This document shows, piece after piece, positions 1 through 39,163 of a stretch of DNA of 39,163 bases. The position numbers were made by a program, and so were the translations under genes. How positions within the stretch are numbered: the first letter of the stretch is position 1; the number at the start of each line of letters is the position of its first letter. Below the pieces are notes generated by a model, which worked only from the letters and a program-made list of their open reading frames with translations, searched no databases and was not told the DNA's origin. This DNA comes from an uncultured Verrucomicrobiales bacterium (GTDB lineage: Bacteria > Verrucomicrobiota > Verrucomicrobiia > Verrucomicrobiales > Akkermansiaceae). The stretch lies in the NCBI GenBank assembly GCA_937969495.1, contig CALBVY010000043.1:1-39163 (forward strand), written 5' to 3'.

Positions 1-42
1 ACGATGAATCGTTCAAAACCATTGGGTAAACCTCCCGAGTAG
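1..42 (+). CDS. Possible C-terminal end of an upstream gene (partial)
   Basis: Frame 1 is open from the first base to a TAG at 40-42, giving 13 codons that end in Gly-Lys-Pro-Pro-Glu. This could be the tail of a gene entering from the left. The segment is too short to recognise or to separate from chance, and no family can be named. A perfect 8-bp hairpin follows shortly after, as expected behind a gene end, but it has no T-tract. Confidence 0.22.
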   Translation, partial: TMNRSKPLGKPPE

Positions 43-56
43 TCATTTTTATTTGG

Positions 57-76
57 ATTTCTGGGCATCCAGAAAT
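57..76. repeat. Small perfect hairpin
   Basis: ATTTCTGG and CCAGAAAT form an 8-bp perfect stem around a GCAT loop. No T-run follows on either strand, so it is not a standard intrinsic terminator. It lies 14 bp after a possible stop codon. The remaining sequence up to about position 209 shows no convincing gene or site. Confidence 0.4.
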
Positions 77-209
77 TATAAGGCGCCTAACAAAAAGTAC
101 AACTCTAAATTGTCAATATTTCCCTAGCTGGATGACCCTGCTCTAATTACAGCCGTGTTGCCTAATAATCGAATAACACCTGAAAAATATCAAGCCCCCC
201 TATTACAGC

Positions 210-362
210 TTAAGATCTCTTTGGCTTTTTACCTTTTGGGATAGCTTTCCCTTTAAATCTTTGTAACTTGCGTTTTTTGTTTTGCAACGGTTTGGAGCGT
301 TGTTTCTTTTTTCCCCTAGCACTGGTGCTATGCTGCTTTTCTTCAGGTTTAGATTCGGACAT
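210..362 (-). CDS. Small, very basic 50-residue hypothetical protein
   Basis: A complete minus-strand reading frame runs from ATG (360-362) to TAA (210-212). The first ten residues are acidic and polar. The rest is dominated by Lys and Arg with Gln, Pro and Gly, including GKKKQRSK and KGKKPKRS runs. There is no hydrophobic core, signal peptide or Cys. Such composition suggests an unstructured nucleic-acid- or ribosome-associated peptide, which is inference only. No Shine-Dalgarno is visible, but that is common in this genome. I do not recognise the family. The opposite strand has a longer overlapping frame that looks like a shadow. This call rests on the strongly non-random composition alone. 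Confidence 0.4.
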   Translation of the reverse strand: MSESKPEEKQHSTSARGKKKQRSKPLQNKKRKLQRFKGKAIPKGKKPKRS

Positions 363-488
363 TGGAATCAAAGGTCACAAATATTTTCTAATACAACAAT
401 ACAAATTAGGGACTTAATGCTCTACATGACAGCCAACCAACATGGCCTCAAGGAGGATCTATCATTACTACTGAAGGTTATTAGAAAA

Positions 489-520
489 AGAAGCCCCCGG
501 CGGAGCAGCCGAGGACTTCT
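489..520 (-). terminator. Rho-independent terminator, minus strand
   Basis: Bases 489-501 and 508-520 form a 13-bp stem with two mismatches, a GC-rich middle and a six-base loop. Read on the minus strand the stem is followed at once by a run of five T (complement of 485-489). It would end transcription coming from the TM2 gene about 260 bp upstream, or from an unannotated transcript between them. Confidence 0.6.
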
Positions 521-778
521 AACAATACTTTGCCGATTAATTTCTTAATCAAACAAAGCTCTCTGCGGTTTGGCAAACCACGCTTTTGCTTAACATGGAA
601 GCCATTGTCAATCATCGTTCTTATGAACCATAATACGTTGGTTATTAAATCTTAACCATGATACGTCATGAATCTACTTTACATAACATATGCTTTCTCG
701 CCAATGAATACATCACGAAACAAAAACTTCCGTCACCTTAAATCTTATTACGGTGAATAAAAACTAACAGACAATCTA
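521..778. other. Gene-free stretch upstream of the orphan terminator
   Basis: Together with the terminator, positions 363-778 form a gap of about 415 bp with no supportable gene on either strand. The sequence is AT-rich. Because a good terminator closes its left side on the minus strand, it could be a long 3' untranslated region of the TM2 gene or hold a small RNA. I see no conserved RNA family in it. Confidence 0.3.
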
Positions 779-1153
779 CTAGAACCAAGCTTTTTTGTTT
801 TGAACGTAGGTATTTACAAAATCCTCATCAGACTTCGTGAGATAGATGATACCTTCAATAAGCCCCACGATGGCTGTTCCCATCATTCCAAAAACAGTGA
901 TACAATTAATAATCGGAATCCAAGATGTCATCAGGCTAGCACCGCCAATGATAGCGAGAATAATTCCTTCTTTCTGGTAACCAAGAACAAATTTATGCAC
1001 TCCTATCCAACCTAGAAATATACCTAACAAACCTGCTAGTAATTTCTTTTCCGCTCCAGGTATCTGCTGGGGCGTGGATGATTGTGCTGCTGGAGGTGTT
1101 ACTGCCGGCTCGGTGGGAGTTTCTACGGATGGTTGTTGTTGATCGTCAGACAT
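779..1153 (-). CDS. TM2-domain membrane protein
   Basis: Predicted 124-residue inner-membrane protein of the TM2 family, whose molecular role in bacteria is unknown. The first 35 residues are a Pro/Gln/Thr-rich cytoplasmic linker. The TM2 core begins near residue 37 with hydrophobic helices, and the family signature G-x-HKF-x-LG joins helices one and two. A third hydrophobic segment lies at about residues 85-110 before a charged tail. I chose the ATG at 1151-1153 over an in-frame start 12 codons upstream because AGGA lies five bases before it, one of the few clear ribosome binding sites here, and because the product then starts with a typical acidic-polar tail. It stands alone, divergent from the next gene. 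Confidence 0.85.
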   Translation of the reverse strand: MSDDQQQPSVETPTEPAVTPPAAQSSTPQQIPGAEKKLLAGLLGIFLGWIGVHKFVLGYQKEGIILAIIGGASLMTSWIPIINCITVFGMMGTAIVGLIEGIIYLTKSDEDFVNTYVQNKKAWF

Positions 1154-1244
1154 AATTATCCTATAACATTTTTGCTCAGAAGCACGCAAGCAACAATCAT
1201 GCAGTATAAGTGCTTTTTCAATCTTCCTACTTTGATGACTCCTC

Positions 1245-1928
1245 GTGAAACCTTACGTTAAAATCACAGAAACTACTACCCCCGAAGGAGAGCCTCTCGA
1301 GCTCATCGAGCACGATGGTACATTTATGATCTGCTCCAATGGTGAACAGCTCATGACGAGCTTCTCCCATGGATCTGAGGAAACTCTCGCAGAATTAGCC
1401 TGTGCGCCATTTACTCCAGTGAACCAACCAAAATTTCTCATCGGTGGTCTTGGTATGGGCTACACACTTGCAGCAGCCACTCGTGCCGTGGTAAAACAAC
1501 GTGCTAGCTTTATTGTAGCAGAGCTTACTCCCGCCATTGTGGAGTGGAACCGCACCCATCTTTCCCACCTGAACCCTGGCCTTTTAGACGACGACCGTAT
1601 TTCTATCAAAATCGGCCCAGTACAAAAGGCCATCCGCCAAGCAAACGCTGAGTATCATGCCATTTTATTAGATGTGGACAACGGCCCCTCTGCATTTCAT
1701 GGGAAAAAAAACAATAGCCTCTACACACTCAACGGTCTGCGTGAAATTCAGCATGCTCTTAAAGGTGGTGGTATCTTAGCCATCTGGTCTGCACGCAGTG
1801 ATAAAGCCTTTACTAAAACACTGAGAAAGGCAGGCTTCGATGTCAGCGAAAACGCCGTTGCCGCAGCTCATAAAGGCAGTAAACGCCGTACACACACTAT
1901 CTGGCTAGCCAGAAAGAAAAGCTATTAA
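1245..1928 (+). CDS. Spermidine-synthase-like SAM-binding Rossmann-fold protein
   Basis: 227 residues from a GTG start. The glycine-rich loop at residues 64-74 (FLIGGLGMGYT) and the acidic LLDVDNGP motif at 141-148 match the Rossmann core of the spermidine synthase/SAM methyltransferase superfamily. A C-terminal stretch reads like the last strands of that fold. It is shorter than true spermidine synthase (about 280-300 residues) and lacks an obvious N-terminal beta-hairpin domain of full length. It is probably one of the many SpeE-like proteins of unproven substrate. No polyamine gene is adjacent. The short intergenic distance to the HlyD-type gene (66 bp) allows co-transcription. Confidence 0.72.
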   Translation: MKPYVKITETTTPEGEPLELIEHDGTFMICSNGEQLMTSFSHGSEETLAELACAPFTPVNQPKFLIGGLGMGYTLAAATRAVVKQRASFIVAELTPAIVEWNRTHLSHLNPGLLDDDRISIKIGPVQKAIRQANAEYHAILLDVDNGPSAFHGKKNNSLYTLNGLREIQHALKGGGILAIWSARSDKAFTKTLRKAGFDVSENAVAAAHKGSKRRTHTIWLARKKSY

Positions 1929-1994
1929 ACACCCGTATCTACTACGCAATCTGCTAATTCGTCCCCTTTCTCTTCAACAACCATTCCTAAACTC

Positions 1995-3395
1995 ATGACC
2001 CGCACTACTCTCTCACTACTCTGTCTTACCAGTGTATTTGCTCAGATTACACTAGCAGATGACTACACCGTGATCGAAAAGCCATTTAAAAAAGTCACCA
2101 CACTCAGTGGCACTTTTTTCCCTAAAGAGTCCACCCCGATCAGCGTGGCGCCAAAGGTATGGACAGACTTCAGTATCACCAGCTTGGTAAGCCAAGGTGC
2201 CGTGGTTAAAAAGGGTGACGCACTCATCGGTATCGATACGCAAAAAATAGATGAACATATCGCCAAATCAGAAAAGGCACGCAAACTTGATCTACTAAAA
2301 CTTGCCCAAGCGCAGCACGAGCTCGCCCAGCTAGAAATCAGCACACCACGTAATCTGGAGAAATACGCTCGTACCGAGAAAGAAGCCGCCGATTATCTCA
2401 AATGGTTCACAGAGATCGGCATGCCCCGTGACATCGAGGCCGCTAAGCACAAAGTAAAAAGCTCCGAACAAATGCTTGCCTACCAAAAGGAAGAGCTCAA
2501 ACAATTGGAAAAAATGTATTCTGAGGATAACAAAACCGAGGAAACAGAAGAAATCATCCTCATCCGCACACGGAACTACATAGAAAAGGCTGAGTTTACT
2601 CTCAAATCCACTAAAATCGAGACCGCATACACTCTTGATACTGAACTCCCGCGTCAACTTGCAAGCCACCAACGCAGCGCCAAGCATAGCAGCATCGCTA
2701 ATAAAGCCGCACAAGAAAGCCTCAAACGCGCATTAGAAATCAAACGCCTCGAAGTCGCCAAAGCGGAAAAAGATGATACAGAAAAAGCCGACCACCTTGC
2801 CAAGCTTAAGGCTGACCGTGAGATGATGAACATCACCGCACCTGCCGATGGCATTGTCTACTACGGCAGTATTAAAGACGGGCAATGGAATCCCTCCGGC
2901 GCAGTCAAAACTTTAAAAATTGGTGGTAAAGTTCCCGCGCACCTTACCCTGTTCACATTAATTCCAACTAAGCCCACTCTCGCTCTATCAGCCTCTATGT
3001 CAGAAGGACAGTTAGCTACTCTAAAGAAGGGCGCCAAGGGACTAGCTACCACTCAACTACAGGCTTATACCAGCCTCCCTGTCACCATTCAACAAATCAA
3101 CAAATACCCACAAACAGACGGTAAATACTATGTGGAAATCACTCAAGATACTCAGAACAATCAAGGCATTGTCACTGGGATGAAGGCATCCATGCGCTTT
3201 GTTAGCAACCAGATGGAAAAAGCTCTCGTAGTCCCCATTAGCCACCTAACAAAATCAGATGATGGTGGTCATACCGTGAAGCTTAAACTCGCTGATGGTC
3301 AGACAGAAGACCGGAACGTAGAAATCAGCACGGCAAACAAAAAGCACGCTGTTATCGTTAAAGGTCTGGAAGCAGGACAAGTGATCGTAAAGTAA
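1995..3395 (+). CDS. Secreted HlyD/efflux-adaptor-like protein
   Basis: 466 residues with a cleavable signal peptide (about residues 1-21, ending in Leu-Ala before DD). A biotinyl-lipoyl-like half-motif near residues 60-80 (SQGAVVKKGDALIGID) is followed by a long charged, Lys/Glu-rich region of roughly 180 residues predicted as coiled-coil hairpin. The second lipoyl half is at about 280-300 (ITAPADGIVYYGSIKDGQW), followed by beta-barrel and membrane-proximal domains ending VKGLEAGQVIVK. This order is that of periplasmic adaptor subunits of RND or ABC export systems. The hairpin is unusually long. No pump or outer-membrane factor is next to it. The next gene starts 33 bp downstream, so the two are likely co-transcribed and may act together. 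Confidence 0.8.
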   Translation: MTRTTLSLLCLTSVFAQITLADDYTVIEKPFKKVTTLSGTFFPKESTPISVAPKVWTDFSITSLVSQGAVVKKGDALIGIDTQKIDEHIAKSEKARKLDLLKLAQAQHELAQLEISTPRNLEKYARTEKEAADYLKWFTEIGMPRDIEAAKHKVKSSEQMLAYQKEELKQLEKMYSEDNKTEETEEIILIRTRNYIEKAEFTLKSTKIETAYTLDTELPRQLASHQRSAKHSSIANKAAQESLKRALEIKRLEVAKAEKDDTEKADHLAKLKADREMMNITAPADGIVYYGSIKDGQWNPSGAVKTLKIGGKVPAHLTLFTLIPTKPTLALSASMSEGQLATLKKGAKGLATTQLQAYTSLPVTIQQINKYPQTDGKYYVEITQDTQNNQGIVTGMKASMRFVSNQMEKALVVPISHLTKSDDGGHTVKLKLADGQTEDRNVEISTANKKHAVIVKGLEAGQVIVK

Positions 3396-3428
3396 ATTCT
3401 CATCACTTTAACCTGCAACATATCGCTT

Positions 3429-4532
3429 ATGAAGGCTCTCCTGCTCCTCATCCTCATCAGTCAATACGCTCTGGCTGGTAATGCTGACGTCAAGGTAGCC
3501 ATCACCAAAGGCGTCGATTTTCTCGTTCAACACCAGAACAAAGATGGCTCATGGGGTAGCCCGCACCGCACCAAAGGGCTTAACGTATTTACCCCGCTAC
3601 CCGATGGTCATCAGGCCTATAAAGCTGCCAGCTCTGCTCTTGCTTTGCACGGATTGTTAGAATGTGGTGATAGACGCGCAGCCACCATCGCCAGTATTCA
3701 AAAAGGTGAAAAGTGGCTCCTCTCCACATTGCCTGAACAGCGCAGTATTAACCGCGTCGCCACCTATAACATCTGGGCACACGCTTATGGCCTACATGCT
3801 CTCTCATCACTCTATCGCGAATATAAAGATCCCACAAAACGCGCTGAATACATCCGTCAGGCAGAAATTCAGATCAAAAAACTTCAGCAACACGAGGATC
3901 TCAACCGTGGTTGGGGCTACTATGATTTTAATCACATCTCAGAAAAGCCCACTGGTAAAGTGATGAGCTTCACCACCGCCACGGTAGTGCTTGCACTGAC
4001 TGATGCATCAAAAACCATGGGTATAAAGCTACCTGCTGATATAATGAAGCGAAGTCTCGCCGCACTCCGCGAAATGCGCACCCCAGACTTCTCCTACGTT
4101 TACGCACGCGATTTCCGCTACTTTCCACGCAGACCACTCAATCGTCCAGCTGGCTCGTTAAGCCGCTCTCAGGCATGTAATGCCGCCTCACGCGCACTCC
4201 AAGATAACAACCTTACAGATACCGTTCTGCGCACATGGCTCCAGCGCTTATTTGATCGTAATGGTTGGTTAGACATCGGTAGAAAACGCCCTATCCCCCA
4301 CGAAGCTTACGCGGACGTCGCCGGCTACTTTTATTACTACGGCCACTACTACGCCTCTAAGTGTATTCTCATGCTTCCAGAAAACGAACGCCGCCCATGG
4401 CAAGATAAACTCGCCAAACTCATGATCTCCAAACAGGAAAAAAATGGCAGCTGGTGGGACTTCCCCCTCTTCAACTACCATTACGCCTATGGCACAGGCT
4501 ATGTATTAGCCATTCTGGGTAGGTGTAAGTAA
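3429..4532 (+). CDS. Secreted terpenoid-cyclase-fold (squalene/prenyltransferase repeat) protein
   Basis: 367 residues with a signal peptide (residues 1-16, LLLLILISQYALA). The mature part carries alpha/alpha-toroid repeats as in squalene-hopene cyclase and prenyltransferase beta subunits. QHQNKDGSWG near residue 35 and KNGSWWDFPLFNYHYAYGTG near the end are QW-type motifs, and RGWGYYDF lies mid-protein. The DXDD catalytic motif of squalene-hopene cyclases is not seen and the protein is about half their length, so cyclase activity is unlikely. Related secreted proteins of unknown role are common in Planctomycetes and Verrucomicrobia. It follows the HlyD-type gene by 33 bp, suggesting one operon. 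Confidence 0.75.
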   Translation: MKALLLLILISQYALAGNADVKVAITKGVDFLVQHQNKDGSWGSPHRTKGLNVFTPLPDGHQAYKAASSALALHGLLECGDRRAATIASIQKGEKWLLSTLPEQRSINRVATYNIWAHAYGLHALSSLYREYKDPTKRAEYIRQAEIQIKKLQQHEDLNRGWGYYDFNHISEKPTGKVMSFTTATVVLALTDASKTMGIKLPADIMKRSLAALREMRTPDFSYVYARDFRYFPRRPLNRPAGSLSRSQACNAASRALQDNNLTDTVLRTWLQRLFDRNGWLDIGRKRPIPHEAYADVAGYFYYYGHYYASKCILMLPENERRPWQDKLAKLMISKQEKNGSWWDFPLFNYHYAYGTGYVLAILGRCK

Positions 4533-4619
4533 GCGCACTACTACTTTGTACAAACTTCGGAGATAAACTTTCAGTTTTATGCTAGGAATTCTTTTCGATG
4601 CAGCCTCTATCAATATCGA

Positions 4620-5795
4620 TCAATTAGCTTCTCTTACCCGTCTGGCATAAGAAAACTGCCGGCTACCTAACATAAATTTGATGTGGGCATCGGTAAGTTC
4701 ACCCATGGTGATACAGCTTTCAAATTCCTTGGTACCGTGAATTCTCCCAAGGTCTTCGCGTAATTGGATAACGTGTTCTGGTGGGGCCAGTTGTTCACGT
4801 GCCATGATGTTCAGTAGTGCCTGAAGACGGTTTTTTTCCGCTTGAGCGCGACGCGCCATCTGTGTGCGTTCTTCTTCCGCATACTGGGCAATGGTTTTAC
4901 GGTTCATCTCACGGAAGCTAAGGCGCGTTACATCTTTATTACTATCAAAGTGGTACGCCATATAGATCTTCCCCCTCCGCTCATAAGACTGCTGATCAAA
5001 ATCAATAGGGCGTACTCGGTACTGTACTTCCTCAAAGTCTGGGGTAACATCCACCACATAGTTTACAGATCTCATGTCACCTAACAGGCGAATAAAACAC
5101 CGTTCATTAAACTTCACAAACTCCTTGGCAATACGCACGCGATTAACATCAGGCTTCGCTAAATAATCATCCGCAAAGACATCTCCTGGTAAACCTGCGA
5201 TGTGCTCTTCGATCAGGGTATTACCCCTGGCAAGATAGTTAATCCTGTTAGGAGAAAGGATGTGCTCTAGCTCCAGACCATAGATGCGTGAAGCATCTGC
5301 ATTTTTTACGTAATAGTAATCTGAGTTATCGTTGTACTGATTGGTGATACGAATCCGAAACGGGCGTGAGTTTCCAAACTCTCCAAAATCAATTCTATCC
5401 ACAATCAGGTGCTCATGGTGTGTGGTATCACCCCCAATCTTAAGCTCCGCATAAATACGTGTCAGCCTAGGGCGCAGCTCCCTCATCGCCTCCTGAGGAT
5501 ACATCACCGTTAACCAGAGAGTTTCCTTCCCAGACGGATCTTCATAAGGAACAGAGCCGTTAAATCTCAATAAATCATCATAAACGAGAGGAATCTCAGA
5601 ATAGCGGCCAAAATGGTAGAGATACTGGCCAAGCGAGGCACTAACTGGATAGAGAGCCTTACGTCTGGAAATCATGGGCATGGTGGCCACAGATTGGCAG
5701 CCAGAAGCTATTATGGCAAGAACGCATGAGGGCTTGACGCTGCATATGGGCGGTGCGTAGTCTTCCCCCTGACAAAGCTTGCGGGTATTTTTCAT
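4620..5795 (-). CDS. Hypothetical protein, possible lipoprotein
   Basis: 391 residues with no family I recognise. A short hydrophobic stretch ending in a lipobox-like IIASGC at residues 28-33 suggests a lipoprotein, but it is preceded by about 20 polar residues that are unusual for a signal peptide. The true start may therefore be later than the ATG at 5793-5795, although no better in-frame ATG or GTG precedes the lipobox. The middle is mixed alpha/beta and rich in Tyr, Asp and Arg. Residues about 305-345 are a charged coiled coil (AEEERTQMARRAQAEKNRLQ), followed by a small helical tail. It converges with the cyclase-like gene and is divergent from accB. Confidence 0.6.
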   Translation of the reverse strand: MKNTRKLCQGEDYAPPICSVKPSCVLAIIASGCQSVATMPMISRRKALYPVSASLGQYLYHFGRYSEIPLVYDDLLRFNGSVPYEDPSGKETLWLTVMYPQEAMRELRPRLTRIYAELKIGGDTTHHEHLIVDRIDFGEFGNSRPFRIRITNQYNDNSDYYYVKNADASRIYGLELEHILSPNRINYLARGNTLIEEHIAGLPGDVFADDYLAKPDVNRVRIAKEFVKFNERCFIRLLGDMRSVNYVVDVTPDFEEVQYRVRPIDFDQQSYERRGKIYMAYHFDSNKDVTRLSFREMNRKTIAQYAEEERTQMARRAQAEKNRLQALLNIMAREQLAPPEHVIQLREDLGRIHGTKEFESCITMGELTDAHIKFMLGSRQFSYARRVREAN

Positions 5796-5855
5796 CTTTA
5801 CCCCAGAGAGCTGCTATTCATTCCCCTATCAAACCATTAGCCAAGAAATACTACC

Positions 5856-6302
5856 GTGGACCTTAAGGAAATTCGTAAAATCGTCGAGCTCATGAACGAG
5901 CATGAACTCTCATATTTCCACCTCGAAGAGGAGGGCATCAATCTCAAGATGAAAAAGGGTGCTGATATCGTGCAAGTAGCTCAAGCCGCCATGCCTACCG
6001 CTGCTACCGCTGCTGCGCCTGCTACTACTCCCCCTGTGGCTGCAGATACGACGGAAGCGGCCACTCCAGGCAATGAGATCCCAGCACCGATGGTAGGAAC
6101 GTTCTACGCCTCTCCATCACCAGATTCTCCCGCTTTTGTCAGTGTAGGAGACACCATTAGCGTAGGGCAGACACTCTGTATCATTGAGGCGATGAAGGTG
6201 ATGAATGAAATCAAATCTGAAGTAGCCGGTACGGTAACCGCCATTGTCGCCACAGACGGCGAGGCCGTACAGTTTGGCGATGGCCTGTTCCGCGTTCAGT
6301 AG
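5856..6302 (+). CDS. accB: Acetyl-CoA carboxylase biotin carboxyl carrier protein
   Basis: 148 residues, the usual size. It carries biotin between the carboxylase and transferase half-reactions that make malonyl-CoA for fatty acid synthesis. The N-terminal helix (MDLKEIRKIVELM) is typical of AccB. An Ala/Pro/Thr-rich linker spans about residues 42-75, followed by the biotinyl domain with the EAMKVMNEI motif, in which Lys114 is the expected biotinylation site. It starts at GTG (5856). accC follows 47 bp downstream, so the usual accBC operon is intact. accA and accD are not in the window. Confidence 0.96.
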   Translation: MDLKEIRKIVELMNEHELSYFHLEEEGINLKMKKGADIVQVAQAAMPTAATAAAPATTPPVAADTTEAATPGNEIPAPMVGTFYASPSPDSPAFVSVGDTISVGQTLCIIEAMKVMNEIKSEVAGTVTAIVATDGEAVQFGDGLFRVQ

Positions 6303-6349
6303 ATGGCGCTCCTACATTCTGCGTCAACCGCCTTCACTTTTTCTTTCCC

Positions 6350-7705
6350 ATGTTTAACAAAGTACTTGTCGCCAACCGGGGGGAGATTGCCCTTCGTATC
6401 ATCCGCGCTTGCCGTGAGCTAGGTGTAACATCCGTTGCTGTTTACTCAGAGGCAGATGTAGATTCCATGCATGTGCAGCTTGCGGATGAATCCGTCTGTA
6501 TCGGCCCTGGTCCCAGTAAAGATAGCTACCTCAAGCCAGACCGTATCATCGCCGCAGCCGAGATAACAGACGCTGATGCTATCCACCCTGGCTATGGCTT
6601 TCTCTCTGAGAATGCACGTTTTGTAGAAATTTGCGATAGCTGTAATATCAAGTTTATTGGGCCTTCTGCTAAGGTTATTCGCCGCATGGGTGATAAGAAT
6701 ACCGCCCGTGCCACTGCTGTAGAATATGGTGTTCCCATCACACCTGGCTCAGACGGAATCCTTGAATCTGCTGAACATGGCTTAAAGCTGGCAAAAGAAA
6801 TGGGATTCCCTGTGATGATTAAAGCCACCGCTGGTGGTGGCGGCCGCGGTATGCGTCCATGTTTTGATGAAACAGAATTTACCTCCCTCTATGATGCTGC
6901 CAGTAAAGAGGCGATTGCCTGTTTTGGTAACGGTGACTGCTACCTCGAGAAACTAGTGCTTAAGCCGCACCACGTTGAGATGCAAATCATCGCTGATACC
7001 CACGGGAACTTCATTCAGCTAGGTGAACGTGATTGCTCCATGCAACGCCGAAACCAAAAGATCATCGAGGAGTGCCCGTCTCCCCTCATTTCTGAAAAAA
7101 TGCGCCAAGAGATGGCCACCGCCTCCGTTAATCTCATCAAATCTATCGGTTACGAAAACGCCGGCACCATCGAGTACCTCGTGGATGAAAAAGCAGAAAA
7201 CTTCTACTTCATGGAAATGAACACTCGGATCCAGGTAGAACATCCAGTGACCGAAGAAGTGATGGGCTGTGAGCTCATTAAAGAACAAATTCGCGTAGCC
7301 TGTGGTGAACCACTTTCTAAACACGTACTGGACGTAAATCCACGTGGTCACTCTATTGAATGCCGTATTAACGCGGAAGACCCATATAATAATTTCTGCC
7401 CTAGCCCAGGGAAAATCACTCTCTGGTACACCCCGGGCGGTAAGGGTGTGCGCTTAGATACCCACGTTTATTCAGGCTACTCCGTACCGCCACACTATGA
7501 CTCCATGATCGCCAAGCTCATCGTCACTGGCTCCTCACGTGAGATTGCCATCGCCAGAATGAAGCGCGCCCTGTCTGAATTTAAAATCGAAGGTATTAAA
7601 ACAACTATTCCCTTCCAACAGGAAATCATCGATCACCCAGACTTTATCACTGGCAACTACGGTATTGAGTGGGTAGGCGACTACATGAAGGAAAAAGGGT
7701 ATTAG
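6350..7705 (+). CDS. accC: Acetyl-CoA carboxylase biotin carboxylase subunit
   Basis: 451 residues, full length. It catalyses ATP-dependent carboxylation of biotin on AccB. The N-terminal domain starts FNKVLVANRGEIALRIIRAC. The ATP-grasp glycine loop is at residues 161-169 (AGGGGRGMR). The catalytic segment MEMNTRIQVEHPVTEE holds Glu289, Asn291 and Arg293, equivalent to the active-site residues of the Escherichia coli enzyme. The C-terminal biotin carboxylase domain is complete. There is no Shine-Dalgarno before the ATG. It is the second gene of the accBC pair and converges with the glycosylase gene, leaving only 10 bp between stop codons. Confidence 0.97.
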   Translation: MFNKVLVANRGEIALRIIRACRELGVTSVAVYSEADVDSMHVQLADESVCIGPGPSKDSYLKPDRIIAAAEITDADAIHPGYGFLSENARFVEICDSCNIKFIGPSAKVIRRMGDKNTARATAVEYGVPITPGSDGILESAEHGLKLAKEMGFPVMIKATAGGGGRGMRPCFDETEFTSLYDAASKEAIACFGNGDCYLEKLVLKPHHVEMQIIADTHGNFIQLGERDCSMQRRNQKIIEECPSPLISEKMRQEMATASVNLIKSIGYENAGTIEYLVDEKAENFYFMEMNTRIQVEHPVTEEVMGCELIKEQIRVACGEPLSKHVLDVNPRGHSIECRINAEDPYNNFCPSPGKITLWYTPGGKGVRLDTHVYSGYSVPPHYDSMIAKLIVTGSSREIAIARMKRALSEFKIEGIKTTIPFQQEIIDHPDFITGNYGIEWVGDYMKEKGY

Positions 7706-7715
7706 CCGCTTGGCA

Positions 7716-8444
7716 TCATCTCCACACGCCCATATCCAGTAGCTGTTTCTCCGCCTGTGGTTCCCAACCTCGATTGGCTATTGGGGACGCTGGTGATGGG
7801 TGGAGAATCTTCCCAGTTTTAAATTTTTTATTAGGAAAATAGTCCTTCACCGTTTCGATGAGTTTTTTCTCCGCGTAGGCACCCACACCGATGAGCCATT
7901 CCGGCTCTTGGGCGGCGATCACCGCAGCGAGGTGTTTCTGGCAGGCTTTTTCCACTGGTTGCATTTCTGCCTTTGGGAGTTTATCTGGCGTGATGTTTTT
8001 TCCTGTTTCACCCATCCAGACTAATGGACAGTAGTTTACAACAAAATGATCTTGGAAAAAATTCTCTGCCTCTGGGTATTTCTCAGCAAATAACCCCCAT
8101 AAACGTTTTCCACTCACCTCAGAGCGCTGGCACTCAAACCCAATCACCTCACGCTTTGGGTGCTCCGGATCTGGCTTCAACACCTCACCAGAAATACCCA
8201 TCCAGTCTCGCACAGCGGGAATTTCCCCAAAGGGCACACCCGTCTGAGCCATCCCCCAAGGACCTGGATTCATCCCTAACATGAGAACCTGCTTTTTCCC
8301 TTTACCGTATTTTTCCAAATACTGCCGATGTGTTTCCCACGCATACTCTGTAGGTAAATAGACACAACTTACAGGATCAGCAAATTGAAGCGGCTTCAGC
8401 ACACGCGTTAACTCTCGGGCGGCATCAATGATAGCAGCGGACAT
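7716..8444 (-). CDS. SMUG1-type (family 3) uracil-DNA glycosylase
   Basis: 242 residues that follow animal SMUG1 closely. Residues 57-72 (GMNPGPWGMAQTGVPF) form the active-site motif with Asn59. The middle contains HPKREVIGFECQRSEVSG and VVNYCPLVWM, both SMUG1 landmarks. HPSPASP with His215 is the second catalytic or minor-groove loop, followed by ANRGWEPQAEKQL. The enzyme removes uracil and oxidised pyrimidines from DNA for base excision repair. Family 3 enzymes are known from animals and a limited set of bacteria. It is transcribed toward accC and stands alone. Confidence 0.92.
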   Translation of the reverse strand: MSAAIIDAARELTRVLKPLQFADPVSCVYLPTEYAWETHRQYLEKYGKGKKQVLMLGMNPGPWGMAQTGVPFGEIPAVRDWMGISGEVLKPDPEHPKREVIGFECQRSEVSGKRLWGLFAEKYPEAENFFQDHFVVNYCPLVWMGETGKNITPDKLPKAEMQPVEKACQKHLAAVIAAQEPEWLIGVGAYAEKKLIETVKDYFPNKKFKTGKILHPSPASPIANRGWEPQAEKQLLDMGVWR

Positions 8445-8538
8445 ATGCTGTTTTATAACAAACCATCCAAGAGGTGCAATCCTACAAACTCAACGCTGGT
8501 AATTGTGCTACCTGCTTCTAGAGTGCGCTTGCCCTTTT

Positions 8539-9420
8539 ATGTTTGATCTCTCACAGACCGTTCTGATCGCATCTTTTCTTATCTGTTTCTTGTCTTTACT
8601 AGGAGCTATGCCTCTGGCTGCTCACTTACGCAGAAGCTCTTCTCAGCCCGGATGGAACTACAGAGGAGCCGTGCGCACAGAAGCACTAGCACCGGCTGAT
8701 CTCATCGGTATCAGCCTGCTATTTGGACTCTACACCCTCACGTCTGCTCTAAAGCTACCACAGCTCACTGACTGGTTAGTATCCATGGGCTGGTTCACCG
8801 AGGAATCGCTGAAAAGCCCAGAGACCGTCAAACTCACACCCGAGGTCCTGATCGCAGGAATGATTAGTCAAGCCGTACCAGGTATCATCGTCATCGTGTT
8901 TCTTGTTTTCCGCCAAGTGAACATAATAGAGTTCTTTGGTATCCGTTGGAAAAAGGCACCCCTTCTTTTACTTATCGGGCCCACTGCTGCAGTTGCGGTA
9001 CAGATTATCTTTATGGCCATGGAAATCGCCGGATACTCCAGTGCTCTCAAGAGTATCTTTGGTGAGGTAAAAGTCCAAGAAGTCGTGCGGATCTACCAAG
9101 AGCACCACGCGATTTCCATACGGATTCTACTCGTAATCATGATTGTCATCATCGCGCCTGTCGTAGAGGAAGTTGTTTTCCGGGGGTATATTTACCCTGT
9201 TTGTAAACGCTACACGGGGCGAATCATCGCTACGTTTATTGCCTCGTTATTTTTTTCCATAGTGCACTTTCACATTCCCGCTCTGCTCCCGCTCTTCATT
9301 CTGGCCATCGGCCTTACTATAGCATATGAACTATCAGGCACGATTTGGGTGCCTATTTCCATTCACGCATGCTTTAACGCTTTTACCCTCATCGTGCAGG
9401 AGCTTCAGCCACCATCATAA
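8539..9420 (+). CDS. CPBP-family intramembrane metalloprotease
   Basis: 293 residues from the ATG at 8539. A TTG 12 codons upstream is possible but unlikely. Six to eight hydrophobic segments carry the three CPBP (CAAX protease/bacteriocin-processing, Abi) motifs: EEVVFRGYIYP, FFSIVHF and HACFNAF. The conserved Glu-Glu, Arg and His residues are the metal-binding and catalytic set. Bacterial members process or confer immunity to peptides, or have unknown substrates. The stop is 16 bp before the start of the cytochrome gene, so the two are probably co-transcribed, although no functional link is obvious. Confidence 0.88.
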   Translation: MFDLSQTVLIASFLICFLSLLGAMPLAAHLRRSSSQPGWNYRGAVRTEALAPADLIGISLLFGLYTLTSALKLPQLTDWLVSMGWFTEESLKSPETVKLTPEVLIAGMISQAVPGIIVIVFLVFRQVNIIEFFGIRWKKAPLLLLIGPTAAVAVQIIFMAMEIAGYSSALKSIFGEVKVQEVVRIYQEHHAISIRILLVIMIVIIAPVVEEVVFRGYIYPVCKRYTGRIIATFIASLFFSIVHFHIPALLPLFILAIGLTIAYELSGTIWVPISIHACFNAFTLIVQELQPPS

Positions 9421-9436
9421 TTTTTTTCCCCACCCT

Positions 9437-11746
9437 ATGATATCATCTCAAGCTATCAGACTTTACGCTCTCGCCATCAGTCTATTGCTCTGTTCCTGTG
9501 GTAAAGAAAAACCAGAAACCGCAGCTCCAGAGTCCAAGGATAAGGTAGAGAACATCTCCACATCCCAAGAAGATCATGCTGATCTGCACGCTTATCTGAC
9601 CAGCCTCCCTGGCCAGAATGCGATATCCCAAAAATGCATGGAGTGCCACAAGGACATCCATCACCACTGGCAAAAATCCCAGCATGGACAGGCGAATCGC
9701 CTCATCGATCTAGCCTTAGACAGCAAGCCCTTTGCAAATCAAAACCTCACGACCTCATCGGAGAAATGGAGCTTCACACTCAACGACGGTAAACCCATCG
9801 TCACAGCCAATGGAGACCCTCATCGAGTAGACATGGCCATTGGTGTAGAACCACTCATCCAGTATCTCACTGGCTCTAAAGATGGACGCTGGCAGACGCC
9901 CAATGCCGCATGGGATCCTAAGAAAAAAGAATGGTTTGATGTTTTTAACGATGACCTCCGCACCTCTGCGGACTGGGGACACTGGACTGGCCGTGGTATG
10001 ACTTGGAATACTCAGTGCGCATTCTGCCACATGACGGATTTTAAAAAGAACTATGATATTCCCACAGACAGTTACAAATCCACGTGGAAAGAAATGGGTA
10101 TAGGCTGCACCCAGTGCCACGGCGATATGGCTGAAAAATCTGATCCTAAAACTGGCTGTATGATCGATCCTGTCAAACATGCCAAAACCAAAAAAGTCCA
10201 CCCGCACAGTACCATGGAGAACTGCGCATCCTGCCACTCACGGCGTGCTGAATTTGATGATAACTTCCAACACGGTAAAAAATACGGAGACCACTACCAA
10301 CTTCAGCTCCCCACCATGCCACAGCTCTACTACCCAGATGGGCAAATCCGCGATGAAGTCTACGTATGGGGATCATTCCGCCTCTCTAACATGGGCCACA
10401 AAGGCGTAAGCTGCATGGACTGTCATGACCCGCATACCACGAAACTCAAACTACCCTTAGCCAACAACACACTCTGCATGTCATGCCACTCTGGAGGATC
10501 TAACGGCCGAGTAGATGGCGCCATTGTCATTGATCCCGCTACCCACACCAAGCACTTCGGCTTAGGTAAACACAACGGTGTCGGCTCTGGCCACTCCTGC
10601 GTAGACTGCCACATGACGCACACCACTTACATGGGGCGTGATCCCCGCCGCGATCATGGCTTCCACGTCCCAGATCCACAAATGACCAAAGAACTTGGTA
10701 CCCCTAACGCATGTAACAAATGCCATGAGGACAAAGATACAGAATGGGCAATCAAATGGACAAATACCTGGTTCGGTGAAAAAATGAACTCCCCAGAGCG
10801 TAAACGCCAGCGCGCCCGCACCCGCGCCATTGCCGGAGCTTTTAATGGCCAACAAGAAAGTATCGATGCACTCCTCACGGCTTACGCCAATGAAAAAAAT
10901 CCCGTATGGCAAGCCACCCTCATGCAGATCATGCAGCCCTGGGGTGTTGATCCACGTGTGCAACATATCGCACGCGAAGGTGTCCATAGTAAAGACTCAC
11001 TACTACGCGCTTCCTCCTGTATGGTGTTAGAATTTAGCACTGAGAACAGCCCCTGGCTAGAGCCCATGCTTAAAGACCCAGTAAAAGAAGTCCGCATGGC
11101 TGCTGCATGGGCTATGCGTAACCGCCTCTCTCTCCGTTCTGAAGTCCGTAACGAGCTGGAGCATGCCTTAGCCTTCTCTGCTGATCAACCCGCTGGAGCC
11201 ATGCGCACAGCACAGCTAGCCATCGATGCCGGACAGCTAGAAAAAGCAGAACGCTGGATGCAGCGCGCCATTACTCTCGATGGAACATCCCCCACCACCC
11301 GTGCTGCTTACGCCACTCTGCTAAGCCAACGTAACAAACCCAAAGAGTCTCTCGCACAGCTGCAAAAAGCCATCGAGCTGGCACCAGAAAATCCACGGTT
11401 TGTTTTTCTGTTAGCACTTAACTACTCAGAACTTGGGCAGAAGGACGAAACCGAAAAGCTGTTTCTTCAAGTGATCAAGATGGACCCTAATTACGCCCGC
11501 GCCCACTACAACTTAGGTCTTCTCTATCAACAACAAAACAAATTGGATGAGGCCATCAAGAGTATTCTCCGTGCAGAAAAAATAAACCCCTCTGAAATTG
11601 ATTACCCCTACGCACGCGCCACCATTCACCTCCGCAAAGGTGATAAAGCAGCCGCATTTGAAGCATGCCGCACTGCCCTTGGTATCGATCGGAATCACCA
11701 GCCTTCTCTGAATTTGTTAAGAGGCATTGGAAATCCAAATCAGTAA
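9437..11746 (+). CDS. Octaheme c-type cytochrome with HEAT-like and TPR repeats, lipoprotein
   Basis: 769 residues from the ATG at 9437. An in-frame start 37 codons earlier overlaps the protease gene and would bury the signal peptide. LLLCSCGK is a lipobox, so the protein is probably anchored in the membrane facing the periplasm or outside. Eight CxxCH haem-binding motifs follow: CMECH, CAFCH, CTQCH, CASCH, CMDCH, CMSCH, CVDCH and CNKCH. They are interspersed with extra His residues that can act as distal ligands. After the last haem come HEAT-like helical repeats (about 475-590) and at least three TPRs (about 600-760). The haem part resembles the cytochrome c554/NapC-related multihaem group. 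Substrate unknown; electron transfer is inferred. Confidence 0.88.
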   Translation: MISSQAIRLYALAISLLLCSCGKEKPETAAPESKDKVENISTSQEDHADLHAYLTSLPGQNAISQKCMECHKDIHHHWQKSQHGQANRLIDLALDSKPFANQNLTTSSEKWSFTLNDGKPIVTANGDPHRVDMAIGVEPLIQYLTGSKDGRWQTPNAAWDPKKKEWFDVFNDDLRTSADWGHWTGRGMTWNTQCAFCHMTDFKKNYDIPTDSYKSTWKEMGIGCTQCHGDMAEKSDPKTGCMIDPVKHAKTKKVHPHSTMENCASCHSRRAEFDDNFQHGKKYGDHYQLQLPTMPQLYYPDGQIRDEVYVWGSFRLSNMGHKGVSCMDCHDPHTTKLKLPLANNTLCMSCHSGGSNGRVDGAIVIDPATHTKHFGLGKHNGVGSGHSCVDCHMTHTTYMGRDPRRDHGFHVPDPQMTKELGTPNACNKCHEDKDTEWAIKWTNTWFGEKMNSPERKRQRARTRAIAGAFNGQQESIDALLTAYANEKNPVWQATLMQIMQPWGVDPRVQHIAREGVHSKDSLLRASSCMVLEFSTENSPWLEPMLKDPVKEVRMAAAWAMRNRLSLRSEVRNELEHALAFSADQPAGAMRTAQLAIDAGQLEKAERWMQRAITLDGTSPTTRAAYATLLSQRNKPKESLAQLQKAIELAPENPRFVFLLALNYSELGQKDETEKLFLQVIKMDPNYARAHYNLGLLYQQQNKLDEAIKSILRAEKINPSEIDYPYARATIHLRKGDKAAAFEACRTALGIDRNHQPSLNLLRGIGNPNQ

Positions 11747-11818
11747 TAGTGTGCTATGATTCCATAGTTTAGATATATATTGACGCAATTCCGTGAATTT
11801 TTCATGCTTGTATGTGTT

Positions 11819-12463
11819 ATGAAAAACGCACTTTTAACATCATTTACAATTTTAGGAATCACTCAAGCGCATGCCGCACTTACTGTCGTGGAAAGCAGTA
11901 CCAACGTTGGGCCTGGCACGACTATAACCGACAATGTCAGCACATTTTTTATTGATGGCTTTATCGATATCGATACTTCTGGCTTTAGAGTTAATGAAGC
12001 TTTTCCTTCTTCCCCTCCTAGTCAGCTGAATGCGTCGTTCGCATCATTCGGAGAAACCCGTATTTTTTTCAGGGCATCCGAAGCATCTTTAGTACCTGAT
12101 CCATTTCTAACAAGGCCAGACACTGCTCCTACTGATTCTTCCATGTTTATTGCCATCACAGACGCTACATTCCACCAACTCGATCGTATTAACACAACGG
12201 CTGGATTTATTAACGGTGCTCAGAGTGGTGATGATAACTGGGTCTATTTTAGCAATAATAATAACCCTGGTACAGAAAGCCCATCTTTCTGGACGCAGTT
12301 CAATATCACCGAAACCTCCGCCACTCCGATCCGCTACGTTCACGATCCAGCCAACCCCTTTGGTGACATCGTCTTTGCCGATGCCTTGGCCGCACCAGAG
12401 CCATCGTCATCGATGTTAATCGGGCTATCTTTTATCGCCCTCATATTTCGCCGGCAATTGTAG
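11819..12463 (+). CDS. PEP-CTERM-anchored secreted protein
   Basis: 214 residues. The ATG at 11819 is preferred over an upstream TTG because it opens directly into a signal peptide (MKNALLTSFTILGITQAHA). The mature region is rich in Thr, Ser, Asn, Phe and Asp and is predicted mostly beta. The C-terminus APEPSSSMLIGLSFIALIF followed by RRQL is a PEP-CTERM sorting signal: Pro-Glu-Pro, a hydrophobic helix and basic residues. Such proteins are processed by exosortase and linked to extracellular polysaccharide or cell-surface material. No exosortase gene is in the window. A strong terminator follows 22 bp after the stop. Confidence 0.82.
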   Translation: MKNALLTSFTILGITQAHAALTVVESSTNVGPGTTITDNVSTFFIDGFIDIDTSGFRVNEAFPSSPPSQLNASFASFGETRIFFRASEASLVPDPFLTRPDTAPTDSSMFIAITDATFHQLDRINTTAGFINGAQSGDDNWVYFSNNNNPGTESPSFWTQFNITETSATPIRYVHDPANPFGDIVFADALAAPEPSSSMLIGLSFIALIFRRQL

Positions 12464-12484
12464 GGATTTCCGGCTGCATCATAA

Positions 12485-12516
12485 AAAACGGCTTACCATC
12501 ATAGGTAAGCCGTTTT
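12485..12516. terminator. Bidirectional intrinsic terminator
   Basis: AAAACGGCTTACC and GGTAAGCCGTTTT form a perfect 13-bp stem with a six-base ATCATA loop. The A-run on one side and T-run on the other make it work in both directions. It sits between the convergent PEP-CTERM gene and mscL and is the clearest terminator in the window. Confidence 0.93.
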
Positions 12517-12542
12517 GTCAGAATAGTTAAATGGAAAAAGTG

Positions 12543-12950
12543 TTACTTCTTGAGTAGATCACGGATTTCTCCAAGGAGAACCTCTTGCTTATCTGGCTCT
12601 GGAGCAGGTGCTTCCTCTTCCTTTTTCTTAGAGGCCTTTTCGACGTACTTGACCATAATGAATAGTGCAAAACCGACGATAATCAGGTTAATGATATTAT
12701 TGATAAACACACCGTGCGCAATGGTAGGGCCTGCTTTCTGAGCAGCCTCCAGTGTTTCATATACTTTACCATCCATGGCATGATACATCTGGGTGAAATC
12801 TGGAAGATTACAAAGACCACCAATAACTGGCATGATGATATTATCCACGAGGGATTTAACACAGAGACCGAAGGCAACGCCGAGAATGATGCCCACTGCC
12901 ATATCAAAGGCGTTGCCTTTAATGAGAAATTCTTTGAAGTCTTTTAACAT
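12543..12950 (-). CDS. mscL: Large-conductance mechanosensitive channel
   Basis: 135 residues, the typical size. The homopentameric inner-membrane channel opens under membrane tension and releases solutes on osmotic downshock. The N-terminus MLKDFKEFLIKGNAFDMAVG is diagnostic: an amphipathic helix leading into TM1 with the Gly/Ala pore-lining pattern AVGIILGVAFG. A periplasmic loop follows, then TM2 (INLIIVGFALFIMVKYV), and a cytoplasmic Lys/Glu/Pro-rich linker with a C-terminal helix ending LLGEIRDLLKK. Single gene, ended by the shared bidirectional terminator. Confidence 0.97.
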   Translation of the reverse strand: MLKDFKEFLIKGNAFDMAVGIILGVAFGLCVKSLVDNIIMPVIGGLCNLPDFTQMYHAMDGKVYETLEAAQKAGPTIAHGVFINNIINLIIVGFALFIMVKYVEKASKKKEEEAPAPEPDKQEVLLGEIRDLLKK

Positions 12951-13053
12951 AGTATTTTGTTTTGTTGGTTGGAGTTGGTTGGTTATATGTGCGTTGTTGC
13001 TCGTTGATTTAACGATTAAATCTGATGATTACAATAGCAGATTTGGGTAGCTA

Positions 13054-14583
13054 CTAACTTTCACTTAATTTTGCACGCACACCTTTCTTTGTTTGAGTTA
13101 ATCGATCAAGTAATTTTTTCATCTGGCTGGCACGTTGCTTTTCTTGATCAAGAAGATTATTTTGCTCACCGATATCTTCTGCTAGATTGTAAAGCTGCGC
13201 TTCCTCACGTTTAGGTTTATTTGCGGAAATGTATTTCCAGTGACCTTTCCTCAGTGCTTTTACTCCCGCTTCCTGAATAAGTATTTCTGTACCTACTTGA
13301 TCATTTCCTAATAAAGAGGAAAGAACGCTGCGACTATCGATACCTTGATTTTCTTCTAATTGAACACCCAATAAATCCGCAAAACTTGCCATAAAATCAA
13401 TCTGATTAATCATAGCGGCAGACACACCTGGTTTGATCTTAGCTGGCCAGCGTACAATGAATGGAACGCGTGTTCCCCCTTCATAAATTTGGTATTTCCC
13501 TCCTCGATAGGGGCCTGAACCATCGTGGCCACGATCAGATTCTTTTTGAGATTTTTTAACCGTAGTGCCATCAGCATAACCATCGTCATAGACGGGGCCA
13601 TTATCGCTAGAGAAGATGACAATCGTATTTTCCACCAAGCCTTGTTCTTCTAAAACTTTAGTGATCTCGCCCACGCACCAGTCCAGCTGCACCATGGCAT
13701 CTCCTCGATAGGAAAGTTTCGACTTACCCTTGAAGCGCTCATTTGGTACACGCGGCACATGAATATCGGCTGCTGCCCAGAAGAGGAAAAAGGGCTCCTC
13801 CTTTTTCTGTGCAGAGATATACTTACATGCCTGTTTGGTAAACTCTAGTGCCATGGTTTCATCATTCCAAAGGGCAGATTTACCACCCCACATGTAGCCA
13901 ATGCGGCCGATACCGTTTATCACACTATGGTTATGACCACTAGTGCTCTTGTAATAGCTCATTGCGGCAGGAGTCTTTTTGGCATCTGGATAAACCGTGC
14001 CAGAAAAGCCCTCGGGTGGCTTTTTTCCCACATAGAGAGGATCTTTGGGATCAAGATTAAGGACGCGATAATTTTCCAAATAAACACAAGGAACACGATC
14101 ATTCGTGGAAGGTAAGAGGAAGGAATAATCAAAGCCTACTTCCAGTGGTCCAGGCTTCACATCGCCATTCCAGTTTACAGGTGTTTTACCATCGCCTATA
14201 CCCAGATGCCACTTGCCGATGACGGCTGTTTTGTAACCTGCTTTTTGAAACAATCTGGGCAAAGTAAACATCGTGGGCTTAATGACCATAGGCGCGTTTG
14301 GTGGAAGGATGCGCACGTTGTGTCGAAAAGCATGAACCCCGGTGAGCATGGAAAAACGCGACGGTGTACATGTAGCTGCAGAGCAATGACCATCCGTGAA
14401 TCTCAGCGATTCTGTAGCTAGCTTATCGAGATGCGGTGTAGGGATCAGCTTAGCTCCATAAGCACCTAGATCACCGTAGCCTACATCGTCTCCATAGATA
14501 ATAATGACGTTAGGCCGCTCTACAGCGTGAGCTACTAAGGGAAAAAAATAACCAAGTGTCAGGAGTAGTACGCCAATTTTCAT
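13054..14583 (-). CDS. Secreted type I sulfatase
   Basis: 509 residues with a signal peptide (residues 1-20, ending VAHA). Residues 72-76 are CTPSR, the core of the C-x-P-S-R motif whose Cys is converted to formylglycine. The upstream YGDDVGYGDLG gives the calcium-binding Asp pair (Asp32-Asp33). KWHLG and SSDNGP are further alkaline-phosphatase-superfamily landmarks. It hydrolyses sulfate esters, likely on marine polysaccharides, which is inferred from the abundance of such enzymes in Verrucomicrobia. Maturation needs an anaerobic sulfatase-maturating enzyme or FGE, neither of which is in the window. No carbohydrate gene is adjacent, so the substrate cannot be given. Confidence 0.93.
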   Translation of the reverse strand: MKIGVLLLTLGYFFPLVAHAVERPNVIIIYGDDVGYGDLGAYGAKLIPTPHLDKLATESLRFTDGHCSAATCTPSRFSMLTGVHAFRHNVRILPPNAPMVIKPTMFTLPRLFQKAGYKTAVIGKWHLGIGDGKTPVNWNGDVKPGPLEVGFDYSFLLPSTNDRVPCVYLENYRVLNLDPKDPLYVGKKPPEGFSGTVYPDAKKTPAAMSYYKSTSGHNHSVINGIGRIGYMWGGKSALWNDETMALEFTKQACKYISAQKKEEPFFLFWAAADIHVPRVPNERFKGKSKLSYRGDAMVQLDWCVGEITKVLEEQGLVENTIVIFSSDNGPVYDDGYADGTTVKKSQKESDRGHDGSGPYRGGKYQIYEGGTRVPFIVRWPAKIKPGVSAAMINQIDFMASFADLLGVQLEENQGIDSRSVLSSLLGNDQVGTEILIQEAGVKALRKGHWKYISANKPKREEAQLYNLAEDIGEQNNLLDQEKQRASQMKKLLDRLTQTKKGVRAKLSES

Positions 14584-14676
14584 CTACGTTTCTACTACTG
14601 TATCCAAGCTACGAATCTATCCTTATTTTGGAGCATTTTCTCCAAAAAGTATGTTTAACCCAGAATATGTATTGGA

Positions 14677-15834
14677 CTAAAACTGAAATCGCACTGCCAG
14701 AGAACCAAAAGACTGATTCTCATCTTGTGTCTTAAAGGTCTTTGTCCGAAATGTGTGCACGTAGCTGAGCTCACAATCTTTATGGCGAATGCCAAACCCT
14801 GCATAAAGCTCACCTACAAATGGTTCTCGATCTACTCCAGTATCATAATTCCGAAATACTGGACCATCGAGAGTGATATCGTGGAGCGTGCCGCTAGCTT
14901 GTGCGCCAACAAGAGCATAAAATGACCAATCTGAGGTGTTAACACCACCACTGTAAATACGCTGACTATGTGCCGTAGGCGTAAGACGTGGATCGGCAAA
15001 TTCTACGGGAAGATTCCACCCTGCACGAACAAGAAAACCAACCTGCACACCTGTGCGGTAATTACCAAGTGCGTATCCTGTTTCATAAAAACCATCTAAC
15101 TTAATATTCCCTGGCACGTTTTGCCATTGATCAAGAAGCTCTATTCTACGGCGTTGATTAAAATAAAGATTTAATGTTGGCTCATTGGGAATCTGGCTAT
15201 CCCAGCCTTGAAATCTATCAATGTCACGGATGTCATGGATATAATTTTGCGTATCCTCTGCGTAGGCTGATGGGCCTACTACACCAATAGTAATTTCCAC
15301 AGAGTTCTGCGCATGTGTATCTCTAGCATGTAATGAAAAGCCAATACCCGCCCATCCGGCATAGGGGCGTTCTCCTGGAGGAGGCGTCTTTGTCTCAGCA
15401 GTAGCTGGAGTAAACATCAGCTGACTCAGTGCAAAACCATAGCTATACTCAATCTGCGCCGGGTGACGAAAACCAAATACTTTTTGCATCCATTCTAAAC
15501 TATCACTGCCGCCACTAAAACGGTGTAAATTCTCCTGCATCACAGGAATATTAATCGCTGGCTTACCCTCGGTGATCCAAGAGAGGCGGGCACCATTGGT
15601 ATAGTTCTCATCGGTACCGCCGAAGAGATCATTATCAAAGAAAAATGTTAGGTATCCCTTGGTGTCATCTTTTTCCTCTAACAATGTATTGTGAGGATCA
15701 ACACCACCATATAAATCAGCAGAAATAGGGGTGACTTTAACTGATTCAGACGTCTGCGCAACCACTGGCTGGATCACTAAAACTAAGGTGCTAACAAGCG
15801 CTGCTGCATATTTGTTTTGATTATACATCATCAT
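14677..15834 (-). CDS. LpxR-like outer-membrane lipid A deacylase (DUF2219 family)
   Basis: 385 residues with a signal peptide (about residues 1-26, ending VVAQ). The LpxR signature FFDNDLFGGTDENYTNGARL is at residues 65-84, with Asn68, Asp69 and Thr79 matching the conserved catalytic and calcium-site positions of the family. Further family landmarks are GERPYAGW, a His-rich stretch before VEITIGVVGPSA, and GWDSQIPNEPTLNL. The protein ends SLAVRFQF, a typical C-terminal aromatic beta-barrel end. Salmonella LpxR removes the 3'-acyloxyacyl group of lipid A. Here that activity is inferred from homology. AGGA precedes the ATG triplet cluster at the start. Confidence 0.85.
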   Translation of the reverse strand: MMMYNQNKYAAALVSTLVLVIQPVVAQTSESVKVTPISADLYGGVDPHNTLLEEKDDTKGYLTFFFDNDLFGGTDENYTNGARLSWITEGKPAINIPVMQENLHRFSGGSDSLEWMQKVFGFRHPAQIEYSYGFALSQLMFTPATAETKTPPPGERPYAGWAGIGFSLHARDTHAQNSVEITIGVVGPSAYAEDTQNYIHDIRDIDRFQGWDSQIPNEPTLNLYFNQRRRIELLDQWQNVPGNIKLDGFYETGYALGNYRTGVQVGFLVRAGWNLPVEFADPRLTPTAHSQRIYSGGVNTSDWSFYALVGAQASGTLHDITLDGPVFRNYDTGVDREPFVGELYAGFGIRHKDCELSYVHTFRTKTFKTQDENQSFGSLAVRFQF

Positions 15835-15883
15835 TTTTTCCTAAAATCATTTTAGCAAATAGAGCCTCGGCACAGAGTGATAA

Positions 15884-16522
15884 CTATAGTGGAGCAATGA
15901 TTAGTTCATCACCTTCTACGATATCGATTTTTCCTGCAACATTTGGCAAAGGATCAGCAAAGCTAGCCTCTGCATCCATGCGGCTAACCACCACCTCACC
16001 TACAATCCCATTATTTCTCCGGATCGCCAAACGTTGACCCATACTGAGGGTGGTTTGCTTGACATCAATAACCACAAACTGAACTTGGTCGTTTTCTAGA
16101 ACCACTTCTTTCACTTGGGCCATAACCAATGCTTGGCCAATAAGTTTGGCGCGGTAGGCCTCTTTCTTAAGCTGACCAGAGGAACGTTGGTTCATGGCTA
16201 GTGTCTCGGCTTCAGCCTGCTCTTGCTTTTTTTCTGCAGCCTCTTTTTCTGCCTGTAATCTTTGGTTTATTTCCTCAAGCTCCTTAAGCTTGGCAATAGA
16301 CATTGAGTCTGGCAGCTGGGCAGGCTCAGGGGCACTCATCGGGCGGCCTCCACGGAGACGATCTACCTCCGCTTGAAGTCGAGCATTTTCATCGATCAAC
16401 TCCTTCGCTGACATCCGACGTACATCTTCTTTTTCACCATCTTTCATGGCACTAAATGATAAGACTAACGCTGCTAGAAGCATGGCGGCAGTAGCGCCGA
16501 GCAGAATTTGAGTAATGTTCAT
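15884..16522 (-). CDS. Membrane-anchored coiled-coil hypothetical protein
   Basis: 212 residues. An N-terminal hydrophobic segment (about residues 8-26) acts as signal anchor. A long charged coiled coil covers about residues 35-120 (KELIDENARLQAEVDRLRG and later EKEAAEKKQEQAEAE). The C-terminal 80 residues are beta-rich, with QFVVIDV, SMGQRLAIRR, GIVGEVVVSRM and ending GDELIIAPL, resembling small beta-barrel domains. I do not recognise a named family. The layout suggests an envelope-spanning or septum/assembly factor, which is a guess. It lies 49 bp downstream of nothing on its own strand and is divergent from the WalJ-like hydrolase gene. Confidence 0.7.
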   Translation of the reverse strand: MNITQILLGATAAMLLAALVLSFSAMKDGEKEDVRRMSAKELIDENARLQAEVDRLRGGRPMSAPEPAQLPDSMSIAKLKELEEINQRLQAEKEAAEKKQEQAEAETLAMNQRSSGQLKKEAYRAKLIGQALVMAQVKEVVLENDQVQFVVIDVKQTTLSMGQRLAIRRNNGIVGEVVVSRMDAEASFADPLPNVAGKIDIVEGDELIIAPL

Positions 16523-16561
16523 GGGAGGAATCTGTCTGAGAAATACCGCTATAACAAGTAT

Positions 16562-16570
16562 TTATCCACA
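16562..16570 (+). promoter_or_regulatory. Consensus DnaA box
   Basis: TTATCCACA matches the canonical DnaA-binding 9-mer exactly. It sits in the 105-bp space between two divergent genes, where a bound DnaA could affect transcription. A single box is not evidence of an origin, and a 9-mer of this kind is expected by chance now and then. Confidence 0.35.
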
Positions 16571-16629
16571 CCTACCTTCTTACTACACACTTGAATAAGC
16601 ACAGCACTGTGAGCACAATCAGCTTCATG

Positions 16630-17472
16630 ATGCGAATGGCGGTACTTGGTAGTGGTAGTGGGGGTAATGCCACACTAGTTCACTGTAATTCCACGCTCAT
16701 TCTCGTAGACGCAGGCCTTAGTGCTAAACAACTCGTCCTGAGAATGGCCATGCTCGGTATTCAGCCAGAGCAGCTCGATGCCATTTTACTCACTCACGAA
16801 CACAGTGATCATGCTCGCGGTGTTGATGTTCTCATGCGTAAACGTGATATCGCGGTCTACGCAAACGCCCTTACACGTGAGGCGCTGAGTGATAAGATGA
16901 AAAGTAACATCCCATGGCGTGTATTTCGCAGTGGCCAGAACTTTGATCTTGGTGATCTTACTATCCAAGCATTTAAGATCCCCCATGATGCCGCTGAACC
17001 TGTTGGCTTTATTATTCATGGCGCTGACGCACAGCTGAGTATGGTCAGTGACGTTGGTCATGCTACCAATCTCATGCGTGAACAGCTCAAGGGTAGCCAC
17101 GCTATTTATGTGGAGGCGAACTACGATGAACATTTATTAGAAATTGATACCAAGCGTCCTTGGTCCACCAAGCAGCGTATCTCATCTCGCCACGGCCACC
17201 TTTCTAATCACCAGACTGCAGCACTCCTCAGTGAAGTCGCCTGCGAAAAGCTGCGCCATGTTATGCTCAGTCACCTTAGTTCAGACTGTAACTGCCCGCA
17301 GCTTGCTAAGCGTATTATTTCTGAAGGGCTAAGTCAGCAGGGTCTAGATCACGTTCACGTTCAGTGTGCCGATCAGCACCAGCCTACAGATTGGATCAAT
17401 ATTTCTCCCAGTAGTAATCAACAATCTCCCACACCGCAGAACACCACCTTATCTTTATTTGATACTTTTTAA
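16630..17472 (+). CDS. WalJ/YycJ-type metallo-beta-lactamase-fold hydrolase
   Basis: 280 residues if started at the ATG at 16630. The adjacent ATG at 16627 is equally possible. A TTG 13 codons upstream is less likely, because family members begin directly with the first strand, here MRMAVLGSGSGGNATLV. The metal-binding motif THEHSDH is at about residues 56-62, followed by further conserved His/Asp in SDVGH and HGHLSNHQ. WalJ/YycJ proteins are predicted nucleases linked to genome maintenance and, in Gram-positives, to the WalRK operon. No such partner is present here. It converges with the GNAT gene. Confidence 0.85.
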   Translation: MRMAVLGSGSGGNATLVHCNSTLILVDAGLSAKQLVLRMAMLGIQPEQLDAILLTHEHSDHARGVDVLMRKRDIAVYANALTREALSDKMKSNIPWRVFRSGQNFDLGDLTIQAFKIPHDAAEPVGFIIHGADAQLSMVSDVGHATNLMREQLKGSHAIYVEANYDEHLLEIDTKRPWSTKQRISSRHGHLSNHQTAALLSEVACEKLRHVMLSHLSSDCNCPQLAKRIISEGLSQQGLDHVHVQCADQHQPTDWINISPSSNQQSPTPQNTTLSLFDTF

Positions 17473-17488
17473 AAACCGCAAAATTTTT

Positions 17489-17510
17489 AAGAAAAAGCTT
17501 AGGCTTTCTT
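17489..17510. terminator. Weak bidirectional terminator
   Basis: AAGAAA pairs with TTTCTT around a GC pair and a small loop, with an AA bulge. It is flanked by A- and T-rich sequence between two convergent genes. The stem is AT-rich and weaker than the one near mscL. Confidence 0.4.
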
Positions 17511-17526
17511 GATTATTGATTCCTGG

Positions 17527-18057
17527 TCAAGTGCTCTTTTTTGACATCCGGCGCATAGGAATCATCTTAGAATGCTCGAAACCTTCTTTCTTAAAGAAAT
17601 TCTGCGCCTCTTCACCAATTTGGTCTGTAAGGAGTGTAATTCTCTTAAAGTCCTTTTGCTCGGCAAAATTCACCACAGCGTCCAGTAACATTGAGCCATA
17701 GCCTTGGCCACGGTGATCTGGATGGATAATAAAATCCTCCAGCACAACTACCAGCCCACCAAGAGCTGTAGAGATAGTAAACAAGAGATTTGCCATACCA
17801 AAAATACACTCATCATTACGTAGCACAAAGATTCTGCCTCGGTTTGGTTGCTCCAATATCAGGGAAATACCACGTTCATGGGCTCTCTTATCAGGTGTAA
17901 AATCACCCTGCAGCTCCATAAGCTCCATCATTAATTCTATCAACTCTGGGAGATCTTCAATGGTGGCTGGCTCCACCCGCACATCCGCATGCCCTCTGCC
18001 AGCCTTTGATCTAACTGAATCGGGATCAAGATCTTGAAGTGAATGCTGCGTTGTCAT
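17527..18057 (-). CDS. GNAT-family N-acetyltransferase
   Basis: 176 residues. The first 25 residues are a polar extension. The GNAT fold starts near VRVEPATIEDLPELIELM. The acetyl-CoA pyrophosphate-binding loop DHRGQGYGSMLL (motif A) follows the strand VVVLEDFIIHP, and RITLLTDQIGEEAQNFFKKEGF is motif B. Substrate cannot be told from sequence. It resembles small-molecule or amine acetyltransferases. GAGGAG lies two bases before the ATG, unusually close for a functional ribosome binding site. It faces away from rpmH, sharing the intergenic region with the rpmH promoter. Confidence 0.9.
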   Translation of the reverse strand: MTTQHSLQDLDPDSVRSKAGRGHADVRVEPATIEDLPELIELMMELMELQGDFTPDKRAHERGISLILEQPNRGRIFVLRNDECIFGMANLLFTISTALGGLVVVLEDFIIHPDHRGQGYGSMLLDAVVNFAEQKDFKRITLLTDQIGEEAQNFFKKEGFEHSKMIPMRRMSKKST

Positions 18058-18134
18058 AACTCCTCGTTTTTATCAGGATTTCACCCTCTGGGTAGTTTTT
18101 TTTAATAAATTTGGCTTTTCCAGACAATGCCGGG

Positions 18135-18162
18135 TTGACAATGAGTAAAAATTCCCTAGGTT
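18135..18162 (+). promoter_or_regulatory. Candidate sigma-70-type promoter for rpmH-rnpA
   Basis: A consensus TTGACA at 18135-18140 is followed after 16 bp by TAGGTT (18157-18162), a poor -10 element. The position, about 85 bp ahead of rpmH and in the gap between divergent genes, fits the start of the rpmH-yidC transcription unit. Confidence 0.33.
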
Positions 18163-18245
18163 GCCCGCCCGTCCACAGGGTAGGAGCAGCTTACCGCCTC
18201 TTTTTCAAGACCTGGACAAAGAACTATCACTTAACGTCTTTCATC

Positions 18246-18434
18246 ATGAAACGCACCTTTCAACCATCCAAGCGCACCCGCAAACGTCAACACGGATTCC
18301 GCGCCCGCATGAGCACTAAAGCAGGTCGTGACACACTGCGTCGCCGTCGCCAAAAAGGCCGTAAGCGCCTTCTTCCAAAGGGTGCAGAGATCCACTTCAA
18401 ACGTCATATCAAGCAGCACACCAAGGCTGCTTAA
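18246..18434 (+). CDS. rpmH: 50S ribosomal protein L34 with C-terminal extension
   Basis: 62 residues. The ATG at 18246 is preferred to longer in-frame starts because L34 begins [20 protein letters not shown] everywhere. Conserved L34 core ends around [12 protein letters not shown]34 is normally about 44-46 residues, so some 17 extra basic residues ([19 protein letters not shown] region) extend the C-terminus. The extension is His- and Lys-rich and could contact rRNA. The same may hold in related genomes, which I cannot check. First gene of the rpmH-rnpA-yidD-yidC cluster. No Shine-Dalgarno. Confidence 0.95.
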
Positions 18435-18507
18435 CTTGGACGTATCTGCCCCGCTATCGCTATTCTAGAAAAGCGAGATTAAGGTGGCACATCGAATCAA
18501 TCTTGAG

Positions 18508-18529
18508 ACGGTCACCCCACGGTGGCCGT
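18508..18529 (+). terminator. Hairpin between rpmH and rnpA (attenuator-like)
   Basis: ACGGTCACC and GGTGGCCGT pair over nine positions (one G-T wobble) around a CCAC loop, followed by TTT then mixed sequence. The short T-tract suggests partial termination or an RNA-processing site. That would let rpmH be expressed above rnpA, as is usual for this pair. Confidence 0.5.
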
Positions 18530-18569
18530 TTCTGCGTTCGGCAAATCAGCTTATCACCCATGACACACC

Positions 18570-18917
18570 ATGCGTCTGCGTAGAGATTACAGCATGACGC
18601 GCCACGCGGAATTCTCCCGCACCCGTAAGGAGGGAGAAGCCAAAGGTGGTGCCTACCTTGTCCTCAGCACCTTAGCTGACACCGATCTGCCACACCATAA
18701 AGCTGGTGTTATTATTACCAAAAAGGTAGGTAATGCCGTTATCCGCAATCTACTCCGTCGACGTATCCACGCTATTCTCGCCCGCCACCTTCACCACATC
18801 CAAGGAAAACGCTACATCGTCACCGTCATCCGCTGGCGAGCACCCCAAGCTACATTTCAACAACTCGAGGCCGATTGGCTTAAACAAGCAACCCGCCTTG
18901 GTATCATCGCCCCGTGA
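18570..18917 (+). CDS. rnpA: Ribonuclease P protein component
   Basis: 115 residues, typical length. It binds RNase P RNA and helps 5' maturation of tRNAs. RLRRDYSMTRHAEFSRTRKE is the usual N-terminal start and GVIITKKVGNAVIRNLLRRR is the central RNR-type motif with the basic left-handed crossover helix. A second in-frame ATG lies eight codons in. The stop codon overlaps the GTG start of yidD by four bases, so the two are translationally coupled. The RNase P RNA gene itself was not found in the window. Confidence 0.94.
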   Translation: MRLRRDYSMTRHAEFSRTRKEGEAKGGAYLVLSTLADTDLPHHKAGVIITKKVGNAVIRNLLRRRIHAILARHLHHIQGKRYIVTVIRWRAPQATFQQLEADWLKQATRLGIIAP

Positions 18918-19171
18918 AACTGATCAGCCGCATCCTTAGCACTCTTATTTATTTTGGCATCCGCTTTTACCAGAAATTCCTTAATCCACTGCTCCACTTC
19001 ATCGGTGGACCAAATAGTGGCTGCCGGTTTACACCTAGTTGTTCGAACTATTTTCTCCAAGCTGTCAAAATTCATGGTCCTTATCGTGGATCATGGCTTG
19101 GCATTTGTCGCATTTTCCGCTGCCATCCGTGGGGTGGCTGCGGCGAGGACTCCGTACCTCCCAAAAAGTAA
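18914..19171 (+). CDS. yidD: Membrane protein insertion efficiency factor YidD
   Basis: 85 residues. Diagnostic segments are FGIRFYQKFLNPLL, CRFTPSCSNYFLQAVKIHG and CHPWGGCGEDSVP, with the family's conserved Cys, Pro and Trp residues. An N-terminal amphipathic helix attaches it to the inner membrane, where it assists YidC-dependent insertion. It starts at GTG (18914) overlapping the rnpA stop, and yidC starts 40 bp after its end. The conserved order rpmH-rnpA-yidD-yidC is complete. Confidence 0.95.
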   Translation: MKLISRILSTLIYFGIRFYQKFLNPLLHFIGGPNSGCRFTPSCSNYFLQAVKIHGPYRGSWLGICRIFRCHPWGGCGEDSVPPKK

Positions 19172-19211
19172 CTTTCTTCTCACTTCAAACTAACCACTTC
19201 ACATTAAAGTC

Positions 19212-21125
19212 ATGGATCGCAAAGGCTGGATCATACTCACTATCTGCGGCATTCTGCTAGCAGCAAACTACTACTTCATGCCGAAAAGACCGGCACCACT
19301 CCCAGACGAACCTAACAAGGTTACCAAGGAAGAGGTCGAAGATAATGGCGCTACTAAAGCACCTCTAGCCGAGGACTCACCAGGTGCAGAGCTCCTGCGT
19401 GAACCATCTATTCCCAAAGTAGGTGAAAAAACAGCGACTCTCACCTCCTCCAAGGGCGGTGAGGACTATGTTGAGTTTAAGTTTTCCTCCATAGGTGGCG
19501 GTGTGGCATCTGCCAAAATGCTTAAGCAGATGCAAGTAGGCTCAGATACAGAGCCCGTCATGCTTAATAAAAATGCACCAGCACCCATCGGCGCACTTAG
19601 CGAAGGGCCAGATGAATTTCTCGCTGCCCACTATATCTTAAAAGAAAAAGACGGCGCCATCTTCTGCCAGCACACCACGGATAATGGACTGGAAATTACT
19701 AAGCGCTGGAGCCTAGAGGAAGACGAAACCACCGCCGGCGCACCATGGCGGCTGGTCCTGAAAATGACCCTCAGCAACAAAGGAAAAGGCAGCATCAATC
19801 TAGCTAATTACTCACTCTTCGCCGGTAGCTCTTCACCACTCTATCCACGTGAGTGGGAAAACCAAGGAGGCGTATTCTACCTAGACGATGGAGATTTTAA
19901 TAACAAAGACAGCAATTGGTTTAAAAAAGGATTTTTTAGAAAAGCTCGGCCACTACTTCAGGAAAGCGTTGGAGAGCTTGGTTACGCAGGTGTTTCTAAC
20001 CAGTTTTTTGCCACTATCATTCAGCCACAGCAAAAATACGCCTCCACATTCTGGGCAAAATCTTCAGCTGTAGAAGTTAAAGGTGCAGATCCAGAAAAAC
20101 CTAAATATGCCATCCGCTCAGGTTTCTCACTGCCAACTAACAAAATGGCGCCTGGCGAAATACAGACATTTACCTACTCCGTCTACATCGGTCCTAAGCT
20201 TTACTCTGAACTTAAAAAAATAGATGGCGAGGTAGACGAAGTCATGAACTACGGATGGTTCAGCTTTATTTCCGTGCCACTTAACAACGTGCTGAACTGG
20301 CTACACGATGTGGCATTCTCCAAAATGGCAGACAACTGGGCGTGGGGTCTCTCCATCATCGCTCTTACCATTCTTATCCGTATCGTCATCTGGCCACTGC
20401 ATAACAAGTCCACGCGTACTATGAAGCGCATGAGCAAGCTGCAGCCCATCATGAAGGACCTCCGTGAGAAATACGCTGATGATCCCACGAAGATGAATCA
20501 GGAGACCATGAAGCTCTATAAAGAATATCAAATCAACCCCATGGGTGGTTGTTTACCCATGTTCTTACAGATCCCCATTTTCTTTGGATATTATAAAATG
20601 CTTCAGTTCGCGGTAGAATTACGCGGTCAGGAGTTTCTCTGGGTTAAGGATCTCGCCATGCCGGATACCCTCTACACCATCAATCTCCCCTTTAGCCTCC
20701 CCTTCATGGGTGATACGCTTCCGGTAAACCTTCTCCCTATTCTCATGGCTGTCACCATGGTGCTGCAAATGAAGATGACACCTAAGACGGGCGATAAAAT
20801 GCAGCAGCGTATTTTCATGTTTATGCCACTGATGTTCTTTTTCTTCTGTTATAACTTCGCCTCAGCGCTTGCGCTTTATTGGACGACGCAGAATATCTTT
20901 TCCATCGGCCAAACTTGGCTCACCAACCGCATGCCTGAAGCAGAGCTAGTAAAACGCAAACCTGGTAAAAAGGGTAAAAAAACCTTTATGGAGCGTATGG
21001 CAGAACGCCTCGAAGAACAACAGCGCGCTCAGCAACAAGGGGGAACAAAGAGCAAAGGTAAAAAGCCCATGCGCGATGCTACGCCAGATAAAGCCAAGAA
21101 ACGCACCCCTAAAACCGGAGGTTAG
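19212..21125 (+). CDS. yidC: Membrane protein insertase YidC
   Basis: 637 residues, somewhat longer than the usual 540-600. It inserts and folds inner-membrane proteins alone or with Sec. TM1 (about residues 5-21) is followed by a long periplasmic beta-sandwich domain (about 60-340). The conserved core has SIIALTILIRIVIWPLHNKS, with the catalytic-groove Arg, then coiled cytoplasmic hairpin PIMKDLREKYADDPTKMNQE and NPMGGCLPMFLQIPIFFGYY, and two last TM helices. The C-terminal tail of about 60 residues is Lys- and Gln-rich (KPGKKGKKTF onward), as in YidC proteins that contact ribosomes. mnmE does not follow. A large stem-loop does. Confidence 0.97.
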   Translation: MDRKGWIILTICGILLAANYYFMPKRPAPLPDEPNKVTKEEVEDNGATKAPLAEDSPGAELLREPSIPKVGEKTATLTSSKGGEDYVEFKFSSIGGGVASAKMLKQMQVGSDTEPVMLNKNAPAPIGALSEGPDEFLAAHYILKEKDGAIFCQHTTDNGLEITKRWSLEEDETTAGAPWRLVLKMTLSNKGKGSINLANYSLFAGSSSPLYPREWENQGGVFYLDDGDFNNKDSNWFKKGFFRKARPLLQESVGELGYAGVSNQFFATIIQPQQKYASTFWAKSSAVEVKGADPEKPKYAIRSGFSLPTNKMAPGEIQTFTYSVYIGPKLYSELKKIDGEVDEVMNYGWFSFISVPLNNVLNWLHDVAFSKMADNWAWGLSIIALTILIRIVIWPLHNKSTRTMKRMSKLQPIMKDLREKYADDPTKMNQETMKLYKEYQINPMGGCLPMFLQIPIFFGYYKMLQFAVELRGQEFLWVKDLAMPDTLYTINLPFSLPFMGDTLPVNLLPILMAVTMVLQMKMTPKTGDKMQQRIFMFMPLMFFFFCYNFASALALYWTTQNIFSIGQTWLTNRMPEAELVKRKPGKKGKKTFMERMAERLEEQQRAQQQGGTKSKGKKPMRDATPDKAKKRTPKTGG

Positions 21126-21132
21126 TCAGCAT

Positions 21133-21204
21133 AATCAGCAAACACCTATTTTTTATCAACACGATGTCACCCCATCGGAGAGTTTAAAAATAGGTAAGCT
21201 GATT
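21133..21204. terminator. Compound stem-loop between convergent yidC and PIN/TRAM genes
   Basis: Bases 21133-21139 pair with 21198-21204 (AATCAGC/GCTGATT, perfect). After a small internal loop, 21144-21153 pair with 21086-equivalent positions 21186-21195 (ACCTATTTTT/AAAAATAGGT, perfect 10 bp). Inside the large loop, CGATG (21162-21166) pairs with CATCG (21173-21177). This 72-nt three-stem arrangement lies eight bases after the yidC stop. The T and A tracts inside the stem would serve as a terminator in either direction, but it is more elaborate than a normal one. Confidence 0.6.
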
Positions 21205-21217
21205 GGTATTTCGCACC

Positions 21218-22273
21218 CTATTCCTCCTGCTCAAAAAGCTCAGAAAAGACCATGGTTCCAGCATCTGTTTCCAGAGTGCTGATTACCGTAACGTCCTGAG
21301 TGGTATTAATCTTATTCACTGCGTTATTAACGACAATCATCGAACCATCTGGTAGATAGCCTACTGCCTGATGCTCATCTTTTCCAGAACGCACCAGCGG
21401 TAAGCGGATACGCTCACCCACTGCAACCTTAGGCTTTAGCGCTTGGTTCAAGTAATTGATGTTTAATACCGTTACTCCTTGAAGGCGGGCAGCCTTGGTA
21501 AGGTTCTCATCCGTTGTTAGTAAGCGCGCGTTCAGCAGCCTACAGGTATACATAAGGCGGGCATCATGCGTATCTGTATTTGATCCTCCTTCCGAATCAT
21601 GGATACTAATTCGAAAATGTTCACTGGCTTGTAGCTTCTCCAGTGCTTCCAAACCACGCAGACCACGAGCCCTTCGGCTAGAGGAAGGCGAGTTAGCCAT
21701 AATGTGTAGCTCTTCTAACACAAATCGAGGAATCACCAAATTACCTTCAATAAAACCAGCACTTAACACGCCATAAAGACGGCTATCTGTGATCACATGG
21801 GCATCCAGTAGAAGTGGCGGCCCAGGTGTGGACTCACGGTGAAAACGCACGTAAGGAATAAGCAAAGAAAAATCATCACCACCACTCCTAAGGGCAAGCA
21901 CAGCGCCTAAAAAACCAAGACTAGAATATAAACCCACATTTACCCCCAAGGTAATGGTATCAATATTGGTTACGCTTTCACCCAGGGTAATTTCTAATAA
22001 GGTTAATACCCCTACCCGTGATAATAACCACGCGCAAAAAAGTCCGATTAAAAGTCCAATTGTGGCATTGGAGAACCCCCTCAAAGTAAATTGCTTCATT
22101 AGCGATTCCACGAGGATAAAAAATGCCGCTACAATAAGGCCAATAACAATACCCACCCAGATCTTATCTGGCCCTCCAGCATGATGCGCAATACCAGCAC
22201 CCGCAAGTTCACATACCAATAGATACAACAGCCGAGCTGTGTTTACTGATCGTAATGCTGGTTTCTTAAGCAT
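21218..22273 (-). CDS. PIN/TRAM-domain membrane protein (YacL-like)
   Basis: 351 residues. Four hydrophobic segments occupy roughly residues 10-130. A PIN-like ribonuclease domain follows (DAHVITDSRLYGVL, FVLEELHIMANS, DTHDARLMYTCRLLNARLLTTD) with the acidic residues that would hold metal ions. The last 65 residues form a TRAM domain (VAVGERIRLPLVRSGKDEHQ...GYLPDGSMIVV). This domain order matches Bacillus YacL and mycobacterial homologues, predicted membrane-bound RNases of unclear target. The C-terminus ends Glu-rich. Convergent with yidC. Confidence 0.9.
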   Translation of the reverse strand: MLKKPALRSVNTARLLYLLVCELAGAGIAHHAGGPDKIWVGIVIGLIVAAFFILVESLMKQFTLRGFSNATIGLLIGLFCAWLLSRVGVLTLLEITLGESVTNIDTITLGVNVGLYSSLGFLGAVLALRSGGDDFSLLIPYVRFHRESTPGPPLLLDAHVITDSRLYGVLSAGFIEGNLVIPRFVLEELHIMANSPSSSRRARGLRGLEALEKLQASEHFRISIHDSEGGSNTDTHDARLMYTCRLLNARLLTTDENLTKAARLQGVTVLNINYLNQALKPKVAVGERIRLPLVRSGKDEHQAVGYLPDGSMIVVNNAVNKINTTQDVTVISTLETDAGTMVFSELFEQEE

Positions 22274-22409
22274 GATTTTACGATGAACTAGCTAGCGGCC
22301 ATGAGCAAGTCAAACTAGCACTACTGGAGTTTCTTATTTTTGTTAGGTCGATTGCTTTAAGCTTAAGAGAACGCTTGAATGATCAGGAGAGACTTTAGAT
22401 AGTTCATCT

Positions 22410-22850
22410 ATGCCCGATAATAAATCCGCTACCCCAGAGTTTACCACCTATGAGGAGGTGATGTTTTTTGATACTGATTGTGGTGGAGTGGTTCACAATA
22501 TCGCCTACCTCAGAATGATTGAAACCTGCCGGACTAAACTTGCTGCGAAGATGGGTCTTACCCTTGTAGACATGGCCAAAAGTTCCCTGTTTCCAGTGGT
22601 TACCAGAACAGAAATTGACTATCGCTGCCCGGCAAAATTAGGTGACCAACTGGAAATCCACGGCTGGCTAGAGAAAATAAGCCGAGCTCGATTCTGGTGT
22701 GCATTTACCATGCGCCGTAAGGGAAGCAATCAAGATTTGATTACATGCAGACAGTCACTCGCGATGGTACAGATGCCTGAGGGTAAACCACAGCGACTTC
22801 CTGCTGATTGGGTAAACCGCTGGGACTTAGGCTTAGATCAGAGCTCCTAG
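22410..22850 (+). CDS. Acyl-CoA thioesterase, 4HBT/YbgC-like
   Basis: 146 residues with a single hotdog fold. The active-site segment FFDTDCGGVVHNIAYLRMIE corresponds to the Y-x-D-TD-x-G-V-V-x-x-x-x-Y-x-x-x-x-E pattern of the 4-hydroxybenzoyl-CoA thioesterase/YbgC group, with the catalytic Asp just after Thr18-Asp19 and the Glu on the following helix. It hydrolyses acyl-CoA or acyl-ACP thioesters. The N-terminal 12 residues are a polar extension. In Proteobacteria ybgC sits with tol-pal, which is absent here. It is a single gene between two minus-strand genes. Confidence 0.87.
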   Translation: MPDNKSATPEFTTYEEVMFFDTDCGGVVHNIAYLRMIETCRTKLAAKMGLTLVDMAKSSLFPVVTRTEIDYRCPAKLGDQLEIHGWLEKISRARFWCAFTMRRKGSNQDLITCRQSLAMVQMPEGKPQRLPADWVNRWDLGLDQSS

Positions 22851-22911
22851 TCTATTTCCGTAGTATAGCTCTCTACTCATGATAGAACTATACACTTTCT
22901 ATCTAGAAAAG

Positions 22912-23124
22912 TTACTCACCATTCTGGGCGGTACTTTGAATATCTGTAAGAGCATCAATAAAATCACCCAACACTTCTGCGGGTACCATAATCGTGTCTC
23001 TGTTTCCTGAAACCTCTTCGGTAATTTTCACCACCTTCCCGCGCGCATTTTCCTTAAGATCTAAATAGAATGTTTTGCGATCAGCGAGAATTTTTTCTGT
23101 GTGAAGTAAATCGTGATTTTTCAT
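22912..23124 (-). CDS. PUR-alpha-like nucleic-acid-binding protein
   Basis: 70 residues from the ATG at 23122-23124. A start 18 codons upstream is in frame but adds a sequence with unrelated composition. The core RKTFYLDLKENARGKVVKIT followed by EEVSGNRDTIMVPAEVLGDF is the PUR repeat: two beta strands carrying charged and aromatic residues, then the conserved I-x-V-P and an amphipathic helix. Bacterial single-PUR proteins dimerise and bind single-stranded DNA or RNA. Physiological role unknown. It stands alone. No Shine-Dalgarno. Confidence 0.8.
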   Translation of the reverse strand: MKNHDLLHTEKILADRKTFYLDLKENARGKVVKITEEVSGNRDTIMVPAEVLGDFIDALTDIQSTAQNGE

Positions 23125-23351
23125 AGTGTGTAGAACGTTTTCTTTAGCCCATGCTCCACACTCCACAGATTGGGTCAAGCTAGGATTACAAAGTATTGAT
23201 GTGAAAATAGTTTGAGATAATTCAGATCAGAAATCGTCAGATCCCTGATCTTCATTCAACTAGGGTTTCCAATTAAGCATTTTGGGGGCTAGCACGCTAT
23301 TTTAGCAAAGCTCATCAAAAACTTGAAACAATAACGATGAAACCAAAATCG

Positions 23352-23966
23352 CTAAAACTTAAAAACAACGCCGATCTTCACCATACAATCTGGTACGTCT
23401 TGAGGAATAGTAACTGGATTCCCGAATACATCAAATCCCAATCCACTCAATTCTAACACTTCATTATTAGATAAATAATAACGTAATGATCCAGTCAAAT
23501 ACAAGTTTTCATAGACCTGCACTTCTGCACCAAAGCCAAAAAAGTAATTAGTATCCTCAAATCCCAGCAAGAGAGGGTTACCAAAGGCATCAGTAACCGT
23601 TTCTGACCAAGATAACCGCTCAGCACCTAACTCGGCAAATAAATCAAGCTTCTCAGAAATAGAGTAAGAATACCGATATGCGATAAAAGAAGAGTTAATG
23701 TCTGGGAAGAGCATTCCCGTACTCGTGTCTGGGGAGAACTTTCCCCCACCATGCCCATTTTCAATATCTCCTACCCCAATGATGATTGAATGCATCCCAT
23801 GGCTTGTTTGATATCCTAATCCACCCCATAATCCAACATACTCATAGTTAGATCTGTCATACGTTCCAAAATCACCACCCAATTTGAATTCCCATGGACT
23901 CGAACTCTCTGCTGAGAGAATCGGTGACATGGCTAGTATAGCTATTCCTATAATAGTTGTTTTCAT
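23352..23966 (-). CDS. Outer-membrane beta-barrel-like protein
   Basis: 204 residues from the ATG at 23964-23966, which opens directly into a signal peptide (MKTTIIGIAILAMSPILSA). A start 13 codons upstream would disrupt it. The mature chain shows alternating Gly/aromatic beta strands: WGGLGYQ, YRYSYSISEKLDLFAELGAE, YFFGFGAEVQVYENLYLTGS and a terminal strand VKIGVVFKF ending in Phe, the usual outer-membrane barrel signal. It most resembles small eight-stranded OmpA/OmpW-like barrels. Function unknown. It is preceded by an AT-rich gap of 333 bp with a DnaA box. Confidence 0.72.
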   Translation of the reverse strand: MKTTIIGIAILAMSPILSAESSSPWEFKLGGDFGTYDRSNYEYVGLWGGLGYQTSHGMHSIIIGVGDIENGHGGGKFSPDTSTGMLFPDINSSFIAYRYSYSISEKLDLFAELGAERLSWSETVTDAFGNPLLLGFEDTNYFFGFGAEVQVYENLYLTGSLRYYLSNNEVLELSGLGFDVFGNPVTIPQDVPDCMVKIGVVFKF

Positions 23967-24299
23967 TACTGCGAATAAATTGAAGTGGTCTTGAAATGAT
24001 AGCAAGTATTTTGTTAGTTTTATTAGTTATTCACTTTGTTATGAAGAGATTATTTTAAATATATAAAGACTCTTCTTCTTCTATATGTGGATAAGTCCAA
24101 AAAATAGCTGTTCCCCATTTATTCTATCACTGTTCCACGGGAAGAATAACCTGCGCATTACCGTAGGAAAGACACCAACGACTAAGGGTATTTTGGAGAT
24201 CCGTAATAGAAGAGCACAGTTTTATCACAAGTTATTGACGTTTTAAGCGCGTTTGTTCACATCTTGCCTTTTGTAGTAATGAAGCCTAGAACTGCATAG
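23967..24299. other. AT-rich gap with DnaA-box-like sites between divergent genes
   Basis: This region between the barrel gene and ribD is AT-rich, particularly around 24045-24065. It holds TGTGGATAA at 24086-24094, a perfect DnaA box on the minus strand, and TTATTCACT at 24027-24035, one mismatch from the TTATNCACA consensus. No FMN riboswitch motif is present ahead of ribD. Too few boxes to call an origin. Confidence 0.35.
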
Positions 24300-25319
24300 A
24301 TGAATTTGCGAAGCGATAGTGACTGGATGCAGCTTGCCATTTCAGAGGCACAAAAAGGTATTGGTCTCACATCACCAAATCCTCCAGTGGGTGCTATTAT
24401 CGTGAAAGACGGTAAGCTATTAGGAAAAGGTTGGCATTCAGGAGCGGGGAAACCGCATGCCGAACGTGAGGCGATTGCAAATGCCAGAGCACAGGGTAAT
24501 GACATTACAGATTCTACAATTTATGTTACCTTAGAGCCTTGTTCCAGCCATGGACGCACTCCTCCATGCACGGAGGGAATTCTAGAAGCAAAGATAACTC
24601 GTGTCGTGTATGGAGCGGAAGATCCTAATCCAGCTCATCAAGGGAATGCCAAAAGGCTTTTGGAAAACCAGAGAGTCCTAGTTTCCACAAATGTGGAGAA
24701 ATTAGCATGTGAGCATCTTATCCGAGCTTTTGCTAAAAAACAGCGCACCGGATTACCCTGGGTTGTGATTAAATCCGCTATTAGTCTTGATGGTAGAATT
24801 ACCCGTCCCCCAGGTGAAGGTCAGTGGCTTACTTCACCAGAATCTCGTAATCTTGTGCAACGGATGCGTTTTGAAAGTGATGCCATCATTACTGGGGGAA
24901 ATACGATTCGCAAAGACAATCCAGCTTTGACCATTCGTTCAGAGCAGCTACCTAACAAAGACCAACCATGGAGGATGGTTCTTACCCAAGGTGTTCAAAA
25001 TTCTCTTCCATCTGAGGCGCAAATTTTTACAGATCAATATGCAGAACGAACTTTGGTGCAGGAAAATGGAGATATCAATGAAGCCCTGAAGACCTTGGGT
25101 AATTTAGACTGCAATCAAGTAATGGTAGAAGCAGGAGGTAAGCTTCTTGGCGCATTTCTAGATGCCGATCTTGTAGATGAAGTAGCTATTTTTTACGCGC
25201 CTCTTCTTACTGGAGGTTTAGATGCAGGTTTTACAGGGCTCAGTGGTAAAGTGAATCTCACCAATCAAGAATTTACTCAAATTGGCGATGATGTGCTGCT
25301 CAGGGCATTGGTGGTGTAA
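24300..25319 (+). CDS. ribD: Bifunctional riboflavin pyrimidine deaminase/reductase
   Basis: 339 residues, near the usual 360. The N-terminal domain is a zinc deaminase: His53-Ala-Glu55 (KPHAEREAI) and PCSSHGRTPPC with Cys81 and Cys90 as zinc ligands. It deaminates the pyrimidine produced by GTP cyclohydrolase II. From about residue 155 the reductase domain begins (PWVVIKSAISLDGRI), with the NADPH-binding TGGNTIRKDNPALTIR and VMVEAGGKLLGAFL motifs. It makes ribitylamino-uracil precursors of riboflavin. No other rib genes are nearby. It starts at an ATG with no Shine-Dalgarno. Confidence 0.96.
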   Translation: MNLRSDSDWMQLAISEAQKGIGLTSPNPPVGAIIVKDGKLLGKGWHSGAGKPHAEREAIANARAQGNDITDSTIYVTLEPCSSHGRTPPCTEGILEAKITRVVYGAEDPNPAHQGNAKRLLENQRVLVSTNVEKLACEHLIRAFAKKQRTGLPWVVIKSAISLDGRITRPPGEGQWLTSPESRNLVQRMRFESDAIITGGNTIRKDNPALTIRSEQLPNKDQPWRMVLTQGVQNSLPSEAQIFTDQYAERTLVQENGDINEALKTLGNLDCNQVMVEAGGKLLGAFLDADLVDEVAIFYAPLLTGGLDAGFTGLSGKVNLTNQEFTQIGDDVLLRALVV

Positions 25320-25412
25320 AAATCGGTTATAATTTCCTTCACCTCTTATACTTGCGGTGCGCACAGCTTTGCTGCATGATGCGCGCAATTAACCAAATCT
25401 ACTTAATTCATC

Positions 25413-26171
25413 ATGTTTAAACGTATTGGCAATCTTTTCAAAGGCTTCATCGGCCTATTTATCGGCGGCATTGAAAAACGTAACCCAGAAGCTCTGCTTG
25501 ATGTGGAAAAGGAAAACCTCCGCAAACAAATCTCAGAATTTAATAAAGGCCTCGCCACCCATGCCGCGCTCGTGGAGAAATTAATCTCTCAAACAAAAAA
25601 ACTCGATAAAGAAGAAGCCGAACTTCGCGCAAAAACAACCGCTAATCTCAAAGCTGGAAATCGCCAGGTAGCTGGTGAATATGCCATGAAGCTTAAAAGT
25701 GTAGATAAAGAGCATGATGAAATGCTCAGCCAGCTTGAAGCCGCAGAGCTCCGCTACAAAGAACTTGTCAAAGCACGCGATGTTAGTGTGAAAACTGCCA
25801 AGAAAAAGATCGAGGATCTCTCACGCAATATTGATGACATGAAGGTGCAAAAAGCCATGGCTGAGCTCAATGAAATGGCATCTGGTATGATTACTGAAAT
25901 TGGAGGATCTGGAGATACTCTGAATCGTCTTGAAAATATGGTGGAGGAAGAGCGTAACCTCGCTGCAGGTCGTGCACGCGTTGCTAAGGATTCTATCGAT
26001 ATGGGGGATATCAACATGAAAGCCGCCGAGGAAGAAGCACTCGCAGAAATGGCTCTAGCAGATTTTGCAGCAGCAGAAGGTATCGAGCTAGAGTCTACTC
26101 AGCAGCCAGTGAAAGATACACCTCAATCAGAAACTACTAAAGGTACCATGGGACCTAGTGTTTCTGAGTAA
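25413..26171 (+). CDS. PspA/IM30-family membrane stress protein
   Basis: 252 residues. An N-terminal amphipathic segment (MFKRIGNLFKGFIGLFIGGIEKRNPEALL) would bind membranes. About residues 30-185 are an almost continuous charged coiled coil, the ESCRT-III-like core of PspA/Vipp1. A Glu/Ala-rich helix (residues 195-225) and a Pro/Thr/Ser-rich tail follow. Family members assemble into rods or rings that repair or stabilise membranes under stress. pspF, pspB and pspC are not next to it, so regulation cannot be inferred. Alternative: a more distant coiled-coil membrane-associated protein, but the domain pattern fits PspA. Confidence 0.82.
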   Translation: MFKRIGNLFKGFIGLFIGGIEKRNPEALLDVEKENLRKQISEFNKGLATHAALVEKLISQTKKLDKEEAELRAKTTANLKAGNRQVAGEYAMKLKSVDKEHDEMLSQLEAAELRYKELVKARDVSVKTAKKKIEDLSRNIDDMKVQKAMAELNEMASGMITEIGGSGDTLNRLENMVEEERNLAAGRARVAKDSIDMGDINMKAAEEEALAEMALADFAAAEGIELESTQQPVKDTPQSETTKGTMGPSVSE

Positions 26172-26262
26172 GTAGAACGCTTAAGCTTTGGCACCCGCTA
26201 TCGTTGGTGGACGTTTCGATAGTGGTCTAAGGGTTCTGGTTAGGTGAATCATTTTGACTCGG

Positions 26263-26280
26263 AGCGGGTAGCCGCTTTTA
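26263..26280 (+). terminator. Possible terminator after the pspA-like gene
   Basis: AGCGG and CCGCT form a five-bp stem with a GTAG loop, followed by TTTTA, 91 bp after the pspA-like stop. It overlaps the stop codon of the convergent downstream gene. The stem is short, so this is tentative. Confidence 0.35.
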
Positions 26281-26709
26281 CCGTGTAAGATTCTCTTGTT
26301 CTGCTTGTTTGATTTGTTGAGGGTAGATGGTTAAGGCGAGATCAATTCCAAGTGATTCAAGCCTATGTAGAGCGCTCGTCGATAAATTGTCGTTAAAGGC
26401 TTGGCAGTTGTTGTCTGCTTGATAGCCAAGATCGATAACCCTCTTTGTAGCACGCTTCCAAAGATCATCTGCAACACCCTGTAGCTTTTCGATAGAATCA
26501 CAAAAGGCATGAATTTGCTCTTCGGCGGTATGATTGTCTTTATTCTGATCGAGGTGGATTTCAAAAGAGGCTAGATAAGACCTTGAAGTAATCTCTCCAC
26601 AGTGCATCGAAAAAAGCCGGTCTCCGTATTGAGAAAAGGCAATCGTGATCGGCTCTAGATTCTCTTGAGATGTGATTTCTAAATCTGCATTAATAAACTC
26701 AATCGACAT
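26278..26709 (-). CDS. Hypothetical protein
   Basis: 143 residues, no family recognised. The first half is beta-rich and includes SQYGDRLFSMHCGEITSRSY, the second half predominantly helical (EEQIHAFCDSIEKLQGVADD and beyond). No signal peptide or membrane segment, so probably cytoplasmic. Two Cys residues are not in a metal-binding arrangement. It lies 64 bp downstream of carB's stop, in reverse-strand order carB then this gene, so it could be read through from carB. Codon use is similar to neighbours. No Shine-Dalgarno. Confidence 0.6.
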   Translation of the reverse strand: MSIEFINADLEITSQENLEPITIAFSQYGDRLFSMHCGEITSRSYLASFEIHLDQNKDNHTAEEQIHAFCDSIEKLQGVADDLWKRATKRVIDLGYQADNNCQAFNDNLSTSALHRLESLGIDLALTIYPQQIKQAEQENLTR

Positions 26710-26773
26710 AGAAACTCTGATCCTTGTTTTTTAGCAGAAAGCTAGTGCCACTTACCCAAGTCTGATTGAGGCT

Positions 26774-29700
26774 CTAGATTCCGTGGTATTCTTGTAAGGT
26801 AGTTACGGTTATTTCCTTGTTTTGTAATGACTGAATTGCACTGACGGAGGCTTCTGCTGCAGAGAGATTTGTGCAGTGTGAAATCTTGTTAGCTACAGCT
26901 CCAGAGCGGATAGTTACCTCATCCGTTCTCGCCTCATGGCCACTTGGTGTGTTGATGATAAAGTTGATGTCTCCATTTTTCATCATGTCCATTACGTTAG
27001 GGCGCTTCTGTTCAGCAAGTTTGTAGAGTCGGTTTACGTTGATACCTTCTTTGTTAAAGCGTTTGTATGTTCCACCTGTGGCATAGATCTGGAATCCAAG
27101 CTTAGAGAGGTTACGAGCTACCGGAACTGCACGATCTTTATCCCGATCATTGACGGAGAAAAATACGTTACCACTTGTGGGTAGAGGGTTAAAGGCGCTG
27201 ATCTGTGCTTTGGCGTAGGCCATTCCTCTGTCTTGATCAATACCCATGACTTCGCCAGTGGATTTCATTTCAGGTCCAAGCACGATATCGATACCGGGGA
27301 AACGCGGCCATGGGAATACGGCTTCTTTTACACAGTAGTGACCAGGTAGTATTTCTTCCGTAAAGCCTAACTCCTTGAGAGTTTTACCTACCATAATCTT
27401 AGCTGCGAGTTTTGCGAGAGGTACGCCAATAGATTTAGAAACAAATGGAACTGTTCTTGAGGCACGTGGGTTTACCTCGATCACATAGAGCTCTTCATCT
27501 TTTACGGCGAACTGAATATTCATGAGTCCACGGACTTTCAGCTCACGTGCCAGATCTTTGGCGGCGGTGAGAATCTGTTTTTGAATAGAATCTGATAGAG
27601 AGAAAGTAGGGATAACACAGGCAGAGTCACCGGAGTGAATACCAGCCTGTTCAATGTGCTGCATGATGGCACCTACTACAGAGGTTTCTCCATCAGAAAT
27701 ACAGTCGACATCAATCTCAGTAGCCGCTTCTAGGAAACGGTCAACTAACACGGGTCTATCCGGTGATACATCCACCGCTTCATTCATGTAGCGGATGAGC
27801 TCTTCATCGCTGTAGACGATCATCATCGCACGGCCACCAAGAACGAATGACGGCCTAACAAGAACTGGGTAACCGATTTCTTGAGCCACGGCCACGGCTT
27901 CATCAGCACTAATAGCTGTTCCTGCTTCAGCTTGCTTTAGGCCGATTTTGTCTAGGAGGGCGGAGAAGAACTTGCGGTCTTCTGCGAGCTCGATGGACTC
28001 TGGTGAGGTGCCGATGATAGGTACACCATGTCGTTTAAGGTCAGCAGCAAGGTTCAGCGGTGTTTGACCTCCAAATTGCACAATCACACCGTCTGGTTTT
28101 TCTTGATCACAGATGTTCAGCACGTCTTCTAAGGTCAGGGGCTCGAAGTAGAGCTTATCACTGGTATCGTAATCGGTAGAAACGGTTTCAGGATTGGAGT
28201 TTACCATCACCGTTTCATATCCGAGCTCCTTGAGAGCAAATGCGGCATGCACACAGCAGTAATCAAACTCAATACCTTGACCGATCCTATTTGGGCCACC
28301 TCCAAGGATGATGATTTTTTTCTCATCTGTTTCACGTGCTTCATTTTCATCTCCGTAAGTGGAGTAGTAGTAAGGTGTGTGTGCTTCAAATTCTGCGGCA
28401 CAGGTATCGACAAGCCGGTAAGTGGGGATAATTCCAGCTGCTTTTCTTTCAGCGCGAACTTCATCCTGGCTAATACCTCTGGAGTGTGCGATTTGAATAT
28501 CGGAGAAGCCAAGGCGCTTTGCTTTGCGGAGATCAAGGTCAGCGAGGTTTTTCCCTTCTTGCACGATCTGGTAGAGCTGTTCAAGGAACCATGGATCAAT
28601 GGCAGTGGTGTCAAAGACTTCATCTACTGTCCAGCCCTGCATAAAGGCAGTTTGTAGCCAGAAGATGCGCTCAGCATTGGGGACGTGGAGTTTACGCTCG
28701 ATTTCCTCATAGCTAGCATTTGGCTTTCCTTTACCATCAAAGCCAAAGCCAAAGCGTCCAGTTTCTAGAGAACGGAGTGCTTTTTGCATAGACTCTTTGA
28801 AGGTGCGGCCAATGGACATAGCCTCACCTACAGCTTTCATCTGAGTTGTTAGAACGGGGTCAGCTGTTGGGAACTTTTCAAAAGTAAAGCGTGGTAGCTT
28901 GGTGACGACGTAGTCGATGGTGGGCTCAAATGATGCGGGTGTTTCGCGTGTAATATCATTAGGTAGTTCATCGAGTGTGTATCCTACCGCAAGCTTTGCA
29001 GCGATTTTGGCAATGGGGTAACCGGTGGCTTTTGAGGCAAGTGCTGAGGAACGAGATACCCGTGGGTTCATCTCAATGACAATACAACGGCCTGTTTTTG
29101 GATCTACTGAGAACTGTATGTTAGATCCGCCTGTTTCCACACCAATTTCACGAATACATGCAAATGAGGCATCACGCATAATTTGGTATTCACGGTCTGT
29201 TAGTGTCTGTGCAGGTGCTACGGTAATCGAGTCACCTGTATGCACGCCCATGGGGTCAAGATTTTCAATGGAGCAAATAACAACACAGTTATCTGCGCAG
29301 TCACGCATGACCTCCATTTCATATTCCTTCCATCCTAACAGGCTTTCTTCTACCAGCACTTCATCAACTGGTGATAGATCGATACCTCGTGCTACGATGG
29401 TTTCAAATTCTTCTTTATTATAAGCAATACCTCCGCCTGAGCCACCGAGGGTAAATGCAGGGCGGATGATCAGTGGCATACTGCCTATTTCTTTGGCAAT
29501 TACACGAGCCTCTTCCATGGTGTGAGCCACACCACTCTGGGGAAGGTCTAGACCTATTTTTAACATGGCTTCTTTGAAGCGTAGTCTGTCTTCACCTTTA
29601 TCGATGGCATCTGCATTGGCACCGATCATGCGGACCTTGTGTTTATCTAACACACCAGATTTAAAGAGATCCATGGAGGTGTTTAGTGCAGTCTGTCCAC

Positions 29701-29971
29701 CTAATGTGGGTAGGAGTGCATCTGGTTTCTCCCTGATGATGATTTTTTCGACAATTTCGGGTGTGATGGGCTCAATGTATGTCTTTGGAGCAAATTCCGG
29801 ATCCGTCATGATGGTGGCCGGATTTGAATTTACTAGAATGACTTCATAGCCTTCTTCTTTGAGTGCTTTACAGGCTTGAACACCTGAGTAATCAAACTCA
29901 CATCCTTGTCCGATCACGATCGGGCCGGAGCCGATCACGAGAATTTTTTTGATACTTAGGTCTTTGGGCAT
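26774..29971 (-). CDS. carB: Carbamoyl-phosphate synthase large subunit
   Basis: 1065 residues, full length (E. coli 1073). It makes carbamoyl phosphate for arginine and pyrimidines from bicarbonate, ammonia and two ATP. Two homologous ATP-grasp halves are visible. The first starts [23 protein letters not shown] and contains [12 protein letters not shown]. The second starts [21 protein letters not shown] and contains [17 protein letters not shown]. The allosteric MGS-like domain spans the last 130 residues ([38 protein letters not shown]). The glutaminase subunit gene carA is not adjacent, so the two subunits are encoded apart. Divergent stems before it are not obvious. Confidence 0.98.
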
Positions 29972-30059
29972 TTGGTCGTGCTAAATTTTGAGGATTTAGG
30001 ACGACTTTCTGCTACTTGTAAAGCATTGGCTGGTTTGATTTTTCCCAATGCTCTGAGTA

Positions 30060-31193
30060 TCACTGAATCTTTATCACGGCACCGGGTCTGACAAGTGTCG
30101 GAAAGCGTGCTGCATCCCAGTTGGTAAGGCGGATACACCCGGCACTACGTGCTCTTCCAATGGTGCGTGGGTTATCAGTACCGTGGATGCCGATACCCGA
30201 TTTTGTCAGGCCGTTCCAGATGATACCTACAGGATTATTAGGCCCAGCTGGGATGGTGAGTGATTCTTTTCCGCGTACGCCAGTTTCTAGGAGTTTTTTG
30301 TCATAACGCCAGACTGGTAGCTCGATGCTATTTTTTAGATTCCAGATGCCTTTGGGGATAAAACGTGTTTTTCCAGGAGTAATTGGAAAACTTGCTACGA
30401 GTTGTGGTCGGGTGCTGTTGACTTTCATCGCTCCATTTTCTTCGTCAGAGGGAATGATAAGTTGGTAAATGTAGACCTGCTTGGTGTTGGTATCTACCAC
30501 AACGTGACGAGCGGTGAGATTAATTTCCAGTTTGTGGGATCTTCCAGTTTTGAGGTCTTCTATTTTAAAGGGAATAATATTAGGCACTTTGATTGCTTTA
30601 TGTGAGCTGGCGTTTTTCATCGTTTTGGCACCATTAAGCTCAATAAGAAGATCTTCTGAGGTGTGATAGCGCTCTGCCATAAATTCCGTGACACTTCGGT
30701 AGGCCATGTATTTTCTTTTTGCCTGTTCAGGGCGCGTTTTGGGTAATGTGGGATCTACGTAATCAACTACAAATGAAGGGATAATGGCAGTGGCGTATAT
30801 ATTAGGTATTTCAGCAGCAGCTTCTGCCATTACGCGCATGTCGTATTTTTCTCTGTTTAAGCTTTTATTGTAATTTTTAATGGCAAGCTTAGTGAAGGTG
30901 CCAGGTTTACCATCGATAATTCCAGGGCCAAAAAATTTCTGATCGAGAAAAATCTGTAGCTGCACCGCTTCATCACGATTTTTAGGTAGGACAATGGCTT
31001 TTGGTCTGGGCTTCTTTTTTTCCTGAGATGGCTCCTTTGCCTTGGGTGTAGGTGATTTCTGCGTTGAGGTGGTTTTTTCGTCTACGACGATGGCTCTCTT
31101 TGGTTCATTGCCGTAAATAATACCAGCAGTCACGAAGAGGCTTAAAAATGTTAGAAAAGTTAATAAAATAGGTGGCGTGTTGCAAAATTTCAT
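30060..31193 (-). CDS. L,D-transpeptidase (YkuD domain) with peptidoglycan-binding-like domain
   Basis: 377 residues from the ATG at 31191-31193, which opens into a hydrophobic signal segment (FCNTPPILLTFLTFLSLFVT). A longer in-frame start 13 codons upstream is less likely. A Lys/Pro-rich linker is followed by a peptidoglycan-binding-like region (AVQLQIFLDQKFFGPGIIDG, about residues 80-130) and then the YkuD catalytic domain. Its signature HGTDNPRTIGRARSAGCIRL (about residues 335-354) carries the catalytic His and Cys. It forms 3-3 crosslinks in peptidoglycan or attaches proteins to it, acting in the periplasm. Transcribed after carB's upstream gap on the same strand; operon unproven. Confidence 0.93.
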   Translation of the reverse strand: MKFCNTPPILLTFLTFLSLFVTAGIIYGNEPKRAIVVDEKTTSTQKSPTPKAKEPSQEKKKPRPKAIVLPKNRDEAVQLQIFLDQKFFGPGIIDGKPGTFTKLAIKNYNKSLNREKYDMRVMAEAAAEIPNIYATAIIPSFVVDYVDPTLPKTRPEQAKRKYMAYRSVTEFMAERYHTSEDLLIELNGAKTMKNASSHKAIKVPNIIPFKIEDLKTGRSHKLEINLTARHVVVDTNTKQVYIYQLIIPSDEENGAMKVNSTRPQLVASFPITPGKTRFIPKGIWNLKNSIELPVWRYDKKLLETGVRGKESLTIPAGPNNPVGIIWNGLTKSGIGIHGTDNPRTIGRARSAGCIRLTNWDAARFPTLVRPGAVIKIQ

Positions 31194-31310
31194 AATCAAC
31201 AGAGTAGATAGTTCTGATCCACAGATTGCCACATCTTTTATAGAAGGCGAATATAAATATATCTTAATTAAACCCAGGTTGTGTATGGGATACGGAGAAT
31301 TTATTAGCCT

Positions 31311-32597
31311 CTAGGTCTGAAACTGCGCAATTCGCCCCGCAATACTGGCAGGCACTACAGCCTCAAGAATAACGTCATTACCATCATACTCTGTGCTGAG
31401 AACTTTTGCCTCACGGTGCAGCATACCAGGTATATCACCCCGGCTTTGCGGAATACGATAAGTCAGGGTCTGAACACGGTCGGCGAGCATCTCAGAACAT
31501 TTTTCTAGAAGCGCATTCATACCATCTCCGGTCATTGCACTTACTGAGATTGTATTTGGAAATGAGACCTCTAGCCCAGCTAGTTTGATCGGATCATTCA
31601 GCACATCGATTTTATTAAGCACCGTAATAATAGGTTTATCCCCTGCTCCAAGCTCTTCGAGAACTGCCATCGTGGTTTGATAGAATTTTTCTACTTCGGG
31701 CGATGAGGCATCTAACACATGGATGATAAAGTCAGCGAGCACAGATTCTTCCAATGTTGCCTTAAATGCCTCCACCAGCCTATGAGGAAGATTTCGGATA
31801 AACCCTACCGTGTCCGTGAGTAGTAGCGGTTGGCCATCGGGTAACTCGATCGCCCGAGTGGTGGTATCTAGAGTAGCAAAGAGCATATCCTTTGCCATTA
31901 CCTCTGCTTCAGAAAGTCTGTTGAGGAGGGTGGATTTGCCTGCGTTGGTGTAGCCAGCGATTGCTGCGCAAGGCGTGCCCATTTTCTCTCTCTCTTTGCG
32001 TCGGGTATTACGTTGTTTACGGACTTCTGCCAGCTCACGCTTGCATTGATCAATCCGTGTTCGAGCAAGACGCCGATCGACTTCGATCTGTTGTTCACCC
32101 ATACCTCGAGATGCACCACCGCCCCCTTGTCCACCCCCACCTTCGCGATCCAAGTGCCCCCACATCCGTGTTAACCGTGGTAGAGAATATTGCATCCGCG
32201 CGAGATCCACCTGGAGCCTTGCTTCACGCGTTTGTGCTCGTTTTGAAAAAATATCCAGAATGACCTCCTCCCGATCAATCACACACATATCAGCCAGTTC
32301 TTCCCAGTTTCTCTGCTGAGATGGTAAAAACATATTGTCGAACACGATGCAGTCACACTCGTGAGCTCTCGCTAGCTGGACCATCTCTTCTGCTTTGCCT
32401 GTTCCACAAAGATATTTTTTGTGCAGTGATCGGGTAAAAACAAGCACTGATTCCACGACGCCAATACCAAGCGTGTTCACCAGTTCCCCCAGCTCATTGA
32501 GTAATGATGCTTCTTCTTCTTCCTCTCGTCTGTCGTGGTAAATACGCACTAGCAAAGCGCGCTCTACCATTTCAGGTTTATCTCTGACCTCGAACAT
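31311..32597 (-). CDS. hflX: GTPase HflX
   Basis: 428 residues. A ribosome-associated GTPase that helps split or rescue stalled ribosomes. The N-terminal HflX domain (VFTRSLHKKYLCGTGKAEEM and VIDREEVILDIFSKRAQT) precedes the glycine-rich linker GGGGQGGGG and a coiled-coil helix. The GTPase core has the P-loop GYTNAGKSTLLNRLSE, switch region ATLDTTTRAI, DTVGFIRNLPHRLVEAFKAT and NKID. A C-terminal domain is present. GGGAGA touches the start codon but is too close to act as a standard ribosome binding site. hfq is not adjacent. Divergent from mnmG across the parS-containing gap. Confidence 0.96.
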   Translation of the reverse strand: MFEVRDKPEMVERALLVRIYHDRREEEEEASLLNELGELVNTLGIGVVESVLVFTRSLHKKYLCGTGKAEEMVQLARAHECDCIVFDNMFLPSQQRNWEELADMCVIDREEVILDIFSKRAQTREARLQVDLARMQYSLPRLTRMWGHLDREGGGGQGGGGASRGMGEQQIEVDRRLARTRIDQCKRELAEVRKQRNTRRKEREKMGTPCAAIAGYTNAGKSTLLNRLSEAEVMAKDMLFATLDTTTRAIELPDGQPLLLTDTVGFIRNLPHRLVEAFKATLEESVLADFIIHVLDASSPEVEKFYQTTMAVLEELGAGDKPIITVLNKIDVLNDPIKLAGLEVSFPNTISVSAMTGDGMNALLEKCSEMLADRVQTLTYRIPQSRGDIPGMLHREAKVLSTEYDGNDVILEAVVPASIAGRIAQFQT

Positions 32598-32662
32598 TCT
32601 CCCAAATCAATGCCCTAAATCTCTCATTCACGCAAGCTCCCAAGCTCTATCCTTTGATCATT

Positions 32663-32676
32663 GTTTCACGTGGAAC
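32663..32676 (+). promoter_or_regulatory. parS-like ParB-binding site 1
   Basis: GTTTCACGTGGAAC, preceded by T, differs by one position per half from the bacterial chromosomal consensus GTTTCACGTGAAAC and from the GTTCCACGTGGAAC variant used in Caulobacter and Pseudomonas. It lies in the hflX-mnmG intergenic region, 26 bp from the next site. Confidence 0.85.
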
Positions 32677-32702
32677 TTTTTTCCCACCTCATCGTTCACT
32701 TA

Positions 32703-32716
32703 GTTCCACGTGGAAC
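32703..32716 (+). promoter_or_regulatory. parS site 2 (perfect palindrome)
   Basis: GTTCCACGTGGAAC is a perfect 14-bp palindrome identical to a known chromosomal parS variant. Sites of this kind nucleate ParB spreading and SMC loading for chromosome segregation and are usually within a few percent of the chromosome from the origin. Confidence 0.9.
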
Positions 32717-32909
32717 ACCCACTTCTTCTTCTACGCTTTAGCATCTTTCACCGTCCCTTCCCTTTTTAACCCTAGCTTCCGTTTCTTCCGCAATTTCCGT
32801 GGTTCACAACAGAATAAGCAACTCCAGCAATCTTCATACGATTGGCGGTTCCCCCCTCTTAAGCAAAAGTCTTGCATCTTCGTGCCTTCCCCCTTTGTCT
32901 ATCTGCAAA

Positions 32910-34793
32910 ATGTTTATTTACCCTAAGACCTACGATGTTCTTGTCATTGGAGCTGGCCATGCTGGTGTGGAGGCCGCTCTCGCAGCAGCACGCCTTGGGT
33001 GCAGTGTGGCTATACTCACCCAGAATTTAGATACGATCGGCGCTATGTCCTGTAATCCCGCCATTGGAGGTTTAGCAAAAGGCCACATGGTTCGTGAAAT
33101 CGATGCCCTTGGTGGAGCTATGGGCTTAAACACAGATGCTACAGGTATCCAATTTCGCATGCTCAATGCTGGCAAAGGCCCATCCGTCCGCGCCCCGCGT
33201 GCCCAGTGTGATAAAAAATCCTACCAGTTCCGTATCAAACACACCCTCGAGTCCACTCCAGGCATTGATCTCCACCAAGCCAATGTCGCCGAGCTCCTCG
33301 TAAAAAATGACACCATCACCGGTGTCACCACCTCCCTCCAGATGCAGATCAATGCAAAGTCCGTGATCCTCTCAGCTGGAACATTCATGCGCGGACTGAT
33401 GCATGTTGGCCTCAAAAATGAAAAAGGCGGCCGCATGGGAGATGCCACCTCCACCGTCTCAGACTCCCTCCATAAGCTTGGCTTCCAAGTCGAACGTTTC
33501 AAAACTGGCACCCCATGCCGCATCAATGGCAAATCCATTGATTTCTCAAAAACCGAAACCCAGCACGGAGACACCCCCGCCCCTTTCTTCTCTTACTTAG
33601 CCGATACCCTCACGAGATCTCCCAACGATATCCATACCCTCAACGGTCATATCACAGGTTCTGATCTTCCATCTGGTTCTTCCGCAAGTGCTGCGTTCCA
33701 CGTGGAACAAATCCCCTGCCATATCACATGGACCACACCTAAAACTCACGATATCATTCGCAATAACCTCGATAAATCCCCCATGTATTGCGGTAAAATC
33801 GAGGGGCCTGGGCCACGCTACTGCCCTTCCATCGAGGATAAGGTCGTCAAATTTGCAGAAAAGGAACGCCACCAAGTTTTCTTAGAACCAGAAGGCCGCC
33901 ATACCCATGAGTTTTATATCAATGGTGTTTCCACCTCCCTTCCTTATGAAGTCCAGTTGGATTTCATTCATTCTATTCCTGGGCTTGAAAATGCTCAAAT
34001 CATCCGCCCCGGTTACGCTGTAGAATACGACTACTGCCCCCCCACTCAGCTTTCTCCAACATTAGAAACAAAAAGCATCTCTGGACTCTACTTCGCAGGC
34101 CAAATCAATGGCACTTCCGGATACGAGGAGGCGGCAGGCCAAGGTCTTATTGCAGGAACCAATGCCGCGCTGAAAATCCTCGGCAAACCAGAATTTATCC
34201 TCCGCCGAGATCAAGCCTACCTCGGAGTTATGGTCGATGACCTTGTGACCAAAGGCACAACTGAACCCTATCGCATGTTTACCTCGCGCGCAGAATATCG
34301 CCTCCTTCTCCGCCAGGATAATGCCGATCTCCGCCTTACTCCACTGGCAGTAGAAAACGGTCTCGTCTCAGGAATCAGAGCCGATCGTATAGCAGAGAAA
34401 ATCAAGGCACTCGATATGGCTAAAACCCTTATCCCCACCATTTCCTATGATGGAGTAAAGCTCGATCACTGGTTCCGTCGTTCAGAAAACGAGTGGAAAA
34501 CCCTCCCTCAAGAGATCCTTCAGCAGGCACCTGCGCACCTTTGGTCTCTACTCGAAATAGATTTTAAATACGCCGGACACCTTGAGCGCCAGCAGATTCA
34601 AATAGATCGCCTCAGCCGTATGGAAGATAAACGCATTCCAGACAAATTCGATTATGCTACCGTCAATGGCCTCAAAGCAGAAGCCCGTCATCATCTATCA
34701 ACCATCCGCCCTACCACCATCGGCCAGGCTTCTCGGATCTCTGGAATTACCCCTGCAGATATTGCCATCTTAGCCGTCGCACTGCGAAAATAA
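32910..34793 (+). CDS. mnmG: tRNA uridine-5-carboxymethylaminomethyl modification enzyme MnmG
   Basis: 627 residues from the ATG at 32910. A longer in-frame start 37 codons upstream precedes the conserved domain and is not supported. With MnmE, it modifies U34 of tRNAs using FAD and a folate-derived carbon. FAD-binding [17 protein letters not shown] is at residues 14-30. Other landmarks are [44 protein letters not shown] and [20 protein letters not shown], and the C-terminal tRNA-binding domain ends [20 protein letters not shown]. mnmE and rsmG, usual neighbours, are absent. A perfect parS palindrome lies inside the coding sequence. Confidence 0.97.
33695..33708 (+). promoter_or_regulatory. 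parS site 3, inside mnmG
   Basis: A second exact GTTCCACGTGGAAC palindrome, here encoding part of Ala-Phe-His-Val-Glu-Gln within MnmG. It sits about 1 kb from the intergenic pair. Intragenic parS sites are common in bacteria, as the codon requirement is mild. Confidence 0.88.
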
Positions 34794-35640
34794 TTTAACC
34801 TAGATAATCATTGGATTAGGCAGGAAATCTTGTCAGGTCAATAAACACAAACTCCCCATGCCCACGGTTCAATACACCGATGGGCTGACATTGCTTTCCT
34901 CGAAAAATCAGCAGACGAGCTTGTGTTTAGAGAGATAATGGCAATTCTCGAAATCAAAATGCATATTCTGGGTTAAACGCCCCCTCTTTTTTCACACACT
35001 TAGTCCGTTTTTGTGATTAAAAATAAAATCATACTTATCCATCATAAAATTTCACCGATTCAAACAAAGTTTTACTCCATCTAGTATAGCCAACACCAAA
35101 CACCCCAAAATGTAGGGAAATACCATCATTTTAAAATATCAACATAACTATCTCATAATAAGCAATATAAGGCATAAAACCGCAATAGTTAACCTTCTGA
35201 GAGTAGCTCAGAATATTATACCCTGCACAACTATCCTACTGAGCCCAATTTATCCTCCTCAAAATTCACTCATGATGGTGATAAATTATTGTCTAAACCG
35301 TGAGAAATATTCCCTCCCTGTTATCTCATGATGAGAACGCTCTACAATTTTTAGTGAGATGATACCATTTCTCCAAATCTGAATTTCTATTCTGGATAGA
35401 ATGAGCTAACAAAAAATTATAACAGCAAATGGACTAAGCCCTCGACATATTCGTGTCATCTGACAAATTAATACCCTTGTGAGCATTTATCTAAATTGTA
35501 TCACGACCTAACAAAATATATCAAATATCAAAGAAGGTCTCTGAAAATATTCAGACTGACCACGGGCGGCAGCTTCTCAAAAACTTCCCTTTCTCTCACC
35601 CTTGGCTCTCGCTCTTGACTCTCTCCGCTTCTCTCCAGCT
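34794..35640. other. 847-bp AT-rich gap between mnmG and the integron integrase
   Basis: No gene of credible length is present on either strand. A short open stretch at 34845-34976 reads HGSIHRWADIAFLEKSADEL... with only an internal ATG, and could be the remnant of a gene, but no family is recognisable. The rest is AT-rich with scattered short repeats such as CTCATGATG at two places. It may be the scar of earlier insertions next to the integron. No rRNA, tRNA or terminator is clear except a weak hairpin near 35540. Confidence 0.45.
35536..35561 (-). terminator. Possible terminator downstream of intI
   Basis: TCTGAA and TTCAGA (35540-35545 and 35550-35555) form a perfect stem around AATA, extended by GGTC/GACC with a small bulge. 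Read on the minus strand it lies about 80 bp after the integrase stop. The T-tract behind it is poor (TTCTTTG), so it is only a candidate. Confidence 0.35.
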
Positions 35641-37503
35641 TTAAAGTTCATCCAAGGGACTCCTCACCACGTCACCTGGTCGGTTTAACACGTGTGTATA
35701 AATCATCGTCGTACTAACATCCGCATGACCTAACAATTCTTGAACTGTTCTAATATCTTGACCGCGCTGTAGCAGATGTGTGGCAAAAGAATGCCTTAAA
35801 GTATGGCAGCTGACACGTTTAATGATACCCGCCTTTGCCACCGCAGTCTTCACTGCTCGTTGCACCACCGTTTCGCCTAGATGATGTCTCCTAACAACTC
35901 CAGATTTTGGATCTTGAGAAAGTTTATCACTGGGGAATAGCCACATCCATGCCAGAGATCTAGCAGCATAAGGCGCTTTAATAGCCATTGCATCAGGCAT
36001 CCACACACCCGCTGTTCCAGACTTGGTATCCGCTTCTTGAATTTCACGCACCTTATCAATCTGCGCTTTTAATGCATCCACAATCGAATGGGGCAGGGGA
36101 GTATGCCGAGATTTCCCCCCCTTACCTCGCATCACCATCAAATAGCCGTTTTCAAAATCCACATCTTTTACCCTCAGCCGCATACACTCCATTAATCTAA
36201 GTCCCGCGCCATACATCAGCTTTGCCATCAGTAAGGAAATGCCATGCATCTCACCGAACAGCTTTGCTACCTCACCCTCCGTCATCACTACAGGTAAAGA
36301 CTTTCTACTAGATCCTTTACAGAAATTACCCAAAGTAAAATCTTCTATCAGAAACACAGATTTATAGAGAAATGACAATGCATTTACTGCTTGCTTCTGC
36401 GTATTCACCCCCACTCTACGCTCCATCGCTAAATAAGTTAGAAATCGCGTTGCCGCATCAACATCTGGTTTCCCCTCTAAGCCTTCTGCCTTATACCAAC
36501 GAAAAAAATCGACCGCCCAGTTTTTATAAGTTTTTTCAGTGCGTAATGCATATCGTCGCACACGTAATTTTATCACCAGCTGCTCAATCCACTTTACCGC
36601 ATCACCCTCCACACCAGCCTGAGTCACAAGCTTCTCCCTCTGCTCACTAGATAATTCCCGAACCAGATCTTCATGCAATGGCTCAAAGTCATCAATTCTT
36701 GCATAAATCATCTGCCACCGCATCGTTACAGCCCATGGACTCTTTAAAATATCCCGATGTGCCCAGCAAACTGCCTGCACTGCTTGCTTGATCTGCCAAG
36801 GCTCCATCACTTTCCCCATAAAATCCACCCAGCGCATTAACCTCTCATCGCCACTAAGCTCAGCCCAACAGACTGTTGCCCGCAACTGTGCCTGCTTTTG
36901 TAAGACATACTCCACCGTCCCCTCAACACCACGAGCATCGGCTTGAGCCGCATTTTTCTTACCTCCATGAGATGGAGAAAATTCTGCCTGATTTCGATAA
37001 AAATCTGCCCATCTCTCCAGATGTCTTCCATAGTAAACAAACGATGCTTGCGGAATCTTTCTCTTAGCCAGTAAAACCAAATAATCTTTCCAGAATACAC
37101 TGCCACTCAAAGCCTGGGACAAACCCTCACAACCTTCCGAACTAACATAAGCTGAACCACCTACCTTATTAAAATTAGCTTCATCACCATCCTCAACTTC
37201 CAATAAACGGCTAGGTTCCTGACAACTTAAGCAATACGCATAAAAATCTGCAAACCTCTCCGCCATTTCACTCACCCCAGCTATTGACTTTGCTAAAATC
37301 CACCGCTCAATATCATCAACTAAACTTGGCACCTCTATCACTTTCACTAATCCCAAACTCTCAAATTTCTCTAATCTTTCGAATTGATCACACCCAGATA
37401 AGCGGCCAACACCCTCCACCAATCCAGTATCACTCCTACCAGGCACCGACGATAAGTAATCAAAAGAACACATGTTCATAAGAGTATTTACAAGCTCCCT
37501 CAC
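35641..37503 (-). CDS. intI: Integron integrase (tyrosine recombinase) with long N-terminal extension
   Basis: 620 residues from a GTG start with AGGG seven bases upstream. Residues about 305-620 are an IntI-type recombinase: core-binding arm (YALRTEKTYKNWAVDFFRWY), catalytic Arg436 (YGAGLRLMECMRLRVKDVDF), His567-x-x-Arg570 (CHTLRHSF), His593 and nucleophile Tyr602 (HADVSTTMIYTH). The integron-specific insert is present at about 490-525 (EADTKSGTAGVWMPDAM...WLFPS), as is the GDVVRSPLDEL ending typical of IntI. Ordinary IntI is about 320-340 residues. Here roughly 300 residues precede it, including FWKDYLVLLAKRKIPQASFV, which resembles another SAM-like core-binding unit. It catalyses attI x attC and attC x attC recombination. 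Cassettes lie upstream of its start, the canonical divergent arrangement. Confidence 0.92.
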   Translation of the reverse strand: MRELVNTLMNMCSFDYLSSVPGRSDTGLVEGVGRLSGCDQFERLEKFESLGLVKVIEVPSLVDDIERWILAKSIAGVSEMAERFADFYAYCLSCQEPSRLLEVEDGDEANFNKVGGSAYVSSEGCEGLSQALSGSVFWKDYLVLLAKRKIPQASFVYYGRHLERWADFYRNQAEFSPSHGGKKNAAQADARGVEGTVEYVLQKQAQLRATVCWAELSGDERLMRWVDFMGKVMEPWQIKQAVQAVCWAHRDILKSPWAVTMRWQMIYARIDDFEPLHEDLVRELSSEQREKLVTQAGVEGDAVKWIEQLVIKLRVRRYALRTEKTYKNWAVDFFRWYKAEGLEGKPDVDAATRFLTYLAMERRVGVNTQKQAVNALSFLYKSVFLIEDFTLGNFCKGSSRKSLPVVMTEGEVAKLFGEMHGISLLMAKLMYGAGLRLMECMRLRVKDVDFENGYLMVMRGKGGKSRHTPLPHSIVDALKAQIDKVREIQEADTKSGTAGVWMPDAMAIKAPYAARSLAWMWLFPSDKLSQDPKSGVVRRHHLGETVVQRAVKTAVAKAGIIKRVSCHTLRHSFATHLLQRGQDIRTVQELLGHADVSTTMIYTHVLNRPGDVVRSPLDEL

Positions 37504-37791
37504 GTCAATACCCTATTTAGTAATAACTAATTTTTTTTATGAATGAAGAAATAATGCAGGCAGCAGAGCTACACGATTCACTCGATAATATCGAGTAGTC
37601 ATGGGCTAAAGTGTATGGATTGAGATCGATGGTTTATTTTGCTATTCAAGTTTTGTAAGCGTAGAGATAACTGTATTTCTCAAAAACTACCGACATAACT
37701 CCTTTGCCGAATAAAACGCCATATCTAATTGATAACTATCTTATAATGAAAGACATATTCACCACGTCACCAGCCGAAAGATTGTCTGTAT
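37504..37791. other. Probable attI/integrase promoter region
   Basis: 288 bp between the integrase start and the first attC, where attI and the integrase and cassette promoters are expected. I cannot identify attI by sequence, as it is not conserved between integrons. No real gene is found. Two very short frames preceded by Shine-Dalgarno-like bases are not supported. A perfect 8-bp inverted repeat lies at 37580-37596. Confidence 0.4.
37580..37596. promoter_or_regulatory. 17-bp operator-like palindrome upstream of intI
   Basis: ACTCGATA and TATCGAGT are perfect inverted arms around a single central base (37588), 77 bp upstream of the integrase start. The spacing is too tight for an RNA hairpin and suggests binding of a dimeric regulator. 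SOS control of intI by LexA is known in some bacteria. This sequence does not match the proteobacterial CTGT-N8-ACAG box, so the regulator is unknown. Confidence 0.45.
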
Positions 37792-37909
37792 ATAGAACGT
37801 ATAGATCAACCGCCGCCTGTAAAACAGTCATAGGCCGAGCACGGTTTTTACCTCTCAAAGGTTTCCGTCTACAAGACGAGTAACTGTCGGATGCAGCGTC
37901 TTGTTCGAT
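37792..37909 (-). repeat. attC site 1 (118 bp), minus orientation
   Basis: Read on the minus strand it starts with R''-like ATCGAAC, 9 bp after the toxin gene stop, followed by AAGACGCTGCATCCGAC (L''), and ends GGCGGTTGATCTATAC (L') and GTTCTAT (R'-like). The outer boxes carry the AAC...GTT recombination core. It is the same length as attC site 2 and identical at 96 of 118 positions without gaps, including the central spacer. Its orientation is opposite to site 2. The outer ends are partly complementary, as needed for folding of the recombining strand. It ends the toxin-antitoxin cassette. Confidence 0.82.
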
Positions 37910-37917
37910 TTCTTTTT

Positions 37918-38175
37918 TCAATAATGATACCTTAGTTGTGCCAGTTGGATAATATCTCCACTGATTCTATAAACCAACCGATGCTCGTCGGTAATACGTC
38001 TAGACCAGAATCCTGAAAATGCGTGCTTCAATGGCTCAGGCTTTCCAATTCCTTGATAAGGGTCATCACGGCTGATGTCGACTAACAGCGCATTGATCTT
38101 TTTTATTACTTTGCGGTCATATTGCTGCCAATGTGTATAATCCTCCCCAGCTCTATCGGAGAACTGAATATTCAT
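37918..38175 (-). CDS. yoeB: YoeB/Txe-family mRNA interferase toxin
   Basis: 85 residues, typical size. YoeB cleaves mRNA in the ribosomal A site. The conserved catalytic set is present: Glu47 (KPEPLKH), Arg66 (TDEHRLVY) and the C-terminal His84-Tyr85 (LRYHY), matching Glu46, Arg65, His83 and Tyr84 in E. coli YoeB. Its start codon overlaps the antitoxin stop (ATGA), giving translational coupling. It is part of a gene cassette ending in attC site 1. In integrons such cassettes stabilise the array by post-segregational killing (inference from studied systems). Confidence 0.95.
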   Translation of the reverse strand: MNIQFSDRAGEDYTHWQQYDRKVIKKINALLVDISRDDPYQGIGKPEPLKHAFSGFWSRRITDEHRLVYRISGDIIQLAQLRYHY

Positions 38176-38429
38176 GACAATTCATCCAAACTTTTAACCA
38201 CTCCTTGCCCCTTCTCGAGCTGTGAAATCCCTTCGGAAAGCCGCTGTGCATTCTTGGGTGATCTCAGGAGGTATGCTGTCTCCTGAAGAGATTCATAATC
38301 TTCTAGAGAAACCATAACCACAGCCTGGTTCCGTTTGCGCGTGATAATCACTGGATCATGATCATCGCAAACTAAATTCATGGTGGCGGCAAGGTTCTCT
38401 CTCGCTGCTGAATAGGTGATCGCTTTCAT
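38172..38429 (-). CDS. yefM: YefM/Phd-family antitoxin
   Basis: 85 residues. The N-terminal dimerisation and DNA-binding fold (MKAITYSAARENLAATMNLV, then PVIITRKRNQAVVMVSLEDY) is that of YefM/Phd antitoxins. The C-terminal 30 residues form the flexible part that covers the toxin active site. It precedes yoeB with a four-base overlap, the usual antitoxin-first order. YefM normally represses its own promoter. The gene is on the minus strand and the short cassette leader upstream is AT-rich, leaving room for its own promoter. Known family; identity is secure, partner inferred from adjacency. Confidence 0.93.
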   Translation of the reverse strand: MKAITYSAARENLAATMNLVCDDHDPVIITRKRNQAVVMVSLEDYESLQETAYLLRSPKNAQRLSEGISQLEKGQGVVKSLDELS

Positions 38430-38462
38430 ATGGACAGGATAGCGTACAATTTAGGAGTGTCT

Positions 38463-38575
38463 ATTCTTATTCTTATCGAACATACACATTGATTAATCTC
38501 TACAATAGACAATCAGTCGTCTATCCCATAAACTACAACCAGTTATCCATTTAACTGTTCGGTAATAATAAGAAT
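38463..38575. repeat. 20-bp inverted repeat at the junction of two head-to-head cassettes
   Basis: Bases 38463-38482 and 38556-38575 are inverted copies with two mismatches, separated by 73 bp. Each arm contains a CGAAC/GTTCG core like the outer boxes of the two attC sites: ATCGAAC at 38475-38481 and GTTCGGT at 38557-38563. The right arm leads directly to the start codon of the zinc-ribbon gene, the left one to the antitoxin gene on the other strand. So both cassettes begin with nearly the same leader. The sequence between the boxes, 38482-38556, could be a degenerate attC, but lacks the GCGCTGCATCCGAC block of the other two. Confidence 0.7.
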
Positions 38576-38577
38576 CC

Positions 38578-38913
38578 ATGGCTGAAACGTATCATTGTTG
38601 GAGGTGTAAAATGCCTATTCCGATGCTCACAGATGAGGAATGGGAAGTTATAAGGCCGCTATTATGGGCAGACACAAAGAAGATTAAATCATATAGAGAG
38701 GAATCGGGTGTGGGTCTGAGGGAGGCTTTAGATACCTTGCGATTTCGGGCGTGTGAGAAGTATTACGAAATAACAGGTTTTCGGGAGACTAACCCTAATG
38801 CTTTGTGGCATCATTACCTTTCGCTCTATGGCCCAGAATGTATCAATTGTGGTCACTTGCTAAGAACACCCAAAGCATCATATTGTGCTAATTGCGGAGC
38901 CTCTAAGAATTAG
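38578..38913 (+). CDS. Cassette-encoded zinc-ribbon hypothetical protein
   Basis: 111 residues. The N-terminus begins with a CxxC pair (HCWRC, Cys7 and Cys10) before MPIPMLTDEEWEVIRPLL. The middle is helical. The C-terminus carries two further CxxC pairs (CINCGHLL and CANCGA), a zinc-ribbon layout. No enzyme motif is seen. The ATG is 15 bp after the putative recombination box, and the stop is immediately followed by the R''-like box of attC site 2, so the gene fills its cassette exactly. Proteins with this pattern occur among integron cassettes of unknown function (family knowledge, not checked). No ribosome binding site is evident. Confidence 0.75.
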   Translation: MAETYHCWRCKMPIPMLTDEEWEVIRPLLWADTKKIKSYREESGVGLREALDTLRFRACEKYYEITGFRETNPNALWHHYLSLYGPECINCGHLLRTPKASYCANCGASKN

Positions 38914-39031
38914 ACCGAACAAGGCGCTGCATCCGACCGTTAACCGTCTCTGAGTCGGAAACCATTGAGAGATAAAAACCTTGCTCGGTTTGCGTCTGTT
39001 TTACACGCGGCGGTTGAGCTTTACGTTCGAC
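38914..39031 (+). repeat. attC site 2 (118 bp), plus orientation
   Basis: It starts ACCGAAC (R''-like) directly after the gene stop codon, then AAGGCGCTGCATCCGACC (L''), and ends GCGGCGGTTGAGCTTTAC (L') and GTTCGAC (R'-like). The L'' and L' parts are partly complementary. The AACAAGGCGCTGCATCCGAC...TGAGCTTTACGTT type is widespread in environmental gene cassettes (from memory). It aligns with attC site 1 over the whole 118 bp at 81% identity. It ends the zinc-ribbon cassette in the direction canonical for an integrase on the opposite strand. Confidence 0.86.
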
Positions 39032-39163
39032 TATGAAGACATGCATTGGATTGGATCGCTAGCTTTGGCAGAGTTGATTATGTGTTAGTTTTCCGTAGGT
39101 GAAGGGTTTTGATCACGAAGTTCCAGCTTCAACATAAATTATAGCTTGAATCTTTGCAGGAGA
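39032..39163 (+). other. Start of a further cassette, cut off by the window edge
   Basis: After the attC recombination box there is no complete gene. A frame from the first ATG closes after nine codons. The last seven bases are AGGAGA preceded by GC, a strong Shine-Dalgarno-like sequence. The next cassette gene would therefore start just beyond the right edge on the plus strand. Confidence 0.4.

Follow-up and report, generated by a model that had tools for sequence, protein, structure and literature searches.

A reversed YefM-YoeB cassette between intI and attI of a verrucomicrobial integron: probable integrase-mediated insertion at a secondary site

Introduction

In an integrated gene cassette, a G immediately precedes the 5' end, and this end is the complement of the R'' box in the cassette's own attC site. 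Under the bottom-strand rule of attC recombination, the orientation of a cassette is fixed with respect to its target site and not to the chromosome, and the triplet rule for secondary (attG) sites is GWT. Secondary-site integration of cassettes by attC x attG recombination has reportedly been described by Loot et al. in 2024. The account of this reaction used here is taken from two citing papers (PMC12901181; PMC12444791), the former of which describes attG integration. Bottom-strand recombination cuts at the R' box, while use of the top strand shifts the crossover to R'' (PMC2727003); top-strand use at attI would reverse a cassette (PMC5454043). Off-target integrase activity at GTT sites has also been described (PMC10127599), and lone or clustered attC sites without an integrase are known as SALIN and CALIN, respectively (PMC12690207).

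The locus analyzed here lies in a window of 39163 bp that represents one entire contig (C43) of a 2.47-Mb draft genome of 98 contigs. As in attC x attG integration, a single cassette is involved, recombination is at the R' box, and a G|TT outside attI is used (the bar marks the crossover). In the window, however, the site belongs to the integron platform itself: it falls in the gap between intI and attI, on the other strand from attI. The integrase comes from a lineage that has received little study, and the case is read from sequence. While lone cassettes elsewhere in the genome, on contigs C51 and C37, look like SALIN, the reversed cassette adjoins intI and would count within a complete integron. 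Like toxin-antitoxin (TA) cassettes of the sedentary chromosomal Vibrio cholerae superintegron (PMC11023631), it carries a type II TA pair and a probable promoter of its own; unlike these, it lies outside the array and is reversed as a whole, attC included. Opposed GTT sites are shared with integrase-mediated off-target inversions (PMC10127599), but those flip a segment, whereas the junctions and attI orientation in the window indicate direct insertion. A search of the open-licence literature for inverted cassettes or reverse-orientation attC sites yielded no comparable case.

Results

A sequence-only reading of the window had proposed two opposed attC sites, each following the stop of its own gene. 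Comparison of the reverse complement of attC 1 with attC 2 (Table 1) bore this out, with 96 of 118 positions identical in an ungapped alignment and only 32 of 118 in direct orientation. The runner-up 118-mer across the whole window had 51 identical positions, and 2000 shuffles gave a mean of 29.6 and a maximum of 46. An attC covariance model, built from 15 attC sites of the genus that include both window sites as seeds, matched both at full length and in opposite orientations, with scores of 101.8 bits for attC 1 and 120.8 bits for attC 2. The sites start 8 bp past yoeB (stop end at 37918, -) and 0 bp past the zinc-ribbon ORF (stop end at 38913, +). In the YefM-YoeB cassette, R'' (ATCGAAC, 37909-37903) is complementary to the 5' end GTTCGAT (-; + coordinates 38475-38481), with a crossover G|TTCGAT at 38481|38480. 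In the zinc-ribbon cassette, R'' (ACCGAAC, 38914-38920) is complementary to the 5' end GTTCGGT (38557-38563), with a crossover G|TTCGGT at 38557|38558. Since both pairs are perfect (7/7), the region contains two complete cassettes, head to head, with a gap of 77 bp (38481-38557) between them. The TA cassette thus runs backwards relative to the zinc-ribbon cassette and the array, as proposed, and also relative to intI and attI.

Table 1. Features of the integron platform in the window, with coordinates in the 39163-bp contig.
Feature	Position	Strand	Remarks
intI, integron integrase, 610 aa	35641..37473	-	from ATG 37473; TIGR02249, Pfam phage integrase
Candidate intI promoter	37481..37508	-	TTGACG, 16 nt, TACTCT; retained beside intI
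attC 1	37792..37909	-	R'' ATCGAAC, R' GTTCTAT; R' TTCTAT contributed by target
YefM-YoeB cassette, complete, reversed, 683 bp	37798..38480	-	7/7 complementarity of 5' end and R''; G|TT at both junctions
yoeB, toxin gene, 85 aa	37918..38175	-	PF06769, E 2e-34; TIGR02116
yefM, antitoxin gene, 85 aa	38172..38429	-	PF02604, E 1e-24
Promoter-like site within cassette, ahead of yefM	38436..38463	-	scan match TAGACA-16-TATCCT
attI (putative)	38505..38557	+	crossover G 38557 | TT; element shared with G013 and G011
First array cassette, zinc-ribbon-like protein, normal orientation	38558..39025	+	5' end GTTCGGT complements R'' ACCGAAC, 7/7
Zinc-ribbon-like ORF, 111 aa	38578-38913	+	two CxxC pairs in C-terminus
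attC 2	38914..39031	+	120.8 bits, attC covariance model

The zinc-ribbon-like protein had no match in Pfam or NCBIfam. The L'' arm carries an extra base that, on the gene strand, is G in most cases and T or A in some, as aligned, unlike the C typical of class 1 cassettes; the polarity of the attC arms was otherwise normal, as read from attC 2 and the attC alignment. The cassette cut by the window end (39026-39163) and a cassette at the end of contig C83 (1-98 of the stretch read, -) have near-identical starts (TTCGACTATGAAGACATGCATTG...), and, judged by these starts, a related cassette is present at both places.

The integrase belongs to the integron subfamily, as expected of a complete integron: its TIGR02249 match of 381 bits (cut-off 265) covers residues 307-620 of the 620-aa reading obtained from an alternative upstream GTG (37503). 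The ATG start was aligned by eye with those of G013 and G011, two genomes from the same genus. Ahead of the canonical integrase domain, IntI has about 300 additional N-terminal residues (36560-37473, -); this extension had no Pfam match, and a long N-terminal part is also present in the IntI orthologues of G013, where it has QEAGC repeats, and G011. The candidate intI promoter, read by eye, has equal spacing in G013 (TTGACT..TACTCT) and G011 (TTGACT..TATTCT); a promoter scan recovered the G011 copy, and the window copy was absent from the scan list. An array promoter, Pc, was not located by promoter scanning. Contig C67 (3-875, +) encodes another integron integrase, which is truncated by the contig edge and shares 45% identity with the window IntI.

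G013 and G011 carry orthologous integrons, with IntI proteins 76 and 75% identical to that of the window, respectively. In both, a conserved element that includes GTCGTCTATCCCATNAACTACG and AGTCGTCCATTTAACTG|TT lies immediately before the first cassette. Its counterpart in the window ends exactly at the crossover of the zinc-ribbon cassette, and a pattern derived from the three sequences (at most 3 mismatches) matched only these three among 145 family genomes. On this comparison, the element is taken to be attI. Because attI ends at its crossover, the zinc-ribbon cassette is the ordinary first cassette: as in a complete integron, attI lies directly before it, and the 683-bp reversed cassette parts attI from intI. 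The TA cassette is outside the array and sits in the intI-attI spacer. The orientation of attI relative to intI was identical in the window, G013, and G011, and no cassette was found between intI and the array in G011, G013, or the more distant G012. In G029 and G032, an uncommon co-directional layout was observed, in which the attC sites follow intI at its 3' end and share its direction.

Which of the two attC sites is the exception had been left for checking. Of the array, the window contig includes no more than cassette 1 and the first part of cassette 2, and orientations on C83 and in sister genomes agree: on C83, three close and two weaker attC sites all have one orientation, and among the 150 attC sites listed in four sister genomes, checked by eye, there were 0 contigs of mixed orientation. 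With the attC 2 cassette adjoining attI and no mixed contigs among the listed sister sites, attC 1 is the exception. Two sisters have very large attC collections (at least 150 sites in G012 and at least 75 in G013).

The junctions of the reversed cassette can be compared with those predicted by the different routes of insertion. Behind yoeB, attC 1 is intact, and the cassette begins with the R' half at its 5' end, which places the cut at R'; therefore, the usual attC strand was used, with a target on the other strand. Read on the minus strand, this target is ...AATCAATGTGTATG|TTCTATATACAGAC..., a G|TT triplet. The sequence GTATG|TTCTATATAC, at 76 bp from the crossover of attI, belongs to neither attI nor attC and has the short GWT/GTT triplet of attG sites. 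The insert likewise has the characteristics of an attG-type event: a complete cassette, R'-box crossover at both ends, and a whole attC. Without the insert, the uninterrupted target is predicted to read ...TATAGAACATACACATTG....

These junctions make it likely that the YefM-YoeB unit was inserted by an integrase at an attG-like G|TT in the intI-attI spacer, via bottom-strand R'-box recombination. In this scenario, a genuine, once-mobile YefM-YoeB cassette would have folded its attC as a bottom strand and recombined at the R' box; the integron integrase would have inserted it at a secondary G|TT triplet instead of at attI or in the array; a target triplet on the strand opposite attI would have made the cassette point toward intI; and a poorly folding attC together with a weak site may since have kept it in place. 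Either of the genome's two integrases, that of the window or the one on C67, may have acted. The earlier suggestion that a local inversion or a recombination mode specific to the lineage must be invoked for the inverted cassette is not upheld, since R'-box junctions at an opposite-strand G|TT suffice; its description of a complete, reversed cassette with an exceptional attC 1 stands. As a counter-point, random breakpoints would give G|TT at both junctions in approximately 1 in 64 cases (our estimate; the target triplet is short).

An empty site was not found in any strain: the spacers of G011 and G013, which do not have the cassette, were too divergent to align, and alignment of the flanks with the cassette left out (window versus sisters) yielded no clean empty site. 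An IntI search of genome contigs for close strains returned only a distant Bacteroidetes match.

The reversed layout could also have arisen in two steps, if the cassette was inserted in direct orientation and subsequently flipped, either by homologous recombination at the attC repeats or by integrase action at opposed GTT sites. Integrase-mediated inversions between opposed GTT sites have been described (PMC10127599), and the region is flanked by inverted attC repeats that are 81% alike. However, inversion between the two attC sites would have flipped attI too, and attI has the orientation seen in both sisters; flipping back the cassette alone removes G|TT from its junctions; and the arms share no exact inverted match longer than 13 bp. 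We consider such a local inversion unlikely. The same 13-bp limit, together with longest exact matches of 17 bp for repeats touching the region within the contig and 27 bp to the other contigs of the genome that were compared, argues against an assembly error that joined non-adjacent pieces head to head, as does the coherence of cassette boundaries, attI, and R box pairs. Even for a draft genome of 98 contigs, with a contig that stops inside the next cassette and attC repeats that are prone to break assemblies, an artifact therefore appears very improbable.

Textbook accounts explain a reversed cassette by recombination of the wrong (top) attC strand at attI (PMC5454043). This route predicts a crossover at R'' and an attC body beyond the other end of the genes, whereas the observed crossover is at R' and an intact attC follows yoeB. 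The cassette should also touch the attI crossover, from which it is parted by 77 bp that comprise attI and flanking sequence. As the junctions contradict this route and predicted folding favors the bottom strand, it retains almost no probability. Finally, illegitimate recombination, or a DNA exchange that carried the cassette from end to end, would involve no integrase at all. The case for integrase action rests on the sequence of the junctions, but both ends match cassette recombination boundaries and G|TT, which leaves little room for such a route.

Mobility of the cassette was assessed by calculating the Boltzmann probability of the recombinogenic fold (after PMC5371416), using DNA parameters and a constrained ensemble. 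For integrated sites, predicted bottom-strand probabilities were 0.15-0.72 for attC 2 and three C83 sites (0.36 for attC 2 itself), versus 2e-4 for attC 1. When the R' box was taken from the excised circle, they were 0.33-0.77 for the other four sites versus 0.004 for attC 1, so that attC 1 is predicted to fold roughly 100-1000x less often than its neighbors. Unconstrained folding of attC 1 gave no recombinogenic hairpin on either strand. Folding of both strands, suggested earlier as a check of polarity, favored the bottom over the top strand in 5/5 sites under the first constraint; with a stricter seven-pair R box, this preference failed for two integrated sites and held for 5/5 circles. Cassettes flanked by attC sites with a pfold of about 1e-5 to 3e-3 showed low or undetected excision (PMC5371416). 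Compared with this range, the predicted values for attC 1 indicate poor mobility, and the YefM-YoeB cassette is probably a poorly mobile resident. Its poor folding may reflect an old insertion.

The best NCBIfam match of the antitoxin was PRK11409 (YefM), with a score under its cut-off. Homologues of the pair occur in G012, G002, and G008 in normal orientation, with attC directly after yoeB and YoeB proteins 82-85% identical. Relative to genus relatives, dN was 0.07-0.09 and dS was saturated; on this dN, the YefM-YoeB proteins are conserved. The attC types of the YefM-YoeB cassettes of the window, G012, G002, and G008 differ and, therefore, these genes apparently entered cassettes on more than one occasion. 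In the promoter scan of the window, the number of matches was not above that in shuffled sequences, and the site ahead of yefM is supported by conservation: TATCCTGTCCATATG, just ahead of yefM, is common to the window and all sister YefM-YoeB cassettes compared. A putative promoter of its own may thus express yefM-yoeB, in which case reversal need not silence the cassette; such a promoter, if present, would explain why reversal was tolerated.

Elsewhere in the genome, cassettes that stand alone were also found, bounded by G|TT on either side. One lies downstream of atpC on C51 (attC 6272-6398, -), and another, on C37 (attC 32324-32442, -, within C37:30824-33942), stops immediately ahead of a ydcF-like gene; both gene names are our reading of the translations. 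The C51 cassette (in C51:4772-7898; 5' end near 2010 of this stretch) encodes a putative lipoprotein and is far from any intI on the contig part read. Comparison of the region downstream of atpC with sister genomes yielded no clean empty site for it. The C37 target, CATTATACTG|TT, resembles the attI end, CATTTAACTG|TT. Two attC-like sites were detected close to the end of C70. The lone cassettes indicate that off-array insertion is not isolated in this genome.

Discussion

The reversed YefM-YoeB cassette is best explained as a natural example of known secondary-site integration and not as a new recombination mode. It is a modestly unusual, useful example of off-target insertion as already described. 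A selective reading would make the intI-attI spacer a favored target for reversed TA cassettes that drive their own expression. Upstream of intI and pointing the same way, such a cassette would feed transcription into intI or guard the platform from loss, and the position itself would have been selected; we regard this as a speculation with a slim chance of being correct.

With attI, both cassette boundaries, and the sister platforms legible in the sequence, this natural case allows a test of the orientation rule on its junctions. The locus also calls for caution in the annotation of integrons, as the first attC past intI does not always belong to cassette 1. It is the target site that determines orientation, and a target outside attI is enough to reverse a cassette. 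Together with the lone cassettes elsewhere in the genome, the locus suggests that off-array cassette integration occurs outside laboratory systems in this lineage.

Follow-up and report, generated by a model that had tools for sequence, protein, structure and literature searches.

The window, by which we mean the entire stretch of DNA analyzed, covers contig C43 (39,163 bases) completely, in a MAG of 98 contigs. It carries the gene for an integron integrase (intI) and two cassettes, A and B, which point away from each other on either side of a short stretch bounded by an inverted repeat. Their features are as follows:

35641–37503, minus strand: intI, integron integrase of 620 aa
37504–37797, no strand: spacer from intI to the reversed cassette
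37798–38480, minus strand: cassette A, 683 bp, yefM-yoeB, backwards between intI and attI
37792–37909, minus strand: cassette A attC (R'' ATCGAAC; R' GTTCTAT), its last six bases being flank
37918–38175, minus strand: yoeB-like toxin gene of cassette A
38172–38429, minus strand: yefM-like antitoxin gene of cassette A
38436–38463, minus strand: promoter-like site inside cassette A, TAGACA-16-TATCCT, from a consensus scan only
38463–38481, minus strand: arm 1, start of cassette A, GTTCGATAAGAATAAGAAT on this strand, the G at 38481 being flank
38482–38557, plus strand: attI as assigned below, conserved part 38505–38557, recombination after the G at 38557
38506–38534, plus strand: promoter-like site in attI, candidate Pc, TAGACA-17-TAAACT, from a consensus scan
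38557–38575, plus strand: arm 2, start of cassette B, GTTCGGTAATAATAAGAAT, the G at 38557 belonging to attI
38558–39025, plus strand: cassette B, 468 bp, starting at attI and ending at its own attC
38578–38913, plus strand: ORF within cassette B, product of 111 aa without family match
38914–39031, plus strand: cassette B attC (R'' ACCGAAC; R' GTTCGAC)

The intI product matches TIGR02249 with 381 bits (cut-off 265) over residues 307–620 as well as the Pfam families Phage_integrase and Phage_int_SAM_4, and has an N-terminal extension of about 300 residues without Pfam match. The integrases of G013 and G011 are 719 aa long, with conserved blocks such as FW..YLVLLAKK.IPQ.SF.YYGRHLERWA; kinship at the genus level was taken from the same-genus relative G011 (JALZUC010000017.1), an Akkermansiaceae MAG. 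An AlphaFold model of IntI was too poor for use (mean pLDDT 37.8). In the extension of the G013 integrase, a GCQEA peptide occurs in tandem, with a repeated 15-mer in the DNA (L052 5200–5300), and the genome of the window encodes a second integron integrase, 45% identical and 5'-truncated at a contig end (G000:C67:54-875). A putative mnmG-like ORF precedes intI both in the window and in G011.

Cassette A has a clean G^TT at both ends and its own attC. Its toxin gene matches PF06769 and TIGR02116 (105.8 bits, cut-off 51.8), and its antitoxin gene PF02604 and TIGR01552 (41.4 bits, cut-off 20.8), while NF008499 scores 107.9 bits, below its cut-off of 121; with both protein families matched, the pair is identified as a YefM-YoeB toxin-antitoxin (TA) module. 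Relatives of yefM-yoeB with 72–75% DNA identity adjoin attC sites of this lineage in G012, G002, and G008. The cassette that comes after B (39026–39163) has a start like that of the terminal cassette on contig C83 in this genome (L019 1–90), so the contig of the window probably ends within a repeated cassette.

The inverted repeat and the stretch between its arms

The two arms (38463–38482 and 38556–38575) match at 18 of 20 positions, and the repeat search lengthens both to 31 nt at 77%. Scanning the entire window for two 20-nt arms that agree at 18 or more positions and lie inside 113 bp returned this pair alone, and 20 simulated order-1 Markov windows yielded none as strong. The arms hold the boxes ATCGAAC (38475–38481) and GTTCGGT (38557–38563), which the initial annotation had likened to integron core sites, taking the arms for the starts of two head-to-head cassettes. 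An integrated cassette opens with half of its own attC, the R' part, and its start is therefore expected to be complementary to the R'' box at the opposite end of the cassette. Arm 1 (GTTCGAT on the minus strand) indeed complements the ATCGAAC of the cassette A attC at 7/7 positions, and arm 2 (GTTCGGT) does the same with the ACCGAAC of the cassette B attC (7/7), in agreement with both proposals: cassette A occupies 38480 to 37798 on the minus strand, and cassette B begins at 38558 on the plus strand.

Over the 15 sources with full-length attC matches, counting consecutive pairs only, complementarity of a cassette start to its own box was complete in 43 of 53 attC pairs, as against 297 of 2756 non-own pairs (10.8%). 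Matches cut at an end (two in L071, one in L072) and the partial match at 5461–5552 of L020 were left out of this count and of the leader counts, and these model-based figures replace a pattern-based own-box count of 15/22, whose misses include skipped attC sites. Unique leaders were alike at 17 or more of 19 positions in 36 of 1540 pairs, compared with 4 of 44,850 for random GTT 19-mers, and the leader motif was present in 23 of 67 leaders under a stricter pattern and in 22 of 36 under a loose one. The expectation that the same leader would recur directly after other attC sites was borne out in related species: that of cassette B has an exact copy (19/19) after an attC in G013, and that of cassette A an 18/19 match after attC sites in G002 and G013. 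It did not extend to the genome of the window, where the cassettes of contigs C83 and C70 have shorter or different leaders and none of the leaders seen reaches 17/19 with either arm, the close matches all coming from other species.

The arms are alike because the start GTTRRRYAAnAATAAGAAT is common to many cassettes of the genus. The inverted repeat is a by-product, each cassette starting in the R' half of its own attC and continuing into the leader AAnAATAAGAAT, which may aid translation. We also noted that a G013 cassette starting GTTAGATAAGAATAAGAATTC recurs, with an identical or nearly identical start, in several arrays (L052 5711 and 8513, L070, L071, L072), and that the bases before R'' in the attC 5' flanks of L070, L071, and L072 often read AAnAATnTG, a flank seemingly resembling the AAnAATAAGAA leader found after R'.

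What the initial annotation had missed is the nature of the stretch between the arms. Its approximately 75 bp correspond to an element that follows the 75%-identical intI of G013 and G011, in which the counterparts of 38505–38557 lie between a divergent intI and the first cassette, and six genus genomes (G009, G005, and G010 included) have in common the core CCATTTAACTGTT and an upstream TAAACT-like box, which reads TTAACT in G013. Judged by these alignments, the stretch is the attI of the integron, and cassette B is therefore, on the same grounds, an ordinary first cassette. For an integron lineage of genus rank in Akkermansiaceae, the attI is thereby defined.

The repeat had also been read as a minimal, degenerate attC, or as a secondary recombination site. 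Its outer boxes do look like R'' and R', and the stretch, folded as DNA, does somewhat better than shuffled sequences, with z values of −1.91 and −2.26. However, the two true attC sites have z values from −1.15 to 0.72, so that folding does not discriminate, and we dropped it as an attC criterion. We relied instead on a covariance model with R and L box pairs, built from an alignment of 26 attC sites of the genus, in which the R'', L'', L', R' architecture is present, and scanned positions 35000–39163 without filters. The attC sites of cassettes A and B obtained 102.9 and 114.6 bits, respectively, whereas the best overlap with 38463–38575 remained at noise level (4.3 bits, E-value 2.5) under this profile, L boxes included; moreover, the interior of the repeat is a conserved attI. 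An attC or autonomous site is thus extremely unlikely, and we are highly confident that the 113-bp feature consists of an attI with a cassette start on either side, the two cassettes being oriented outward. A leader shared by cassettes of a lineage can, in this way, let head-to-head cassettes mimic a recombination site.

The proposal that both cassette promoters lie within the repeat stood only in part. The candidate for cassette B, whose TAAACT part recurs in the aligned attI sites, is located in attI, but that for cassette A lies inside the cassette and runs from arm 1 away from attI. Promoter-like sites in the region are not above chance (3 found for 3.4 expected). The arrangement would preserve both candidates, attI with its candidate still leading into B and cassette A carrying a candidate of its own.

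Origin of the reversed cassette

The distance from a conserved start motif of intI to the attI crossover is 1089 nt with cassette A and 406 nt without it, as compared with 304 nt in G013 and 199 nt in G011, and this excess identifies cassette A as an extra, complete cassette. Among the matches listed, whose rows were counted by eye, one of the 28 same-genus contigs with at least two attC sites, the window, had them in mixed orientation, the other 27 having a single orientation. When intI loci were surveyed for further reversed cassettes, paired attC sites of the lineage were seen upstream of intI only in the window, G013, and G012; at the remaining loci there were no matches or isolated noisy ones, and these loci are uninformative.

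Cassette boundaries, attC sites, attI, leader family, and reversed orientation are all read from the sequence itself, and from them we infer that the insertion of cassette A was made by IntI, which would be the simplest and most likely route. Cassette B would have been captured normally at attI (G^TTCGGT), and a circular cassette A would have been inserted by the integrase at a secondary, attG-like GTT site in the intI-attI spacer. The target would be G^TTCTAT on the minus strand, which precedes the attI crossover by about 76 bp on its upstream side, and insertion on this opposite strand would leave cassette A backwards between intI and attI; before it, the empty site would have read GTATATAGAACATACACATTG on the plus strand. 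As in attG-like insertions, cassette A is precise, has G^TT at both ends, and lies outside attI and attC sites. The R' that completes its attC is now a foreign one (GTTCTAT), still able to pair with R'' at 6/7 positions. The empty site was not found in the 13 other genus genomes, and the spacer matched only one of 14 genus genomes, namely that of the window itself. Resemblance of the insertion site to attI was also considered and received little support, the site ranking 28th of the 1111 GTT sites in the window with a score of −2.75, against 41.6 for attI.

An inversion that placed the two cassettes head to head, of which the repeat would be the scar, had been suggested at the outset. Yet the orientation of attI relative to intI is the one seen in G013 and G011, and cassette A alone is reversed; because nothing is unusual in the order and orientation of attI and cassette B, an inversion spanning attI is excluded. 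In a narrower form, cassette A would have been captured normally and inverted later via oppositely oriented GTT sites, and IntI-linked inversions between inverted GTT motifs are indeed reported (PMC10127599). However, a flip of cassette A alone requires that it previously stood upstream of attI, and we find this course of events quite unlikely.

An assembly chimera has to be weighed as well, given that the MAG is fragmented into 98 contigs and that the region of the left junction has a 27-nt exact stretch in common with contig C70. This stretch nevertheless lies inside the attC, so that the reversed attC half stays joined to the intI side. At the right junction, exact stretches in common with L019 or L020 stay below 12 nt, and the only good match of this junction in the genome is itself. 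Two independent misjoins would thus be needed, which makes a chimera very unlikely.

Altogether, an attI standing between two cassette starts, with B captured normally and A captured backwards at an attG-like site, is in all likelihood the correct account of the locus. We deem quite unlikely a broader scheme in which the attI of this lineage could be loaded on both sides, the integrase placing cassettes outward from either flank and the TA cassette, by its backward position between intI and attI, making loss of the platform costly.

Comparison with known systems

The locus has the main attributes of a sedentary chromosomal integron, namely an IntI of TIGR02249, a divergent attI, attC sites of the R''-L''-L'-R' type, and a first cassette at attI. 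It differs by the extra cassette lying backwards between intI and attI and by the long N-terminal extension of IntI. Insertions at attG sites have reportedly been described by Loot et al. in 2024. Cassette A resembles such insertions in that it is complete, has G^TT on both sides, and occupies a site that is neither attI nor attC, but it lies in reverse and 76 bp from the crossover of the integron's own attI. Precise insertions of cassettes at secondary sites are reported in PMC1382264, and PMC10127599 describes the site demand of IntI1 as loose (GNT/GTTRRRY). The aadB cassette in RSF1010 is given as a secondary-site insertion of this kind (Recchia and Hall 1995, cited in PMC1382264 and PMC10127599).

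Judged by title and the opening of the abstract, none of the papers listed in literature searches, which reach few subscription papers, describes a reversed cassette between intI and attI; this does not prove that no such report exists. The locus would represent a naturally occurring case of backward cassette capture adjacent to attI. The Treponema integrons, in which intI points toward attI, depart from the usual layout in a different manner (PMC3607928). Finally, cassette A is similar to the TA cassettes of chromosomal integrons (PMC11023631) in that a TA module forms the cassette and a promoter-like site lies inside it; in contrast to them, cassette A is located outside the array and faces intI.
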